Origin: Salinibaculum litoreum | GTDB taxonomy: Archaea; Halobacteriota; Halobacteria; Halobacteriales; Haloarculaceae | Assembly (NCBI GenBank): GCA_009789175.1 | Contig: CP046866.1 | Span: 806,001 to 870,000, forward strand | Reading direction: 5' to 3' | Length of the DNA stretch: 64,000 nucleotides | In this document: piece after piece, positions 1 through 64,000 of the stretch | Numbering within the stretch: position 1 is the stretch's first letter | Layout: each line of letters opens with the position of its first letter | Position numbers and translations under genes: made by a program | The notes under the pieces: generated by a model | Database searches by the model: none | Seen by the model: the letters and a program-made list of their open reading frames with translations, nothing else | What the model was told of the DNA's origin: nothing

Positions 1-489
1 GTCGAGTCGCCCGCGGCCCGCGAGCAGGTCCGGCAGACGATGCGAGTGGCACTGGACGTGTCGACGCCGGATGTCTTCGGACAGGTCATCCGCGGCTACG
101 ACCGCGCGGATGTCGCCGAGACGTTTCTCGGAGCGCTCCTGTTCGGCATTCCCATGTTCGTCGAGGGCGGGACCAACGAAGTCGGCGAGTTCGTCGCCAC
201 ACACCCGGTCTATCTGGTAGTGACACACCTCGTGGCTATCGGTATCGTCGTCGGTATCGTCTACATCGCCGACATCCAGGACGTACGCGTCCACCGTCCG
301 TTGCTGGGTGTTCTTCCACGCCGGCTGGTGGGCGTGCTGACTGTCGCCTTCGGAACGGCTGCCGTGATGATGACCATCTGGGGTCGGGTCGACTGGGCGG
401 ACCCGTGGCTGGCTATCTCTACGGCAAGCGTCGCCTTCGTGCCGATGGCAATCGGTGCCGCGCTGGGCGACATCCTGCCGGGGTCCTGA
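1..489 (+). CDS. DUF2391-type integral membrane protein, 5' partial
   Basis: The reading frame is open from the first base of the window, so the N-terminus probably lies upstream; the ATG at 40 is only the first internal methionine. The visible part is a hydrophobic protein with about four membrane segments (roughly residues 45-60, 70-90, 110-130 and 140-155 counted from base 1). The acidic/basic lead-in followed by hydrophobic helices resembles haloarchaeal DUF2391 (TIGR02587-like) membrane proteins. The function of that family is unknown to me. No operon link to the next gene is evident, because about 70 bases and a TATA-like box separate them. Confidence 0.6.
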   Translation, partial: VESPAAREQVRQTMRVALDVSTPDVFGQVIRGYDRADVAETFLGALLFGIPMFVEGGTNEVGEFVATHPVYLVVTHLVAIGIVVGIVYIADIQDVRVHRPLLGVLPRRLVGVLTVAFGTAAVMMTIWGRVDWADPWLAISTASVAFVPMAIGAALGDILPGS

Positions 490-532
490 GTGCCGGCTCG
501 CTCGCGGACACCAGCCGCGCCATTTGACAACG

Positions 533-538
533 GTTAAA
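533..538 (+). promoter_or_regulatory. TATA-like box for the zinc-finger/aEF-1 beta operon
   Basis: TTAAAA lies 25-30 nt before the ATG at 563, the spacing expected for a leaderless haloarchaeal transcript. Seen in sequence; promoter activity is inferred. Confidence 0.5.
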
Positions 539-562
539 AGCAGGGGAGCGATATGAGGGGGT

Positions 563-742
563 ATGAGCGAGAGCGAGCAGAAGCGAGCGCAGAAATGCAT
601 CTCGTGTGGCATCAACATCACCGGCACGGATGCGGCTGCGTTCAAATGCCCCGACTGCGGGTACCAGATTTACCGCTGTTCGAAGTGTCGCAAACAGAGC
701 AACCTCTACGAGTGCCCCGACTGTGGGTTTACGGGACCATAA
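563..742 (+). CDS. Small double zinc-finger protein (HVO_2753-like)
   Basis: This 59-residue protein has eight cysteines arranged as four CxxC knuckles (starting CISC, CPDC, CSKC, CPDC), enough for two zinc sites. Length, cysteine pattern and position directly before the aEF-1 beta gene match the haloarchaeal micro-protein HVO_2753 of Haloferax volcanii, reported as important for swarming and biofilm formation. It ends three bases before the next start, so the two genes are probably co-transcribed. The frame is confirmed by the zinc pattern; the overlapping longer frame from 553 is not coding until it enters the next gene at 745. The molecular target is not known. Confidence 0.88.
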
Positions 743-744
743 CC

Positions 745-1011
745 ATGGGAAAAGTCGCAGCCGCAATCAAGGTCATGCCGCAGAGTCCGGAAGTCGACCT
801 CGACGAACTCCAGGACCGCCTGGAGGCCTCGCTCCCTGAAGGAGCGAAGATTCAGGGCTTCGACCGCGACGATGTCGCGTTCGGACTGGTCGCGCTCATC
901 CCGACCGTCGTCGTCCCTGACGAAGCCGGTGGCACCGAAGCCGTTGAGGACACCTTCGTCGATGTCGAGGGTGTCGAATCCGTCTCCGTCGAAGACGTCG
1001 GCCGCCTGTAA
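745..1011 (+). CDS. ef1b: Translation elongation factor aEF-1 beta
   Basis: The 88-residue product has the small archaeal EF-1 beta fold sequence: starts [19 protein letters not shown], a central stretch on keeping GDP exchange contacts ([10 protein letters not shown]) and a conserved acidic C-terminal strand ([15 protein letters not shown]). It catalyses GDP/GTP exchange on aEF-1 alpha in the cytoplasm. The ATG at 745 is chosen because it gives the family's usual length of about 88 residues and lies two bases after the zinc-finger gene; the longer frame starting at 553 overlaps that gene and is unlikely. Confidence 0.95.
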
Positions 1012-1072
1012 CCGGTCGACTTTCCTCCGCGTTCTCTCTTCCCGCAAGTCGCCTCGCCCGCGTAACGCACCT

Positions 1073-1079
1073 TTTATAT
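1073..1079 (+). promoter_or_regulatory. TATA box upstream of rpl21e
   Basis: TTTATAT lies 28-34 nt before the ATG at 1107. This fits a leaderless transcript for the L21e-RpoF pair. Confidence 0.6.
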
Positions 1080-1106
1080 GGCCGACCGGATAACGGAACC
1101 GCACGA

Positions 1107-1397
1107 ATGCCCAACTCAAACGGACCACTTCAGGGAACCCGGAACAAACTGAAAAACGAGCCCCGAGAGGGTGGCACCTCCCCGCCCCAGCGAGCCGTCG
1201 AGGAGTACGAAAACGGCGAGTCCGTCCACCTCAAAACGGACCCCAGTGTCTCGGACGGACGCTTCCACCCGCGCTTCGACGGCCATACCGGCACCGTCGT
1301 CGGCGAGCAGGGATCGGCCTACAAGGTTCGCATCAATGACGGCGGCAAAGACAAGACCATCATCGTCAAGGCCGCCCACCTGACCCGGCAGGAATGA
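1107..1397 (+). CDS. rpl21e: 50S ribosomal protein L21e
   Basis: The 96-residue product is a full-length archaeal L21e: N-terminal [12 protein letters not shown], the central [13 protein letters not shown] loop and a C-terminal basic strand. It is a component of the large ribosomal subunit. Its stop codon overlaps the ATG of rpoF by four bases (1394-1397), so translation is probably coupled. This L21e-RpoF-DUF655-RsmA-HemK order is a common archaeal arrangement linking ribosome, transcription and rRNA modification. Confidence 0.97.
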
Positions 1398-1750
1398 CGA
1401 TATTCAAAGAGAAAGTCGATGAGGAGTATCTGACGGTCGCCGAGACCAAGGAGGTACTCGCAGATATCGAGGCCGACCGGGCCGCCGACGAGGACCGGGA
1501 GATGCGCTACGAACTCGCACGAGCGCTCGAACACGTCAACCGCTTTGCCGTGCTCGATGCCGAGGAGTCCCGCGAGTTCGTCGAACAGCTCCTGGAACTG
1601 GAGAAAGTCGACGAACCGACGGCCTACAAGATTGCCGACACCAAACCCCAGGACCGGGACGAGCTCCGTGCGATCTACGCACAGGAGCGGTACACGCTGT
1701 CCGGCGACGAACTCGACGACATTCTCAACGTCGTCAAGCAGTACGTCTGA
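1394..1750 (+). CDS. rpoF: DNA-directed RNA polymerase subunit F (Rpb4-like)
   Basis: The 118-residue product matches archaeal RpoF/Rpb4, which forms the polymerase stalk with RpoE. The family's HRDC-like helical C-terminal half is visible ([19 protein letters not shown]), preceded by a run of charged helices. It overlaps the end of rpl21e by four bases. The length is typical of the family. Confidence 0.93.
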
Positions 1751-1782
1751 CCGCTGGCACGTGGGGACACTTCCCGCTCAGG

Positions 1783-1788
1783 TTTAAG
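1783..1788 (+). promoter_or_regulatory. TATA-like box upstream of the DUF655 gene
   Basis: TTTAAG lies 26-31 nt before the ATG at 1814 in the 63-base gap after rpoF, suggesting a separate or additional leaderless transcript for DUF655-rsmA-hemK. Confidence 0.5.
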
Positions 1789-1813
1789 TGAGCGGTCGCC
1801 CTAGCACTCGAAT

Positions 1814-2395
1814 ATGAGTGACGACGACGGCGACGACGCAGCAGGTCAGCGCCGAGAGGCTATCGTGCTTGACTTTCTCCCACACGGGCGGACCGAGGAC
1901 GACCGGCCGCAGTACCAGAAACAGGCCCTGGCCTACGCACTCGGCATCGACGAGTTCGACCTCTACGAACTCGTCGTCGGGGACGGGGCCGATGTCAACA
2001 TCGGCGACCACGTCGATGTCTACGATAGCGACCTCGCAGAGCGGGTCAACGAGGTCGAGTACGACGACCTTTCAAGCGGCGCGCAGTCGGAACTGGACTA
2101 CGCCGTTGAGGACCTCGTGTACGCGAAAGAGGACCGCTTCGTGGACTTCTACAACGACGCCCAGCCCATCACGCTACGCCTCCACCAGTTGAATCTGCTG
2201 CCCGGAATCGGGAAGAAACTCCGCAACACCATCCTCGACGAGCGCGAGCGCCAACCCTTCGACTCCTTCGAGGACCTCGAGGCTCGCATCAGCGGCCTCC
2301 ACGACCCTGCGGATATCCTCGTCGAGCGCATCCTCGAGGAACTCAAAGAGGAAGACCTGAAATACCGGACGTTCGTCCGCCACGACGAACAGTGA
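1814..2395 (+). CDS. DUF655 family protein (OB plus helix-hairpin-helix)
   Basis: The 193-residue protein has an N-terminal beta-rich part (about residues 15-75) and a C-terminal helix-hairpin-helix region around residues 125-180 with the motif LNLLPGIGKKLRNTILDER, typical of non-specific nucleic-acid binding. This is the archaeal DUF655 family, nearly always found next to rsmA. A role in RNA binding or rRNA maturation is inferred from that neighbourhood, not demonstrated. The stop overlaps the rsmA start. Confidence 0.85.
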   Translation: MSDDDGDDAAGQRREAIVLDFLPHGRTEDDRPQYQKQALAYALGIDEFDLYELVVGDGADVNIGDHVDVYDSDLAERVNEVEYDDLSSGAQSELDYAVEDLVYAKEDRFVDFYNDAQPITLRLHQLNLLPGIGKKLRNTILDERERQPFDSFEDLEARISGLHDPADILVERILEELKEEDLKYRTFVRHDEQ

Positions 2396-3366
2396 TGGAC
2401 GGAGACCCAGCCGACACTGACGGGCCCGCGCCCGAGCGGGCCGACCCCAGCGCAGGCGACCGTGACCCAGACGCACTGATTCGCCGCGCCGGCCTGCGAG
2501 GCAACCCAGACTTCGACCAGCATTTCCTGGTCGACGACCGGGTACTCGACCGCCTGGCCGGCTATCTGCCCGAGGGTGCCGACACCAGTCACGTCCTCGA
2601 AGTCGGTGCGGGCACCGGTGCGCTGACCGACCGATTGCTCGCCAGTGCCGACCGCGTGACGGCAATCGAGCGTGACCCCGACCTCGCTGCCTTCCTGCGC
2701 ACGGAGTTTGCCGATGCTATCGACGCCGACCGACTGACCGTTATCGAGGGGGACGCCCTCGATGTGGACCTGCCCGAGTTCACTGCGTCAGTGTCGAATC
2801 TCCCGTACGGCATCTCCAGCGAAGTCGCCTTTCGGCTCCTCCCGGCGAAACGCCCGCTCGTCTTGATGTTCCAACAGGAGTTCGCCGAGCGGATGGCTGC
2901 TGACCCAGGAACCGACGACTACGGCCGCCTCTCGGTGACGGCGGGGCACTACGCCGAGGTCGAGGTGGTCGAGACTGTCCCACGGGAGGCCTTCGACCCG
3001 CAGCCCCGTGTCGAGAGCGCCGTCGTGCGGACGACGCCACGGGACCCCGACTACTCGGTGCCCGGCGTGGCGACTTCGTCGCCACGGAACGAGGAGGTCG
3101 GCGACGCCGACCGCCCGGGCGAGGACTTCTTCATGACGTTCCTGAAGGCGGTGTTCACACAGCGACGGAAGACGATGCGCAACGCTATCCGCAACACGGC
3201 ACACATCTCGGGGCTGGGTGACCCCGACGCTGTCGTCGATGCGGCCGAAGAGGAGTTGATGAGCGCCCGTGCGGGCAACGTCACACCGGCGGAGTTCGCA
3301 CAACTGGCGACGCTCGCCTGGGAGGTGGGCACGCCCGAGCAACGCGAGGCCGGCACCGATGACTAA
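2395..3366 (+). CDS. rsmA: 16S rRNA (adenine-N6,N6)-dimethyltransferase RsmA/KsgA
   Basis: It dimethylates the two adjacent adenines of the 3'-terminal 16S rRNA hairpin with S-adenosylmethionine. Visible motifs are the start of the Rossmann fold (GQ-loop equivalent DQHFLVDDRV), motif I VLEVGAGTGALTDRL, and the catalytic NLPYGISS loop. The ATG at 2395 overlaps the previous stop as TGATG; a GTG at 2392 is the alternative and adds one residue. Between the end of the catalytic domain and the C-terminal helical domain there is an unusual in-frame segment (about 3058-3117) that contains a 9-bp-stem palindrome and looks inserted relative to the family as I remember it. Confidence 0.95.
   Translation: MDGDPADTDGPAPERADPSAGDRDPDALIRRAGLRGNPDFDQHFLVDDRVLDRLAGYLPEGADTSHVLEVGAGTGALTDRLLASADRVTAIERDPDLAAFLRTEFADAIDADRLTVIEGDALDVDLPEFTASVSNLPYGISSEVAFRLLPAKRPLVLMFQQEFAERMAADPGTDDYGRLSVTAGHYAEVEVVETVPREAFDPQPRVESAVVRTTPRDPDYSVPGVATSSPRNEEVGDADRPGEDFFMTFLKAVFTQRRKTMRNAIRNTAHISGLGDPDAVVDAAEEELMSARAGNVTPAEFAQLATLAWEVGTPEQREAGTDD
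3066..3086. repeat. Palindrome inside rsmA (9-bp arms)
   Basis: Arms CGTGGCGAC (3066-3074) and GTCGCCACG (3078-3086) are separated by TTC. It lies in frame inside rsmA, in a segment that encodes a low-complexity linker. See also the palindromic segments at 6266-6308 and 9308-9398. Confidence 0.75.
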
Positions 3367-3955
3367 AGACCCGCCGCCGCTGGCCGACCAGCGTGACACC
3401 GAGCGGGTCTATCAGCCCGCGGAGGACACCCAGTTACTGGCCGAGACGGCCGTCATCCACGTCGAGAGCAGCGACCGCGTGCTGGATGTCGGCACCGGCT
3501 CGGGGTTTATCGCGAGCCACGTCGCCGACGAGACGGGCGCGTCCGTCCTCGGGTCGGACCTGAACCCACACGCCTGCCGGCAGGCACGAGCGGCCGGGAT
3601 ACCGGTCGTTCGAGCGGACCAGCTGACACCGTTCAGGGACGGGGCCTTCGACGTGGTCGTGTTCAACCCGCCGTATCTGCCCACTGACCCCGACAAGGAG
3701 TGGGACGACTGGATGGAGGCTGCCCTCTCGGGTGGTCAGGACGGCCGCGAGGTCATCGAGCCGTTTCTCGCCGACCTCCGGCGCGTGCTCGCATCCGACG
3801 GGGACGCGTTCGTCCTGGTCTCGTCGGTGACCGGCGTCGATGCCGTCCGCGACATCGCCCGTTCGAACGGCCTGACGACGATGGAGGCCGCCGACGAGTC
3901 CCATCCCTACGAGCGACTGGTCGTTTTACACCTGCGACCGGCCGGCAGCGGATAG
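3359..3955 (+). CDS. HemK2/PrmC-type class I methyltransferase
   Basis: The 198-residue product has motif I VLDVGTGSGFIASHVAD and the diagnostic NPPY motif (FNPPYLPTDPD) of HemK-family N5-glutamine or lysine methyltransferases. It lacks the N-terminal helical domain of bacterial PrmC, like eukaryotic/archaeal HemK2, which acts with Trm112 to methylate the GGQ loop of the release factor. The substrate is inferred from the family. The ATG at 3359 overlaps the rsmA stop by eight bases and gives the compact family length; an upstream in-frame ATG lies inside rsmA and is rejected. Confidence 0.87.
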   Translation: MTKDPPPLADQRDTERVYQPAEDTQLLAETAVIHVESSDRVLDVGTGSGFIASHVADETGASVLGSDLNPHACRQARAAGIPVVRADQLTPFRDGAFDVVVFNPPYLPTDPDKEWDDWMEAALSGGQDGREVIEPFLADLRRVLASDGDAFVLVSSVTGVDAVRDIARSNGLTTMEAADESHPYERLVVLHLRPAGSG

Positions 3956-4018
3956 GGTGCGGGCCATCCGAGAAGCGTTTCGCAGGTGTTTTTCTCGACA
4001 TCATCGAAGTTAGCCCCG

Positions 4019-4543
4019 ATGAGTTCGACACGACGACGGTTTCTCGGTGCTGTCTGTTCCGGTGTCGTCGGCGCGCTGGCCGGGTGTGCTGGGTCGAGCC
4101 GCGACCTCGTCGTTGACGGCCGAGTGGCGACTCGAAACGCTCCTGTCGATGGCGCGACGGTCACGGCCGAGTCAGGGTCGGATTCGACGTACGCCCGCCT
4201 GCTCACTTCGGATGACGACGCGTCGGCTGCCCACTGGGAGACCGTGGCCGAACTGGATTCGGAACTGGCGAGTGCGTGTACCGATGTCGATTACGACACA
4301 CACTTTATCGCCCTGGCTGGCATCGCGCTTTCGCCGGACCTGGCACTCGAACGCGTCGAGACGAAGTTCGGCCAGCAGGGACTGTACGAGCGGTTCGTCA
4401 TCGAACGCCTCGACGAGCCAACTGACCAACCGCGCGTGTTCAACTACCTCGGGAAGTGGTCGCTCGGTTCGGAGAGCCCACCTGAGGGCATCGAACTCAA
4501 CTGGAACTTCAACCGAGAGACCAGCGGCGACAGACTCGACTAA
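4019..4543 (+). CDS. Tat-exported lipoprotein of unknown function
   Basis: The N-terminus has a twin-arginine motif (RRRFLG, residues 5-10) and a lipobox ending LAGC with the acceptor cysteine at residue 23, so the 174-residue protein is predicted to be exported folded by Tat and lipid-anchored outside the cell. The ATG at 4019 is chosen because it places the signal at the very N-terminus. The mature part is acidic; I do not recognise a domain. It stands alone between the methylase and the metE pair. Confidence 0.75.
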   Translation: MSSTRRRFLGAVCSGVVGALAGCAGSSRDLVVDGRVATRNAPVDGATVTAESGSDSTYARLLTSDDDASAAHWETVAELDSELASACTDVDYDTHFIALAGIALSPDLALERVETKFGQQGLYERFVIERLDEPTDQPRVFNYLGKWSLGSESPPEGIELNWNFNRETSGDRLD

Positions 4544-4594
4544 CTCTCGTCGCAGTCCGTTAGATAACCACGAAACATCAAACCGAACAGGAAA

Positions 4595-4600
4595 TATTAA
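4595..4600 (+). promoter_or_regulatory. TATA-like box and Shine-Dalgarno before the metE pair
   Basis: TATTAA lies 27-32 nt before the ATG at 4627, as in leaderless promoters. A strong GGAGGTG also occurs at 4618-4624, immediately before the start. If transcription starts about 27 nt after the TATA box, that Shine-Dalgarno would be at or outside the mRNA end, so which mode is used cannot be decided here. Confidence 0.45.
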
Positions 4601-4626
4601 AGCCCGTCATTTCTTACGGAGGTGTA

Positions 4627-5619
4627 ATGTCACAGGTAGTTGCGACGACACCTGGATTGTATCCCTTGCCCGACTGGGCGAAAGAGGAGCTTTCGGACCT
4701 GAAGGGTCACCAGAAAGACGACCTCATCAGCGGTGACGAAGGTGCGGATGTCACTGCTGCATATGAGCGCACCCGCTCGGAAGTCATCGAGCGCCAGCAC
4801 GAGGCCGGACTCGACCGCATCGTCGAGGGCCAGCTTCGGTGGGACGACATGCTCGCCCATCCGCTGGCTGTCGCGGACACCGTCGAGACTCGCGGTATCG
4901 TCCGCTATTACGACAACAACAACTTCTACCGGGAGCCGGTCGTCACCGGCGACCTCACGGCGACGGGCGACGTGGCCGCCGAACTCGACGCCGCCAGCGA
5001 GCAGGTCGACGACGGCCTACAGGCGGTGCTGCCGGGGCCGTACTCGCTTGCCGACCTCGCGACGGACGAACACTACGGCGACGACGCTGCCTTCCTCGAT
5101 GCTATCGCGGACTTTCTGGCGGCCGAAGCCGAGCGGTTCCCCGACGTGGAGACGCTGTTCCTGCTGGAGCCGTCACTGGTCGAGAACCCGCCCGGCGACG
5201 GCGAAGACGAGCGCGCCAGCGAGGCTATCGATGCTGTCGCCGATGCGGTCGATGCCGACGTGGTCACCCACACCTACTGGGGCGCGCTGGAGGAGAAGGT
5301 CTATGCCCACCTGATGGACGCGGATATCGACGCCATCGGTTTCGACCTCATCAGCAACCACGACCAGAACACCTACAACGTCCAGGAGTACGGCACGAAA
5401 GACGACGTGGCGCTGGGGCTGGTCGACGGCCAGAACACGCTCGTCGAGAGCCCCGAGACCATCCGCGAGCGCATCGACTGGTTCGCCGACCAGACCGACG
5501 GTGACTACGAGACGGTCTATGCCACCTCGAACACCGAGCTGTTCTACTTGCCCGTCAACAAATCCGAGGCCAAACTGGATGCACTTGCCAACGCTGCAGA
5601 CCTGGAGGTCGCACAATGA
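4627..5619 (+). CDS. MetE-like methionine synthase partner (no zinc ligands)
   Basis: This 330-residue TIM-barrel protein belongs to the UROD/MetE superfamily. It is the first of two overlapping MetE-like genes; its stop overlaps the next ATG by four bases. Where MetE has its His-x-Cys zinc site, this protein reads VVTHTYWGALEEK, with no cysteine, so it is unlikely to activate the homocysteine thiol itself. It may be the half that binds the methyl donor or a structural partner. Haloarchaeal genomes usually carry both genes side by side. Archaeal 'core MetE' enzymes are thought to take methyl groups from a corrinoid protein instead of folate; that is family knowledge and not seen here. Confidence 0.78.
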   Translation: MSQVVATTPGLYPLPDWAKEELSDLKGHQKDDLISGDEGADVTAAYERTRSEVIERQHEAGLDRIVEGQLRWDDMLAHPLAVADTVETRGIVRYYDNNNFYREPVVTGDLTATGDVAAELDAASEQVDDGLQAVLPGPYSLADLATDEHYGDDAAFLDAIADFLAAEAERFPDVETLFLLEPSLVENPPGDGEDERASEAIDAVADAVDADVVTHTYWGALEEKVYAHLMDADIDAIGFDLISNHDQNTYNVQEYGTKDDVALGLVDGQNTLVESPETIRERIDWFADQTDGDYETVYATSNTELFYLPVNKSEAKLDALANAADLEVAQ

Positions 5620-6731
5620 CTGGTCCACGAGAGCAGTTCCGACCGGAGAATCACGACAACGATAACTTCCTGATGACCACCGTCGTCGGCTCCTATCCCA
5701 AGCCCAAGTGGCTCCACCGCGCCCGGGACCTCTACGAGGACGACGACGAGAAGTTCGACGACGGGAACTTCCAGGAGGCCAAAGACGACGCCGCCCGTCT
5801 CATCACCGAGGAACACGAGCGGACGGGGATGGATGTCGTCGTCGACGGCGAGATGCGCCGCAACGAGATGGTGGAGTACTTCGCCCACCGCATCGACGGC
5901 TACGAGTTCAACGGTCGCGTGAAGGTGTGGGGCCACAACTACTTCGACAAGCCAAGCGTCGTCGACGAGGTCGAATACGACCAGGAGTGGCTCATCTCTG
6001 AATACGAGTTCACCGCAGACGTGGCCGACAGCCCCGTCAAGGTCCCCATCACGGGGCCGTACACGCTGGCCAGCTGGTCCTTCAACGAGGTCTACGACAG
6101 CGAGGCGGAACTGGCCTACGAGCTGGCAGAGCTAGTCGCCGAGGAAATCAACGGGCTCGTCGATGCCGGTGCCCGCTACATCCAGATCGACGAGCCTGCC
6201 CTCGCAACGACGCCTGACGACCACGCTATCGTCGGGGAGTGTCTCGAACGCATCGTCGCGGGCATCTCCGCGAGCGATGCGAGCGGAGGCTCGTCGGACC
6301 TGTCCGACGGTGTGCCCGACGACGTGCGGCTCGGCCTGCACGTCTGTTATGGCGATTACTCCCGAATCTATCCCGAGATTCTGGACTACCCCGTCCACGA
6401 GTTCGACCTCGAACTCGCCAACGACGGCTTCGAGCAACTCGACGTGTTCACCGACGACGAGTTTACCAAGGACTTCGCGATGGGCGTCGTCGACGCCCAC
6501 GTCGCCGAGGTCGAATCCGTCGAACAGATCAAGGAAAACATCAAGAAAGGGCTGGAAGTCGTCCCGCCCGAGCGCCTGACCGTCTCGCCGGACTGCGGAC
6601 TGAAGCTGTTGCCCCGTGACGTGGCGTACGGCAAGATGGAGAACATGGTGCAGGCGGCCCGTGAAATCGAGGCCGAACTCGATGCCGGCGAACTCGATGT
6701 CGAACCGGCAGCGGCAAGCGCCGACGACTGA
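5616..6731 (+). CDS. metE: Methionine synthase, core MetE type
   Basis: This 371-residue protein corresponds to the catalytic C-terminal barrel of cobalamin-independent methionine synthase. The zinc ligands are present: H242 and C244 in LHVCYGDY, C327 in SPDCGLK, and a suitable glutamate at 266. It transfers a methyl group to homocysteine. It overlaps its partner gene by four bases, implying equal production. Relative to my memory of haloarchaeal homologues there is an extra low-complexity segment at residues about 217-231 (SASDASGGSSDLSDG), encoded by two small palindromes, just before the zinc site. Confidence 0.9.
   Translation: MTGPREQFRPENHDNDNFLMTTVVGSYPKPKWLHRARDLYEDDDEKFDDGNFQEAKDDAARLITEEHERTGMDVVVDGEMRRNEMVEYFAHRIDGYEFNGRVKVWGHNYFDKPSVVDEVEYDQEWLISEYEFTADVADSPVKVPITGPYTLASWSFNEVYDSEAELAYELAELVAEEINGLVDAGARYIQIDEPALATTPDDHAIVGECLERIVAGISASDASGGSSDLSDGVPDDVRLGLHVCYGDYSRIYPEILDYPVHEFDLELANDGFEQLDVFTDDEFTKDFAMGVVDAHVAEVESVEQIKENIKKGLEVVPPERLTVSPDCGLKLLPRDVAYGKMENMVQAAREIEAELDAGELDVEPAAASADD
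6266..6308. repeat. Two palindromes in a probable in-frame insertion in metE
   Basis: CTCCGC (6266-6271) pairs with GCGGAG (6283-6288), and GTCGGAC (6293-6299) pairs with GTCCGAC (6302-6308). Together they encode the extra Ser/Asp/Gly-rich segment of MetE. Confidence 0.65.
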
Positions 6732-6747
6732 CTGCGAGGGCGACACC

Positions 6748-7677
6748 TCACAGCTCGAACGTGTCGGATTCGAGCGTGAGTACGACCCGCCTGCCGTCGG
6801 TTTCGATACTCCGAACTTCCTGGTCTGTGTTATCGCCTCTTACTTCGTCGATGATGGTCTGTTCGTGCTCTTCGAGTGCGCTTTCTGCATCTGCGGCCGT
6901 ATCGAACAACAGGTGTGCGATGACGCGCATCCCGCCACTGTCGGGTGGTATGACTTCGAGACCACTTTTGTTCACCGCTGCTTTGAGGTCCGGGTCACTG
7001 TCCTCTCCGAGCAGTCCCTCGCTGACTGTCACGAACGCACCGTCAGCGACCGCGACGAGGAGTTCCTCCCACCCACTGTCGGTACTGCCCAGCGAATCAG
7101 CAGTCCCGTGTCTGGCCTCGATGAAGCGCTGGTACTCCGTCCCCACGATGAAGGCGTCGTCACCGACAGCGAAGTCGCCGCCTATCACCTCGTATCCCTG
7201 TACTGTCTCGGTTTGCTCGTCGGTTGCGTCCATGTGGTCGAGAATCGCTTCCTTGTCGAAATTGCCAGAGATGGCCGTCACTCCCTCTTCACTCCGGATC
7301 TCGGTCCCGAAGAAGAACTCCATATCTGCCTCGTCAGCACCAGTCAGGTCGGCAAACCGCTGTATCTGGAACCCTTCGTAACTTTCCTGCGGAAAGTCCT
7401 CGCGAGCGGTCTGAATATCCAGTGCGAACGCGGTTGCGCCCTCGGTCACGAACATATCCGCCGGTATCCACGCAGCCCAGTCCGGGGGGTCTCCCTCCAG
7501 TGTCCCACCTGGCTGCTCGTCCGTCTCGTCGTCCGCTGGCGTTTCGGTTCCCTCTGTCGTCGTCTCGTCGTCACTATCAGTTTCGTCGTCGCCGGTGTCA
7601 TCTGTCGACTCCGAACAGCCGGCGACTGCCACTGCTGCTGTACTCCCGGCCACGTACAGATAGTCTCTTCTACGCAT
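6748..7677 (-). CDS. Tat lipoprotein, paralogue of its neighbour
   Basis: The 309-residue product starts MRRRDYL, has a lipobox VAGC with the acceptor cysteine at residue 21, and then a long Asp/Glu/Thr linker typical of haloarchaeal surface lipoproteins. The ATG at 7677 is chosen over one 15 bases upstream because it puts the twin arginines at the N-terminus. The mature domain starts with DWAAWIPADMF, and the next gene has the matching EWARWLPAEAL. Both also share a GxFD...EY.GV/EVI pattern. The function is unknown; the pair looks like an old tandem duplication. It converges on metE with a 16-base gap. Confidence 0.8.
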   Translation of the reverse strand: MRRRDYLYVAGSTAAVAVAGCSESTDDTGDDETDSDDETTTEGTETPADDETDEQPGGTLEGDPPDWAAWIPADMFVTEGATAFALDIQTAREDFPQESYEGFQIQRFADLTGADEADMEFFFGTEIRSEEGVTAISGNFDKEAILDHMDATDEQTETVQGYEVIGGDFAVGDDAFIVGTEYQRFIEARHGTADSLGSTDSGWEELLVAVADGAFVTVSEGLLGEDSDPDLKAAVNKSGLEVIPPDSGGMRVIAHLLFDTAADAESALEEHEQTIIDEVRGDNTDQEVRSIETDGRRVVLTLESDTFEL

Positions 7678-7920
7678 ATGTGAATGTTGCACATTACTAA
7701 ATGTATAATGGGGACTCTATTCTCATCAGTTGAAAACAAAGAATGGCCAAGAACGGGGCTTTGGTGCCATATATATTCGGTATTTGGGTTGGATGGGGCC
7801 GTTATGTAATTTTATTGGTTGTTTGTAGATCCTAAATTTGAGGGACTACCGTGTTGGTCACTGTCTCGCGTCGTGGTGTCGGCGATACCCTCCCGTGTTC
7901 GACCGGAATGCAAATCGCAC
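7678..7920. other. AT-rich intergenic region between paralogous lipoprotein genes
   Basis: These 243 bases are clearly more AT-rich than their surroundings and contain no credible reading frame. They must hold the promoter of the gene that starts at 7677. I see no repeat or RNA gene. Confidence 0.5.
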
Positions 7921-8823
7921 TCAGACTCGGGTGTTCCCCGAAAGGAAGTCGCTGACATCGTCCGTCCGTGCTGTCACCGTAACGAACCGCCCCTCGCGGT
8001 CGAACGTGGAGATAGAAATTGTCTCATCGGACGCGGCCAGTTCCTGTCTGCCTTCTTCGGAGAACCGCTCTGCTTCGCCGGTAGATTCGAACAACAACGC
8101 GATGCCAAGCGTCGCCTCCTGTTCGGTCAAATCCTCGATAGCGACGCCAGAGGCATCGACATCGTAGTCCCACGGTTCGTCGTAATAGCCATCAGTCAGT
8201 ACTGCGAACGGCGCACCACCGAGATGTGAGTTGAGCGGCTCGAACACGTCTCTTTGCCCTGCCAGTGAGGGTGTTGACCCGTAGTACACGTCGATAGGGG
8301 TTCTGATGGTGTCCCCCATGACGAGTGCCGACTCGTCCAACCCGATGAAGTCGTTGACGATCGGGACGCCGTTGTACTCCTCGACTGTGACGGGCTCTTC
8401 GGATTCCGATTCGATATGCTCCTGTATCTCCGCCGGGTCGAACGAACCCGTGATGACGCCTGGCTCTGGGCCGTTGTCCCGGAGGACGATGCCGGCTCGG
8501 TCGACGTTCGACGGGCTGACGTTCAGTGACCTGACGATCTGTCGGTACGGCTCGCCGATGTCGAACTCCGACGGAAACGCAGCAGTGGCTGTCGGGTCCA
8601 GTGTTCCCACCTCTGCGCTGGTCCCGTCTGCCAGCGCCTCCGCCGGGAGCCAGCGCGCCCATTCCGGTGCTGTGGCCGACTCGTCCGCTGGTGTCTCCTC
8701 GTTCTCGTCGTCGTCATCGTCCTGTGAGGGGTCCGCCGTGGACTCCGAGCGCAACTCCGAACAGCCAGCAAGCCCGACACCCGCCGTTCCAGCCACCGAC
8801 ACGAGAAATGCACGCCTATCCAT
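7921..8823 (-). CDS. Tat lipoprotein, paralogue of its neighbour
   Basis: The 300-residue protein begins MDRRAFLVSVAGTAG and has a lipobox LAGC with the acceptor cysteine at residue 21, so it is predicted to be Tat-exported and lipid-anchored. The start at 8823 is preferred to a frame opening 141 bases upstream, because the export signal must be N-terminal. An acidic linker is followed by a domain related to that of the neighbouring gene (EWARWLPAEAL, GVITGSFDPAEI). Function unknown. Both genes point the same way with 243 bases between them, so they may be transcribed independently. Confidence 0.8.
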   Translation of the reverse strand: MDRRAFLVSVAGTAGVGLAGCSELRSESTADPSQDDDDDENEETPADESATAPEWARWLPAEALADGTSAEVGTLDPTATAAFPSEFDIGEPYRQIVRSLNVSPSNVDRAGIVLRDNGPEPGVITGSFDPAEIQEHIESESEEPVTVEEYNGVPIVNDFIGLDESALVMGDTIRTPIDVYYGSTPSLAGQRDVFEPLNSHLGGAPFAVLTDGYYDEPWDYDVDASGVAIEDLTEQEATLGIALLFESTGEAERFSEEGRQELAASDETISISTFDREGRFVTVTARTDDVSDFLSGNTRV

Positions 8824-8914
8824 ACTGATACGTTCGACTGTAGTGCACGTAAATCCTGCTGCTCCAGGGTCCTGGCGGGGGCACGCCAAAAAATGTGGTC
8901 GGTCGTGTGGGCGC

Positions 8915-9307
8915 TCAGACCGGCTCGAAGACGACGAGTCGCTCGCCTTCGGTGTCGTTGACACCGACGCTCAGTTCGACTTCCTGGCCGATTTCGACAT
9001 CCTCGTGGTCGACGCCACGGACCTGTCCTGTGATTCGGACTGGGCCAAACTGGGCGACGGCAACCACGTAGGGTGCGTCGTCGGCGAAGGAGGGGCCCGC
9101 GACGTTCGTAATCGTCGAGGTGAGAATCTCACCGCTTTCCGGCAGCGGCTCCTCGCTGAGTTCGCGCTCGCCGGTCTCGGGGTCGAACTCCCGTGGCGGG
9201 AGCCACCCGTTGCCGCTCGGACTCTCCAGATAGTACGGTTCACCGTTCTCGGCAGCGTCCAGCCAGTCGTCGTAGCCGGCGTCGGGGACGCGTTCGTCGT
9301 CGCTCAT
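8915..9307 (-). CDS. OB-fold (DUF35) beta subunit of haloarchaeal 3-ketothiolase
   Basis: The 130-residue protein has the DUF35 OB-fold (core strands VVAVAQFGPVRITGQVRG). The usual N-terminal rubredoxin-like zinc ribbon of DUF35 proteins is present in outline but lacks its cysteines. In haloarchaea such proteins are the small subunit of two-subunit beta-ketothiolases (PhaA/BktB type) for polyhydroxyalkanoate precursors, and this gene lies directly downstream of the thiolase gene. The ATG at 9307 is chosen because the protein then begins MSDDERVPDAGYDDWL. A near-copy of this start region lies 101 bases upstream. Confidence 0.82.
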   Translation of the reverse strand: MSDDERVPDAGYDDWLDAAENGEPYYLESPSGNGWLPPREFDPETGERELSEEPLPESGEILTSTITNVAGPSFADDAPYVVAVAQFGPVRITGQVRGVDHEDVEIGQEVELSVGVNDTEGERLVVFEPV

Positions 9308-9398
9308 GCGACCACCTCCTGTGGTCGCACTCGCTCGCTCGCGGGTCGTTTCACTCCCCGCTCGCACAGTTCGAGACTCTCGCTTCGCTCGCGTCTCG
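9308..9398. repeat. Palindromic insert with duplicated start region
   Basis: On the minus strand the thiolase stop overlaps an ATGAGCGACG preceded by GGAGGTGATAGC (start codon 9406-9408). About 101 bases downstream the same signal recurs as GGAGGTGGTCGC plus ATGAGCGACG (start 9305-9307), which is the real gene start because 101 is not a multiple of three. The spacer has palindromes GCGACCAC/GTGGTCGC (9308-9315, 9321-9328) and CGAGAC/GTCTCG (9372-9377, 9393-9398). The Shine-Dalgarno lies in the loop of the first hairpin. Confidence 0.7.
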
Positions 9399-9404
9399 CG
9401 TCGC

Positions 9405-10571
9405 TCATGCTATCACCTCCAGGACGTTGACCACACAACTCGCAACGGTCCCACCCGCGTTGTGGGTGATACCGACCTCCGCATCGGAGACGGCATCGCT
9501 GTTGACGTGGTCGCCACGCAGAATCTTGGTGAGTTCGGAAATCTGTGCACCACCGGTCGCACCCACGGGATGACCTTTGGCTTTCAGGCCACCGGAGAGG
9601 TTGACGGGCAGTTCGCCACCCGCCGAAGTCTCGCCGTTCGTGGCTGCGTGGATTGCCTCACCCTCCTCGTAGAGGCCGAGCGCTTCCAGCGCGAGGGCCT
9701 CCGCGATGGTGAAACAGTCGTGGACCTCGGCCACGTCGATATCGTCGGGGCCGATGCCGGCGTCCTCGTAGGCCTGTTCCGCCGCGCGCTCTGCGGCCGG
9801 CGTCCGCGTCATCGAGACACGGTCCTGGAGTGCGAGGCGGTCCCCGTTCTGTCCGGTCCCGGTGATGGCGACTTCCGGACCGAGGCCGTGGTCCTCCGCG
9901 AACTCCTCGCTGACCAGCAGGGCGGCACTGCCTCCGTCGCTCATCGGGGAACAGTCGTAGAGACCGAACGGTGAGCAGACCGTGGGTGCCTCGACGACAT
10001 CTTCGACCGTGATGGCACGCTGGAACTGCGCGAGTTCGTTCTCGACGGCGTGTTCGTGGTTCTTGACGGCGATTTCCGCGAGGTCCTCGCGGGAGCCACC
10101 GTGTTCGTGGAAGTAGCGATTGGCCATCAGCGAGTACGCCCCGGGGAAGGTGATGCCGGATTTGATTTCCCAGAGCGCATCCGCGGCGGCGGCGAGGCCG
10201 GCGGTCCCCTCGGCCGTCGAGAGGTTCGTCATCCGCTCCGCGCCGCCGACGAGGACGACATCTACGTCGCCGTTACGGATGCGATTGACGCCGTGACGGA
10301 CTGCGGCCCCGCTTGAGGCACACGCACTCTCGATGCGTGTGGCGGGGGCTGTGACCCCCGCAGCGTCGGCCGCCAGCGGGCCGGAGTGACCCTGCTGTTC
10401 GGCCAATTCTCCCATGAAGTTCCCGAAGAATACTTCGTCCACGTCGTCCGGGGAAAGGCCAGCGTCCTCGAAGGCCTTGCCCGCGGCCTCGCCAAAGAGC
10501 TCACGAGACGTTCGCTGGCCCTGTTTCCCGAACTTCGTCATGCCGACGCCTGCGATAGGTACACGTTCCAT
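9405..10571 (-). CDS. Haloarchaeal 3-ketothiolase, catalytic (alpha) subunit
   Basis: The 388-residue thiolase condenses acyl-CoA with acetyl-CoA (or the reverse). The nucleophile lies in ESACASSG (C84); the conserved HDCF and GHPVGATGG motifs with the catalytic histidines are near the C-terminus. It belongs to the SCP2-type thiolases that need a DUF35 OB-fold partner, which is encoded next. The start MERVPIAGVGMTKFG at 10571 fits the family; the frame opens 30 bases earlier. It begins one base after the end of the reductase gene, giving the order reductase-thiolase-OB protein, a set that can make 3-hydroxyacyl-CoA for PHBV. No PHA synthase is in the window. Confidence 0.88.
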   Translation of the reverse strand: MERVPIAGVGMTKFGKQGQRTSRELFGEAAGKAFEDAGLSPDDVDEVFFGNFMGELAEQQGHSGPLAADAAGVTAPATRIESACASSGAAVRHGVNRIRNGDVDVVLVGGAERMTNLSTAEGTAGLAAAADALWEIKSGITFPGAYSLMANRYFHEHGGSREDLAEIAVKNHEHAVENELAQFQRAITVEDVVEAPTVCSPFGLYDCSPMSDGGSAALLVSEEFAEDHGLGPEVAITGTGQNGDRLALQDRVSMTRTPAAERAAEQAYEDAGIGPDDIDVAEVHDCFTIAEALALEALGLYEEGEAIHAATNGETSAGGELPVNLSGGLKAKGHPVGATGGAQISELTKILRGDHVNSDAVSDAEVGITHNAGGTVASCVVNVLEVIA

Positions 10572-10572
10572 G

Positions 10573-11316
10573 TTACCACTCCATACCGCCGTTGACACCA
10601 AGAACCTGTCCCGTCATGTATGAGGATTGCTCCTGTGCGACGAAGGAGACCATGCTGACGACGTCCTCGACTTCGGCGAAGCGGTCGAGCGGAATCCGCT
10701 CCAGAATCCCCTCCTTGACGCGGTCGGGCACTTCCGCCAGCATGTCGGTTTTGACGAACCCGGGGGCGACGCAGTTAGCCGTCGACCCCTCGCGGGCGAG
10801 TTCGAGCGCGATGGTTCTGGTGAACCCGAACAGACCGGATTTGGTGGTCGCGTAGTTGGCCTGCCCGTAGTTCCCCTGCTGCCCGACGACGCTCGAGATG
10901 TTGATGAGACGCCCCTCGTGGGCCTGTCGGATGTCCTCGAAACAGACCTTCGTACAGTTGAAGACGCCACCGAGGTTGACCTCCATCACGCGGTCCCAGT
11001 CCTCCCGGGTCATGTTCTCGAACTTTCGGTCGACGGTGATGCCGGCGTTGTTGACCAGCACATCGATATTGCCGTAGGCATCGTGGACTTCCTCGTACAT
11101 CGCTTGCACATCGTCCATCTCTGCCACGTCCCCCTGCACTGCGATCGCGTTCCCACCCTCAGTCTCTATATTGTCGACCACCTCGTGGGCGGCAGCCTCC
11201 GAGGACCGGTAATTAACGACAACATTTGCTCCACGACTACCGAGATCTTCCGCGATGCCGCGGCCGATACCTTTCGACGAACCAGTGACAAGACACGTAC
11301 GTCCTTCCATAGACAT
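10573..11316 (-). CDS. phaB: Acetoacetyl-CoA reductase (SDR, PhaB/FabG type)
   Basis: The 247-residue short-chain dehydrogenase has the cofactor motif [10 protein letters not shown], the NNAG motif, a catalytic Ser-Tyr-Lys set (NISSVVG...YATTKSG) and the C-terminal VNGGMEW seen in PhaB-type reductases. It would reduce 3-ketoacyl-CoA with NADPH. It is the first gene of the unit with the thiolase and OB-fold subunit. A FabG role in another pathway cannot be excluded from sequence, but the neighbours favour PHA precursor supply or beta-oxidation-like chemistry. Confidence 0.85.
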
Positions 11317-11495
11317 TATTTCAGACTCCAGGTTGGCCTACGTTACCATGCCTAATGTTAGTACCGTCTGACAAGCACTCGGGTTGCATCATCCACTCGC
11401 TGCTACCACGGGACCTGACTTGTAGTTAAAGCCTAGATAGCTAGTGACAGATAACTGGCGCGATGCTTTTGGGGCGTGGTACTGTATGACAATAT

Positions 11496-12446
11496 ATGGC
11501 AACGGGTGAGGTTCGGCAATCGGTCACGGAGACGGCCACAGCGATAGCTGACATGGAGATACGCGGGGCGGCCGCGATTGCGGAGGCGACAGCGACGGCG
11601 CTGCGCGAGCAGGCCGTCCAGAGCGAGGCGGCCGACGCCGACCGGCTCAGGGCCGAACTCAGGGCGGCAGCCCGGCACCTCTACGATACCCGTCCGACCG
11701 CGGTCAGTCTGCCCAATACGCTCCGGTACGTCCTGGGTAGGGCCAGCGGTGAGGACGTCGACGCCGTCCGCGAGTCGGTCGTCGCTGCGGTCGCGGAGTT
11801 CTGTGACCGCCTCGACCGCGCACAGACCGACCTCGGAACCATCGGTGCCAGCCGACTGCAAGACGGCGATACCGTCCTGATGCATTGTCACTCCACCGAC
11901 GCACTGGCCTGTCTGGAGGCCGCGCTCGACCAGGGCAAGGATATCGCCGCTATCGTCAAGGAGACCCGTCCACGCCGGCAGGGGGTCCTGACCGCCCATC
12001 ATCTCGATGACCTCGGTGTCGACGTGCGTTTCGTCGTCGATAGCGCGGCCCATCGCATGCTCGCTGAGGCAGACCACGTCCTCGTGGGTGCCGACACTAT
12101 CACTGCGACCGGGACCGTCATCAACAAGATTGGAACGGCCGGCCTCGCCGTGAGCGCCCGCGAGCGCGACGTGCCCGTGACCGTCGCCGCACAGACGCTC
12201 AAACTCGACCCGGAGACGCTCTCGGGTGGTGGTGTCGATATCGAACACCGCGCGGACGCGGAGGTACTGGATGCGGAGGCGCGGACGGACCTCGATGTCG
12301 ATATCGTAAACCCCGCGTTCGACGAGACTCCCCCGCGGTACGTCGACGCCATCGTCACCGAGCGTGGCCAGTTCCCCCCCGAGAGTATCGTGACGCTGAT
12401 GCGCGACCTCTACGGGTCCGAACCCGGTCGCCCGTGGGAGGAGTGA
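11496..12446 (+). CDS. Ribose-1,5-bisphosphate isomerase (R15P isomerase)
   Basis: The 316-residue product is an eIF-2B-related isomerase that converts ribose 1,5-bisphosphate to ribulose 1,5-bisphosphate. The residues equivalent to the catalytic pair of the Thermococcus enzyme are present: C131 in MHCHS and D200 in LVGADTIT, with the same 69-residue spacing. Its substrate is phosphorylated ribose from nucleotide/nucleoside salvage, and its product feeds the form III RuBisCO encoded at 14422-15672. The stop is directly followed by the ATG of the PfkB kinase gene, so the two form an operon. Confidence 0.93.
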   Translation: MATGEVRQSVTETATAIADMEIRGAAAIAEATATALREQAVQSEAADADRLRAELRAAARHLYDTRPTAVSLPNTLRYVLGRASGEDVDAVRESVVAAVAEFCDRLDRAQTDLGTIGASRLQDGDTVLMHCHSTDALACLEAALDQGKDIAAIVKETRPRRQGVLTAHHLDDLGVDVRFVVDSAAHRMLAEADHVLVGADTITATGTVINKIGTAGLAVSARERDVPVTVAAQTLKLDPETLSGGGVDIEHRADAEVLDAEARTDLDVDIVNPAFDETPPRYVDAIVTERGQFPPESIVTLMRDLYGSEPGRPWEE

Positions 12447-13325
12447 ATGCGGGTCCTCTGTGCCGGCCACGTCAACTGGGACGTGACTATCTGCGTCGAC
12501 GACCTCCCCGCTCCGGACGGCGAATCCGTCGTCACCGACCAGTATCAGGCTGGCGGCGGCAGCGCAGCGAACACGGCCGCCGCGCTCGCTTGACTGGGCG
12601 TGGACGTGGGTCTGTTCGGGAGTGTCGGTGTCGACGAGTACGGCCTGTTGGCCCGACGCGAACTCAGCGCTGCGGGCGTCGACTGCGACCGTGTAATGGA
12701 GGTTCCCGGCGAGACGACGGTGAAATACCTCGTCGTCGACGACGACGGCGAAGTGATGGTGCTGGCAAACGACGGCGTCAACGAGGCCTTCGACCCGCAC
12801 ACCCTCGACGACGAGACGGTTGCCAGCATCGACCATCTCCATCTCACCGGACAGTCCCCGGACACGGCAGCGCGCCTCGCCGAACGGGCCACCTCTGCGG
12901 GCGCGACGGCCAGTCTCGACCCCGGGCGGCGCGTGTGCGAGCGTGATTTCAGCGAGGCCACCGCCTTCGCAGACTACCTCTTTTTGAACGACCGCGAGAG
13001 CGAATGTGTCGCAGAGAGCCTGGTCGATGTCGCTGGCGCTGTCGTCATCAAACACGGGACCGAGGGCGGCACTGTCCTCGACCGGACGCCGGCCACCGGC
13101 ACTGCCGACGGGGAAGAGTTCACTCACCCCGGATACGACATCGAGCCAGTCGACACCGCGGGAGCCGGCGACGCCTTCGCCGCTGGCTTTCTCGCTGCCG
13201 TTCTCGACGGGGCCGGCCACGAGGAGGCACTCGCCGTCGCCAACGCCTGTGGCGCAGTCGCCTCCCAGACATTGGGTGCCCGCACGGACCTGTCGTGGGA
13301 TGCAGTCGACGGCCTCCGGACCTAG
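12447..13325 (+). pseudogene. PfkB-family sugar kinase (ribose-1-phosphate kinase candidate) broken by an in-frame TGA
   Basis: The frame starts ATG at 12447, immediately after the isomerase stop, and encodes MRVLCAGHVNWD and the PfkB glycine-rich segment GGGSAANTAAALA. Codon 49 (12591-12593) is TGA, and the frame then continues without other stops to 13325. That part contains LGVDVGLFGSVG and the PfkB signature DTAGAGDAFAAGF with the catalytic aspartate. One substitution (for example CGA or GGA to TGA) would explain this. By context the kinase should make ribose 1,5-bisphosphate for the neighbouring isomerase. The downstream frame alone (GTG at 12600) would lack the N-terminal substrate-binding strands. 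Sequencing error, a recent null mutation or readthrough are all possible. Confidence 0.85.
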
Positions 13326-14338
13326 GCCTCCGGGAGCGCGGCCGCGAGCCGGTCGAACTGCTGGCGAAACCGGGCCTCGGCGCGCGCCGTCGCCAGCTCG
13401 GAGAACTCCTCGAACGCGACATCGAAGCCGGCCATCCGCCACAGAAGCGTCGCGAAGTGATAGACAGCGCGGCGTTGTTCGTAGCCCTCGTCCGGTTCGA
13501 ACGTGCGATATTCCCGGTAGCCCGCATACAGGCGGTCACGCAGTCGTTGGCGGGTCGCAGCGTCCTGATAGGCGGGGTCGATGAACAGAAAGTCGGTCCG
13601 GGCGATGTGGTACTCGGGGTTCCCGGCCAGCGCGAACTGCCAGTCCAGGACTGCCGTAATCGGCTCCTCGTCGTCGGGTTCGTACAGCATGTTGGCCGGG
13701 CGGAAGTCGTCGTGAACGAGCCGCGGTACACCTTCGTTCCCGATGACGCCGATAGCGGCATCCATGTAGTCGCGGGCCTCCCCCTGGAGGTTCTCGAAGG
13801 GCGACCCCGCGAGTCGTTCGATATGTCGCTCGACCATGTCCCGGAAGAACTGCTGCCAGTCCCAGGAGAACTCCTCGACGACGAGACGGCCGTCCTCTAG
13901 CCCCAGCCGACCGAACCCCTCGAACCCGATGTTGGCGTGCATGTTGCCGAGAATCCGGCCGGCCTGCTCGATGACAGCCTCCCGGATGTTTGCATCGAGG
14001 TCGGCCAGTGACTCCGCGAGGTTGTCACCGTGGACCCGTTCGGTAACGAAGTAGGGGGCCACATCCAGTTCCGGTTCCTGCTTGAAGACGAGGATGCGCG
14101 GCACCGGCAGGTCAGTTCTGTCCGCGACGTACTCGTGGAGTTTCGGCTCCAGCGCGAACGCCTCTTCGTCCCCCGGCTGGAATTTCACCACCACCTCGTA
14201 CTCCTCACCCCTGTAGGCCAGCGTGACCAGAAATACCTCCCCCTGATGGCCAGCCGTCGGCCGCTCGTAACTGAACTCGTCGTAATCCGGCCCGGACTCG
14301 TCCAGAACGGCCTCGATATCACGTGCTGGACTAGACAC
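13322..14338 (-). CDS. Aminoglycoside phosphotransferase-like (APH) kinase
   Basis: The protein-kinase-like fold is recognised by the ATP-lobe lysine region (YEVVVKFQPGDEEAF), the catalytic loop LVHDDFRPANMLY and the metal-binding VLDWQFALAG. Such proteins phosphorylate small hydroxylated molecules; the substrate is unknown, and antibiotic resistance should not be assumed. Starts are all GTG (14359, 14353, 14338). I prefer 14338 because an A/T run at 14364-14370 would then sit 26-32 nt upstream as a TATA element. It converges on the PfkB gene, overlapping it by four bases. Confidence 0.75.
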   Translation of the reverse strand: MSSPARDIEAVLDESGPDYDEFSYERPTAGHQGEVFLVTLAYRGEEYEVVVKFQPGDEEAFALEPKLHEYVADRTDLPVPRILVFKQEPELDVAPYFVTERVHGDNLAESLADLDANIREAVIEQAGRILGNMHANIGFEGFGRLGLEDGRLVVEEFSWDWQQFFRDMVERHIERLAGSPFENLQGEARDYMDAAIGVIGNEGVPRLVHDDFRPANMLYEPDDEEPITAVLDWQFALAGNPEYHIARTDFLFIDPAYQDAATRQRLRDRLYAGYREYRTFEPDEGYEQRRAVYHFATLLWRMAGFDVAFEEFSELATARAEARFRQQFDRLAAALPEA

Positions 14339-14421
14339 GATAGCTCGTTTCACAGCCACATAGAAAAAAACTACCCGTCCCGGAAAGGCTGTCCCGCCGG
14401 GGACTCAGCGATACTCGGGGG

Positions 14422-15672
14422 TCACCGCGGCGTTTCCGTCCCCCAGCGGTCGATAGCCGTCTCCAGTTCCGGACAGTCCGCGGCCGCTGTCTCGATTGGT
14501 TCGCCCGCGGCAGCCGCCTCCACCGCGCGCCGAAGTGCCTTCGCGCCGGCCCTGGTGCCGTCCGGGTGGCCGTGTACGCCGCCGCCAGCCTGGACCCCGA
14601 TGTTCGTTCCGAGTCGCTCGACCAGCGTCGGCACGAGGCCGGGATGCAAGCCGCCGGAGGCCATCGGCAGGACATCCCGGAGTCCGTGACACTCGCCGTG
14701 GAGCCACTCGTTGATGCCGACCGTATCCTCGTTTGCCAGTTTGCCCAGGTCCGCCGTCCCGGTGTGGATGTGGTCGACACCACACAGGCGGGCAACCTGT
14801 GCGATGACCCGCATCGAGACGCCGTGGGTGGGCACCCGGTCGAAGGCCGCATGCATCGCACGATGAGCGTGAATGGCCAGTCCGTGACGGTCACACCGCT
14901 CTCGGACCTGTTGGAGTGCCGCCCACCCCGTCGTGACGACATCGACCATCACGAACTCACAGCCGTGTTCTGCAGCCATATCCACCCGCTCTAGCATCTC
15001 CCCACCCGGCGCAGTCACGTTCAGCAGGTAACTCTTGGTCTCGCCGGTCTCCTCCTCGGCGCGGTCACGCTGTGCGAGCGATTCTGTCAGGCGGTCCTCG
15101 AACGGGTTGAACGCCTGGTCGGTGAGATTCTCGTCGTCTTTCAGCAGGTCCAGCCCCCCAGTCCAGGCCTCGTAGCCGATCTGTGCGTGCTGGTCGGTCG
15201 TCAGCCCAACCTTCGGTTTGGGAACCGTCGCGGTGATGGGGCGCTCGGGCGCGTCGAAAATCTCGGTTTTCACGCCGGTTCCGAACTGCGGGCCGGGGAA
15301 CGTCGTCGTCAACTGCTCGGGCCACTCGCAATCGAGCAGGCGAATCCGGTCGACGGCCTTCATGCCGAGGATGTTGCCCGCGATGCAGGACAGCACCTGG
15401 GGCATGCTGCCGCCCTCGAAGAGCGCGTCGGGGTAGGCGACGGTCACCCTGTTGTTGGCCTCGTCGATGTCGAACGCCGTCGCCGAGAGGTCCCGGACGG
15501 ACCCTTCGACTGTGAGTTCGGCCCACGTGCCGTTGGAACTCTCCGAGGCCACGCGGCTTGCCGCGTCGTCCCAGCTCATGTCCGACGCCGGTTCGATATA
15601 AAAGTCACAGACGAGGTCGGTGTCTCTCGGCTCGTAGTCGCGGTCCAGAAAGTCCTCGTACGTAATGCCCAT
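14422..15672 (-). CDS. rbcL: Ribulose bisphosphate carboxylase, form III
   Basis: The 416-residue large subunit has every key active-site element: PKPKVGL (K152), the carbamylated lysine motif GGLDLLKDDE (K178, D180, E181), HAHRAMHA (H270), HIHTGT (H303), loop-6 lysine K311 and the phosphate-binding SGG. Form III enzymes in archaea work in AMP/nucleoside degradation, joining ribulose 1,5-bisphosphate with CO2 to give two 3-phosphoglycerates, not in a Calvin cycle. The nearby R15P isomerase supports this. The ATG at 15672 gives MGITYEDFLD. The upstream genes 11496-13325 are on the other strand. Confidence 0.95.
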   Translation of the reverse strand: MGITYEDFLDRDYEPRDTDLVCDFYIEPASDMSWDDAASRVASESSNGTWAELTVEGSVRDLSATAFDIDEANNRVTVAYPDALFEGGSMPQVLSCIAGNILGMKAVDRIRLLDCEWPEQLTTTFPGPQFGTGVKTEIFDAPERPITATVPKPKVGLTTDQHAQIGYEAWTGGLDLLKDDENLTDQAFNPFEDRLTESLAQRDRAEEETGETKSYLLNVTAPGGEMLERVDMAAEHGCEFVMVDVVTTGWAALQQVRERCDRHGLAIHAHRAMHAAFDRVPTHGVSMRVIAQVARLCGVDHIHTGTADLGKLANEDTVGINEWLHGECHGLRDVLPMASGGLHPGLVPTLVERLGTNIGVQAGGGVHGHPDGTRAGAKALRRAVEAAAAGEPIETAAADCPELETAIDRWGTETPR

Positions 15673-15772
15673 AGGTACCACTTACCGTGGCAGGCGTATA
15701 AATCCGCTTGCGGACGAGGCTGTCTGGACTGTCGGTAGCTTCTTGGCTGTGCCAGCGCACTTCTCTGGCACG

Positions 15773-16387
15773 ATGATGGCGACCACCCACGGACTCTGGG
15801 GCGTTGCACTCGGTGCGACTCTGGCCATGCGGGCACCCGAGTACGCACCTGTGGCATTGGTCGCCGGGTTCGTCGGCGGCGTCGTGCCTGACCTCGACAT
15901 CTACGCGAACCACCGACGGACGCTGCATGCCCCCGTCTACGGTTCCTGTCTGGCGGCCCTCACAGTGGGTCTTGCCCTTGCCGTTCCGTCCGCCGCTACG
16001 CTCGCGCTCGCAGCCGCGCTGTCGGCCGCGGCCGTCCATGTGCTGATGGACGTTGCAGGTGGTGGGCTCTCCTTGCAGCCGTGGGCCGACCAGCCCGACC
16101 GCGCCGTGTATTCCCACTTTCATGGCCGGTGGGTCCCGCCGCGTGGCTGGGTCCGTTACGACGGCGCGCCCGAGGACCTCGCTCTCGCCTGTCTCGCCGG
16201 CGTGGGGCTGCTCGCTGTCGTCTCTGACCCATTCCGGTGGGGCATCGTGGCCCTGCTCGTTGCTTCTGTCGCGTACACGCTCGTCCGAAAACGCCTCGTT
16301 GCTATCGTGACCACGCTGCTGGCGTACACGCCGGCCAGGCTGTCGACGCTGGTTCCTCGCCGGTTCGACCACCTCAGAGAGCGGTAA
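15773..16387 (+). CDS. Membrane-bound metal-dependent hydrolase-like protein (DUF457/YdjM type)
   Basis: The roughly 204-residue protein starts MMATTHGLWGV and has conserved His and Asp residues (VPDLDIYANHRRTLHAP) and four or five hydrophobic helices, as in the DUF457/YdjM family of inner-membrane predicted metal-dependent hydrolases. The ATG pair at 15773/15776 is preferred over the frame opening at 15665, which overlaps the rbcL start. The substrate is unknown. It converges with the next gene with four bases between. Confidence 0.78.
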   Translation: MMATTHGLWGVALGATLAMRAPEYAPVALVAGFVGGVVPDLDIYANHRRTLHAPVYGSCLAALTVGLALAVPSAATLALAAALSAAAVHVLMDVAGGGLSLQPWADQPDRAVYSHFHGRWVPPRGWVRYDGAPEDLALACLAGVGLLAVVSDPFRWGIVALLVASVAYTLVRKRLVAIVTTLLAYTPARLSTLVPRRFDHLRER

Positions 16388-16391
16388 GGTT

Positions 16392-18254
16392 CTACTTCGA
16401 GTCGAGTATCTGCAGGTGGTTCCCGTCGAAATCACCGAGGTCGCCGGTGTGATACCACTCCTCGCGGATAGCGTAGGCCGTCGCCTGTTCGTCGTCCCAG
16501 TAGCCGTCCATGACGTTGGGGCCACGCACGACGATTTCGTCGTCCTCGGCAAGGGCGATTTCCATCCCTGGGAACGGCTCACCGACCGTGTCTGCCCGGA
16601 AGTCTTCGGGACCGGTAATCGTCGCGAGGCCGGTCATCTCGGTCGACTCGTAGATTTCCCGCATCGGGATGCCCAGTCCCCAGAAGAAGTGCAACACGTC
16701 GTCGTCGATGCTCTCGGTGCCCGTCAGTGCGTACGTCAACTCGTCGAGGCCGAACTCCTCACGTAGCGCCGGGAAGACGGTTCGCTTTGCCATCTTGTGT
16801 TTCAGCGACAGCCCCGAGGTCGCGCTGCGACCCTCGCGCATCCGCTCGCCGTAGGTCTCGGCGACGTCTTTGGCGATGAGTTGTTTCGCGCTGCCCATCT
16901 CCGCCAGCCGCTCTTGCATCTGTTCGTGGAGTCTGTCGTAGGCCCGTGGGACACCCACCAGCAGGTCCGGGTGGACGGTCTGTAGTTGGTCGATGAAGTC
17001 CTCGGTACTCATGTAGGCCACAGCGTTGCCGGTGTGCCAGAGGTAGTAGGTCGCGCTGCGCTGGTAGATGTGTGCAAGCGGGAGGAAGCAGGTCCCGGTG
17101 CCGCCGGCGTCCATCGGGAGCCGTTCCTGCAACATCGCGATGCTCGCAAGCAGATTGCGGTGGGTGAGCGTACAGCCACGCGGATGCTTGTCGGTGCCGA
17201 GTTTGTAGACGATAGTCGCCGGGTCGTCCTCCTCGCGGTCGAATCCAGGGAGTTCGTCCGGCTCCGCGTCCGGCAGCGTATCGAGCCGAAGCGCCGTCTC
17301 GACGGCTTGCTCGACTGTAACCGGAAGCGTCGACTCCGCGACGAGTACGTCGATGTCAGCGTCGTCGATGATGTGCAAGGCGCGTTCGTTCTCGTAGAGG
17401 TTCGAGACGGGAACCGACACCAGCCCTGCAAGCTGGCACGCGAGGTCGACGACCGACCACTCGTAACACGGGTCCGCGTAGATGCCGACCCTGTCGCCGG
17501 GTTCGAGCCCGTGTTCGAGGAGTCCCCCGGCGATGGACCGGGCATGCTCCCACACCTCTTCGAAGGTGTGCTCGTCCATCGCCTCCCGCTCGGGATGACG
17601 AGTCGCCGTCTTGCTCCCGTGTCTGGAGTGGACGCGGTCGAGCCACGCCGCCATCGGCCCGTCGGGTATCGAGAGCGCGTCACCGCTGTGAATCTTGCTC
17701 GTGAGCTCTACCTCGAATTCGGGAATCTCTTCCTCCTCGTCCTCGGCTTCAGGGTGGGCGGACTCGACTGCCCGGTCCTCCCGGAGTTTGCCCGGTTCGT
17801 ACTCGTACTCCTCGGCGAGATTCTCCGCGTAGTATTCGGCGTAGGTCTGGTCCTGGTCGTTCCCCGCGATGTGTGAATCCAGCCAGTCCCGGACGAAGGT
17901 CAGCACCTCCATCGTAATGTACTCGCCGTTTTCGTGCTTTTCCCGGAGTTCACGCACCCGCTCGGCGAATTCCTCGTGTTTGTCGCGGTGGTCGAAAAAA
18001 CAGTCCGCACAGTCCATCGAGAAGCCGCAGTCCTGCATAAACTCCTCTTCGTCGCCGAAGTGATACTCCGTGTATCGCTCCAACTCGACGAGGATGTCTC
18101 CGATTTCGTCCTCGGAATGACCCTCGTCCATCGCCACGTAGAGGTCGTTGAGTACGTCGAACAGATGTTTGTGCTGGTCGTCGAACCGGTCAACACCGGT
18201 GCTATACCGCTCGTCCTCCCACTCTATAAATTTCGAGTCGCCGCTGGTTCCCAT
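16392..18254 (-). CDS. Hemerythrin domain fused to a degenerate acyl-CoA synthetase (ANL) domain
   Basis: Residues 1-140 form a bacteriohemerythrin domain with all seven di-iron ligands (H28, H65, E69, H89, H93, H128, D133) and three extra cysteines (76, 82, 85). After an acidic linker, residues about 195-620 align with the N-terminal domain of long-chain acyl-CoA synthetases. The ATP-binding loop, normally Y-T-S-G-T-T-G-x-P-K-G, reads YKLGTDKHPRGC (350-361), losing the Ser/Thr/Gly and the lysine. The protein ends at ILDSK, exactly at the hinge where the C-terminal catalytic subdomain should begin. YESTE and HTGD motifs remain. I infer an oxygen- or redox-responsive ligand-binding protein or pseudoenzyme; a partner could supply the missing domain. 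Confidence 0.85.
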   Translation of the reverse strand: MGTSGDSKFIEWEDERYSTGVDRFDDQHKHLFDVLNDLYVAMDEGHSEDEIGDILVELERYTEYHFGDEEEFMQDCGFSMDCADCFFDHRDKHEEFAERVRELREKHENGEYITMEVLTFVRDWLDSHIAGNDQDQTYAEYYAENLAEEYEYEPGKLREDRAVESAHPEAEDEEEEIPEFEVELTSKIHSGDALSIPDGPMAAWLDRVHSRHGSKTATRHPEREAMDEHTFEEVWEHARSIAGGLLEHGLEPGDRVGIYADPCYEWSVVDLACQLAGLVSVPVSNLYENERALHIIDDADIDVLVAESTLPVTVEQAVETALRLDTLPDAEPDELPGFDREEDDPATIVYKLGTDKHPRGCTLTHRNLLASIAMLQERLPMDAGGTGTCFLPLAHIYQRSATYYLWHTGNAVAYMSTEDFIDQLQTVHPDLLVGVPRAYDRLHEQMQERLAEMGSAKQLIAKDVAETYGERMREGRSATSGLSLKHKMAKRTVFPALREEFGLDELTYALTGTESIDDDVLHFFWGLGIPMREIYESTEMTGLATITGPEDFRADTVGEPFPGMEIALAEDDEIVVRGPNVMDGYWDDEQATAYAIREEWYHTGDLGDFDGNHLQILDSK

Positions 18255-18389
18255 ATCCTGTTGTTACGATACGCGCCATCTAAATGCGACTTACATTCCC
18301 ATGAATTGAAAACACCCATCATTTTGAGGCTCGATACGTAGTTTGGACGGAAGACAGATGCAGCCCGCAGATAGCCCCGCAACTCACTA

Positions 18390-18821
18390 ATGTACGAACT
18401 CGACGACGACGAGATAGCGGCCGTGCTCGAACGAAACGGGGTTGGCGTCCTCGCCCTCGATGGGCCCGTCTACCCCTACCAGATACCGATGTGTTACGGG
18501 TATCTCGCTGCCGATGACTGCTTTGTCCTCCAGTTGACCGGCGGTGGCGAGAAACACCAGTCCATCCAGTTCAACCCCCGCGCCAGCGTCACCGTCTTCG
18601 AGGAAACCGACCCGGGCACGCGCTGGCAGAGTGTCGTTGTCCGTGGCGTCCTGGAAGCGATATCGTACCGGGACGAGGAACCAGCCTTCGCTGCGCTGGC
18701 AGCCAACACGCAGTCGGCACCGAATCCCGTCTCGTGGGCCGACTCGACCGACCGTGGGGACCTCGCACCGTATCGCCTCTCTATCGACGAGCGGGCCGGT
18801 CGCGCCTTCGAGTTGGGCTAA
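18390..18821 (+). CDS. Pyridoxamine-5'-phosphate oxidase-like FMN-binding protein
   Basis: The 143-residue product has the split-barrel flavin-binding pattern of the PPOX family (VGVLALDGPVYPYQIPM, then ASVTVFEE and WQSVVVRGVLEAI). Short archaeal members are FMN- or F420-dependent oxidoreductases or heme/flavin carriers; the substrate cannot be told. The gene is divergent from the hemerythrin fusion gene, and the 135-base gap between them holds both promoters. It overlaps the next convergent gene by four bases. Confidence 0.8.
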   Translation: MYELDDDEIAAVLERNGVGVLALDGPVYPYQIPMCYGYLAADDCFVLQLTGGGEKHQSIQFNPRASVTVFEETDPGTRWQSVVVRGVLEAISYRDEEPAFAALAANTQSAPNPVSWADSTDRGDLAPYRLSIDERAGRAFELG

Positions 18822-19222
18822 AGCGCCCCGCGAACGAGCGCTCCCCAGACCGGCCCGACCACCGCGAGGACTATCGTCACGTACGACAGCGGCGCAAGCG
18901 CCAGCAGGTTCCAGGGCGTCACAAGCGGCGTCACTACAAAAAACACCGCCAGAACGAGCACTCCGAACCCTGCCCCGGCCAGCAACGCCCTTCCCAGCGT
19001 CCGCCGGGTCAGCCCCACGAGCCCACCGGCGACGAACAGCCCGACCCAGTGGACAGCGACCAGTCCGAGTCCGACCACGACGGCACCGACGAGCGCGAGC
19101 CGTCGCCGCGTATCGTCAGCGCGGACCCCGTCGAGTCCGCTGTCGATGCGTGCGATGACCGTCTGCCGGTCAGCTTCCTCCGGCGTCTCCGACCCCGGTG
19201 TCTCCTCGCTGTCGGTGCTCAT
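18818..19222 (-). CDS. Small membrane protein of unknown function
   Basis: The 134-residue protein has an acidic N-terminus (MSTDSEETPGSETPEEADR), a helix with basic residues and three or four hydrophobic segments (about residues 44-62, 70-100, 108-130). The ATG at 19222 overlaps the stop of the upstream acylase gene by four bases, so the two are translationally coupled. I do not recognise the family. It might anchor or assist export of the acylase, which is inference from position only. Confidence 0.7.
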   Translation of the reverse strand: MSTDSEETPGSETPEEADRQTVIARIDSGLDGVRADDTRRRLALVGAVVVGLGLVAVHWVGLFVAGGLVGLTRRTLGRALLAGAGFGVLVLAVFFVVTPLVTPWNLLALAPLSYVTIVLAVVGPVWGALVRGAL

Positions 19223-21603
19223 TCCTCGGCCTCCTCGACAGTGATGTCCGCGCCGCCATCCGGCTCGCCGTCGAGTCGCCGGTACTCCCCCCTTGCCCAC
19301 AGAGGCAACTGGTCCTGATAGCTGTCACCGAACGGCGAGCCATCGTTGCCGCCGGGAATCACGTCACGCGATTTGCCACCGATATCGGCGACCAACCGGT
19401 AGCTCGCGCCGTGGTCGCTCTCGGTGTCGAACGCCCAGACGGTCTCCCCGGTTCCGCTCGTCGGGTGGCGGTCGTAGTTCAGCCCCGGGACCTGCTCACC
19501 GAACGGGTGGTCGATGGCGGTGACGTTGTACTCGCCGTAGTTCTCCCAGCCCTCCTCGTCTATCGTCTCGACGGCCGCTTCGACGGCTTCGGTTAGCACC
19601 CCTGCCCGGTCGCCGTCGAACACGTCGCTGTCGGCCGGGAGCGTTACCAGCACCCACTCCTGGGGCCAGTACGTCTCGTCGAGGCCGGTCCCCTCGAAGA
19701 AGTCGGCCCAGGTCCGTTCCCGGAAGGCGTCGTAGACGTGCCGGAAAAAGAGCGCGGCCGCCGAGTCCGGACGCATCTGGTAGTCCCAGTCTGCAAGCGT
19801 GTCCAGCCACTCCCCGGCCGCGTCGGGCATCCGATCGCGTGCATCGAGTATCGCGGGGACCAACATTCGGGCACGCACCGAGAGCGCGTCTGTCTGTAAC
19901 GCCTCCATCGCTTCTCGGTCCACGTCACCCTGCGAGACGAGCGTGTCCAGTCGCTCTGCAATGCGGGTCGCACGGAACCCGGAGTCGTATGCCTGCCCGA
20001 TGGGATAGCGTGGGTCGTCGGCCGGCCGCTGATTCGCCGTCGAGATGGCTGTTGGATTCAGCACTGCTGGCTTCTCCTCGAAGGGAACGAATCCCTCCCA
20101 CGTGGAGGTGCCAAAGGGCTCGAACCCCTCCCATTCCCCCTCACCTGCCGTCCCGTCGAACACGCGGTCACCCCGGACGATGTCGCCCTCGACCCGCCGG
20201 ATGGGAATCTTTCCGGCCATCTGGTAGAGGGTGTTCCCGTCGCGGTCAGCGTAGAGGAGTTGCTGGGTCGGCACGTCGAACTTCTCGGTCGCCGCCCGGA
20301 ACGACTCGACGCCCGTCGAGCGGTTCCACCCGTGAATGGCCTCGATTTCACGCGTCTCGCTGGTTCCCGTCCACGCGACGCCAACCGACCGACTCTCGCC
20401 GTCTATCTCGCGGTCGACGTACGGGCCGTGGACCGTCTTGCGGACGGTCACGTCCTCGTTTTCGCCGTCTGCAACTTCGATGGTCCGCGTCTCGGTGTCG
20501 AACTCCAGCCACTCGCCGCGATAGCGATACTCGCCCTCTCTGGTTTCGTACTCGTAGAAGTCGATGACATCTGCGCCGACGTTCGTCAGTCCCCACGCGC
20601 CGTGGTCGTTCTCGCCGATGACGACGAGCGGCGTACCGACCAGGGCTCCGCCTCTGGTAGTTAGCCCGTCGATTGTCACCTGTTGCTGGTACCAGATAGG
20701 CGGTGCCTGCAAGCCGAGATGCGGGTCGTTACAGAGTATCGGCTCGCCGCTGTCAGTCACAGCGCCGGAGACGACCCACGAGTTCGACCCCACGATGCGC
20801 GGCGTTTCGAACTGCGAGAGCCAGTCGACGAGATCGCGGTCAATGTTGCTTGCCGCCTTCCCGCTGGTTGCACTGTCACCGCCGACCCCGCGAACCTCGC
20901 CGTCGGTCTCTTCGGGGTCGACGATGGGCACGTCGTGGTCGAGTCGGTCGGGGTACAGCGTCCGGTAGGTGGGCTCCTCGAAAGTATCCCGTTTCACCTC
21001 GGCTCGTAGCGTCTCGAAGCTCCCCGTCAGGAACCACCCGAGCAAGACGCCCACGAGCGCGGTGTCGGTCACCGTCCACGGCTCCGGTTCGTAGCCGAGG
21101 ATGCCAAACTCCACGCCGACTGGCCCCTCCTCGATGTAGGTGTTGACACCGTCGGCGTAGGCCTGCACGACCGACTCCGTGTCGGTCCCAGCGATTGCCC
21201 GCCGGGACGCTTCTGCTGCACCCTGGAAGTCCATCTTTGCGGCGAAGCGGTCGTTTTCCAGCCCCTGTTTGCCGACGACGGCGGCGAGCCGGCCGCCAGC
21301 CCGTCGCCGGACGAGGTCCATCTCCCCGAGTCTGTCCGCTGCCTGTGCGACGCCTACAGCGAACGCGGCAGCCTCCTCGCTGTCGGCCTCGACGTGGGGG
21401 ACGTGGTAGTCGTCGTAGGTCACCGTCGCCGGTCCGTACGGACTCTCGACGGTCTCTGGTGGATGGCCGATGCGCTGCCACAGCGACCCGCTCAGCGGAG
21501 CCACCCTGTCGAGAAACTCCCCGACCGGCGACAGCGCCGCCGCAACTGGGCCCACCCCGGCCAGCGCGGCCAGCACTGTCCGGCGTGTGGGGTGGTCTGT
21601 CAT
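19219..21603 (-). CDS. Penicillin acylase family amidohydrolase (Ntn hydrolase)
   Basis: The 794-residue protein starts with a Tat-like signal (MTDHPTRRTVLAALAG). The Ntn-hydrolase processing site IVG-SNSWVVSG is present, with S273 the predicted N-terminal nucleophile of the beta chain after self-cleavage. Length and the two-chain layout match penicillin/acyl-homoserine-lactone acylases. It is likely exported and hydrolyses an amide such as an acyl amino acid or acyl lactone; the substrate is not predictable. It heads a two-gene unit with the small membrane protein. Confidence 0.87.
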   Translation of the reverse strand: MTDHPTRRTVLAALAGVGPVAAALSPVGEFLDRVAPLSGSLWQRIGHPPETVESPYGPATVTYDDYHVPHVEADSEEAAAFAVGVAQAADRLGEMDLVRRRAGGRLAAVVGKQGLENDRFAAKMDFQGAAEASRRAIAGTDTESVVQAYADGVNTYIEEGPVGVEFGILGYEPEPWTVTDTALVGVLLGWFLTGSFETLRAEVKRDTFEEPTYRTLYPDRLDHDVPIVDPEETDGEVRGVGGDSATSGKAASNIDRDLVDWLSQFETPRIVGSNSWVVSGAVTDSGEPILCNDPHLGLQAPPIWYQQQVTIDGLTTRGGALVGTPLVVIGENDHGAWGLTNVGADVIDFYEYETREGEYRYRGEWLEFDTETRTIEVADGENEDVTVRKTVHGPYVDREIDGESRSVGVAWTGTSETREIEAIHGWNRSTGVESFRAATEKFDVPTQQLLYADRDGNTLYQMAGKIPIRRVEGDIVRGDRVFDGTAGEGEWEGFEPFGTSTWEGFVPFEEKPAVLNPTAISTANQRPADDPRYPIGQAYDSGFRATRIAERLDTLVSQGDVDREAMEALQTDALSVRARMLVPAILDARDRMPDAAGEWLDTLADWDYQMRPDSAAALFFRHVYDAFRERTWADFFEGTGLDETYWPQEWVLVTLPADSDVFDGDRAGVLTEAVEAAVETIDEEGWENYGEYNVTAIDHPFGEQVPGLNYDRHPTSGTGETVWAFDTESDHGASYRLVADIGGKSRDVIPGGNDGSPFGDSYQDQLPLWARGEYRRLDGEPDGGADITVEEAEE

Positions 21604-21642
21604 ACCAGTACCGACAACTCCCAACCTGATAACCGTTTTTCC

Positions 21643-22388
21643 CTACTCGAACCAGACCTTCCACTCCTCGCCCTGTGTCCGCGCCTCTACTGTGACGGTC
21701 TGCTGGTCCTGTGAAGAGGTAGCCCCGACGATGACTATCTCGACGAGTCGCTGGTCGGAGCCGTCCTCGACGGTCTCCAGCCCCACTATCCGGATGTCGT
21801 TTTCCTCGTAGGCACGGGCGACCGCGTCAGGCAGGTCACTGACCGGTGCATCCTCGTGAATGGTCGCCAGTGCTGCCTCCTTGTTGCCCCGGTCCAGTTC
21901 GTCGTAGTACCGGAAGACGACTGCCTCGTGTGGCGGCAACAGCGGTTGCTCCTGTCCGGCCCAGAGCCGCCAGTTCCCGCTGTCCCTTCTACACTCAACC
22001 GTCCCGCTCCTGGTCCGCTCCCCCATGTCGAGTGTCACCTCGACTGACGCTTCCCCGTCGCCCTGCTCGGTCGTCTCCACACTGTCGACTGTCAGGTCGC
22101 TGCTTTCCAGACGGGAGAGCAGGAACCCTGGCAGGGACTCCCGTGGCGCATCGCTGTGCGTGTACTCGCTCGTGGTGTCACTGTCGTCCTCAGCCAGCCG
22201 CCCCCTGCTGTCGCGGCCACGCCGGCACCGTATTTCAGTGCTCGTCGCCGACTGATTGCTCGCTCTTTGCTCTCCATCTCCTGTTTGCGCTGGTCGATAC
22301 GGGACGAGTCGTCGACGCGAACCGTGGACTGCCGTGGCTGGCCGGGCGTTCCCAGCAAGACGGCAAGGCGCTCGCGGAGGGCACTCAT
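21643..22388 (-). pseudogene. Frameshifted Tat-type protein of unknown function
   Basis: Two frames join into one protein. The N-terminal part starts at 22388 (MSALRERLAVLLG), includes SRRRALKYGAGVAATAGG, a twin-arginine-like export signal, and runs to about 22201. The C-terminal part ends at 21643 and, read upstream without a stop, gives RLAEDDSDTTSEYTH. Adding one base at the C5 run (22201-22205, a G run on the coding strand) restores a single frame. The C-terminal 145 residues look like a small secreted domain (YYDELDRGNKEAA, LTF2/NTF2-like in flavour). It may be a sequencing error, a real pseudogene or a slippage site. Function unknown. Confidence 0.65.
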
Positions 22389-22459
22389 CGCCCTCGGCTA
22401 CTCCACAGGCACGAATAAATCTCTCTGTTCGATGAAAGCCGGAAAAATCGGCAGCGGCG

Positions 22460-22921
22460 CTATTCGTAGAGCCAGGTCTCGTCGATGCGTTCCCACTCGG
22501 TCAGCTCGTCGTCGTCGAAGAACAGCTCGATTTCGCGCTCGGCCGAGCCTTCCTCGGTGTCGCTGCCGTGGATGACGTTGCGACCAAGGTCGAGTCCGAA
22601 GTCACCGCGGATGGTGCCGGGTGCGGACTCGGCGGGGTCGGTCTCGCCCATCATCGTGCGGACCTGGGCGACCGCGTCCTGGCCTTCGAGGACCATCGCC
22701 ATCACCGGACCGCTGGTGATGAAGTCGGTCAGGTCGTCGAAGAACGGCTTGTCCTCGTGTTCGGCGTAGTGTTCGGCTGCGAGGTCGTCGTCGATCTGCA
22801 TGAACTTCGCGCCGACGAGCTTCAGGCCGCGTTCCTCGAACCGGGAGATAATCTCGCCGATGAGGCCGCGCTGGACGCCGTCAGGCTTGACCATCACGAA
22901 GGTGCGCTCGGTCTCGCTCAT
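22460..22921 (-). CDS. ndk: Nucleoside diphosphate kinase
   Basis: The 153-residue enzyme transfers the gamma phosphate between nucleoside triphosphates and diphosphates. The phospho-histidine H118 sits in the signature [12 protein letters not shown], and the N-terminal [11 protein letters not shown] loop is intact. It overlaps the end of the L24e gene by four bases (22918-22921) and is the last gene of the L7Ae-S28e-L24e-Ndk operon, a widespread archaeal order. Confidence 0.97.
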
Positions 22922-23250
22922 GCTTCAGCCTCCGTCTCTTCTTCGGCTTCCTGCTCGTCGTCTGTCTCGACTTCCTCGGCCGATTCGTCGGCCTCGGCTT
23001 CGTCCTCGCCTTCGTCCGCTTCGACTTCCTCGGCCGCCTCGTCGGCGGTGTCGGCCTCGGTCTCGGTGGCTTCCTCGGGTCGAGCGGTGTCGGTCCACTC
23101 GAGGTCCCGGGATTCGCGACCGAGGTCGGCGTTTTTCTCGCACTTCGCGGAGCAGTAGTCGATTGTCGTTCCGTCGGTGCGGACGAGCATCGTGCCCGTG
23201 CCGGGCTCGATGTCGCTGCCGCAGTAGTCACATTCGCGTTCTCGCGGCAT
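22918..23250 (-). CDS. rpl24e: 50S ribosomal protein L24e with long acidic C-terminal tail
   Basis: Residues 1-60 are a normal zinc-binding L24e (CDYCGSDI...[10 protein letters not shown]). Residues from about 60 to 110 form a tail made almost only of Glu, Ala, Asp and Thr, which roughly doubles the usual length of about 60. Acidic tails occur on haloarchaeal ribosomal proteins, but this one is long. The start overlaps the S28e stop by one base (23250). Confidence 0.92.
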
Positions 23251-23480
23251 TATTGACCTCCGATGGTGTCCGCCTCGCGCGCGGTCTCGCGGAGCTGGAG
23301 CACGTCGCCCTCACGGACCGGCCCGAGAACGTTCCGGGTGATGATACGCCCCTTGTTCTCGCCCTCGCGGATGCGGCATTTGACCTGCATGGCCTCGCCG
23401 TGCATCCCGGTCCGGCCCACGAGTTCGATAACTTCCGCGGGCGTGGAACCGCCGCCGTCTTCAGTCTCCTCAGCACTCAT
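23250..23480 (-). CDS. rps28e: 30S ribosomal protein S28e
   Basis: The 76-residue product has the S28e core ([19 protein letters not shown]) and the family signature ending in LRETAREA near the C-terminus. It is a small-subunit protein near the mRNA exit path. It lies between the L7Ae and L24e genes. Confidence 0.96.
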
Positions 23481-23490
23481 CTTTGGTCAC

Positions 23491-23853
23491 CTACTGAAGT
23501 TCCTCGAGCTTCTCGGCGATGTCGTCCACGTCGCCCGCGGCGTCACCGGCGTCGGTGACGGCTGCGGCGGCGCTGCCGACTTCGAGTCCGGCCGCGTGGC
23601 CGATGTCGTCCTGCGTCCCGACGAAGACGTACGGGATGTTCTTCTCGGCGGCCAGCTCGGGGAGGTGCATGACGACCTCCTCGGGCTGGACGTCTTCGGC
23701 GACGAAGACGAGGTCGGCGTTGCCTCGCTCGACGGCTTTGGTTGTCTCGTTCGTTCCCTTCTTTACGCGTCCTGTGTCCCGGGCGACCTCGAGCGCTTCG
23801 AGCGCGTCGTCTTCGAGGTCTGCGGGTACGTCGAAATCTACGTACACTGGCAT
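23491..23853 (-). CDS. rpl7ae: 50S ribosomal protein L7Ae
   Basis: The 120-residue protein matches archaeal L7Ae, a kink-turn RNA-binding protein of the ribosome, RNase P and box C/D and H/ACA RNPs. The kink-turn-binding stretch [18 protein letters not shown] and the [10 protein letters not shown] hydrophobic loop are intact. It is the first gene of the operon; ten bases separate it from rps28e. The 261 bases upstream to tmcA hold both divergent promoters, with no other gene seen. Confidence 0.97.
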
Positions 23854-24114
23854 AGTTGGTTCACCTCCTGCGCGCAGGCTCGCACTCCCCCGCCCTCGCG
23901 GGCCGTCCCGCGCCGTCAGAGAAGCGACGGTCGTTGAGTCCTATCGGGGCTGGGAGCGTCATCAACCTCGCGCAGGCTGTACACCGATGTGAATCATCTG
24001 CCCCTAAAGCAGTTTCGAAGCCGCTATTCCGTGTGACCCGGCCGCACGCCCGTCCTGGCTGTTCTGTGGCCCGTCGACCACAGTCTACATTGCCCGCAAG
24101 CGCCACACGCGACT

Positions 24115-26361
24115 ATGGAACTGGCCGCCCGACTGCACGCCGATGCACACGCGGCCGACGAGCGCCGCGTGCTGGTGCTTGCCGGTCCGGCCGAGCGGAC
24201 CCGGACGCGAGCCACGCAGGCGCTTGAGACGGCGTCTATCGACCCTGCGGCGACTCGCTACGTCGGCCGTGCCGAGTCGCTTCCCTACGAGCAGATCGAC
24301 CCCCGCCGGAGCGACCGGCTGCTCGGCACCACCCAACAGGCGGTTGTGCTTGACTGTCACGATGCCTGCCGGCCGAACGCGCTCGGTGCTGCCGTCGGGG
24401 CCGTCGACGGTGGCGGACTGCTGGTCGTCCTGACGCCGTCACTCGATGAGTGGCCGGACCGCCGGGACAGCTTCGACGAGACGCTTGCTGTCCCGCCGTT
24501 CGAGACCGAGCAGGTCATCGGCTACTTCCGCCGACGGCTGGTCCGGACGCTTCGCACTCACCGCGGCATCGCGATTGTCGAGGTCGGTGTCGACGGTGAG
24601 GCCGTCGTTCGGGATGGCATCGTCGACGCTCCACCGCGCCCGCCGCGAGAAGACCCGACGATGCCCTCCGACCGAGCCTTCCCGACGGCTGCCTACGACG
24701 CAGCACTGACCCAGGACCAACTCGACGCCGTCGCCGAACTCGAAGTACTCACCGACGGCGGGCAGGCCGTCGTCGTCGAGGCCGACCGCGGCCGGGGCAA
24801 ATCCAGCGCGGTCGGTCTCGCAGCCGCCTCTCTGGCGCTGGATGGGGCCGACGTACTCGTGACGGCACCGAACTACCGGAACGTCGCGGAGGTGTTTGCC
24901 CGCGCCGAGGAACTGCTGTCCTCGCTGGATGCACTCGCCGCGCTCGACGACGAGACTCACCCACAGCGCATCGAGACTGCGAGAGGGACTGTGCGCTTTG
25001 CCCGAGCCACGGATGCGGCGGGTCTGCCCGGCGACCCCGACTGCGTTATCGTCGACGAGGCCGCCGCGCTCCCGGTACGTCTGCTGGAAGCCTTCCTCGA
25101 CGCCGACCGCGTCGCCTTCGCGACGACCGTTCACGGCTACGAAGGGGCAGGTCGGGGGTTCTCGGTGCGCTTTCGGGAACGCCTCGAATCGAGCGAGTAC
25201 GACCTGACGGACGTGTCCCTCTCGGAACCCATCCGGTACGCACCGGGGGACCCAATCGAGGTGTGGGGCTTCCGGGCGCTGTGTCTCGGCGCTCGGCCGG
25301 CCGTCGACCCGGTCGTCGAGGATGCGACGCCGGAGACTGCAACCTATCGACGCATCTCCGCGTCTGACCTGCTGGCGGATGAACACCTGCTCCGGGAGGC
25401 CTTTGGGTTGCTCGTGGTGGCACACTACCGGACCGAGCCTGACGACCTCGCGCGCATGCTGGATGCGCCCAACGTGACCGTCCGCGCACTGCTGTCTGAC
25501 GGGCACGTCGTCTCCGTGGCGCTTCTGGCTCGCGAGGGTGGGCTTCCTGCCGACCTGCGGGCGAGTATGTACGAGGGCCAGCGCGTCCGCGGCAACATGA
25601 TTCCGGACGTGTTGAGCAGTCAGTTGCGCGACGAGGCAGCCGGCATCCCAATCGGCTATCGCGTGCTTCGCATCGCGACACATCCGGCGGTCCGCTCGCG
25701 GGGACTGGGCACGCGACTGCTCGCTGAGATACGTTCGGAGTTCGCAGACGGCGGGCCGGAGTGTGACTATCTCGGCGTCGGCTACGGCGCGACCCCGGAA
25801 CTCATCGACTTCTGGGCCGACAGCGGCTTCCGGGCGGTCCATCTCTCGACGACCAGAAACGACCGCAGCGGCGAACACTCCCTCATCATGCTCGACCCGC
25901 TGTCCGACGCTGGCGAGGAACTCTGCCAGCGCCACACCGACTGGTTTCTGCGTCGCTTCCCCGGCGTCCTCACAGACGCCCTCTCCGGGGTCGACCCCGA
26001 CGTGGTCCGGGCGACGCTGCGGGCGATTGCCACTGAACCCGACGTCGACTGTACCAAAATGGAGTGGCGGGTGGTCGTCGGCGCAGCAGGAGGGGCCAGC
26101 ATCGTCGACGCTGCCCCGGGGCCGATGCGTCAACTTGCCGTTCGCCATCTCGTCGCGCCGGTTGACCCGACTGCGCTCACTGACCGGGAAGAACGCCTGC
26201 TCGTCATGAAGGTGTTGCAGGCCCGGGAGTGGGACGAGACGGCCGAGGCACTGGCCTTTCGCGCGACCGGCCCCTGCAAGCGCACCATCGGCGACGTTGC
26301 CGGCAGGCTCGTCGACTGTTATGGCACCGCGTTCGCCAGAGAGGAGCGTGAGCGACTGTGA
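24115..26361 (+). CDS. tmcA: tRNA(Met) cytidine acetyltransferase TmcA
   Basis: The 748-residue enzyme makes N4-acetylcytidine using acetyl-CoA and ATP. It has the family's RecA-like helicase part with Walker A EADRGRGKSSAVG (about residues 222-234) and a Walker B VDEAAALPV (about 313), followed by a GNAT domain (RVLRIATHPAVRSRGLGTRLL). In archaea homologues acetylate tRNA and in some species also rRNA. Its stop overlaps the next start as TGATG. Confidence 0.95.
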   Translation: MELAARLHADAHAADERRVLVLAGPAERTRTRATQALETASIDPAATRYVGRAESLPYEQIDPRRSDRLLGTTQQAVVLDCHDACRPNALGAAVGAVDGGGLLVVLTPSLDEWPDRRDSFDETLAVPPFETEQVIGYFRRRLVRTLRTHRGIAIVEVGVDGEAVVRDGIVDAPPRPPREDPTMPSDRAFPTAAYDAALTQDQLDAVAELEVLTDGGQAVVVEADRGRGKSSAVGLAAASLALDGADVLVTAPNYRNVAEVFARAEELLSSLDALAALDDETHPQRIETARGTVRFARATDAAGLPGDPDCVIVDEAAALPVRLLEAFLDADRVAFATTVHGYEGAGRGFSVRFRERLESSEYDLTDVSLSEPIRYAPGDPIEVWGFRALCLGARPAVDPVVEDATPETATYRRISASDLLADEHLLREAFGLLVVAHYRTEPDDLARMLDAPNVTVRALLSDGHVVSVALLAREGGLPADLRASMYEGQRVRGNMIPDVLSSQLRDEAAGIPIGYRVLRIATHPAVRSRGLGTRLLAEIRSEFADGGPECDYLGVGYGATPELIDFWADSGFRAVHLSTTRNDRSGEHSLIMLDPLSDAGEELCQRHTDWFLRRFPGVLTDALSGVDPDVVRATLRAIATEPDVDCTKMEWRVVVGAAGGASIVDAAPGPMRQLAVRHLVAPVDPTALTDREERLLVMKVLQAREWDETAEALAFRATGPCKRTIGDVAGRLVDCYGTAFAREERERL

Positions 26362-26849
26362 TGTTCGGCGTCGAACCGCTGGTCGTCGTCGCCTTCCTCC
26401 TCCTCGCCGCTGCCGTCGTCGGGAGCGCTCTGCCGCTGATTCCGGGCCCGTTGCTCTCGCTTCTCGGCATCCTCACCTACTGGGTGGCGACGGGCTATTC
26501 CGACCCCACAGCGCTCGTCCTGATAGTCTTGCTCGCGGTGGCGTTGCTGGGCGTCGCCGTCGACCTGTTCGGCGGTGCCCTCGGTGCAAAAGCCGGTGGT
26601 GCTTCGGCGAAGACGACAGCTGTCGCTGCCGTCGCCGGGTTGCTCCTCTTTTTCGTCGCCGGACCTGTCGGCGTCGTCCTCGGCGTCGCCGGGACGGTCT
26701 TTGTCGTCGAGTTCGCGCGTCACCGCGATGCGCGGGCCAGCGGTCGGGCCGCGCTGGCTGCAACCGTCGGCGTGCTCGGCTCCGCCGTCGTGCAGGTCGT
26801 GCTGACGCTGTCGATTCTGCTGGCGATGATACTGGTCGTGGTGCTCTGA
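26361..26849 (+). CDS. DUF456-type small membrane protein
   Basis: This 162-residue hydrophobic protein has four or five membrane helices with two glycine-rich hairpins (GSALPLIPGPLLSLLG and GALGAKAGGAS), the pattern of DUF456. The ATG at 26361 overlaps the tmcA stop; a GTG at 26358 is the alternative. Function unknown. Confidence 0.8.
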   Translation: MFGVEPLVVVAFLLLAAAVVGSALPLIPGPLLSLLGILTYWVATGYSDPTALVLIVLLAVALLGVAVDLFGGALGAKAGGASAKTTAVAAVAGLLLFFVAGPVGVVLGVAGTVFVVEFARHRDARASGRAALAATVGVLGSAVVQVVLTLSILLAMILVVVL

Positions 26850-26905
26850 GTGCAGCCGGGCCTCCGACCGGAAACCATGTTACACTCTACCGCATGTAGG
26901 GAAAC

Positions 26906-27088
26906 ATGGAGTGTACGCAGGAAGGGTGTGAGAAAGAGGCCACATTCGAGTTGCACATCCCGTGGGCACCGAACCGGGCAGTCTGTGCAGCCCACGCCCG
27001 CGTCGAAGCACGAGCGGATGGCGTCGTCGCCGACGCGCTGGAGACGGCCGATGAGGAGTTGCCCGACGGCGCTGCACACCGCGATTGA
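26906..27088 (+). CDS. Small cysteine-containing protein
   Basis: The 60-residue acidic protein has C3-x4-C8 near its N-terminus and a CAAH pair around residue 27, suggesting a small zinc site. Haloarchaea encode many such micro-proteins. The frame has a believable N-terminus and coding-like composition, but I do not recognise the family. Confidence 0.6.
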   Translation: MECTQEGCEKEATFELHIPWAPNRAVCAAHARVEARADGVVADALETADEELPDGAAHRD

Positions 27089-27102
27089 AAGAGAGAACGC
27101 GC

Positions 27103-27834
27103 TCAGATATCCGTCGCCATCATGACTTCGTCGATGGAGTTCCCGCCCATCTTGTAGTGGTCCTCACGACGGGCTTCCTCCTGCCAGCCGCGCTCTTCGA
27201 GGAAGGAGATGGCTGCCTCGTTGGTGGCCGGAATGGAGTTGTAGATTTTCTCGAAGCCCTGTGAACTCGCCCACTCGAGCCCGCGCTCGAGCAGATGGCT
27301 CCCGATGTTGTTGCCACGGTACTCCTCGAGGACGCCCACGGTCAGTTCCGCGGTGTGACTGAGCTTCTCGATTTCCGGGTGTTTGAGATGGACCCAGCCG
27401 ACGACCTCGCCGTTTACAGTTGCGACGAAGAACATCCGCGATTCGAGTTCGTTGTGCCGGAGGAGCACGCCCTCGCTGTCGATAACATCGGCAACCGTCT
27501 CGGCGTTGACGTACTCGCCGCCGCCGATGGCCTGTCGGATTGCGCCGACCAGCCCCGTCAGGTCCTCTTCCCGGGCCTGGCGGATTTTGAACTCTACATC
27601 CTCGGCCTCGAACTCCTCTTCGGCACCGCTGTCGAAGGCGATGCGGAGTTTGCCTCCGACTTCCTCCAATATGCCGTCCCGTCGGAGGATAGCCGTGTGG
27701 TGGCCGAAAGCGCGCTCGCCAAGATTCAGTGACTGGCGTATCTTCTCCGGCCGGCTTGCCCCGTGTGACTCGACGTATTCGTAGATGTCCTGCCTGTCCC
27801 TGTGGTCGAACTCTATCTTGTCAGTCAGTTCCAT
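27103..27834 (-). CDS. Winged-helix plus GNAT acetyltransferase fusion
   Basis: Residues 1-75 look like a winged helix (YEYVESHGASRPEKIRQSL...HHTAILRRDGILEEV). Residues about 80-243 form a GNAT domain with the acetyl-CoA loop VLEEYRGNNIGSHLLERGL. It may be a regulator that acetylates proteins or small molecules; the target is unknown. The ATG at 27834 is preferred to one 15 bases upstream because it starts at the first conserved helix (MELTDKIEFD). Confidence 0.8.
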   Translation of the reverse strand: MELTDKIEFDHRDRQDIYEYVESHGASRPEKIRQSLNLGERAFGHHTAILRRDGILEEVGGKLRIAFDSGAEEEFEAEDVEFKIRQAREEDLTGLVGAIRQAIGGGEYVNAETVADVIDSEGVLLRHNELESRMFFVATVNGEVVGWVHLKHPEIEKLSHTAELTVGVLEEYRGNNIGSHLLERGLEWASSQGFEKIYNSIPATNEAAISFLEERGWQEEARREDHYKMGGNSIDEVMMATDI

Positions 27835-27925
27835 GAGAGATGCTACCACTGCCCGGTACTTAACGGTTTGTCACGATATGGTGATGCGTCTGCCTGCTGC
27901 GTGAAAATACTGCCCACGAGGGAAA

Positions 27926-28300
27926 TCACGCGTCCTCAGGAACTCTGGTCAGCAACTCGGCGACGTCTTTGATGTTGCGCGTATCGATGAGCAACTCCGC
28001 AGCCTTCCGAAGCGCGAAATCGGCCTCCATCTCGACGCCGTAGCAGGCGGCATACAGCGTCAGCCAGTCGTTCATCGCCGTTTCCAGCGCCCGGTAGGCG
28101 TCCGGCGGGAATCGTATCATGTGCTGGCCGGTGCGGGCCTCGACGAACAGCGAGATGGCCGGTCCGGCTCCTTCCCGGAGGTAGTTCATCGCCCGGTCCT
28201 CGGCAGGGGGGCTCTCCGGCGGTTCGAATGCCTGCACGTCGCGCTCGGCCCGCTCGGAGAGGTCCCAGATGCGCTCCGTGAAGCGGGCTTTCGCGTCCAT
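27926..28300 (-). CDS. Conserved protein at the end of the fix operon
   Basis: The 124-residue all-helical acidic protein begins two bases after the FixCX stop and is thus the last gene of the fix operon. It contains GAGPAISLFVEARTGQHM and ETAMNDWLTLYAACYG but no cofactor motif that I can name. The start MDAKARFTERIWDL at 28300 is chosen over a longer frame overlapping fixCX. A role in assembling or regulating the ETF complex is inferred from position only. Confidence 0.75.
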   Translation of the reverse strand: MDAKARFTERIWDLSERAERDVQAFEPPESPPAEDRAMNYLREGAGPAISLFVEARTGQHMIRFPPDAYRALETAMNDWLTLYAACYGVEMEADFALRKAAELLIDTRNIKDVAELLTRVPEDA

Positions 28301-28301
28301 G

Positions 28302-29966
28302 CTATCCCTGTTTGTACTCGACACCCTTGCCACCCGAGGGGTGCTCCCAGTGGGTGTCGGCGACGACGGCACAGGTGCCACACTCGACACATGGCTGTGT
28401 GTCGAGGCTGACGACTTTCTCCTGGCCGCCGTTGGTCTTGATGGTCTCCTCGCGGTAACAGCCGCCACCGAAGTCCTCAGCGCTGACCGGACACGCGGTC
28501 ACGGCCGTGCCGCTGGCCTCGAAGCTGTTGTCCTGCAGTTCGATGTGGGGGTCGTCCACGTCGTAGGTCAGGTCGCCGATACGGTCGTCCAGTTCCGGGG
28601 GCTCGACGGTGTTGTCGTCGGTGACGCGGGTCCCCATCACCTCGCCGATGCGCTCGGGAATCACTGCATAGGACATCTTGGTGTCCGGAATCATTCCCAG
28701 CACGAACGGACTGTTGAACGACTTTTCCAGCAGGCCGAATTTGCCGGCAGCTTTCAGTCCGACAGAGCCGACCGGCGAGTCGAGGACGGCGTTACCGACC
28801 TTGTTGACGATACTCGACTCCGACACCGCCCGGGTCGCCCGGTATCGCTTGGGTCGGAGTTTCGCCAGGACACCCTCCTCTTCGAGTTTCCGCTCGTAGA
28901 GTTCGCCGGCCGCATTCGTGTCGCCGCGTGTCTTCGCTTCCTGAAAGGCCTCGGCAGCGAGTCCGCCAGCGGTTACGGCGTGGTTCATCCCCTTGATGAT
29001 GGGACCCTGGGCCTGCATCTGGCCGGCGGCGTCGCCGACGAGCAGGAGTCGCCCGCGGTGTGGCGAAGGGTGTGCGACCTTCTTCGAGTCGGGTACCAGC
29101 TTCGCTGCGTACTCGCGTTCCTCGTACTCGCCCTGGAACCACTGGTCGAGCAGCGGGTGTGTCAACAGGTTGTCCAGCAGTTCGTGGGGCTCTGCCTGTT
29201 CCTCCGAGATGGAGTCCAGGTGGAAGACGGTCCCCACGGAGAGGGTCTGGTCGTTCGTATAGAGGAAGCCACCGCCACGAACGCCATCGAAGAGGTCACC
29301 CGAGAACAGGTGGGCGACGCCCTCGTCGTCGTCGATACCGAAGCGCTCGTTGATTACTTCGGGGTCCATCTCGACGACGGCCTTGACGCCCTGGAACCAG
29401 TCCTCGGGGTCTTCCCAGTCCATCAGGCCGGCGTCCCGTGCCAGTTCGGAGTTGACGCCGTCGGCCGCGATGATGACATCGGCCGTGATGGGGTCGAGTT
29501 CGTCCAGTGTGACGCCGACGATTTCGCCCCCATCCCGAAGGAGACCGTTGACTCGAACGTTGGTCAGCAGGCCGCCGCCGGTTTCGCGTGTCATCTCGTG
29601 GACGCGGTCGGCGAGCCAGGAGTCCATCTTCCGGCGCAGGACGGCATCACACCACTCCGTGTCGCGGTGGTGGATGTCGTGGAGGTCGAAGGTCTTGACC
29701 TGCCGACCGGCGACGTTGTGGATGTAGTACTCGCCGACCGGGCGCTCTGCAGCCTCCTCCCGGAAGTTGGGAAAGAGGGTGTCCAGCGTGTACGGTGCGG
29801 ACTTCTCGCCGTAGAGCAGACCGCCGGAGACGTTTTTCGACCCGGCGTCGGTGCCCCGTTCGAGGACGAGCGTCTCGACGCCCTGGTTTGCGAGCGTTGC
29901 CGCTGCCGCTGCACCGCCGGGACCGCACCCGACGACAAGTGCTTCGTAGTGTTCGTGCTTAGTCAT
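28302..29966 (-). CDS. fixC: FixC-FixX fusion: ETF:quinone oxidoreductase with ferredoxin domain
   Basis: Residues 1-440 are the FAD protein FixC (nucleotide-binding VVGCGPGGAAAAATLANQG, later LLLVGDAAGQMQAQG). The last 100 residues are a FixX-like ferredoxin domain (TACPVSAEDF...PCVECGTC) for one 4Fe-4S cluster. In most organisms fixC and fixX are separate genes; here they are one polypeptide. With FixA/FixB it passes electrons to menaquinone, and in FixABCX-type complexes also to ferredoxin by bifurcation. The start overlaps the fixB stop by eight bases. Confidence 0.9.
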   Translation of the reverse strand: MTKHEHYEALVVGCGPGGAAAAATLANQGVETLVLERGTDAGSKNVSGGLLYGEKSAPYTLDTLFPNFREEAAERPVGEYYIHNVAGRQVKTFDLHDIHHRDTEWCDAVLRRKMDSWLADRVHEMTRETGGGLLTNVRVNGLLRDGGEIVGVTLDELDPITADVIIAADGVNSELARDAGLMDWEDPEDWFQGVKAVVEMDPEVINERFGIDDDEGVAHLFSGDLFDGVRGGGFLYTNDQTLSVGTVFHLDSISEEQAEPHELLDNLLTHPLLDQWFQGEYEEREYAAKLVPDSKKVAHPSPHRGRLLLVGDAAGQMQAQGPIIKGMNHAVTAGGLAAEAFQEAKTRGDTNAAGELYERKLEEEGVLAKLRPKRYRATRAVSESSIVNKVGNAVLDSPVGSVGLKAAGKFGLLEKSFNSPFVLGMIPDTKMSYAVIPERIGEVMGTRVTDDNTVEPPELDDRIGDLTYDVDDPHIELQDNSFEASGTAVTACPVSAEDFGGGCYREETIKTNGGQEKVVSLDTQPCVECGTCAVVADTHWEHPSGGKGVEYKQG

Positions 29967-31620
29967 CGCTTACCTCCGCAACTGCCTCTGCAAAGTCGCC
30001 CTCCTCCAGCGCCTCCGTCAGTTGTGGCAGGACCTCGAAGAGGTCGCCCTGGATGAAGTAATCCGAGAAGTCCCGGATGTCGGCGTCCGTGTCGGTGTTG
30101 ATGGCGATAATCGTATCGGACTCGTCCATGCCGACCTTGTGCTGGACGGCCCCGGAGATGCCCGCCGCGATGTACACGTCGGGTTCGACCTCCTGGCCGG
30201 ATTCGCCGATCTGTCGTTCCATCTGGACGTACTGTTCGACGTGGCTATCGAACTGGTAGGAGGCGGTGAGTACACCCCGTGAGAGACCCAGGTCGGCCTC
30301 CTCGAACTGGTCGGCGAGTTCGACGCCGAGTTCGATTCCCCGGGTCGGGTCGTCAGCGATGCCCCGGCCCATCGAGACGATGACGTCGTTGCCGGTCAGG
30401 TCGACGCCGTCGTCGAGCCTGTCGGACTCGACGATTTCGATGTCGAACCACTCGTCGGGGAGTTCGAGGTCGTGTTCGACGATTTCACCCTCGCGCTCGT
30501 GGTCGGGGTCGGGCATGTCGAAGGTACCCGGAATGACCGAGGCTCCCTGTGGATGGAAGTCCCGGTGGGGCTTGTCGATACACAGAATCGTCGAATACTC
30601 GAACCCGGAGAAGTCGGGCCGGGGCATGTGGAGGATACGGTCGAACTCCTTGCTATCCCCTGGCGTTCCCGTCTTTGCGGGGTTGGATATCATCGCACTC
30701 TCGATGTAGAGGTCCGAACAGTCCGATGCCAGTCCGGAGTCGAGTTCGCCCTGGACCAGCGCCGAGAGGTCCCGGCCGTTGTTCGTCGCCGGGAAGATGT
30801 TGTACCGGGGCTCGTGGTACTCGCGCCAGTCGGCCTCGAAGTCCCGGCACATGTGACAGAAGATTTCGGTGTAGGGCTTGTGCTTGAACCGCTCCAGGCG
30901 CTCGTCCTCGTGATAGACCACGCGGTCGGCCCCGTAGGCGATACACTCCTCGGCCAACTCGGAGACCCCATCGCCGATGAGAACCGCGACGACTTCTTCG
31001 GGGTTGCCGTCCTCGTCGCCCCCGTACTGACCCTCGCTGGGGTCGCCCTCGGTGTTGTACGTATCCATCAGGTGGCGGGCCTGTCCCAGCATCTCCCTGG
31101 AGACATCGACGAGTTGGCCCTGCTGGGTCTCACAGTAGACCCACATGTCCCGGTAGTCGCCGTCGACTGTCCCCTCGACGTATTGTTTGTCCGCCGTCGG
31201 GTGGTCGAGGTCCGGGTATTTCTCCTCCGGTGGGACGTATTCGACTTCGGTCTCCTCGCCGTCATCGCCCTCCAGGGACTGGATACGGCTCTCTATCTGT
31301 GATTTCGCCCCCTTGCGGTCCTTGCCGTCCTGCTCGCGGTCGAGAATGTCCTCAAGCACGTCGACATCGTCGACCTCGCGGACCATGTTTGCGATGTCCG
31401 CGATGGTCATCTCCGTCAGGTCGGCCCCGGCGGGGTCGACATCCTCCGCTTCCCCTGCGACATCGTCGAGGCGGTTCTCGATGAGGGTGATGACGGCGTC
31501 CCGGGCTTCACCGCCTTTCTCCAGGGCCAGCATCTCCTCTAGCTCCTGTTCGTCGTCTATCTGATTGACCTCGGGTCCGAGGTCTGCAATCTCGTGTTCT
31601 GTTGGGTCTATTTCGGGCAT
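29959..31620 (-). CDS. fixB: Electron transfer flavoprotein alpha subunit (FixB) with N-terminal repeat extension
   Basis: The 553-residue protein is longer than usual FixB (about 320-360). Residues from about 150 contain the ETF alpha domain; the FAD-binding region is near the C-terminus (LSRGVLTASYQFDS, then IAAGISGAVQHKVGM). The first 125 residues form an acidic helical extension with two similar repeats, one around residues 23-52 (LEEMLALEKGGEARDAVI) and one around 88-116 (LEDILDREQDGKDRKGAK). The role of the extension is unknown. It starts two bases after fixA. Confidence 0.9.
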   Translation of the reverse strand: MPEIDPTEHEIADLGPEVNQIDDEQELEEMLALEKGGEARDAVITLIENRLDDVAGEAEDVDPAGADLTEMTIADIANMVREVDDVDVLEDILDREQDGKDRKGAKSQIESRIQSLEGDDGEETEVEYVPPEEKYPDLDHPTADKQYVEGTVDGDYRDMWVYCETQQGQLVDVSREMLGQARHLMDTYNTEGDPSEGQYGGDEDGNPEEVVAVLIGDGVSELAEECIAYGADRVVYHEDERLERFKHKPYTEIFCHMCRDFEADWREYHEPRYNIFPATNNGRDLSALVQGELDSGLASDCSDLYIESAMISNPAKTGTPGDSKEFDRILHMPRPDFSGFEYSTILCIDKPHRDFHPQGASVIPGTFDMPDPDHEREGEIVEHDLELPDEWFDIEIVESDRLDDGVDLTGNDVIVSMGRGIADDPTRGIELGVELADQFEEADLGLSRGVLTASYQFDSHVEQYVQMERQIGESGQEVEPDVYIAAGISGAVQHKVGMDESDTIIAINTDTDADIRDFSDYFIQGDLFEVLPQLTEALEEGDFAEAVAEVSDD

Positions 31621-31622
31621 GG

Positions 31623-32540
31623 TCAGTCACCTGCCGCATACGGTTGTATCTCTTCGAGAACGTCTTCCATCCCCTCGGTGTCGTCGGGTTCCACGAGCTG
31701 TGCTTCGCGTTCGGAGGGCGCTTTCGGAATCGGGTCCACGCCCGAGACGATGGTCGGCGAGCCGTCCAGGCCGATGAAGTCGGGGTCGAGGTTCAGGTCC
31801 TCCTGGTTCCACATCGTGAAGCGGTCCCAGTCGGTCATCTCCTTCTCGGAGTCGTCGGCCAGGTGTTCCGCGAACTCCGACGCCCGCTGTTGGGTCTCCT
31901 CGCGGAAGTCCTTGTGTCGCAGTCGGTGCTCGGCCTTCCGGTAGGTCGGTTCGAACTCGGGGTCGGCGACGATGAACGCGGGGAGTTCCGTCTCGACGGT
32001 CTCGATTTCGGAGATATCGCCCTCCACGAGCCGTTTCGTTCGGACCACCCCTTCGTCTTGGTCGACATCCAGCGCGATGACGTGGGTGATGAGCGGGTAC
32101 TCCGGCATCTCGTCGTTGATGTGCAGACACCACTCCGTCTGTGGGCCGGTGTGGCCCGTCTCCCCGTCTGCCGTCTTGAACCCGGCGAAGATGAGGTCCG
32201 GGTTCTCCTCCATTTGTTCCAACCCCGTGGAGACTGTCATCGCTGTCGCCCAGGTGTCGGCAGCACCCATCTCGCGGTCCGATAGCAGATAGAGGTCGTC
32301 CGCGTAGACATCCTCCATCCCCTCCTGGAGAATCTCCGCGTACCCCGGTGGGCCCATGCTCATCAACGATACTTGACCGCCCTGTCTGACTTTGGTCTGT
32401 AAGGCTGCCCGGAGAGCGTACTTGTCGTTGGGGTTCATCACCGTGGGCGTTTTCCCACGCTCCAGGTGACCGTCCTCGTCGAACGACACCTGCCCCTCAC
32501 GAAAGTCCGGGACACCCTTTGTCAGGACTACACTTCGCAT
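31623..32540 (-). CDS. fixA: Electron transfer flavoprotein beta subunit (FixA)
   Basis: The 305-residue product has the ETF beta pattern (VLTKGVPDF, AALQTKVRQGGQVSLMSMG and DLIFAGFKTADGETGHTGP, the nucleotide-binding loop). It binds flavin or AMP at the interface with FixB. The ATG at 32540 is chosen because it starts MRSVVLTKGVPD. First gene of the fixA-fixB-fixCX operon. Confidence 0.93.
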   Translation of the reverse strand: MRSVVLTKGVPDFREGQVSFDEDGHLERGKTPTVMNPNDKYALRAALQTKVRQGGQVSLMSMGPPGYAEILQEGMEDVYADDLYLLSDREMGAADTWATAMTVSTGLEQMEENPDLIFAGFKTADGETGHTGPQTEWCLHINDEMPEYPLITHVIALDVDQDEGVVRTKRLVEGDISEIETVETELPAFIVADPEFEPTYRKAEHRLRHKDFREETQQRASEFAEHLADDSEKEMTDWDRFTMWNQEDLNLDPDFIGLDGSPTIVSGVDPIPKAPSEREAQLVEPDDTEGMEDVLEEIQPYAAGD

Positions 32541-32780
32541 TGATATCACGTACCGTGTGTGAGTACGACTCCCGCGGTCACCTAATAGTTTCGTAACCAG
32601 TTTGACTTTTCTACCTCACTACTGGGACCGTTCACTCTGACGTGATGAATGTTGCCGGGTAGCGAGACTGTCGTCAGTTGCCACGCTTCGTACAGTCGTT
32701 TTGATAAACTGCCACGGTCCGGATGGGGTGGATAACGCGGTCTGGAGCGGCGGAGATGGGACTGTCCAGTACTCTGTACC

Positions 32781-32787
32781 AAAAAAA
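32781..32787 (-). terminator. T-run terminator after the ferredoxin gene
   Basis: Seven A on the plus strand, seven T on the coding strand, begin 11 bases after the ferredoxin stop. Archaeal transcription ends at such T tracts without needing a hairpin. Confidence 0.55.
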
Positions 32788-32797
32788 TGGGAACTGC

Positions 32798-33136
32798 CTA
32801 GATGCGGCCGGCGCGGCTGGGATCGACGTCGATTGCGTCCACCGGGCAGACGTCGACACAGAGCATGCAGTCGATGCACTGGTCCTCGTTGGCCGGGTCT
32901 GCCTTGATTTCGCTTTCGGGGTGGCCCGGCGTGTCTACCCACTCGAAGACATCGACCGGGCAGTCCTCCAGACAGGCACCGTCCGCGATACAGATGTCGA
33001 AGTCGACCGCGACGTGGGTGCCGTGGATGCCCTGTTTTTCGTCGGTCGCATCCTCGCCGTCCGGCGTCCAGACGCGGTGTCCGTCGTGGCGTTCAATCTC
33101 GTCGTAAGTCTCTTCGAACTCTGGGTCAATGGCCAT
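32798..33136 (-). CDS. Zinc-containing 7Fe-type ferredoxin
   Basis: The 112-residue protein has a first cluster motif C49-x5-C55-x3-C59-P, which normally holds a 3Fe-4S cluster, and a second C87xxC90xxC93xxxC97-P for 4Fe-4S. An N-terminal extension carries H17, H20 and H38, and D80 follows in KADP, matching the zinc ligands (three His, one Asp) of Sulfolobus ferredoxin. It is a soluble electron carrier. The gene lies 258 bases upstream of fixA on the same strand and may be the redox partner of the Fix complex (inference). Confidence 0.9.
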
Positions 33137-33243
33137 TGGTACCTATTACCGGAACGGGCAGGAACTTAAATCTTGGACCGAAGGCAGGCGCAGTGGGGGA
33201 ACTTTCGGATGGCCTAATCAATCAGTCGCACGGTTCCCGACTC

Positions 33244-34980
33244 TCAGGGGTGTGCGTAGTAGGCCAGCAGGTCCTCCGTGCCGGTGTCGAAGGCGTCGAG
33301 TCGGGCGAACCCGATGCGCTCGAACTGGACGAGGTCGTCGGCGTCGTACTCCGCCAGCCCCGGTTCTGCGTAGCCCGATACGTCGCCGTCCATCGTCCGG
33401 AGCCTGGTCGAGAGCGCGTCGTCGGGTACCCAGTGAATCACGTCGACGGGCCCGTCTTTGACGACCTCGATGTCGTCACCGGTGTACTCGAAGGCTTCGC
33501 CCGTATGCTCGACACAGCCGTAACCCTTCAGCCAGACGCGGTCCCCCTCCTCGGGGAGGTCGTCGGATTCGACGAGTACCCCCCCGTCGACGGGAATCTC
33601 ACGTTCCCCGCGGTCCTCGTGGCTGGGGTGGACCGGCGGATGGCCGGCGTCGGGGCCATCGACGATGCTCCGCTCGACTGCACCGCCGCCGTGGGCGGGG
33701 TCGTCCCGGACGAGAAAGGCGCGGTCTGTCTCGTCGTCGATGCGGTCGCGGTTGGCCGCGTACACCGAGGACATCGCGAGGTCGACGTTCGAGGTGGACG
33801 TGCCGAGTTCGACCATCGCGTCGACGATTGCCTCGCCACGGATACCGCGCCGGCGGAGACTCGCCACGGTCGGCGCGCGCGGGTCGTCCCAGCCGTCGAG
33901 CTCGCCCGCCTCGACCAGTTCCGAAATCGTCGAGGAGGACAGTTCCACGTCGTATTCGTCGACCTGCACGTGGCCCCAGTGGACCACTTCGGGGTACTCC
34001 CAGCCGAAGTAGTCGTAGACGAACTGCTGGCGCTTCGCGGAGTCCTGCAGGTCGATACCGCGGATGATGTGGGTGATACCGGTCAGGTGGTCGTCGACAC
34101 CGCTCTGGAAGTCGAGCATCGGCCAGCAACGCACGTCTTCCGCTTCCTCGCGGGGATGTGGCGTGTCGACCATCCGGAAGGCCACCCAGTCACGCAGCGC
34201 CGGGTTCTTGTGTTCGATGTCGGTCTTGACACGCAGGACCATCTCGCCGGCGCTGTACTCACCGTCGACCATCGCCGAAAATTCCTCGTGAACCGTCTCG
34301 GGGTCCTTGTCACGATGCGGGCAGGCGTCGGCGTTGTTTTTCAACTCCGAGAACTCCTCGCCGGGACAGGAGCAGGTGTAGGCCCCACCCTCGTCGATGA
34401 GTTCGCGGGCGTGGTCGTAGTAGATATCGACGCGGTCGCTCGCCAGCATCACGTCGTCGGGCTCGAAGCCGAGGTAGTCGATGGCATCGAGGATGGCGTC
34501 GTAGGCATCGAGGTCCGGGCGCTTGGTCTCGGGGTCGGTATCGTCGAACCGGCAGAGGAACTCGCCGTCGTAGCGGTCCTTGTAGGTCCCCACGACGGCG
34601 GCCATCCGCGCGTGGCCGACGTGCCACGGGCTGTTGGGGTTTGGCGCGACGCGCATCCGGACCTCGCCTTCCTCGGCGGTTGGCAGGTCCGGCAGGTCGT
34701 GTTCGTCTTCCTCCTCTTCGGCGTCGAGTTCCTTGACTCTCTCGGGGGCGAGCTCTGCGAGGCGGTCGCGTTTCTCGGCGGCGTCCATCCCGTTCACGCG
34801 GCCGATGACCGGCCCGATGACATCCGGGATCTCGTCGCCGTATTCCCGGAACTCCGGGTTCTCGCCCATCATCGGACCCATGATGGCACCGACCTGGGCG
34901 TCGCTGTCGTGTTTCAGCGCATTGAACAGGGCGTTTACCTCCGCTTCCTCTTCGACCTGTTCGCGTACGTCGTCGTCCAT
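33244..34980 (-). CDS. gltX: Glutamyl-tRNA synthetase (archaeal, non-discriminating form likely)
   Basis: The 578-residue class I synthetase has the HIGH motif as PNPNSPWHVGHARM and a KMSKS-equivalent VELSSSTISEL, with the archaeal/eukaryotic GlnRS-like C-terminal beta-barrels. It charges tRNA-Glu and, in archaea that use GatDE, also tRNA-Gln. The ATG at 34980 (MDDDVREQVEEEAE) is preferred over the frame opening 90 bases earlier. Confidence 0.95.
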   Translation of the reverse strand: MDDDVREQVEEEAEVNALFNALKHDSDAQVGAIMGPMMGENPEFREYGDEIPDVIGPVIGRVNGMDAAEKRDRLAELAPERVKELDAEEEEDEHDLPDLPTAEEGEVRMRVAPNPNSPWHVGHARMAAVVGTYKDRYDGEFLCRFDDTDPETKRPDLDAYDAILDAIDYLGFEPDDVMLASDRVDIYYDHARELIDEGGAYTCSCPGEEFSELKNNADACPHRDKDPETVHEEFSAMVDGEYSAGEMVLRVKTDIEHKNPALRDWVAFRMVDTPHPREEAEDVRCWPMLDFQSGVDDHLTGITHIIRGIDLQDSAKRQQFVYDYFGWEYPEVVHWGHVQVDEYDVELSSSTISELVEAGELDGWDDPRAPTVASLRRRGIRGEAIVDAMVELGTSTSNVDLAMSSVYAANRDRIDDETDRAFLVRDDPAHGGGAVERSIVDGPDAGHPPVHPSHEDRGEREIPVDGGVLVESDDLPEEGDRVWLKGYGCVEHTGEAFEYTGDDIEVVKDGPVDVIHWVPDDALSTRLRTMDGDVSGYAEPGLAEYDADDLVQFERIGFARLDAFDTGTEDLLAYYAHP

Positions 34981-35075
34981 TACCACCGAGTGTGGGTCCG
35001 GGCCTGAAAACTGGGTCGGTCCCGTCTTCCCGCCGGCGACATCCCCGTACGATGGCCGACGGGAGTACACAGATA

Positions 35076-35104
35076 TTTATCGCTCAATTATTTAGGTCGA
35101 CCTA
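35076..35104 (+). promoter_or_regulatory. Promoter with 12-bp palindrome before the PAS histidine kinase gene
   Basis: TTTAT at 35076-35080 lies 27-31 nt before the GTG at 35107. A perfect palindrome TAGGTCGACCTA occupies 35093-35104, between the TATA box and the start, where a bound repressor would block initiation. Operator function is inferred. Confidence 0.5.
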
Positions 35105-35106
35105 GA

Positions 35107-36366
35107 GTGAAGCGGCATACCGAGCAGTTCGTCGGGGCGCTCTTTCGGACGCTTGCGGACGAGGGACACGCCGAGGCACAGGAGGCGCTGTTGGAGGCCT
35201 ATCAGTCACAGGCTGCGGCCGACCGGGCGGAACTCGTCCACGACCTGCTCTCGGAACTGGTCGTCGTCCTCGGCCAGCATCTGGACGAGCGCGAAGAAGT
35301 CGATGTGCTTACCGACGCCATCGAGGTCCTCCTGAACCGCTTTTCGGCTGTCATCGAGGCCTCGCCCGCAGCAATCCTCGTCGTCGACACGGACGGACGG
35401 ATACAGTTGTGGAACGACGGAGCCGAGCGGACCTTCGGCTGGACCGAAAGCGAGATGACTGGCATCTCTTACCCCGAGCGGCTGATGGACTCGCCCGAGA
35501 CGTTCGAGGAATATCTCCGACGATTGCAGGACGGCGAGCGTCTCACTGGTGTCGAAACACGCCACCACAACCGGGATGGAGGCGTCCTCGACGTTCGCCT
35601 CTGGGCGGCCCCACTCCGGAGCAAGGAGAACGGATTCGACGGCGCGACGTTCGTCATCAGCGACATCAGCGACCGCAAACAGCGCGAGCAACGCCTGTCC
35701 GTCCTCAACCGTCTCCTGCGACACAACATCCGAAACGATATGGCCGTCGTACAGGGCCGCCTGGAGATGCTCGCCGAGGAATTACCCGACGACAACCCCC
35801 ACGTCGAAACGATTGAGCGACGTATCGACGATGTCCTCGACATGAGTGAGACCGCACGACACATCGAGCGACTCGGTGACGGTGGGGACGCCGACCTGAC
35901 GGAACTGGACCTTGCGACTCTTCTCAGAGACCGTCTCGACAGGCTGCGTGCCGGGACTGTCGAGGCAGATATCCAGGCTTCGGTCCCTGACCGTGCGCCA
36001 GTCTTTGCTCATGAACTCCTGCCGTACGCGGTCGACAACGTCCTCGAAAATGCGGTCGAACACAACGACGCCACGACACCCCGCGTCGCTGTCGACGTAT
36101 CGCCCGCGCCAGAGGCGAGCAATCGGGTCGCCCTCCACATCGCCGACGACGGTCCCGGGCTCCCCGACACCGAACGGAAGGTGTTGACTGCCGACACCGA
36201 GACGCAGTTGACTCACAGCACCGGCGTCGGCCTGTGGCTGACCCGGTGGATAATCCGCAGTTCCGACGGCGAACTCGGCGTCGACACCAGCCGGTTTGGC
36301 GGGACACGCGTCAGCATTCGCCTGCCGTCAGCGCGAGCGCAGTCGGGCGCTTCCCACCCAATCTGA
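35107..36366 (+). CDS. PAS-domain sensor histidine kinase
   Basis: The 419-residue cytoplasmic kinase has an N-terminal helical part, a PAS domain at about residues 80-195 (IEASPAAILVVDTDGRIQLWN), a phospho-acceptor helix RLLRHNIRNDM with H206, and a HATPase domain with N box DNVLENAVEHND and G box IADDGPGLPD. No membrane segment is seen. The start is a GTG at 35107, supported by the promoter position. The cognate regulator is not adjacent; HalX at 43227 is one candidate in the window. Confidence 0.88.
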   Translation: MKRHTEQFVGALFRTLADEGHAEAQEALLEAYQSQAAADRAELVHDLLSELVVVLGQHLDEREEVDVLTDAIEVLLNRFSAVIEASPAAILVVDTDGRIQLWNDGAERTFGWTESEMTGISYPERLMDSPETFEEYLRRLQDGERLTGVETRHHNRDGGVLDVRLWAAPLRSKENGFDGATFVISDISDRKQREQRLSVLNRLLRHNIRNDMAVVQGRLEMLAEELPDDNPHVETIERRIDDVLDMSETARHIERLGDGGDADLTELDLATLLRDRLDRLRAGTVEADIQASVPDRAPVFAHELLPYAVDNVLENAVEHNDATTPRVAVDVSPAPEASNRVALHIADDGPGLPDTERKVLTADTETQLTHSTGVGLWLTRWIIRSSDGELGVDTSRFGGTRVSIRLPSARAQSGASHPI

Positions 36367-36407
36367 TTGCCCGACCCGTTGAAGTGTGTCCCTGACCACC
36401 CGTGAGT

Positions 36408-37802
36408 ATGTACATTCACTGGCACCGCCGAGACCTCCGGGTAGCGGACAACCTCGGGCTGACAGCCGTCGATGCGCCGACCGTTCCTGTCTTCGTTTTC
36501 GACCCGCAGGTGCTCGACAGCGGTGCGCCCGCCCGCGTCGCGTTCATGCTCGATGCCCTCGACTCGCTCCGTGCGGCCTATCGCGACCGCGACAGCGACC
36601 TCGTCGTCGCCCGCGGCGATCCCGTCGACCTGCTCCCCGAGTTGGCCGCCGAATACGACGCCGACACCGTGACGTGGTGCAAGGACTACTCCGGTCTCGC
36701 CCGCGAGCGGGAAGCCGCCGTCCGGCAGGCGCTCGCTGACGCCGGCGTCGACCGCGTGGCCGTCCACGACGCTGTTCACCACGAACCGGGGGCTATCACG
36801 ACCAACGACGGCGATCCCTACAAGGTGTTCACCTACTTCTCGAAGAAGTGGCACGACAGACCGAAAGCCGAGCCAGCGGAGCCACCTGCAGCGGATGACC
36901 TCGCAGCCATCACCGGCGACTCGCTCCCCACGCTCGATGACCTCGGCTTCGAGGCACCGGAAGCCGACATTCCGCCCGCTGGGACCGAAGTCGCGCGTTC
37001 TCTGCTCGCCGACTTCTGTGGGGAGGACATCTATCGCTACGGCGACCGGCGGGACTACCCGGCCGATGACTGTACGAGCCACCTCTCGGCTCACCTCAAG
37101 TACGGCACTATCGGCATTCGTGAGGTCTACGAGGAGACCGAGGCGGCAAAGATGGCTGCAGAGACGGAGAGCGACCGCGAATCGGTCACCGAATATCAGG
37201 ACCAGTTGGCGTGGCGTGAGTTCTACACGCAGGTGCTCTGGGACCGCCCCGACGTTGTGACACAGAACTACAAGACATACGAGCAGCCAATCCAGTGGAA
37301 CGACGACCCAGAGGCGTTACAGGCCTGGAAAGACGGCACGACGGGCTATCCCATCGTCGATGCCGGGATGCGCCAGTTGCGCGCGGAGGCGTCCATGCAC
37401 AACCGCGTGCGGATGATTGTCGCCTCCTTTTTGACCAAGGACTTGCTGCTCGACTGGCGCGAGGGATACGACTGGTTCCGACGGAAACTCGTCGACCACG
37501 ACACCGCCAACGACAACGGCGGCTGGCAGTGGGCGGCCTCGACGGGGACCGATGCCCAGCCGTATTTCCGCATCTTCAACCCGATGACCCAGGGCGAGGA
37601 CTACGACCCCGACGCGGAATACATCAAGACCTACGTTCCGGAACTGGCGGGCGTTCCGGCAGAAACAATCCACTCCTGGCACGAACTCGATGCCGGTGCT
37701 CGCGAGATGCACGCACCCGAGTATCCGGCTCCAATCGTCGACCACAGCCAGCGTCGGGAGAACGCTATCGCGATGTTCAAAGAAGCACGAGGCGACGAGT
37801 GA
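36408..37802 (+). CDS. phr: Deoxyribodipyrimidine photolyase
   Basis: The roughly 464-residue class I CPD photolyase starts MYIHWHRRDLRVADN and shows the FAD-binding core near the C-terminus (QLAWREFYTQVLW, DNGGWQWAASTGTDAQPYF with the photolyase tryptophans). It repairs UV-induced pyrimidine dimers with blue light, important for organisms in sunlit brine. The ATG at 36408 is chosen; a GTG two codons earlier is possible. Confidence 0.94.
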   Translation: MYIHWHRRDLRVADNLGLTAVDAPTVPVFVFDPQVLDSGAPARVAFMLDALDSLRAAYRDRDSDLVVARGDPVDLLPELAAEYDADTVTWCKDYSGLAREREAAVRQALADAGVDRVAVHDAVHHEPGAITTNDGDPYKVFTYFSKKWHDRPKAEPAEPPAADDLAAITGDSLPTLDDLGFEAPEADIPPAGTEVARSLLADFCGEDIYRYGDRRDYPADDCTSHLSAHLKYGTIGIREVYEETEAAKMAAETESDRESVTEYQDQLAWREFYTQVLWDRPDVVTQNYKTYEQPIQWNDDPEALQAWKDGTTGYPIVDAGMRQLRAEASMHNRVRMIVASFLTKDLLLDWREGYDWFRRKLVDHDTANDNGGWQWAASTGTDAQPYFRIFNPMTQGEDYDPDAEYIKTYVPELAGVPAETIHSWHELDAGAREMHAPEYPAPIVDHSQRRENAIAMFKEARGDE

Positions 37803-37880
37803 GCGACCCGCCCCGTGAGCAAAGCGACGCGGACCCCGAGTGTGCGAGAGCGAACTGCATCCCGGGCCGCTCACAGACTG

Positions 37881-38573
37881 CTAGAACTGGTCGAGCAAGG
37901 GTCTAACGAAGCGGTGTAGGAGACCGGTCACGCCGCTGGCGGCCTGCCGACCGACCCCTGTGAGACCTATCTTGCGCTGGTCAAGCGCGTACCGGCACGG
38001 GTCCTCGTCGGTGTCGACAGGATAGATAGTATCGTCCCGACCTGCCAGCTCGATTGCCTGCCGGACGCGGGACTCGGTGAGGTCACACTCACTGGCGATG
38101 TCCGGGATACTCTTTGGACCGTCTTCGAGTGTCTCGGCGACGAGGCGCATGTGTTGCATGATGAGCATCGCTTCGCCAGTCTCCATCTCATCGAACGCGT
38201 CGGGGCCGCCAAGTCGGCGTCCTTGCACGAAGTCGGCGCGGGCATCCAGCACAATCCAGCACCCACCGAGGACGGCGAGGGCTGGTAGGACCAGTCGGTC
38301 TGTGGCAACTGACCCCTGGAATTCGACCCAGAGCCAGCCCGTGCTTCCCACTGTTAGTAGCGTTCCCAGCGCGGCCTTGGCCCAGCGTTCGTCGACGCTC
38401 GGCACGTCCTGCAGTGTATCGACGAGTTCGGTGAACAGTATCGCACCCGTAACGCCGAGCACGATGGCTACATCGTCCGTGATGACCAGAACGGCAGCGA
38501 CCGTCAGCAAGTAGCCGACGGCGCTGATCACCGAGAACCGCCGACGGAGTGCGGTGACGATGTCGGAGGGCAT
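37881..38573 (-). CDS. Membrane protein with C-terminal winged-helix domain
   Basis: The 230-residue protein has about four hydrophobic helices in residues 15-110 and then a helix-turn-helix region (IPDIASECDLTESRVRQAIELAG). A membrane-anchored regulator is inferred. A TATA box on the minus strand at 38601-38607 (TTATAAA on plus) lies 28-34 nt upstream, which supports the start at 38573 and a leaderless transcript. Confidence 0.75.
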   Translation of the reverse strand: MPSDIVTALRRRFSVISAVGYLLTVAAVLVITDDVAIVLGVTGAILFTELVDTLQDVPSVDERWAKAALGTLLTVGSTGWLWVEFQGSVATDRLVLPALAVLGGCWIVLDARADFVQGRRLGGPDAFDEMETGEAMLIMQHMRLVAETLEDGPKSIPDIASECDLTESRVRQAIELAGRDDTIYPVDTDEDPCRYALDQRKIGLTGVGRQAASGVTGLLHRFVRPLLDQF

Positions 38574-38600
38574 GTACTCACTCGAAGGATTGCCGGATGC

Positions 38601-38607
38601 TTATAAA
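38601..38607 (-). promoter_or_regulatory. TATA box for the membrane winged-helix gene
   Basis: TTATAAA on the plus strand reads TTTATAA on the coding strand, 28-34 nt before the ATG at 38573. Confidence 0.6.
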
Positions 38608-38716
38608 TTGACCAGCAGTTGCAACTTCGGAAAATGCGGCAAAGCGTGGCCGTCCGCACTGAACCCAGGTGGCCCCTTCCTCAAACTTTAACATGGTTCC
38701 GGCCGATTCCTAGGTC

Positions 38717-38721
38717 GGAGG
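38717..38721 (+). promoter_or_regulatory. Shine-Dalgarno deciding the SOD start
   Basis: GGAGG lies eight bases before the ATG at 38730. It supports that start over the in-frame codon at 38619, which would add 37 residues foreign to the family. Confidence 0.65.
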
Positions 38722-38729
38722 GATTTCAT

Positions 38730-39341
38730 ATGCCTGAACACTCAGACCCCGAATTGCCGCCACTGCCGTATGACTACGACGCCCTGGAGCCACACATCTC
38801 CGAACAGGTGCTCACCTGGCACCACGATACCCACCATCAAGGGTACGTAAACGGCCTCGAATCGGCCGAGGAGACACTCGCCGAGAACCGCGAGAGCGGG
38901 GACTACGGCGGGAGCGCAGGCGCACTCGGTAACGTGACCCACAACGGCTGTGGGCACTATCTCCACACGCTGTTCTGGGAGAACATGGACCCCAACGGCG
39001 GGGGAGAACCCGAGGGCGACCTGGCCGACCGCATCGAGGAGGACTTTGGTTCCTACGAAGGTTGGAAAGGTGAGTTCGAGACGGCTGCCGGTGCTGCCGG
39101 TGGCTGGGCGCTTCTGGTTTACGACCCTGTCGCGAACCAGCTGCGAAACGTCGCTGTCGACAAGCACGACCAGGGTGCCCTGTGGGGTGCCCACCCCGTC
39201 CTGGCGCTGGACGTCTGGGAGCACTCCTACTACTACGACTACGGTCCGGACCGCGGCAGCTTCATCGACGCCTTCTTCGAGGTCGTCGACTGGGAGAAAG
39301 CCGAAGAAGAGTTCCAGACCTGTCTCGACCACTTCGAGTAG
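38730..39341 (+). CDS. sod: Superoxide dismutase (Mn/Fe)
   Basis: The 203-residue enzyme removes superoxide. Metal ligands are H22 (EPHISEQ), H79 (YLHTLFWENM), D161 and H165 (DVWEHSYYYDY). The LWGAHPVLALDVWEH region agrees with haloarchaeal Mn-type enzymes. A preceding Shine-Dalgarno supports the start. Confidence 0.96.
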   Translation: MPEHSDPELPPLPYDYDALEPHISEQVLTWHHDTHHQGYVNGLESAEETLAENRESGDYGGSAGALGNVTHNGCGHYLHTLFWENMDPNGGGEPEGDLADRIEEDFGSYEGWKGEFETAAGAAGGWALLVYDPVANQLRNVAVDKHDQGALWGAHPVLALDVWEHSYYYDYGPDRGSFIDAFFEVVDWEKAEEEFQTCLDHFE

Positions 39342-39364
39342 TCGAGTCGTCGCCAGATTTCCCG

Positions 39365-39370
39365 TTTTTT
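39365..39370 (+). terminator. T-run terminator after sod
   Basis: Six T lie 24 bases after the SOD stop, in the 55-base gap before the convergent gene that ends at 39397. Confidence 0.5.
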
Positions 39371-39396
39371 GTGCTGTTGACGGCCCGTGAGCCGAC

Positions 39397-39762
39397 TTAC
39401 TGTGGCTCGATGAGCTCGATGACGTGCCCATCGGGGTCCTCGATGAAGGCCACGCGAGCGTCTGCTCCGGGCACGTACGTCGGTTCCTTGACGACCCCGT
39501 GGTGGTCGATGGTCGCGAACTCTGCGTCGACGTCCTCTACTTTCACCGCGAGGTGGTCCCATGCGGAGCCAGCATCGATATCAACCTCCTCCGGTGGTTC
39601 CGAGAGCTGTAGTTCGAACCCGTCGCCGTCGCCAACGTAGACGTTTCTCGTTCCGTCGTCGGTGCTGAACTCCCATGCGCGCTCAAGCCCCAGTTGTTCG
39701 ATATACCAATCCGCGAGTTGGTCGGCGTCCGACGTGTTCAGGCAAACGTGGATGACATCCAT
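39397..39762 (-). CDS. VOC-family (glyoxalase-like) protein
   Basis: The 121-residue single-domain protein has the vicinal-oxygen-chelate pattern with metal-ligand candidates H5 (MDVIHVCLN), the histidine of AWDHLAVKV and the glutamate of GHVIELIEP. It resembles lactoylglutathione lyase but, because haloarchaea lack glutathione, the true substrate is unclear. Stands alone between convergent sod and an AT-rich intergenic region. Confidence 0.85.
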   Translation of the reverse strand: MDVIHVCLNTSDADQLADWYIEQLGLERAWEFSTDDGTRNVYVGDGDGFELQLSEPPEEVDIDAGSAWDHLAVKVEDVDAEFATIDHHGVVKEPTYVPGADARVAFIEDPDGHVIELIEPQ

Positions 39763-39930
39763 ACCGGCATCTCGACTGGTCGACTCTTAAGCCGGGCGGT
39801 CCGTCCCGACTGGAGAAATCCAACTTCAACAACCATCCGATGCTCGGAAGATAATATAGACAATTGTATGGTGTAATAGGTTATATACATCTTCATCTAT
39901 GCTATGAAAGTATACGCACGGTCGGCAGAA

Positions 39931-39947
39931 TTAAGTATGTCCGGACA
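39931..39947 (+). promoter_or_regulatory. TATA-like box and TGTCCGGACA palindrome before a zinc-finger micro-gene
   Basis: TTAAGTA (39931-39937) lies 26-32 nt before the ATG at 39963, followed at once by the perfect palindrome TGTCCGGACA (39938-39947). Promoter plus operator is inferred. Confidence 0.45.
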
Positions 39948-39962
39948 CTTGTCTAAATCGCA

Positions 39963-40133
39963 ATGAGCGCAGAAGGGTCCGCCCCCTCGACTGACGTACC
40001 GACCACGGAATCACCCCGCTACGGCTTTTCGGCGAGTTACCTGGCCTGTCGTGACTGTGGTGAGGGGTCACTCGTCTACGACGAATCAATCGGTGGGACG
40101 GTCTGCCGGTGCTGTGGGGCCGTCGACGAGTAG
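39963..40133 (+). CDS. Zinc-ribbon micro-protein
   Basis: The 56-residue protein has two CxxC knuckles, CRDC and CRCC, typical of a single zinc ribbon (LACRDCGEGSLV...GTVCRCCGAVDE). The N-terminal 25 residues are Ser/Thr/Pro-rich. The start fits a nearby TATA element. It resembles the TFIIB-like ribbon micro-proteins abundant in haloarchaea. No function can be assigned. Confidence 0.7.
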   Translation: MSAEGSAPSTDVPTTESPRYGFSASYLACRDCGEGSLVYDESIGGTVCRCCGAVDE

Positions 40134-40205
40134 GTCTACGTCGACTGCAGGTGGCGCTGATGGCTCTCCCCAGCAACGGACTATCCTCGCTGACACACCG
40201 CTCTA

Positions 40206-41270
40206 CTAGCCTTTCCCTTCGCTGCCGTCCGGAGTCTCGGCGGTGAGGACTTCGACGTCCCTGAACTCGAACCGGGCACCCCCGGATTCGGATTCGGTTA
40301 CTACGATGTCCCACTCGTGGGCTTCGGCGATGTTCGAGACGATTCCCAGCCCAAGTCCCGTCCCATCGTCGTCGTTGGAGAAGCCGGCTTCGAGTACTCT
40401 GTCACGGTCCGTCTCGGCAATGCCCTCGCCGTCATCAGCCACGTAGAACCCGTTGTACTCGGCGAGAGCGCCGACGGTCACAGTAACCCCCCTGTCGTCC
40501 CTTGGGTCGTCACCGGATTCCGTCCCGTCGCTCGTAGAGCCATGTTCCACGCTGTTTCGAAAGAGGTTCTCGAAGACCTGTCCCAGTCGCTCCGGATCAG
40601 CGAGCACGAACTGTTCGGTCTCCACGTTCAGACTGGCCCCGTTGGTTTCGACGTGTGACCACGCGTCTGCAGCGACGGCGCTGATTTCGACTTCGGTCTT
40701 TTCGTTGATACTCTGGCCCTGTCGGGCCAGTGTCAGTACGTCTTCGATGATGCGAAGCATCCGGGCGTGTGCGCGCTCGATTTCGTCGAGGTGGGTCTGA
40801 ATCTGCGGGTCGTCGACCAGTTCACCGATGACTGTCGTTCGTCCCATTGCCACGTCCAGCGGGTTGCGCAGGTCGTGTGAGATGAAACTCGCAAACTGGT
40901 CGAGTTGTTCGTTTTCCCGTTCGAGCGCCAATTGTTGCTCCTGTTGTGTCGTCACGTCGTGTAACACGACTACTTCGAGGTCGCGGCCGGCGTTGCTGTC
41001 GACAGAGGAGACAGAGACTTTGAGATACCGTGTCTCGCCGTCAGTCTCGACGGCAACTACACATTCATCCCTGCTCGCGATGCAGTTCCGCAGCGTCGGA
41101 TATTCGGCTAGCGTCGTCTCGATAGGTCCCCGGATGGAGTCTCGGTCCGGGACGACGATGGTCTCGAAGGCCTCGTTGTACTCGACGACCGTATCGTCGC
41201 TGTCGACGACCAGCACGGCGTCGTCGATGGCGTCGACCAGCGCACTCGCTGGTAACTCCGACTTACCCAT
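40206..41270 (-). CDS. PAS-domain sensor histidine kinase
   Basis: The 354-residue cytoplasmic kinase has a PAS domain (about residues 5-110), a HisKA phospho-acceptor FASFISHDLRNPLDVAM with H132, and a HATPase domain with the N box FENLFRNSVEHG, G1 DDGEGIAETD and G2 DDGTGLGLGI. No membrane segment. The signal is not predictable. Confidence 0.9.
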   Translation of the reverse strand: MGKSELPASALVDAIDDAVLVVDSDDTVVEYNEAFETIVVPDRDSIRGPIETTLAEYPTLRNCIASRDECVVAVETDGETRYLKVSVSSVDSNAGRDLEVVVLHDVTTQQEQQLALERENEQLDQFASFISHDLRNPLDVAMGRTTVIGELVDDPQIQTHLDEIERAHARMLRIIEDVLTLARQGQSINEKTEVEISAVAADAWSHVETNGASLNVETEQFVLADPERLGQVFENLFRNSVEHGSTSDGTESGDDPRDDRGVTVTVGALAEYNGFYVADDGEGIAETDRDRVLEAGFSNDDDGTGLGLGIVSNIAEAHEWDIVVTESESGGARFEFRDVEVLTAETPDGSEGKG

Positions 41271-41374
41271 TGCACGGCAATTGGTTCTTCAGCCACAAAT
41301 AAGTAGCAGCCACGGGCGCGCCCTGCGTCGACTGAATCGGAGTGTTTACACCCGCGAGTTGGTTACCGACCTCC

Positions 41375-41650
41375 ATGCCAGTCGAGCGAACGGCTTTCGA
41401 CGATGTGCGCCCGCTCACCTTCCGGAATCCCGAAGAGGTTCTCGACGCGGACGAACTCTACACGGTCTATGAAATCGCCCGCCTGCTGCAGGGGCTAGAG
41501 CCCGACGCCGATGTCGATGTCGAGACCGAGAACATCCTCCTGGACTGGGCGATTCCGTGGATGATGCAACACAGCAACGACCTCGTGTTTGCCGAACCGC
41601 GTGCGTCCAACGAACCCGGATACTACGGCGTGCGGACTGCCGACGACTGA
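41375..41650 (+). CDS. Conserved haloarchaeal protein (DUF5827-like)
   Basis: The 91-residue acidic protein contains DDVRPLTFRNPEEVLDAD and LYTVYEIARLLQGL, which I associate with a haloarchaeal domain of unknown function (DUF5827). The ATG at 41375 is preferred over the frame opening 33 bases earlier. Its stop overlaps the start of the ATPase gene as TGATG, so the two are coupled. Confidence 0.7.
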   Translation: MPVERTAFDDVRPLTFRNPEEVLDADELYTVYEIARLLQGLEPDADVDVETENILLDWAIPWMMQHSNDLVFAEPRASNEPGYYGVRTADD

Positions 41651-42453
41651 TGGAACTGCTCGTCGCTGGTGGGTCACAGGTCGACGCCGGGAAGACCACC
41701 TTCTCGGCGGGGCTCATTGCCCACACCGGAGCCGTGGGATTCAAACCCCGCGCAGGGAACGACCACTGGTACGACCACGACGACGTACACGCCGCCGTTG
41801 AGGGCGGCCGGCTCTATGGCAAGGACGCCCGCACACTCGCGACGGCGAGTCCGGGCACGCTTGCCCCCGAGGACATCAACCCCGTTCACAGACTCTGGCG
41901 GCCCTCTCCCGGACCCGACAGCGGCCTGCTCGGCCAGACTGACAGGGAGTTTCTCCTCGACCGGGCTGGCGACCGCTACGTCGTCAACGACACGCTTTCG
42001 CTGCCGGACGCTCTCGTTGATACGCTTTCGCTTGCGGACGCAGTTACCGTCGAGTCACTGGACACGTTCAACGCTGCGATGGAGCAGTACCATCTCCCGG
42101 CGCTTTCCGCACTCGCCGACACCGTCGCTGAGACCAGTCACGCCGTCGTGGAGTCCTACGGCGATATCGCGCGACCGCTTCAGCAGATGGACCCCGATGC
42201 CGTCGCAGTCGTCCAGCCGCGACGGGTTCGCATCTTCAAGGGCCGCCGGTACATGCGTGCCTGCGAAGTCGCGACGCGGAGCCCACAGGAGGGAACACTC
42301 GAAGAGCGAGTGAGCGACGTGATCGATTTCATCGAGCCCGTCGCAGCCACAGACCTCCCCGCACTGTCGAGCGCACAACGGGACGACCCCGACCGCATCG
42401 CTGCCGCCTACGGCCATGCCTACGAGCAGCTGCTGCGAGTAGCCAAAGAGTAG
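41650..42453 (+). CDS. P-loop NTPase of unknown function
   Basis: The 267-residue protein begins at once with a Walker A loop (GGSQVDAGKTTFSAGL), like dethiobiotin-synthetase/ParA-type or CobB-like ATPases. Residues GFKPRAGNDHWYDHDDV follow, a pattern of ATPases that process a charged substrate. I know of no defined function. It is coupled to the small gene upstream. Confidence 0.75.
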   Translation: MELLVAGGSQVDAGKTTFSAGLIAHTGAVGFKPRAGNDHWYDHDDVHAAVEGGRLYGKDARTLATASPGTLAPEDINPVHRLWRPSPGPDSGLLGQTDREFLLDRAGDRYVVNDTLSLPDALVDTLSLADAVTVESLDTFNAAMEQYHLPALSALADTVAETSHAVVESYGDIARPLQQMDPDAVAVVQPRRVRIFKGRRYMRACEVATRSPQEGTLEERVSDVIDFIEPVAATDLPALSSAQRDDPDRIAAAYGHAYEQLLRVAKE

Positions 42454-42482
42454 GAGGCCACACCGCCTCGCCTGCTCGACTC

Positions 42483-43064
42483 TCAGGCACCCATCTTCGC
42501 GGCACGAAGCGCGAGTTCCACGTCCGTGTACGGGTTGGTCGTGATGCTCGGCCCGTGGCCGGTGTGCATCGCCGCCAGGTCTTCGTCGACGGCTTGCTGG
42601 ACGCGCTCGATGCTCTCGATGAGCAGTCCGCGGTCGCCCTCTTCGAGGTCCGTCCGGCCGAACCCACCGTTGGCGAAGATAAGATCACCCGCAAAGAGAA
42701 CGCCCTCTCCCTCGGAATACAGACAGACGTGGTCGTTCTTGTGCCCGGGCGTGTGCAACACCTCGTAGTCGCTGTCGCCGAGCGCCACGGTATCGTTCTC
42801 GTCGAGTTCGTGGTCGACGCCGTCGACGTCGGTATCGTAGCCCCACACGTCGACATCGAACGCATCGACGACGGCGGCGAGGTTCCCGACGTGGTCGGGG
42901 TGAGTATGCGTGAGTACGACCGCGTCCAGCCCGTCGGCCTCTGCACGCACTTTCGAGACGACATCGAAGTCGTTGCCCACGTCGACCAGCACTGTCCGCT
43001 CGCCCGTCACCAGAAAGACGTTGCTGGTGAACACCTGCTCGCTGGCAGCGAGATTCTGAATCAT
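42483..43064 (-). CDS. Metallo-beta-lactamase-fold hydrolase
   Basis: The 193-residue protein has the zinc motif HTHPDH (53-58), a later PGHKNDH histidine and the GDLIFANGGFGR aspartate. It resembles glyoxalase II-like or persulfide dioxygenase-type hydrolases. The ATG at 43064 (MIQNLAASEQVFTSNVFLV) is chosen over a frame 63 bases longer, because conserved residues start there. Confidence 0.87.
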   Translation of the reverse strand: MIQNLAASEQVFTSNVFLVTGERTVLVDVGNDFDVVSKVRAEADGLDAVVLTHTHPDHVGNLAAVVDAFDVDVWGYDTDVDGVDHELDENDTVALGDSDYEVLHTPGHKNDHVCLYSEGEGVLFAGDLIFANGGFGRTDLEEGDRGLLIESIERVQQAVDEDLAAMHTGHGPSITTNPYTDVELALRAAKMGA

Positions 43065-43226
43065 GTCCTCACGTTTGGTGAGGGCCGGTTTGTGGATGTC
43101 GGTCCGGGGCTGGGTGAAGGGGACCACTGGACTGTCGCCGTTTCCCTGGTTTCACGCCGGAGACTCGCCTGTGCGTGACCCATAGTGCTATGTGTGATGA
43201 AACGATAGAGACGGGCAAGAGCGAAG

Positions 43227-43811
43227 ATGCCAGGACCCGATGACCCTGTCGTACTCATCGTCGAAGATGAACCGGATGTCGCCGAGACGTACCGTCTGTG
43301 GCTGGAAGACGACTACGAGGTGCGAATGGCCCAGAACGGGGACGAAGGGCTCGAACAGCTCGACGGGGGGGTCGACGTGGTCCTGCTAGATCGGATGATG
43401 CCTGGTCTGTCGGGCGACGAGGTACTGCAGCACATTCGCGACGACGAACTGGAGTGTCGCGTCGCTATGGTGACTGCGGTCGAGCCTGATTTCGATATTC
43501 TGGAGATGGGCTTTGACGCGTACCTCTCGAAGCCAATCAAAAGCGAGCAACTACAGGACACGGTCCAGAACCTGCTCGAGCGCTCCGCCTATGACTCGCT
43601 GTTACAGGAGTACTACTCGCTTGTCGAAAAGCAGGCCACTTTGGAGGCGACGAAAAACAGAGCAGAGCTCGCCGAAAGCGCCGAGTACAACCGTCTGAAA
43701 AGCGACATCGACTCGCTCCGGGACGAACTCTCGGAGACACTCGGTGGTATCGAAGACGACGAGGACTTCATCGCCACCATCCGCGGTCTCGGTGATTCCG
43801 ACGAGCCCTGA
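43227..43811 (+). CDS. HalX-type response regulator
   Basis: The 194-residue protein has a receiver domain (acid pocket VEDEPD, phospho-acceptor D55 in LLDRMMPG, conserved Thr near 84 and K102 in LSKPI) and a C-terminal HalX helical domain (YYSLVEKQATLEATKNRAEL). HalX regulators are restricted to haloarchaea. The next gene, four bases on, encodes a RecA-like protein, and the two probably act together. Confidence 0.92.
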   Translation: MPGPDDPVVLIVEDEPDVAETYRLWLEDDYEVRMAQNGDEGLEQLDGGVDVVLLDRMMPGLSGDEVLQHIRDDELECRVAMVTAVEPDFDILEMGFDAYLSKPIKSEQLQDTVQNLLERSAYDSLLQEYYSLVEKQATLEATKNRAELAESAEYNRLKSDIDSLRDELSETLGGIEDDEDFIATIRGLGDSDEP

Positions 43812-43815
43812 TACG

Positions 43816-44475
43816 ATGTATGACCTCACCGACGTACTGGCCGTAGACGCAGTGTCGTCGATTCCCCCGGGGTCGAGTCTCCTCGTCTCGGCGCCGGCGA
43901 TGACCGGCAAGGAGGCGTTCCTGTACGACTGCCTTGCCGACGGTGCCAGCGACGAACAGGGCACTGTCGTCGTTACCACCGGCGGGGACGCCGAGGACGC
44001 CCTCGACAGGATTCACTCCCGCTCGTCGGCACTCGACCCCGATACGCTCTGTGGCATCGACTGTCGAACGGACAGTGACAGGGAGAACCTGGAACGGGAC
44101 GACGGTTCATACATCACCCGGGTGACGACTCCCTCCGATATGACCGGTATCGGTATCGGCATCACGAACTGTTTCGAGCGCCTGCACGACGTGGGCGTCG
44201 ACCGCGGTCGGCTCGGGCTGTCGAATCTCTCGACGATGGTCACCTACTCCGACAAGGAGACTGTCTTCAAGTTCTGTCACGTCCTCTCTTCGCGTCTGGA
44301 CTCGGCGGAGTTTCTCGGCCTCTTTCTGGTCGACTCCACGGCCCACAACGAACAGACACTCCAGGTGGTCAAACAGGCCTTCGACGGGCTCATCGAAATC
44401 CGCGAGACCGAGGGGACCCGCGAGGCTCGCGTCAAGGGTCTCCAGCCCGAGCCCTCCGAGTGGGTCGAACTCTGA
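43816..44475 (+). CDS. RecA/RAD55-like ATPase-domain protein paired with HalX
   Basis: The 219-residue product has a KaiC/RAD55-like core. The P-loop is a variant (APAMTGKEAFLYD), followed by VVVTTGGDAEDALDRI and a Walker B-like FLGLFLVDSTAHNEQT. ATP use is uncertain because of the variant loop. It follows the HalX gene by four bases, a pairing common in haloarchaea. Function in signalling is inferred. Confidence 0.8.
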   Translation: MYDLTDVLAVDAVSSIPPGSSLLVSAPAMTGKEAFLYDCLADGASDEQGTVVVTTGGDAEDALDRIHSRSSALDPDTLCGIDCRTDSDRENLERDDGSYITRVTTPSDMTGIGIGITNCFERLHDVGVDRGRLGLSNLSTMVTYSDKETVFKFCHVLSSRLDSAEFLGLFLVDSTAHNEQTLQVVKQAFDGLIEIRETEGTREARVKGLQPEPSEWVEL

Positions 44476-44490
44476 GGGGGACCGACAGTC

Positions 44491-44496
44491 TTTATC
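44491..44496 (+). promoter_or_regulatory. TATA box upstream of thyX
   Basis: TTTATC lies 25-30 nt before the ATG at 44521, consistent with a leaderless thyX mRNA. Confidence 0.6.
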
Positions 44497-44520
44497 ACCC
44501 TCCGGGTCTCCCGCGGTTGT

Positions 44521-45264
44521 ATGGAGGTCCAGTTACTTGAGGCGACCGAGGACCCGGAACGTCTCATCTGTCAGGGCGCACGCAATGACTACATGGGCGA
44601 GTTTGTCGGTGACATCTCCTTCGAGGAGGCCATGGAGACCACCGACGGCGACACGACGGCCGAAAAGATGGAGACGCTCATCCATCACCTGCTCGCACAC
44701 GGTCACTTCGGCCCCTTCGAGCACCCTTCTGCCACCTTCGCTATCAAGGGCGTCTCCCGCTCGTGTATGGCCCAGATAACCCGCCATCGCCACGTCTCCT
44801 TCGACGTGCAATCGATGCGCTATGTCGCCTTCGACGATGTCGACCCCGCGGCCGTCCGCGAGGGCGAGATGGTCGTCATCCCACCGTCTGCCGAGGACCC
44901 CGACTGGGTCGGACGCAATCAGCAGACCACGGACTACGACGAGGCGGACGTGGCAAAACGCGAGGAAATATTCAAAGACACCATCGAAAACGCCGTCGAA
45001 TCCTATCAGGAACTGCTTGAGTTGGGGATGCCACCCGAGGACGCCCGCTTTGTCCTCCCAATCGGGACGAAGGTCAACATCGTGATGTCGATGAATGCGC
45101 GCATGTTGATGCACGTCGCAGATATGCGCGCTGCTGCGGACGCCCAGTGGGAAGTCAGGGAGATGACAGAGGGGATTCTGGACATCGCCGAGGACTGGTG
45201 TCCCATCACCTTCGAGTACTACGACGAGGAGATGAAAGGCAGAAAGAATCGCTTGGCTCCCTGA
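44521..45264 (+). CDS. thyX: Flavin-dependent thymidylate synthase ThyX
   Basis: The 247-residue enzyme makes dTMP from dUMP with methylenetetrahydrofolate and FAD. The ThyX motif RHR-x7-S is at residues 88-98 (RHRHVSFDVQS), and the substrate arginine and N-terminal helix LIHHLLAHGHFGPFEH are present. Full length; leaderless promoter upstream. Confidence 0.96.
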   Translation: MEVQLLEATEDPERLICQGARNDYMGEFVGDISFEEAMETTDGDTTAEKMETLIHHLLAHGHFGPFEHPSATFAIKGVSRSCMAQITRHRHVSFDVQSMRYVAFDDVDPAAVREGEMVVIPPSAEDPDWVGRNQQTTDYDEADVAKREEIFKDTIENAVESYQELLELGMPPEDARFVLPIGTKVNIVMSMNARMLMHVADMRAAADAQWEVREMTEGILDIAEDWCPITFEYYDEEMKGRKNRLAP

Positions 45265-45333
45265 GCACTCCTGTCAGGTCCTGGCGTGTCCTGGCGCCGT
45301 GAGTTTCTTGCCCCGACAGCCGAACGGCATCGT

Positions 45334-48300
45334 ATGGGAACGACTGAGGGACACGCGGACCCGGCCGGGGACCGGCGGGCGGAGTACGACTACGTCGGTG
45401 GAGAGGTACAGCGGCCGGCGCTGGTCGAGGACCTGCGCGAACGCGTCGACGGTGACGTTCGCTTTGATGAGTACACCCGCCAGTTGTACGCAACTGACGC
45501 CAGCGCGTACGAGGTGACACCCATCGGTGTCGTCTTCCCGGCGACGACTGCCGATGTGGCGGCCGTAATGGCCTACTGTGCCGAACGCGAGATTCCGGTT
45601 TTGCCTCGCGGGGGCGGCACGAGTCTCGCCGGCCAGTCCGTCAACGAAGCCGTCGTGCTGGATTTCACCCGGCACATGGACGACATCATCTCGGTCGACC
45701 CCGACGAGGGCCGCGCTCGCGCCCAACCCGGCGTCCGCCTGGGTGATTTGAACGCGACCCTCGAAGAACACGACCTGAAGTTCGCCCCCGACCCCGCGTG
45801 GGGCGACAAGAGCGCTCTCGGCGGCGCAATCGGGAACAACTCGACCGGCTCACACTCCCTGCAATATGGCAAGACTGACGCCTACATCGAGGAGTGCGAG
45901 GTCGTCCTGGCCGACGGGACGGTCACCCGCTTTGGAGACATCGAGGTCTCGAACCTCCGTGAGCGGGCCGACCCCGACGGCGACATCGAGGCCCGCATCT
46001 ACGACGCCGTGGTCGGTATCATCGACGACGGCGATGCCATCGGCGACGCGTACCCCGACCTCAAACGCAACGTCTCCGGCTACAACTTCGACCGCCTCCT
46101 GGAGGAGGCAGAGACGGGGACGGTCAACCTCGCGCGGTTGCTGGCCGGTAGCGAGGGGACGCTGGCCATCGTCACCGAGGCAGAGGTGTCGCTGGAACCG
46201 GTCCCCGAGACGAAGGCGATGGCGCTGTTGCGCTACGAGGACCTGGTGACAGCGCTCGCCGACGTGGCACCCATCCTCGAACACGACCCCGCTGCCGTCG
46301 AGGTACTCGATGACGTGTTACTCGATCTCTCCCGGGAAACCGAGGAGTTCGGGTCGCTGGTCCAGTCGATGGTGCCTGACGGAACCGGTGCGGTACTCCT
46401 CGTCGAGTTCTACGCTGAGACAGACACAGCGGGTAAACAGAAGGTCGCGAACCTCTTTGCCGACCGGATGCCAGACGTGACGGCCACGGCAGTCCCGGAT
46501 GAGGGTGCAAAAGAGACGACCGACGACCCGGTCCGTGCTCTCAGCGGGGCCGAGGCACACGACGAGGCCGAACGCGAGCGCTTCTGGAAACTCCGCAAGA
46601 GTGGCCTCCCGATTTTGCTCGGACGGACCAGCGACGCCAAACACGTCAGTTTTATCGAGGACACCGCCGTCCCGCCCGATCGCCTCCCGGAGTTCGTCGC
46701 GGACTTTGAGGATGTGCTGGACGAAGCTGGCACGTTCGCCTCTTTCTACGCGCATGCCGGTCCGGGCTGTCTCCACATCCGCCCGCTCATCGACCTCAAG
46801 ACCGTCGAGGGCATCCAGCAGATGGAGACCATCGCCGATGGCGCGACCGACCTCGTCGTCGAATACGGCGGCAGCGTCTCCGGCGAGCACGGCGACGGCC
46901 GGGCGCGTACCCGCTGGAACCGAAAACTCTACGGCCAGGAGATCTGGGACAGCTTCGTGGCCTTCAAGACCGCATTCGACCCCGACTGGCTGCTGAACCC
47001 CGGGCAGGTCTGTGGGACACTGCCCGAGGATGAGCGCGCTCCATCGGGCGAGAACGCACACGCCGACGGTGGTGCCAAGACGGTGACCGCCACACACGCG
47101 GACCTGCCCGACCGGGCGCGAGCGGTGGCGATGACCGACAACCTCAGATTCTCGCCGGAATATGACTTCGAGATGGGGTTCGAGTCGGAGCTCCAGTGGG
47201 ACAACGACAACGGCATGCAGGGGATGGTGGAACTCTGTCACGGCTGTGGGGGCTGTCGCGGACCACAGGAGACTACCGGCGGCGTGATGTGTCCGACGTA
47301 CCGCGCAGCAGAGGAAGAAGTCACGAGCACGCGCGGGCGGGCCAACATGCTCCGGCAGGCGATGAGCGGGGACCTGCCGGCCGACCCGACTGACGAGGAG
47401 TTCGTCTCCGAGGTGATGGACCTCTGTATCGGCTGCAAGGGCTGTGCCCGTGACTGCCCCAGCGAGGTGGACATGGCAAAACTCAAAGCCGAGGTGGAGT
47501 ACCAGCACCACCAGGAGGGCAACACCTCCCTTCGGGACCGCATCTTCGCAGACGTGGACCGCGTCAGCGCCGTGGGAAGCGCGCTCGCGCCGCTCTCGAA
47601 CTGGGCGCAGAAACTACCCGGGAGCGGCCTTCTCGCCGAGAAGCTGCTCGGAATCGCAAGCGAGCGCGACCTGCCGACGTTCCGCCGAGAGACGCTCGCA
47701 GACTGGATGGCAGCCCGCGAACCGCGCGTCTCCCACGAGCGGTCGGACCACCACGTTCTGCTCTTTCCGGATACCTACACCAACTACAGCCACCCTGAGG
47801 TCGGGAAGGCCGCCGTCCGCGTGCTGGAAGCGGCGGATGTTCACGTTCGCCTCGCGACGGAAGTCGGTCCCAGCGGCCGTGCGGCGTTCTCGAAGGGGTT
47901 GCTCGACACCGCCCGCGAGCGTGCCCGGCACAACGTCGACACACTCGCCCCGAAGGTGGCCGACGGCTGGGACGTGGTCGTGGTCGAGCCCTCGGATGCC
48001 GTGATGTTCCAGTCCGATTACCGTGACTTGCTCTCCGGCGATGGGGTCGACCGGGTCGGTGACGCGACCTATGGCGTCTGCGAGTACATCGACAGGCACC
48101 GACTCGCCGAGGACATCGCGTTCGATACGTCCGGCGAGACACTGACCTATCACGGTCATTGCCACCAGAAGGCAATCAAGCGCGACCACTACGCAGTCGG
48201 CGTCCTGCGGCGGGCAGGCTACGAGGTGGACCCGCTCGACTCCAGTTGCTGTGGCATGGCGGGTTCCTTCGGGTACGAGGCCGAACACTACTCGATGAGC

Positions 48301-48471
48301 CGAGCCATCGGTCGGATTCTCTTCGACCAGGTCCGCCGCAGTGACGGTGAGCGAGTCGTCGCCCCCGGAGCGTCGTGTCGGTCACAGTTGGCGAGCGCCC
48401 CCGATGTTGTCGCTGGTGGGGACACACCGCCACACCCAGTCGAGATGCTCGCCGCGGCACTGGCCGACTGA
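45334..48471 (+). CDS. FAD-linked oxidase with Fe-S and CCG domains (YdiJ/Dld type)
   Basis: The 1045-residue protein joins an FAD-binding oxidase (PRGGGTSLAGQSVN near residue 90) to a ferredoxin-type module (CHGCGGCRGPQ, CIGCKGCARDCP) and a C-terminal CCG domain (SSCCGMAGSFGYE), as in E. coli YdiJ, a D-2-hydroxyglutarate dehydrogenase. It would oxidise a D-2-hydroxy acid (D-lactate, glycolate or D-2-hydroxyglutarate) and pass electrons to the quinone pool. The ATG at 45334 is preferred over the frame opening at 45286. Confidence 0.92.
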   Translation: MGTTEGHADPAGDRRAEYDYVGGEVQRPALVEDLRERVDGDVRFDEYTRQLYATDASAYEVTPIGVVFPATTADVAAVMAYCAEREIPVLPRGGGTSLAGQSVNEAVVLDFTRHMDDIISVDPDEGRARAQPGVRLGDLNATLEEHDLKFAPDPAWGDKSALGGAIGNNSTGSHSLQYGKTDAYIEECEVVLADGTVTRFGDIEVSNLRERADPDGDIEARIYDAVVGIIDDGDAIGDAYPDLKRNVSGYNFDRLLEEAETGTVNLARLLAGSEGTLAIVTEAEVSLEPVPETKAMALLRYEDLVTALADVAPILEHDPAAVEVLDDVLLDLSRETEEFGSLVQSMVPDGTGAVLLVEFYAETDTAGKQKVANLFADRMPDVTATAVPDEGAKETTDDPVRALSGAEAHDEAERERFWKLRKSGLPILLGRTSDAKHVSFIEDTAVPPDRLPEFVADFEDVLDEAGTFASFYAHAGPGCLHIRPLIDLKTVEGIQQMETIADGATDLVVEYGGSVSGEHGDGRARTRWNRKLYGQEIWDSFVAFKTAFDPDWLLNPGQVCGTLPEDERAPSGENAHADGGAKTVTATHADLPDRARAVAMTDNLRFSPEYDFEMGFESELQWDNDNGMQGMVELCHGCGGCRGPQETTGGVMCPTYRAAEEEVTSTRGRANMLRQAMSGDLPADPTDEEFVSEVMDLCIGCKGCARDCPSEVDMAKLKAEVEYQHHQEGNTSLRDRIFADVDRVSAVGSALAPLSNWAQKLPGSGLLAEKLLGIASERDLPTFRRETLADWMAAREPRVSHERSDHHVLLFPDTYTNYSHPEVGKAAVRVLEAADVHVRLATEVGPSGRAAFSKGLLDTARERARHNVDTLAPKVADGWDVVVVEPSDAVMFQSDYRDLLSGDGVDRVGDATYGVCEYIDRHRLAEDIAFDTSGETLTYHGHCHQKAIKRDHYAVGVLRRAGYEVDPLDSSCCGMAGSFGYEAEHYSMSRAIGRILFDQVRRSDGERVVAPGASCRSQLASAPDVVAGGDTPPHPVEMLAAALAD

Positions 48472-48520
48472 CGACCGTCGGGGTGGGATTCGCTCCCCCA
48501 TTCCACCGGCAGGCACAGTG

Positions 48521-48527
48521 TTTTTAT
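48521..48527 (+). promoter_or_regulatory. TATA box for the membrane-anchored helix-turn-helix gene
   Basis: TTTTTAT lies 26-32 nt before the ATG at 48553. Confidence 0.55.
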
Positions 48528-48552
48528 TCCACCCTTCGGTCGTATAGTGTAG

Positions 48553-49770
48553 ATGCAACGTCGGTGGTTCGTCGGCCTGACTGTTGCCTGTCTCCTGCTG
48601 GTAGCGGGGGCTGCGGTGCCGGTACTGGGTGCGGGCAGCGCTATCGCGTCGACAGGGAGTACGACCGATACTGTCGACACAGAGGTGAACGACCCAGCCC
48701 AGCAGGATGCGGCCGACCCGCCGCAACTTGGAACGCCGGACGGGTTCAACAGTACTGTCTTCGAAGTCGTCATCTACGAGAACTCTTCTGCGCGGTGGAC
48801 GGTCCAGCACCGTCGCCCACTGGACACCGACCAGCAACGCCAGCAGTTCGAAACGTTCGCCGCGGAGTTCAACAGCACGGAGACGACGACCTACCAGGAT
48901 TTCAAGTCCCGGGCACGCGCGCTGACGGACTTTTCGGGCGGTGCGACCGGTCGGCAGATGAATGCGACCGACTTCCGGAAAACGGCAGAGGTCCGCGAAC
49001 AGTTCCGAACGCTCGGTGTCATGGAACTGTCGTTCATGTGGACGAACTTCTCGCGGGCGACTGACCGAGGCGTCGTCGTCGACGATGTCTTCGAGGGTGG
49101 GATGTACGTCAACCGCGGTCAGCGGCTCGTGATGGTCCGTGAGTCCGGTCTTGTCTTCGAAGCGGTCGAACCCGACCCCGACCGGATGGACGTTGCGGGG
49201 AACCTGACCGCCAGTCAATCGGTCACCTGGTTTGGCGAGGCGGATTTCGACGACCAGCGGCCGAAACTCGTCGCTGTCGAGCCGGGTACCGTCGGACAGC
49301 GAACGGGTGCGAACGACTCAGAGAGCCCCGCAGCGGGACAACTCGGTCCGCTCCCGATTATCGTTGCACTGGTCTTTCTGCTGGTTCTCGGTGGCGCAAT
49401 CGCGTGGTACTCGGGAGGGCTGGAGGGACTGTTTGCCGGCGGCGACGACGACAGCGGTGGAGCTGTCGCGGAATCTCCCGAGACCGAGACGGCCGACGAG
49501 GAGACTGCCTCGGCTGAGCCCGCAGTCCCCGAGGAGGAGCTACTCTCCGACGAGGACCGCGTGTTGAAACTACTCGACGAGAACGGCGGTCGGATGAAGC
49601 AGGTCAACATCGTCGACGAGACGGAGTGGTCCAAATCCAAGGTGAGCATGCTCCTCTCCGATATGGAGGAGGAGGGACTCATCAGCAAACTCCGCGTCGG
49701 TCGCGAGAACATCATCAGCAAGGCAGGCGAGGAACCCGATGCCGTCGGCTCACCCTTCGACGACGAGTGA
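48553..49770 (+). CDS. Exported-domain, single-pass membrane protein with cytoplasmic winged helix
   Basis: The 405-residue protein has a signal peptide (FVGLTVACLLLVAGAAV), an outer domain of about 220 residues, one membrane helix near residue 280 (LPIIVALVFLLVLGGAIAWY), an acidic linker and a C-terminal MarR/ArsR-like winged helix (RMKQVNIVDETEWSKSKVSM). This layout is found in several haloarchaeal DUF7343/DUF7345-type proteins. It could transmit an outside signal to transcription, or be released by proteolysis; both are inferences. Confidence 0.85.
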   Translation: MQRRWFVGLTVACLLLVAGAAVPVLGAGSAIASTGSTTDTVDTEVNDPAQQDAADPPQLGTPDGFNSTVFEVVIYENSSARWTVQHRRPLDTDQQRQQFETFAAEFNSTETTTYQDFKSRARALTDFSGGATGRQMNATDFRKTAEVREQFRTLGVMELSFMWTNFSRATDRGVVVDDVFEGGMYVNRGQRLVMVRESGLVFEAVEPDPDRMDVAGNLTASQSVTWFGEADFDDQRPKLVAVEPGTVGQRTGANDSESPAAGQLGPLPIIVALVFLLVLGGAIAWYSGGLEGLFAGGDDDSGGAVAESPETETADEETASAEPAVPEEELLSDEDRVLKLLDENGGRMKQVNIVDETEWSKSKVSMLLSDMEEEGLISKLRVGRENIISKAGEEPDAVGSPFDDE

Positions 49771-49837
49771 GACTCCCTGACAACGCCGCTGTGAAGCGCA
49801 ATTGTTAAAGGCAACTCCTCGCAATGAACAGGTACGC

Positions 49838-49912
49838 GCTCCGTTGGTGTAGTCCGGCCAATCATCTTGCCCTCTCACGGCAAGGACTTGGGTTCGAATC
49901 CCAAACGGAGCA
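49838..49912 (+). tRNA. tRNA-Glu, anticodon CTC
   Basis: The acceptor arms GCTCCGT (49838-49844) and ACGGAGC (49905-49911) pair, with A49912 as discriminator base. The anticodon stem TTGCC/GGCAA encloses the loop CTCTCAC with anticodon CTC at 49874-49876. The T arm GGTTCGAATCC is intact. The CCA end is not encoded. It is immediately followed by an AT-rich island with an integrase, and so probably served as its attachment site. Confidence 0.96.
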
Positions 49913-50130
49913 TTCTGACCCTTCTCTGTCTTGCGGTTTTAGCTTCCTAATGCCTGGTTTTGTACCAAGTGCTCAGGGCATACAGATTAGAAAGAATCGA
50001 TCATCACCTTGCAGTCTGGCGATTAGAGCTGTTGCTTCACCATGTCGATTCGAACGAATGTGGTAGGACAATCACCTCACTAATCCCTATCCTGATCTCT
50101 AAACAGTTCCACCAACCAGGAGACACTGTA
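49913..50130. other. AT-rich start of the genomic island
   Basis: These 218 bases directly after the tRNA are lower in GC than the preceding chromosome and hold no credible gene. They form the left edge of the inserted region. No second copy of the tRNA 3' end was seen in the rest of the window. Confidence 0.55.
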
Positions 50131-51117
50131 CTATCTGTAATCGTCTCGTATCTTCTCTTTCAGTGATTGGATCTTTCTTTCATCTTCACCAGAAACCCGC
50201 TGCTCAATTTTGTCGAGTGTTTCGAACAGACCGTCTATATTATTCCGTCTCTCGTATGTCCAATACGCGGATTCTCTGAGAGATTCCATATCATAGTTTC
50301 CGTATTCAACCATTCGACGGAACATTTCTTCACCTCCTTCCGGATCGATAACGACTACAACTTCTTGTATACCGGCCCCAAAATCATCTGGCATTCGGGG
50401 AGCATTTCGAATAATTGCCTCCGTCCTTTGGCCGAGTTCTGAATAGAGTTCCTTATGTTCTTGTCCACGTTTCCAATGCCGAAGTAAATACAAAAGAGAA
50501 TCAAAAAATCTTGCATACATAAAGTCTGGAAGCACCAGGACCCCTACCCGCTTTGGATGTTGATTTGGTGGCAACTCCACGATTTCTCTCGGTGAACTTT
50601 TTACAGCGTTGGTCTGATTCTCCTTATCGAATGTTGCTATCACCTCATCAAGAATTGTCATACACTTCCTGAGATTCTTATTATTGCTAAGTACCTCATA
50701 TTTTCGGTCACACACATATCGATACTCCCAAATTACAGAGACACGGTCACTTGTCTCATCGTCGAATAGCTCTGAGCTGTACTCGCTGCGTCTCGTGTTA
50801 TGTTTGGAGTACTCTTGGTGGTTCAATAAACCCATGCTATCAGCGATGGTATCGAGCATAACACCAATTTCTCCATCCTTAGCTAACGGTTTTGGTTCCA
50901 TGGGTTCTTCTGACTGGTCCGGAAGAGAGTAGAACACTTTGCCAGCCTCTCTGGTTTTCTCAATTTCTTCTTGTTCAACGAGTTTTTCCAGATGAGTTCT
51001 GACGGTGGACTTTGACCGATTTAACAATGCGATCAACTCTACCTGCTGGCGTCTTCCATACTGGAGGGCACTTTTGACCAACGACTCTGTTCGCTCTTCA
51101 GGCGTTTTATACGTCAT
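50131..51117 (-). CDS. Winged-helix regulator of the island
   Basis: The 328-residue protein has an N-terminal winged helix (VELIALLNRSKSTVRTHLEKLVEQEEI, given in part as LIALLNRSKSTVRTHLEKL) and a long C-terminal domain I do not recognise. Codon use is AT-richer than in the backbone genes. It is divergent from the integrase gene, which starts 100 bases away. A role in controlling the island is inferred. Confidence 0.75.
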   Translation of the reverse strand: MTYKTPEERTESLVKSALQYGRRQQVELIALLNRSKSTVRTHLEKLVEQEEIEKTREAGKVFYSLPDQSEEPMEPKPLAKDGEIGVMLDTIADSMGLLNHQEYSKHNTRRSEYSSELFDDETSDRVSVIWEYRYVCDRKYEVLSNNKNLRKCMTILDEVIATFDKENQTNAVKSSPREIVELPPNQHPKRVGVLVLPDFMYARFFDSLLYLLRHWKRGQEHKELYSELGQRTEAIIRNAPRMPDDFGAGIQEVVVVIDPEGGEEMFRRMVEYGNYDMESLRESAYWTYERRNNIDGLFETLDKIEQRVSGEDERKIQSLKEKIRDDYR

Positions 51118-51143
51118 ATGTTAACAGCAAACAAGATACGGCC

Positions 51144-51154
51144 TTAAATATAAA
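51144..51154 (-). promoter_or_regulatory. TATA box for the island regulator
   Basis: On the coding strand the segment reads TTTATATTTAA, 27-37 nt before the ATG at 51117. It supports a leaderless regulator mRNA. Confidence 0.6.
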
Positions 51155-51217
51155 TGACTTACTCGCACCTGCGGTGTACTCGGATGATGGAATTGAGCTC
51201 CCGAGAAACGACGGACT

Positions 51218-52150
51218 ATGGGATTCAGTCCATCTGAACATATCCCAGAGTACCTTTCTGGGGAAAGCTTGGAGAACCTCAACCAACAGCAAAGGAAGCT
51301 ATTTGTTGAAGTTTGGGAGGAAATCCTCAATTACCTTCGTGAAGAGGGTAAAGATCCCGAACGTCGGATCGGATATGAAGACTCGAGTGTGCGCCCGATG
51401 GCGCGCCGCATATTCCAAGTCTTCGAACACTTCTGGGAGACTAGCCAGATTGTGTATGAACTCACTCCCAAACACGCCGATCGGTTTATAGAGCAGTTGG
51501 TGAACAATCGCGTTCGCACAAGCGGAGGTAAAGAGTACAGCCAGTCCAGCAAGCGCAAATTCGTTGACGCCCTCAACACGTACTTTGACTTTGTCGGTAA
51601 AGAGTGGAGTTCAAACATTAGCTTCACCGACGAGAAGCCGGCTCTCGGTTCAGATCCGTTCCGCAAAGAAGAGCGAATCCAGTTGCTGAACGCTTCGATG
51701 AAATACGATTCTCCTCCTAATTACAAGAATGTCTCTCCAGAGGAACGCGCACGTTGGCAACAGTATCTCGCCCAGAAGTTAGGCAAACGAAAGGACGATA
51801 TTACACCGGATGACTGGACTCAGATTCGTCGAAGTTGGAAATTCCCGAGTCTCATTTCTAGCGCTCAAGATGGGGCGATGCGCGCCGCTCTGATTGAGCG
51901 TCTTACCACAGATTTGCTCGATCTTGAAGCCAACCGGATCAAAATCCCTCCTGAAGTTGCGGTTAAAAATGACTCGAGTTGGGAGATTGAACTCTCTCAA
52001 AGGTCAACCTCACTTTTGAACAAGTGGTTGAGCCAGAGAGCGAACAAACCGAAGTACGATGGGTCGGATAAACTGTGGCTCAATCGGGAGGGAAATCCGT
52101 ACTGCTCACAAACACTCAATCCTCTCCTTCAGAAACTTGTGGACCAAGCT
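51218..52150 (+). pseudogene. Tyrosine recombinase/integrase cut off by an ISH3-family element
   Basis: The N-terminal SAM-like DNA-binding domain and the first part of the catalytic domain are present: an arginine-containing DGAMRAALIERLTTDLLDL and the lysine beta-hairpin. The reading frame then runs into the IS end and stops at 52171, so the HxxR, His/Trp and catalytic Tyr are missing. The product is probably inactive, and the island is likely no longer mobile by this enzyme. Native coding ends at 52150. Confidence 0.8.
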
Positions 52151-52195
52151 CAGTCGATCACATCGGGTTAGAGGAAGTGTCTGCTTTGGGAGGAT

Positions 52196-53341
52196 GTGCA
52201 ACAACCCGAAGCAGACAGCGAAATAGAGGAAGAGCACCTGCTTAATTTTGTCGTCAACAGCCTCGACGAAGAGCTTGCGATAGACCTCGGTGATGACGTC
52301 AAGGTCACGACAGAGACGTTGTACGAGGTCCTCGCCGGCGCCAGCGCCGGCGGGACCTCAATCAACCACGTCTGCGAAACGACCGGCGACTCGCCACACG
52401 CCAATACCGTCCGGGGACATCTCACCGAGCAGTTTGAGCTTGACTCGGTTGAGGCAGTTGGGGACACGCTCCTGCAGCGAGATGCGCTTGCGACACTTCC
52501 AGATCGACCGGTGGAGGTCTGTGCAGACCTCCACCTCGATCCCTACTACGGCGACGAAGACGAGACAGAGGCGCTGTACTTCTCGCAGGCGAAACGAGGA
52601 ACCACAACGTTTCATGCGTACGCGACGCTGTACGTACGAGTACGCAACAAACGATACACGCTGGCGGTGCGCCAGCTCGTCGCTGGCGACACCACCAGCG
52701 ATGTCCTCGCTGAGTTTCTCGAACTGCTCGACGGCCTTGACCTCAGCGTCAAGGCCGTCTACCTTGATCGTGGATTCTACAACAGCACCTGTCTCGGACT
52801 GCTGTACGCCCACAACTACGCCTATGCAATGCCGATTGTCAAGTGGGGCGAGACGATTCAAAACGAACTCAACAGGGGCTGGAGCCGCGAGATCGAGCAC
52901 GATCTCGCCGGCGAGGTAACGTTCCCTGTGTTCATCGATTGTGTGTACCAGCAAGGGCGGTACGATGAACACGGAGTGGCGCGTCACGGCTACGCCGCTG
53001 ACGCGCCGTTCATCGACACACCACGAGATGCTCGAGAGCACTACAGCAAGCGTTTCGGCATCGAGTCAAGCTACCGATTAGCCAAGCAGAGCCTCGCGTT
53101 CACCAGTTCTCAAGACGCTGGCCTGCGGCTAGTGATGTTTGTCGTGAGTCTGTTGCTGCAGAACAGCTGGCGGTATCTGCATTGGAGGTACGTGGCGGCG
53201 CCCCGCCGCGGGGGGCGCCGCCTCTGGAGATGGCCGTTCGCGGAGTTTTGTGAGATGGTGTTGCGGGCCGCTTGGACAGCGCTTGGTGTGCGTAGAGCAG
53301 TCCCAGCGAACCAGTCACTCGACGACCGGTTCTTCCGGTAG
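52196..53341 (+). CDS. ISH3-family transposase
   Basis: The 381-residue product has the ISH3 family sequence throughout, including VEVCADLHLDPYYGDED, KAVYLDRGFYNS, HGYAADAPFIDTPRD and HYSKRFGIESSYR. It is intact, so the element may still be active. The GTG at 52196 is the only in-frame start between the upstream TAG (52169-52171) and the first conserved region. In sequence composition it is GC-richer than the rest of the island. Confidence 0.93.
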   Translation: MQQPEADSEIEEEHLLNFVVNSLDEELAIDLGDDVKVTTETLYEVLAGASAGGTSINHVCETTGDSPHANTVRGHLTEQFELDSVEAVGDTLLQRDALATLPDRPVEVCADLHLDPYYGDEDETEALYFSQAKRGTTTFHAYATLYVRVRNKRYTLAVRQLVAGDTTSDVLAEFLELLDGLDLSVKAVYLDRGFYNSTCLGLLYAHNYAYAMPIVKWGETIQNELNRGWSREIEHDLAGEVTFPVFIDCVYQQGRYDEHGVARHGYAADAPFIDTPRDAREHYSKRFGIESSYRLAKQSLAFTSSQDAGLRLVMFVVSLLLQNSWRYLHWRYVAAPRRGGRRLWRWPFAEFCEMVLRAAWTALGVRRAVPANQSLDDRFFR

Positions 53342-53409
53342 CTGTCCACCGATCCGGACAGCGGTCGTGAGTGGCGACACTGTCGCGTCGGCGGCGATCC
53401 GCCGCCGAC
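53341..53409 (+). repeat. Two hairpins in the 3' region of the ISH3 element
   Basis: GCTGTCC (53341-53347) pairs with GGACAGC (53356-53362) directly at the transposase stop. GTCGGCGGC (53387-53395) pairs with GCCGCCGAC (53401-53409). They may end transcription or block read-in; this is inference. Confidence 0.7.
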
Positions 53410-53525
53410 AGCGACGGTCCATGCCGAAGATCCCGCTCACTAGCGCTTCGAAGACGCTCCACGACCAGTTCAATCTGATTCACCGCCATCAGACGAGGTT
53501 ACGCGGCTGTCGATGTGATCGACTG

Positions 53526-55136
53526 ATATTGCTTCTGGAGCAGTACCGAGATATTCGTGCCGTAGCGGTCGAGGAGGTACTCGAACAGTGAGATGTGCAT
53601 TTCCTCTTCTTTGCTATCCTCGTCGGCATGAAACGGTGGGAGTTGTTTGTGATCGCCAGCGAGGACCAGCTTTTCGGCGGCGTTAAGGGCGATTGCAGTC
53701 GCCGGTCTGCTTGCCTGCGTCGCTTCGTCAACGACGGCGACGTCGAATTGATTTGCATCGAATTGTGCTGCCCCACTCGTCGTTGAGGCGACGATGTCCG
53801 CTCTTCTCGTGGAGCGGTTGGAGTAATTGTTTGTGACGACGCGACTGGTCGAGTTGCTTCCGGTACGGGCTATCGAGAAGTCGTTCTCGCCGCCCTGTGC
53901 GACTGCGTGTAGCGTTCCCTGTTCTGGGTTGCCCGGTGTACTTTCACCGACGAGAAGGTTGTCTACGGCCTGGTTCGAGTGGGCTGTGACAAGGACCTTC
54001 TTTCCTGTCGCGACGGCATGGAGTATATAAGCCGTCAATGTCCTTGTCTTACCAGTCCCTGGTGGGCCATGGATACAGACGACGTCATCGGCTGCATCTG
54101 CCCACGTCAACGCCAGAAGTTGGTAGTCATTGAGTTCAATCTCCGGTTCCGGTAGGGCATACTTGTTGAGCGAAAACGATGCTTGCCGATTCCCGGTTAA
54201 TATATTTCGTTTCCGGGGGTGTTCTTCAACCTGTTTGATGGCCGTGGTGCGGCGGTTGTACGGGACGGGATTCAGGAGTTCGTGTAGCCACAGTACCGTA
54301 TTGTCGTTGCCGAGGATGCTATGCAGGGTCTTTTCATCGGCGTCAGTTTCCGTTGTTGGGTAGAGCTTCAGTTGTGAATCGCCGACCGATGCGAGACGTA
54401 CCTCAAGAGGAAAATGCTCGCTGTCATCTTCGATATCGGCGATACAAATATTCCCTTCGAATAGCCCTTCGTCGTCCCGTAGGTCAACATTGCCACCGTT
54501 CTCATTTTCTGCAATCTGGTATTGGTAGGCACGGTCCCCATGCTGTGTCGAGCTATTACGGAGATAGATGAACGGGCCAGAGAGTCTTCGTCGCCGTTGT
54601 GCGTCTTCGAATCCCATCTCGGTATACGTCTCCCACGTCTGCTCTCGTTTGGCATCGCGTTCGTTGGAGACAAAGGTCCGTAACTCGTCAAAAAAGCTGT
54701 CTTCCTGCTCGTGGCTGAGGCTGTTGCCCGGCTGAATTGACTCAGGTGGAAGCTCGTCGTCGTCGAAGTTGAGGCCGACGTCTGGACTGTGCTCTGGAAG
54801 CCAGTAACGAAGGCGCTGGCCGATGACGGTTCCGGCCACTTTGTTAACATCGACGAACCGTTCAACACCAGAGACACCAAACCCACTATCGAACCAGCCA
54901 ATCTGATCCTTCCCAGCTCGGTACAGAACGTACTCGTTGGTCGGACGTGGTTGTTCCTCTTTGAATAACGGTACGATGTACGCGCCATCGTCCCGCCGTG
55001 TGGCATTGAGGAGATCGACCGCACGGCTGACTGCTTCGCCGAGGGCAACGTCTTCGTAAGAGCCTGGTGTCACTGCCGTACTGAGGACATCCGCGTTCCC
55101 CTCGTTCCAGTCTGTGAATATCTTCGCTAACGACAT
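53526..55136 (-). pseudogene. SF1 UPF1/DNA2-like helicase truncated by the ISH3 element
   Basis: About 537 native residues remain: an N-terminal region of 340 residues without recognised domain, Walker A GPPGTGKT (about residue 357), DEATQ Walker B (about 469), GDHKQLPP and LLQKQY. The next residue in UPF1-type helicases is the Arg of QYRMHP, but here the frame runs into the inverted repeat of the IS and ends at 53499. The entire second RecA domain is missing. It probably acted on nucleic acid in an island-encoded system. Confidence 0.85.
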
Positions 55137-55470
55137 TCAATCGCGCCTCGCTCGGACTGCTGAGATAGGTGCACCCGCGGTACCATTGCCGGTTGAATCT
55201 TATATGCAATCATAACAAAAATCTTAACTTTGCCACGACTCGACGCGACCGTCTACTGCCGGTTTACACACTTTTTGGGTCTCGATCGCAGATGTCATCG
55301 ACACTGTCAGGTATAGTTTCTCGCACTGTCCCTCCGCCTCATTGCCGCTATCACCAACTACGAGCTGGGGGCAATCAGGAGAAGTACCGCGATTACGGTG
55401 TGAAAACTCTTCTATGGAGCCCTCAAACATATCTATGAAACCTTGGTGGTGATCCGTGACCTGTCTAAGT
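55137..55470. other. Intergenic region between helicase remnant and VWA gene
   Basis: These 334 bases hold the promoter of the helicase gene. A minus-strand frame (55224-55595) opens here but overlaps the end of the VWA gene, has no recognisable domain and no promoter; I do not accept it as a gene. Confidence 0.5.
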
Positions 55471-56103
55471 CTATTCTCCAGCCTCTTCTTGCCGACGACG
55501 ATCTTCGTTATCGAATCCTCCAGTGTTCCCGGACTGTCGGGCTTCACTGATGTTTTCAGATAGTGATTCGTACGCTGCGTCGGCTCCTTCCCCACTATTG
55601 GTCATGTCGAGAGAGCGGTCTTTGTCCATCCCCATCTCTTCTGCAGTGAGTGCAGCGTCTTGATTAGCTCCGATGAAGAGGTATTCCCAGTCTTCTCCTG
55701 CCTGCTGCTCTTTCACGAGTTCCCGCACACGTTCTTGGGGCGTGCTTGATGCATTTTCTTTTCCGTCTGTGAGAATTGGGATGACTACGTGATCAGGTCG
55801 CTCTGGTGGCGAGAGTGAGGAAATTCGATCTTTGGTCTCTAACGTCGCTCTAGCGATAGCATCGTGCAGTGCTGTCTGGCCACCTGGCTGGTAATTCTGG
55901 CTGTCCAGTTTCTCCGCCTCCTCAATGGGCTGTCCCCGGTATAGAAGTTCCACCGTTGTATTGAAGTTGTAGAGGGTGACAGTAGCTCTCCCTTCTTCGT
56001 CCCGCTGGTCTTGGAGAAAGCTGTTGAATCCACCGATGGTGTCGGCCTTGATACTCTCCATCGACCCAGATGAGTCCAGAACGAAGGTGATGTGTGTCTT
56101 CAT
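55471..56103 (-). CDS. VWA-domain protein
   Basis: The 210-residue protein is a single von Willebrand A domain with a complete metal site: D10-x-S12-x-S14 (FVLDSSGSM), the Thr of GGQTALHDAI and the Asp of PILTDGKENA. The ATG at 56103 starts directly at the first strand, and a TTTATA box lies about 28-33 nt upstream. VWA proteins often act as scaffolds or metal-dependent adaptors with AAA+ ATPases or helicases. It is divergent from queD. Confidence 0.85.
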   Translation of the reverse strand: MKTHITFVLDSSGSMESIKADTIGGFNSFLQDQRDEEGRATVTLYNFNTTVELLYRGQPIEEAEKLDSQNYQPGGQTALHDAIARATLETKDRISSLSPPERPDHVVIPILTDGKENASSTPQERVRELVKEQQAGEDWEYLFIGANQDAALTAEEMGMDKDRSLDMTNSGEGADAAYESLSENISEARQSGNTGGFDNEDRRRQEEAGE

Positions 56104-56129
56104 CGCACTCGGTCGAGGCAAAGTGAACG

Positions 56130-56136
56130 GTATAAA
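56130..56136 (-). promoter_or_regulatory. TATA box for the VWA gene
   Basis: The plus strand reads GTATAAA; on the coding strand this is TTTATAC, 27-33 nt before the ATG at 56103. Confidence 0.6.
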
Positions 56137-56225
56137 TCGATAACCTGGGGCAGGCATTCGGACAGTGATTCTGCTGCACCAGGTCGTATCAGATAGACCC
56201 TTCCACTTTTACTCCGTCCCTCAGG

Positions 56226-56230
56226 TATAA
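56226..56230 (+). promoter_or_regulatory. TATA box for the preQ0 operon
   Basis: TATAA lies 26-30 nt before the ATG of queD at 56256, indicating a leaderless operon transcript. Confidence 0.6.
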
Positions 56231-56255
56231 GTACGCACCCAGAACATACCACAGT

Positions 56256-56714
56256 ATGACTCAAAGATTATCCAAGGAATCAAATACCGATACTCTTCTC
56301 ACAGACGAGGTGAGAACGCTCCAAGTTGGTAGAGACAGACCAATACGTATCAGTACTGGGCATCGTATCCAACACCACGACGGGAAGTGTTCTCGCCCGC
56401 ATGGTCACAATTACGAATTGACAGTCGAGGTTACTGGTGAACTTACCGAAGAAGGCTGGGTCGTTGACAAAGGCGATATTACCTCGATAATAGACGAGTG
56501 GGATCACAAGTTCCTCTTGGAGGAAGGTGACCCACTCATCGACGCCTTCGAACAATCTGATGATAGTGACGGTGTCGTCCGTTTGGAGTATCCACCCACC
56601 GCCGAAGTGATGGCACTCGTCCTTGAGCGAAAGATGATGAACCGATTCCCGGAGACTGTCTCTGAGGTTGCCGTTGAGGTACGAGAGACTGGGGAACTTT
56701 GTGCAACTAAGTAA
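56256..56714 (+). CDS. queD: 6-carboxytetrahydropterin synthase QueD
   Basis: The 152-residue enzyme converts 7,8-dihydroneopterin triphosphate to 6-carboxy-5,6,7,8-tetrahydropterin, step two of preQ0 synthesis. The zinc ligands H36 (GHRIQ), H49 and H51 (PHGHNY) and the catalytic C45 (KCSRPHGH) are present, as are DHKFL and the C-terminal glutamate. The stop overlaps the queE ATG by one base. First gene of the operon. Confidence 0.93.
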   Translation: MTQRLSKESNTDTLLTDEVRTLQVGRDRPIRISTGHRIQHHDGKCSRPHGHNYELTVEVTGELTEEGWVVDKGDITSIIDEWDHKFLLEEGDPLIDAFEQSDDSDGVVRLEYPPTAEVMALVLERKMMNRFPETVSEVAVEVRETGELCATK

Positions 56715-57490
56715 TGCCTGTCAGTAGCTCTGTCGACGAAGGTCAAGCCGAAGTGCCGGACGAACAGGAAGGGTTGCCGATTAACGAGCTGTTCTATTCT
56801 CTTCAGGGTGAGGGAACGTTAGCCGGTGTTCCCTCTGTCTTTGTCCGCACCAGTGGCTGCAACCTCAGATGCTGGTTCTGTGACTCCTACCACACGTCGT
56901 GGGAGCCAACGCACGCATGGATGACGATTCCCGATATCGTCGACGAGGTGCAGAGCTTCGACAAAGCCGAACATGTCGTCGTGACGGGTGGCGAGCCGAT
57001 GATGCACGAGGAGACTGTCGAACTCCTCGAGGAACTTGAGGGCGCCGGATATCACACCACCGTCGAGACGAATGGCACGATCATGCGTGATGCGCCGGTG
57101 GATTTGATGAGCATCAGCCCAAAACTTGCCAGTAGCACGCCCACAAAAGAGAAAGACCCCAAAGGAAACGGTGAGTGGTCACAGCAACACGAAGAGAGCA
57201 GGATTCAGATGGACTCTCTCACTGCAATTCTGGAAGCGTACGAGTTCCAGCTTAAATTCGTCGTCACAGGCAGAGACGACATGCCCGAGATAGAACAGCT
57301 CGTTGAGCGGCTCAGGAGTCAGTCGACGGCCAATATCAATCCAACTGATATCTTGTTGATGCCAGAGGGAGTAACGCAAGAACAGATCACAGAGACGCGC
57401 GGACTCGTCGCAGAGTTGGCCAAGGAGTACGGTTACCGGTATACCCCGCGGCTGCACGTCAACCTCTGGAACGACGCGCCCGAGACATAA
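56714..57490 (+). CDS. queE: 7-carboxy-7-deazaguanine synthase QueE
   Basis: The 258-residue radical-SAM enzyme makes 7-carboxy-7-deazaguanine. The 4Fe-4S motif is C49-x3-C53-x2-C56 (SGCNLRCWFCDS), and the SAM-binding VVTGGEPMMHEE segment follows. Three bases separate it from folE. Third step of preQ0 synthesis. Confidence 0.93.
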   Translation: MPVSSSVDEGQAEVPDEQEGLPINELFYSLQGEGTLAGVPSVFVRTSGCNLRCWFCDSYHTSWEPTHAWMTIPDIVDEVQSFDKAEHVVVTGGEPMMHEETVELLEELEGAGYHTTVETNGTIMRDAPVDLMSISPKLASSTPTKEKDPKGNGEWSQQHEESRIQMDSLTAILEAYEFQLKFVVTGRDDMPEIEQLVERLRSQSTANINPTDILLMPEGVTQEQITETRGLVAELAKEYGYRYTPRLHVNLWNDAPET

Positions 57491-57492
57491 TC

Positions 57493-58083
57493 ATGAGTTT
57501 AGATAGTCTGACAGTAACTGACGAAGGAATTGATGTCGAGAAGGCACGAGAAGGCACACGACTTCTCCTCGAAGCAGTGGGAGAAGACCCAGCGGAAGCC
57601 CCGTTTGCTGAAACGTGGCAACGTCGGGTTCCGGAGGCACTTGCTACGCTCACATCCGGCTCGAGGCAAGAGGAAAAGCCGCAGATGCGAACCTTCGATG
57701 CCAAGACGAGCGACCTTGTGATCAAATCTGGCGTACCGTTCTATAGCCTGTGCAAACACCATCTACTCCCGTACTCGGGACAAGCGACCGTGGCATACCG
57801 TCCTTCCGATGAGATGGTTGGCCTCTCGAAGCTCACTCGCTACGTCCGCTGGCAGAGTCGTCGACTAACGACTCAGGAAGAGGTAACAGAAGACATAGCG
57901 ACAGGACTGAGAGAAGAACTGAATGCAGAGGCAGTGATGGTCGAGATCTCAGCGACGCATCTCTGTGAGGCCATGCGAGGCATCAACACGGAGTCGGATA
58001 CCTCAACCCGAGCCATTTCGGGAGATGCGACGGAAACTGAGCAGCGACGGTTCAATCAAGCGATAACCCAAAAACATGAGTAA
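57493..58083 (+). CDS. folE: GTP cyclohydrolase I (bacterial-type FolE)
   Basis: The 196-residue enzyme makes 7,8-dihydroneopterin triphosphate from GTP, the first step of preQ0 synthesis. The zinc site C87, H90 (LCKHHLLPY) and C158 (THLCEAMRG) and the VGLSKLTRYVRWQSRRL helix match type I FolE. Many archaea use the unrelated type IV enzyme (MptA/FolE2); this bacterial type suggests transfer. It overlaps the queC start by eight bases. Confidence 0.92.
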   Translation: MSLDSLTVTDEGIDVEKAREGTRLLLEAVGEDPAEAPFAETWQRRVPEALATLTSGSRQEEKPQMRTFDAKTSDLVIKSGVPFYSLCKHHLLPYSGQATVAYRPSDEMVGLSKLTRYVRWQSRRLTTQEEVTEDIATGLREELNAEAVMVEISATHLCEAMRGINTESDTSTRAISGDATETEQRRFNQAITQKHE

Positions 58084-58768
58084 CGACAGCGCAGTCATTT
58101 TGATTTCCGGCGGGATGGATAGTGCAACGGCCGTTTACGAAGCGATGGAAGCAGGCTACGACCCCTACCTGATCCACACGTCGTATGGCCAGAATACGGA
58201 AAAGAGAGAATCAGAATGCGCCCGCCAGCTCGCTGAGCATATCGATGCTGAGGACTTCCTTCACATCGAGACACAGCATCTGTCTGCAATTGGGGATTCG
58301 AGTCTCACTGACGAGTCGATGGACGTCGAAGAGGCCGATCTCGATAGTGACGAGATTCCGAGTTCGTACGTTCCCTTCAGGAACGCGAATCTTCTATCGA
58401 TGGCGACATCGTATGCCGAGGCACAGGACTGTGACGCTATCTACATCGGTGCTCATAGCGAGGACTTCTCTGGCTATCCGGATTGCAGGCCCGCTTTCTT
58501 TGAGGCATTCCAAGGCGTCATAGACGCAGGAACGAAACCAGAGACGTCTATTGAGCTACGAGCCCCGTTCGCAGAATGGTCGAAGACAGAAATCGCCGAA
58601 CGTGGCATCGAACTTGATGTCCCGTACGAGATTACTTGGAGCTGTTACAAGAATGACTCCCCTGCATGTGGAACCTGTGATGCCTGTGCCTTCCGGCTCC
58701 AAGCGTTCCAGAACGTGGACCATCACGACCCCATTGAGTACGAAGAGCGGCCTACCTATACAGACTGA
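58076..58768 (+). CDS. queC: 7-cyano-7-deazaguanine synthase QueC
   Basis: The 230-residue ATP-dependent enzyme converts 7-carboxy-7-deazaguanine to preQ0. The PP-loop is SGGMDS (11-16), and the zinc cysteines C190, C198, C201 and C204 are present. It completes the GTP-to-preQ0 pathway inside the island: FolE, QueD, QueE, QueC. The product can feed archaeosine in tRNA or 7-deazaguanine in DNA. Confidence 0.94.
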   Translation: MSNDSAVILISGGMDSATAVYEAMEAGYDPYLIHTSYGQNTEKRESECARQLAEHIDAEDFLHIETQHLSAIGDSSLTDESMDVEEADLDSDEIPSSYVPFRNANLLSMATSYAEAQDCDAIYIGAHSEDFSGYPDCRPAFFEAFQGVIDAGTKPETSIELRAPFAEWSKTEIAERGIELDVPYEITWSCYKNDSPACGTCDACAFRLQAFQNVDHHDPIEYEERPTYTD

Positions 58769-58827
58769 CACAGCGTCAGAGTGCGCTGCCAGTAATCGAG
58801 ATGATGATAGAATCAAACTACAGAGAA

Positions 58828-59280
58828 CTACGAGTCGTTGTGCTTGTTGTTGGCCAATCGATTCAGTGACTGTGTGGGACTTTCGGGAAGTGGGCCAGAG
58901 TCAATGCTACTGCGGCGTGGTATCTTTTTGTAAGCTCTCGCTTGGATATGCTGCTCTTCAATTTCTGTGATAATACACCGCCACCAGTCGTTTTTGTTTA
59001 GGTCCTGGTCAATTTTTACCAGACCAAATGCAGGATTAGCTGTTACGCCACCAGAGTCGGAAGATTCGTCGATACGGAGTTTAATCTCTGCTCCGTTAGT
59101 GATACAGACCGGGGTGTCGTCATTTCTATCTATTATACGCACTTGCACTTGGTCACCAACAGACACGTTGCCATAGACAAAGAGCGTCTCTCCGTTGCCG
59201 TTCGCAACAGTGAATTCTCCAGAGGTGTTGCTAATGGTAGCCGTTACTGTCGTTCCAATACCCAACGTATCATCGCACAT
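58828..59280 (-). CDS. Small TRAM/OB-like protein
   Basis: The 150-residue product has a TRAM-like beta-barrel near the N-terminus (IGTTVTATISNTSGEFTVA and VSVGDQVQVRIIDRN), a fold that binds RNA or DNA, and a variable C-terminus. The ATG at 59280 is preferred over one at 59322, because a TATA-like TATAATA sits 27-34 nt upstream. It converges on queC. The function is unknown; nucleic acid binding is inferred. Confidence 0.6.
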   Translation of the reverse strand: MCDDTLGIGTTVTATISNTSGEFTVANGNGETLFVYGNVSVGDQVQVRIIDRNDDTPVCITNGAEIKLRIDESSDSGGVTANPAFGLVKIDQDLNKNDWWRCIITEIEEQHIQARAYKKIPRRSSIDSGPLPESPTQSLNRLANNKHNDS

Positions 59281-59307
59281 CTTTCCTAAATGTTGAGTGC
59301 GATGATG

Positions 59308-59314
59308 TATTATA
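59308..59314 (-). promoter_or_regulatory. TATA-like box before the TRAM/OB-like gene
   Basis: The coding strand reads GTATAATAC around this point, 27-34 nt before the ATG at 59280. Confidence 0.5.
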
Positions 59315-59921
59315 CTACTCATGTTCTGAGTGGACGTAGAGTGCTTCTATTTTCGAGCTCTGTCAGGATTGTAGAGAATACCACTACAAACTCCGTTATA
59401 GACTCCGTCTGAGTCACTTCGACTTGTGAACCTGAGATATTTCTACGTTGCTGTCTTCTAATTGCTCAACTACACCATCCATATGTCCCCTGCCAGCGAT
59501 CAGGCATCCCTTATTGAGGTTATCATTAGTAGATGAGATTTCCTCGATATTCTTGGCCATTACTTCGTCCCGTTCTGATAGGGTCCAGTAGGCAAACGGC
59601 ACGACTGGTAGCAACCCGACTGCAATCGCAAAGGTTAGAATTCCAATAGAAAATGCCAGCAGCCCAAGAACGAAGATGGCAGCGACTATCGCAAACCAGA
59701 GCCAACTGAACACCGTAACTGCGAGTCCTACCTCACTTGCTCGGCGTGGGAGGCTCAAATCGACTGGTTGAATATCGAGTTCTTTCTTCTGAACCACCGT
59801 CTCCGTAGCGACTCCATCAACAGGCTTGAATTGGTGAGTGAGAAGGAAACCGAGTATACCCCAGAACCAGTCCAAAATAATCCCGGTGAGATAGAGTGCG
59901 GGGTTCCGAAGAAGCATATCG

Positions 59922-59929
59922 ATTTCATC
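59922..59929. repeat. Left target duplication of the IS6 element
   Basis: ATTTCATC, identical to the copy at 60673-60680. Confidence 0.92.
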
Positions 59930-60672
59930 GGCACTGTCTAGTTCTGAACCTCCTCGGCTGGCGTTCGTCCGTCGAGCGCTTGATTCGGTCGTTCGTGGTT
60001 GTAGTGGTATCTGAATCGCCGTAGCCATCGCTCAGCGCTGGCCCGACTGCCCCGCCAAAACGAGTGAAAGCAGTCAATTCTCATGGTGACAGTGTGAAAC
60101 CACTTTTCGATGTGGTTTCGCTCTCGATAGTCGAGCTGACCGCTCAACTCACGACGTGCAAGGGCAGTCAGATAGCCCGCAGCATCGACGAGAAACTCTG
60201 CATCGGCGATATCATGTTTCTCAGTGAGTCGGTGCAAAAACGCCGCCGCGGGGTCGGTCCCGCGGCGGCTGAATACGTCGATTTCGAGCAGTAGCCTTGA
60301 TTCTATGTCGATAGCAGCGTAGAGCCACTTCTTCTCACCGTCAACCTCAATTTGTTTCTCATCGACCGCGACCCGCGACGGCGACGCCGTCGGCGGGTCG
60401 CTCTGTGCCTCAGACAGCGTATGAACCCAATTCCAGACAGCGCCGTGAGAACGATCGACACCCAATAATTCTAAGATTGCGACCGTCTCCCTGATCGACA
60501 GCCCCGCCGTGTGGAGACGCACCCCAAACCGCCGGACGGGTGTCGGGGTGCGCTCGTTCTCCCAAACGTCTTTGTTGTCCTCATCTAACATTTCTCCGAG
60601 CAGGTCTGCGAGTTGCATGAGCACTTCTCGCTACGGCCTGCTCACTTCTCAATCCCTCAACTAGACAGTGCC
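59930..60672 (-). mobile_element. IS6-family insertion sequence
   Basis: The 743-bp element has 14-bp terminal inverted repeats GGCACTGTCTAGTT (59930-59943 and complement at 60659-60672). It is flanked by the perfect 8-bp duplication ATTTCATC, as expected for the IS6 family, and encodes one transposase. Confidence 0.95.
59938..60624 (-). CDS. IS6-family transposase
   Basis: The 228-residue DDE transposase contains RVAVDEKQIEVDGEKKWLYA, AIDIESRLLLEIDVFSRRG and the C-terminal RRFRYHYNHERPNQALDGRTPAE. It is full length and uninterrupted. The stop overlaps the left inverted repeat by six bases. Confidence 0.94.
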   Translation of the reverse strand: MLMQLADLLGEMLDEDNKDVWENERTPTPVRRFGVRLHTAGLSIRETVAILELLGVDRSHGAVWNWVHTLSEAQSDPPTASPSRVAVDEKQIEVDGEKKWLYAAIDIESRLLLEIDVFSRRGTDPAAAFLHRLTEKHDIADAEFLVDAAGYLTALARRELSGQLDYRERNHIEKWFHTVTMRIDCFHSFWRGSRASAERWLRRFRYHYNHERPNQALDGRTPAEEVQN

Positions 60673-60680
60673 ATTTCATC
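60673..60680. repeat. Right target duplication of the IS6 element
   Basis: ATTTCATC, identical to the copy at 59922-59929. Confidence 0.92.
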
Positions 60681-61264
60681 GGAATTATCAGTTTTCTCAC
60701 GCGCTCTCTCTACAAAGAGAACATCAGCATCATCTGCAAATTCATTGAGTTCGCCCGTCACCTTACTGAGACGGTCTACATGCAGGGTTCCGAAAGCGTA
60801 AACCTCTGCCATCAACTCAATAATCTCACTCACGTTATATGAGAGTTGTCGGTGGGAATCCGAGGCTATGGTAATTTCTGAGATTCCAAGCTGGTGGGTA
60901 TTTTGGCGATAGAGAGTATTAATATCCTTGTAGTAGGTATGAAGAGAGGAGTCAATCGGATACTCCACTGAACCCTTCTCTATCGAGTTACTGGCAGTAT
61001 ATTTTTTAAAATTAGTCGTCCGGGTTTGGTTCCTTCTCGTGCTCAATACGTGCCTTGACAGAAAACCCGCTGACGATTAGGCAGACTTGCTGACCAGATG
61101 ATTGACCTAGTATCGAGGAATAAACTCTCCGGAGTCTGTTTCTATAACACGATATACAGCAAACAAGTGGATGATTATAGATTTATATAGTGATGTGCTT
61201 CTGAGTGTATAGGGCACGTGTCCCTGTATATACAGACCAGAGTGCATCGGCTGGATTCTATACT

Positions 61265-61289
61265 GGTGAGACTGTGAAGACAGTCCACC
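61265..61289 (+). repeat. Hairpin upstream of the large helicase gene
   Basis: GGTG (61265-61268) and GACTGT (61270-61275) pair with ACAGTC (61280-61285) and CACC (61286-61289) around a GAAG loop, ten pairs with one bulged A. Confidence 0.65.
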
Positions 61290-61317
61290 CTAACCTTCCA
61301 GAACTTGATAACGAACC

Positions 61318-61330
61318 GTGATTTAATCAC
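61318..61330 (+). promoter_or_regulatory. Palindromic promoter element of the large helicase gene
   Basis: GTGATTTAATCAC (arms GTGATT/AATCAC, one central T) lies 23-35 nt before the ATG at 61353, where a TATA box is expected; TTTAAT in its centre could be that box. An operator overlapping the promoter would allow repression. Confidence 0.5.
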
Positions 61331-61352
61331 TCCCCCTCTCAACAGCAAACCA

Positions 61353-64000
61353 ATGGACACCCCTCAGGATATACTAGATGGCGCAGTCGATAGGGCTGCG
61401 GAAGTTACGTGGTGGAACCGTCAGATGACGAAATTAAACGAAGTAGATGATGTCACCAATGCGGATGAATTCGTTTCTGACGGCATTATCGAACAAAAAG
61501 GACCGTACGTCGAGTTCGTAGATGCCCCCAAGTTCCACAATCAATCTGCTGCTCAGTTTCTGACTGGGCTAAATTACGACGAGCAGATAATCGACGCGAT
61601 GACAGCGGAACTGTTCGGTGGTGACGAGAATGGATCACTCTATCAACACCAGGCAGAGACAATCGAAGCAATACACAGGGACACGAACGATAATATTCTG
61701 GCTGTCCCGACAGCAACGGGGAAGACTGAGTCGTTCTTTCTGCCGATTCTCGACCACTGCCTCTCCTGCGACGAAGAGGGATTAAAATCGATTGTCGTCT
61801 ACCCGATGAAAACACTGGGTGTCGATCAGCTGAATCGGTTCATCTCCTATCTCGACCAAATAAACCGATATCGGGACCCAAGCGAACGCATCACAATCGG
61901 CATCTGGGACTCAGACACGCCCACAAGAGTCGGGACGAGGGAGTATGAGATCGAGATAGGTTCGTACGTTCGTGGACTTGAGTGCCCACGTGAAGACGAC
62001 GAAAAGCTGCGGATTCTCAGTGACATGAGTGTCGGGACAGATGACCACCAGTATCCGTGGATCCGAGTCACGCGGGACAGTATCAGGCAAGGGGTTGACA
62101 TACTCCTGACCGGCCCGGAAGCACTGGATTACATGTTCGTTAGCGATAACGAAGAGACGCGTGGGTTGCTTGGCTCACAAGCCGGTGAGATGCCAGTAGA
62201 ACACATCGTCTTCGACGAAGCACACGTCTGGAGTGGGATTCAAGGAGCCGCCGTGTCGCTACTGTCACAACGTCTGAAAACATTCTACTCGGACCGGGAC
62301 CCGCAGATTACGATGGTTTCTGCAACTGTGGATAACCCGGCAGAGTTAGCAGCAGATCTGACACTGTCCGACGAGTCGGATATCAACTCGATAGAGTTCA
62401 CCCCACGAGAGTTCTCAGCGACAGGAACCCCAGAGTTCAAGCGACTCGCACCCACGCAAGTCGATGATCTTATTCAGGCGCTCGCACTCGCGCATGCTCT
62501 GGAAATAGACGAGCAAACGTTCGAGGAAGAGTATGGCCTGGAGAACGCACTCACAACGCTGCGGGAGGTTGGACTCCTCTCTTCGGGTCAGGATGTGCGG
62601 CTCACAGAGGCTGCTGGTGAGTGGTTAACTGGTCCTATCGATACTGCCATCTCACGTGCTATTGACGACGTCGAGAGTTTGGTTAGCCCGGCAGATGTCG
62701 TGACGAGCGACGAGGGCCGCTCGCGCGTCGTGCGTCGTGTGATGGAGAACAGTGGGACACAGACCGAGTGGTACGATTTTGTCCTTGATGCCGTCCCGGA
62801 AGTCGCGGCGTTCGCTGGTTGGTTCGATGAGGGGACCACGGGTGTCGTCGAGTTCAAACACTACGACGAGCTGTACGAGCGAGTTGAGCAGGCTGGAGTC
62901 GCCAACCCTGATGGTATATTGCAGACGGTAATGGCATTTGGCCGACTGGCAGGGATTGTTACCGAAAAATATCACAGCTTCCTGAAACCACCTGGTCAGG
63001 TTTACTGGTGTCGTGACTGTGAAATCGTCACCCGGAACAGCCGTTGCCAAGAGTGTGGTGCAAGCCTGCCAGAGATGCAATTCTGTCGCAACTGTCACCA
63101 GCCACATGTCGAAGTTCCATCGGACGATGATGGTTCGTTCGTTCCCGTTGGTGCGTTTGCGTCTAGAGGCGGGACGTCTACGTCTGATCAGTGTCCTGGG
63201 TGTGGGGATAATCCGAGGCTGCACGACATTGGAGTCCCGACGGCATCACTCCTGTCGTACATGTTGACTGAAGTCTGTCGAGTGTCACCGTCGAAAAAGA
63301 CTCTCGTATTCTCTGACTCTCGGAGTACTGCCGAATCAGTCGGCGACCGAATTATCGAGACAGAGTATGGGTTGATGGCTGAGACACTGTACGTACAGGA
63401 ACTCATTGAACGTGGAGGACAGGCAGACAACTACGAACTGTTCCAAGCGGTCGGCGAGCGGCTCCGGAAAGAGTACTGGGAGCCGTTACTCCAGAACCAG
63501 ATGGATCGCGACGGCAAGGCGTACAACTTCTTGCACACGCTGCGCGAGGATATCGACCACCATGCGATGCTATCCAATTGTAGTCATCTTCTAGACAGCG
63601 CGATGGTGACTGCTGATGTGGTCTATGATACCGACGATGTCGAGGAATTCCTCGTCGGACACGCGCTCTACACCTTCTTCGTCACAAACTCTGGTGTTTC
63701 ATTCACCAAATCACGAATCTCCTTCGACGGCGTCACGCGCCAGAAGTTGATTGACCGAATCGAAACACGCACTGGGTTCAACCGTCGAGTCATCGAAACC
63801 CATCTGGACGATTGCCTTCGGAATCTTCTGGAATCGGGTATCATCGGAGAAGCCCCGTGGGACGAAATCCGGCAGAAAATCAATAGCTCGACTCAAGGCG
63901 AGGATGTCAAAAGCGGTGTCTTTGATTTCATTGAGGAGGCCCGAGAGACGGCGATTGATCACGAGTTGACGGATGAACCCGAGAGTGGTGTCTTCACGAG
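61353..64000 (+). CDS. Large DEAH helicase with zinc ribbons (YprA/DrmA/DpdJ-like), 3' partial
   Basis: The frame is open for 882 codons and continues past the window. The first RecA domain has Walker A P119-TATGKT and DEAH at 288-291 (VFDEAHVWSG) and the SAT motif MVSATVD. A cysteine-rich region holds two or more zinc ribbons (C553, C556, C565, C568, C578, C581, later CPGCG). The second RecA domain starts near residue 648 (KKTLVFSDSRSTAESV). This layout is shared by YprA/MrfA helicases and by helicases of DISARM (DrmA) and Dpd (DpdJ) defence systems. Choice among these needs the missing end and neighbours. Confidence 0.82.
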   Translation, partial: MDTPQDILDGAVDRAAEVTWWNRQMTKLNEVDDVTNADEFVSDGIIEQKGPYVEFVDAPKFHNQSAAQFLTGLNYDEQIIDAMTAELFGGDENGSLYQHQAETIEAIHRDTNDNILAVPTATGKTESFFLPILDHCLSCDEEGLKSIVVYPMKTLGVDQLNRFISYLDQINRYRDPSERITIGIWDSDTPTRVGTREYEIEIGSYVRGLECPREDDEKLRILSDMSVGTDDHQYPWIRVTRDSIRQGVDILLTGPEALDYMFVSDNEETRGLLGSQAGEMPVEHIVFDEAHVWSGIQGAAVSLLSQRLKTFYSDRDPQITMVSATVDNPAELAADLTLSDESDINSIEFTPREFSATGTPEFKRLAPTQVDDLIQALALAHALEIDEQTFEEEYGLENALTTLREVGLLSSGQDVRLTEAAGEWLTGPIDTAISRAIDDVESLVSPADVVTSDEGRSRVVRRVMENSGTQTEWYDFVLDAVPEVAAFAGWFDEGTTGVVEFKHYDELYERVEQAGVANPDGILQTVMAFGRLAGIVTEKYHSFLKPPGQVYWCRDCEIVTRNSRCQECGASLPEMQFCRNCHQPHVEVPSDDDGSFVPVGAFASRGGTSTSDQCPGCGDNPRLHDIGVPTASLLSYMLTEVCRVSPSKKTLVFSDSRSTAESVGDRIIETEYGLMAETLYVQELIERGGQADNYELFQAVGERLRKEYWEPLLQNQMDRDGKAYNFLHTLREDIDHHAMLSNCSHLLDSAMVTADVVYDTDDVEEFLVGHALYTFFVTNSGVSFTKSRISFDGVTRQKLIDRIETRTGFNRRVIETHLDDCLRNLLESGIIGEAPWDEIRQKINSSTQGEDVKSGVFDFIEEARETAIDHELTDEPESGVFT

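Follow-up and report, generated by a model that had tools for sequence, protein, structure and literature searches.

The window analyzed here, a whole stretch of 64,000 nucleotides of Salinibaculum litoreum DNA, carries a gene in which a bacteriohemerythrin is fused to the N-terminal core of an acyl-CoA synthetase that lacks both its ATP loop and its catalytic C-terminal domain. The sequence evidence points, with a probability of roughly 0.45, to a di-iron protein that handles O2 or NO in microoxic or N-oxide respiration, that a flavoprotein probably reduces and that contains a non-catalytic, synthetase-derived module. Most hemerythrins joined to another domain are signaling proteins; a selected, catalytically dead synthetase on a hemerythrin would, if true, put the ANL fold to a new use and represent a new type of archaeal O2-/NO-linked protein. 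Additionally, a conserved flavoprotein-type neighbor is a candidate electron donor for the di-iron site, and a promoter dyad common to nirK, nosL and oxidase-assembly genes suggests a low-oxygen regulon with an operator other than the one published for NarO. To our knowledge, the regulators of denitrification are largely undescribed in the group concerned.

Architecture of the fusion gene

The predicted hemerythrin-ANL fusion proved to be real and is encoded on the minus strand by one 620-aa ORF, in which the following features were delineated:

16392-18254, minus strand: hemerythrin/pseudo-acyl-CoA-synthetase fusion gene, 620 aa (single ORF; Pfam and NCBIfam matches; 38 distinct homologues of the same architecture)
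17850-18230, minus strand: bacteriohemerythrin domain, residues 9-135, with ligands H28, H65, E69, H89, H93, H128 and D133 (NF033749)
17655-17849, minus strand: acidic linker, residues 136-200, with the conserved motif YxYxPGxLxxxR (invariant residues in 22 sequences)
16395-17654, minus strand: ANL N-terminal core without a C-terminal domain, residues 201-620 (PF00501, AlphaFold2, Foldseek)
17175-17207, minus strand: degenerate ATP phosphate loop, residues 350-360, YKLGTDKHPRG replacing YTSGTTGxPKG (lost in 38/38 copies)
17058-17084, minus strand: acyl-gate (A4/G) motif, kept as LPLAHIYQR, residues 391-399 (conserved among fusions)
16395-16418, minus strand: C-terminus at the hinge, HLQILDSK-stop (intact relatives read LQIVDRKK and then the C-domain)

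Pfam matched Hemerythrin to residues 19-134 and AMP-binding to residues 215-586 of the ORF (PF00501, 190 bits against a cut-off of 29.9), with no match to AMP-binding_C in the 620-aa protein. The YESTE and HTGD motifs named in the original prediction are present, at residues 535-539 and 602-605, and its reading of the loop residues K351, L352, D355, K356 and R359 was exact. Linker residues Y150, Y152, P154, G155, L157 and R161 are invariant in 22 fusion sequences, and about 100 invariant positions are found across both domains in 22 divergent copies. As had also been proposed, the protein stops at the hinge (ILDSK-stop), where intact relatives read on into the C-domain. The 3' neighbor of the gene is a convergent ORF (15665-16387), so that no C-domain is concealed downstream of the stop. 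A RuBisCO large-chain-type gene (PF00016, PF02788) lies near the fusion at 14422-15681 on the minus strand.

Conservation of the di-iron site

All seven di-iron ligands (H,H,E,H,H,H,D), predicted to be intact, were found in the window protein, which scores 114 bits with the NCBIfam bacteriohemerythrin model NF033749 against a curated cut-off of 84. The ligands HHEHHH are retained in 38/38 fusion copies, and the seventh is D in 33/38 and N in 5/38. The copies in which N replaces the last ligand D133 are L013, L014, L015, L023 and L031. Sequence matches of the hemerythrin part include solved bacteriohemerythrins, and the full ligand set together with the above-cut-off score resembles those of bacteriohemerythrins and O2-binding hemerythrins (NF033749; PDB 4XPX, DcrH-Hr). 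Unlike these proteins, the fusion places its hemerythrin ahead of an ANL core, and five relatives carry N as the last ligand. In the AlphaFold2 model the hemerythrin part is of low confidence at several ligand segments and is modeled less well than the ANL core. Single-domain hemerythrins without an ANL part also occur in fusion genomes.

Loss of the ATP loop and C-terminal domain

The search of haloarchaeal genomes for the same fusion and altered loop recovered 38 distinct copies; the ATP phosphate loop TSGTTGxPKG was lost in 38/38 of them and kept in 10/10 intact relatives. K351, L352, D355, K356 and R359 stand in place of T, S, T, G and K, which are invariant in the ten intact relatives, and retention in a reduced set of fusions was 0% for T351, S352 and K359 and 4% for G356. 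Among 96 columns conserved in the intact enzymes, seven are practically never kept in the fusions, amounting to 4/10 in the ATP loop vs 3/86 elsewhere (Fisher p 0.002).

Other motifs differ between lineages. GT(T)xHPxG, YxxTE and TGD are kept in Salinibaculum and Halovenus copies, and window-type copies retain G353, T354, P358, E539 and D605; the Mg-binding Glu of YxxTE is lost and HTGD has decayed in Haloarcula and Halosimplex fusions, both being present in the window copy. The acyl-gate residues L391, P392, H395 and R399 (PLxHxYQR) are retained in at least 85% of fusions.

The catalytic C-domain is absent in 37/37 full-length fusions, and their end points lie near one another. AlphaFold2 modeled residues 191-620 mostly at pLDDT 80-98 as a confident ANL N-domain, and Foldseek aligned this model to ANL chains of the N-domain only (TMt 0.81-0.86, prob 1.00). 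The fusion thus shares its N-terminal fold and acyl gate with the long-chain acyl-CoA synthetases of the ANL superfamily (PF00501; L056-L059 and L084-L086; FadD13 and MenE folds), but unlike them it is without the ATP loop, the C-terminal domain and the catalytic lysine, and is not a functional member. From the loss of loop and C-domain, the core is predicted to be no longer able to adenylate.

Distribution, origin and selection

One-per-species genome scans returned 59 fusion loci, 38 of them distinct. All belong to Haloarculaceae, with at least 38 distinct copies in six or more genera (Salinibaculum, Halovenus, Halorientalis, Haloarcula, Halosimplex and Halomicrobium), and 35/146 genomes of this family carry the fusion. 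Outside Haloarculaceae, evenly drawn samples of 293 genomes at the order level and 393 at the phylum level contained no fusion and yielded stand-alone synthetases only. The closest unfused relatives (e.g., L056-L059 and L084-L086) are 42-48% identical and intact, having both YTSGTTGxPKG and the complete C-domain. When the ANL part was analyzed by maximum likelihood, all fusions fell into one clade (100/99) that is sister to intact unfused synthetases; at the level of sequence phylogeny, this establishes that the fusion arose once, in Haloarculaceae.

The dN/dS of the ANL part, calculated for the 12 usable pairs after saturated pairs were left out, was 0.064-0.149 in 11 pairs and 0.241 in one. 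As judged from these ratios, the domain predicted to be dead is under purifying selection, and it is therefore a pseudoenzyme that has been conserved and not a decayed remnant. A frameshift or assembly error hiding the C-terminus was considered and excluded, because the 37 other distinct fusions also lack the loop and the full-length ones end near the same place.

Two loci depart from the common form. In L034 (Halomicroarcula sp. SYNS111), what remains of the hemerythrin is directly joined to the final ANL residues, as a deletion of the ANL domain between short repeats would leave it, and the N-terminus is incomplete too. The only non-full-length copy of the 38 is L092, cut at residue 503; L092 and L053, both of G292, are near-identical and lie near opposite ends of one contig, which may reflect a duplication or an assembly overlap.

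The original prediction knew of no described system of this kind. This holds insofar as no study of a hemerythrin-acyl-CoA synthetase fusion, or of a relevant ANL pseudoenzyme, was found in the open-access literature, but the hemerythrin plus AMP-binding architecture itself is listed there in one sentence of a single source, a 2016 survey (PMC4919030), for species called Methanococci. The Pfam domain pair named there is the same as in the fusion, and the proteins meant may be the same, but the assignment is to Methanococci and the main text of the survey holds no analysis of loop, C-domain, partner or promoter.

A flavoprotein-type partner gene

Both the partner gene described in this section and the promoter element shared across fusion loci are parts new beyond the original prediction.

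18390-18821, plus strand: divergent Pyridox_ox_2 flavin split-barrel partner, 143 aa (PF12900, 65.7 bits against a cut-off of 27)

Within 6 kb around 22 fusion loci, the only flanking gene common to more than four genus groups was this Pyridox_ox_2 gene of about 143 aa, present in 13 groups. The partner adjoins the fusion in 29/38 distinct loci, where it is divergently transcribed, and stands beside none of the examined unfused synthetases or single-domain hemerythrins. A close form of the partner (E <1e-30) was identified in 28/146 family genomes; 28/28 of these also carry the fusion, which the partner adjoins by coordinates, and it was found in 0/111 fusion-less genomes (Fisher p 8e-24, a statistic that ignores relatedness). 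The partner is missing at 9/38 fusion loci (Salinibaculum KK48, one Halovenus copy and the Haloarcula rara clade) and is therefore not strictly required. In Foldseek, its AlphaFold2 model (pLDDT 85) lies nearest to FMN/FAD split-barrel proteins, 2hq9 and NimA among them. That the partner carries a flavin we infer from its family only.

A promoter dyad shared with N-oxide genes

18296-18312, minus strand: 17-bp dyad TTTTCAATTCATGGGAA, consensus TTYYCA-N5-YGRGAA, a putative operator 41 bp upstream of the fusion ATG in the intergenic region shared with the partner
18279-18285, minus strand: TATA-like box ATTTAGA, ten bases downstream of the dyad (relatives have a TTTT-rich box in the same place)

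The dyad was found at a fixed position in 37/38 fusion loci (33 exact and 4 with one mismatch), also where the partner is absent, and the intact synthetase loci were without it. It also precedes single-domain hemerythrins in other haloarchaea, exactly at L035 and nearly so at L061, L033 and L062. Genome-wide searches by pattern matching gave 102 strand matches in seven genomes vs 5 for a reversed control, and the distance from the dyad to the next start codon peaks at 40-49 bp.

Eleven dyad sites were located in the own genome, of which seven precede nirK (TIGR02376, 389 against a cut-off of 296), nosL (PF05573), a DmsR_N+HTH_10 regulator, an HVO_0163-type HTH regulator, halocyanin, a HAMP-HATPase sensor kinase and the fusion itself. 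The remaining four, which either have no clear link to N-oxides or have no gene assigned, comprise a TAT lipoprotein (in the window), a small membrane protein, a cysteine-cluster protein (by eye) and one site without an assigned gene. Genes preceded by the dyad in relatives include CtaA, AhbA/B and MoaA.

These gene types overlap with those of the NarO-type haloarchaeal denitrification regulon (nirK, halocyanin, heme-synthesis genes and a DmsR-type regulator). The dyad TTYYCA-N5-YGRGAA differs, however, from the NarO-type denitrification operator of Haloferax, CGAA-N4-TTCG (PMC5746218, PMC10062603), which the fusion promoter does not contain; both elements are present at the nirK locus of the own genome.

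Proposed function and alternatives

In the preferred reading, the fusion gene would be switched together with microoxic or N-oxide respiration, and the di-iron site would bind O2 or NO under those conditions. The flavin of the Pyridox_ox_2 partner could return the site to the diferrous state, and the two proteins together would scavenge or buffer O2/NO. The ANL core may act as a non-catalytic module that places or modulates the hemerythrin and probably keeps an acyl or docking pocket. The flavodiiron NO/O2 reductases, in which a di-iron site is likewise served by a flavin protein, offer an analogy only; their folds are unrelated to those of the fusion and its partner, and redox coupling between the latter two is a proposal. 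A fuller version, in which a hemerythrin-flavin two-protein O2/NO system with an ex-synthetase acyl-binding or docking module belongs to a microoxic/N-oxide regulon with a so far undescribed operator (TTYYCA-N5-YGRGAA) and regulator, is put forward tentatively.

The original prediction is supported as far as a pseudo-synthetase on a di-iron hemerythrin with a plausible link to O2, NO or redox state is concerned, and the loss of the loop is conserved in all homologues. The lipid/acyl sensor that it suggested would be an O2/NO-gated one. Such a soluble regulator would bind fatty acid, acyl-AMP or acyl-CoA in the ANL core without turnover, and the oxidation state of the hemerythrin would alter binding or interactions. 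The PLxHxYQR acyl gate kept in most copies despite the loss of the ATP loop, the purifying selection on the ANL core and the frequent presence of hemerythrin in signaling proteins (PMC4919030) are consistent with a sensor; however, the gate motif may be retained for folding, the fusion is without an output or DNA-binding domain, no lipid or fatty-acid gene is common to the neighborhoods of the 22 fusion loci, and the nucleotide site (HTGD and the Glu of YxxTE) decays in Haloarcula and Halosimplex. A sensor of this kind is considered unlikely. A dedicated flavoprotein is in keeping with turnover, and no output domain is present; on these grounds the scavenging or buffering pair is narrowly preferred to a pure sensor.

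Explanations in which the synthetase part is still an enzyme, or is a relic, fare worse. Truncation exactly at the hinge would suit an adenylating enzyme split in two, to which a separate ANL C-terminal domain is supplied in trans, as originally proposed, but every ANL C-domain in 15 fusion genomes lies within a full-length ORF: nine PF13193 matches in the own genome each fall in ORFs of at least 539 aa, and a C-domain query of the 15 genomes (the own and 14 others) matched only ORFs of at least 659 aa, with no free domain among them. The ATP loop is lost too, and this explanation, already contradicted, retains almost no credibility. It is improbable that the altered-loop core still catalyzes a nucleotide-dependent reaction, e.g., in Salinibaculum and Halovenus copies; the G353, T354, P358, E539 and D605 of window-type copies would allow it, but the loop T/S and the PKG lysine are absent in 38/38 copies, the C-domain lysine is absent, and Haloarcula copies have lost the Glu as well. 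A decaying gene, i.e., a synthetase captured by a hemerythrin and now drifting, would account for relaxed motifs that vary by lineage, for the hemerythrin-only remnant L034 of SYNS111 and for the G292 copy cut at residue 503. This alternative had been coupled to homologues with a normal loop and C-domain; the loss is instead conserved in all homologues, dN/dS stays at 0.06-0.15 over many species pairs, about 100 positions are invariant in both domains of 22 divergent copies, and the single end point, the promoter element and the partner are all conserved. For the family, decay is already contradicted and hardly tenable.

Additional dyad sites

A second dyad of the window, TTTTCAACTGATGAGAA (7720-7736, minus strand), is located upstream of the TAT-type lipoprotein ORF (6748-7692, minus strand), with a chance expectation of 0.11 sites in the window. 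At L017 (5367-5383) and other Haloarcula loci, a further dyad precedes a small membrane protein gene (SHOCT-like by eye) that adjoins the partner. In two genera (L126 and L140), the dyad lies 44-48 bp before the start of an HVO_0163-type double-HTH regulator, a candidate autoregulated regulator. The DmsR-type regulators, which likewise have the dyad in their own promoters, are further candidates for the protein that recognizes it. In Halomicrobium, a dyad (L151, 2585-2601) is flanked by another Pyridox_ox_2 gene and a DoxX gene, and therefore the flavoprotein family may be in the regulon elsewhere too.
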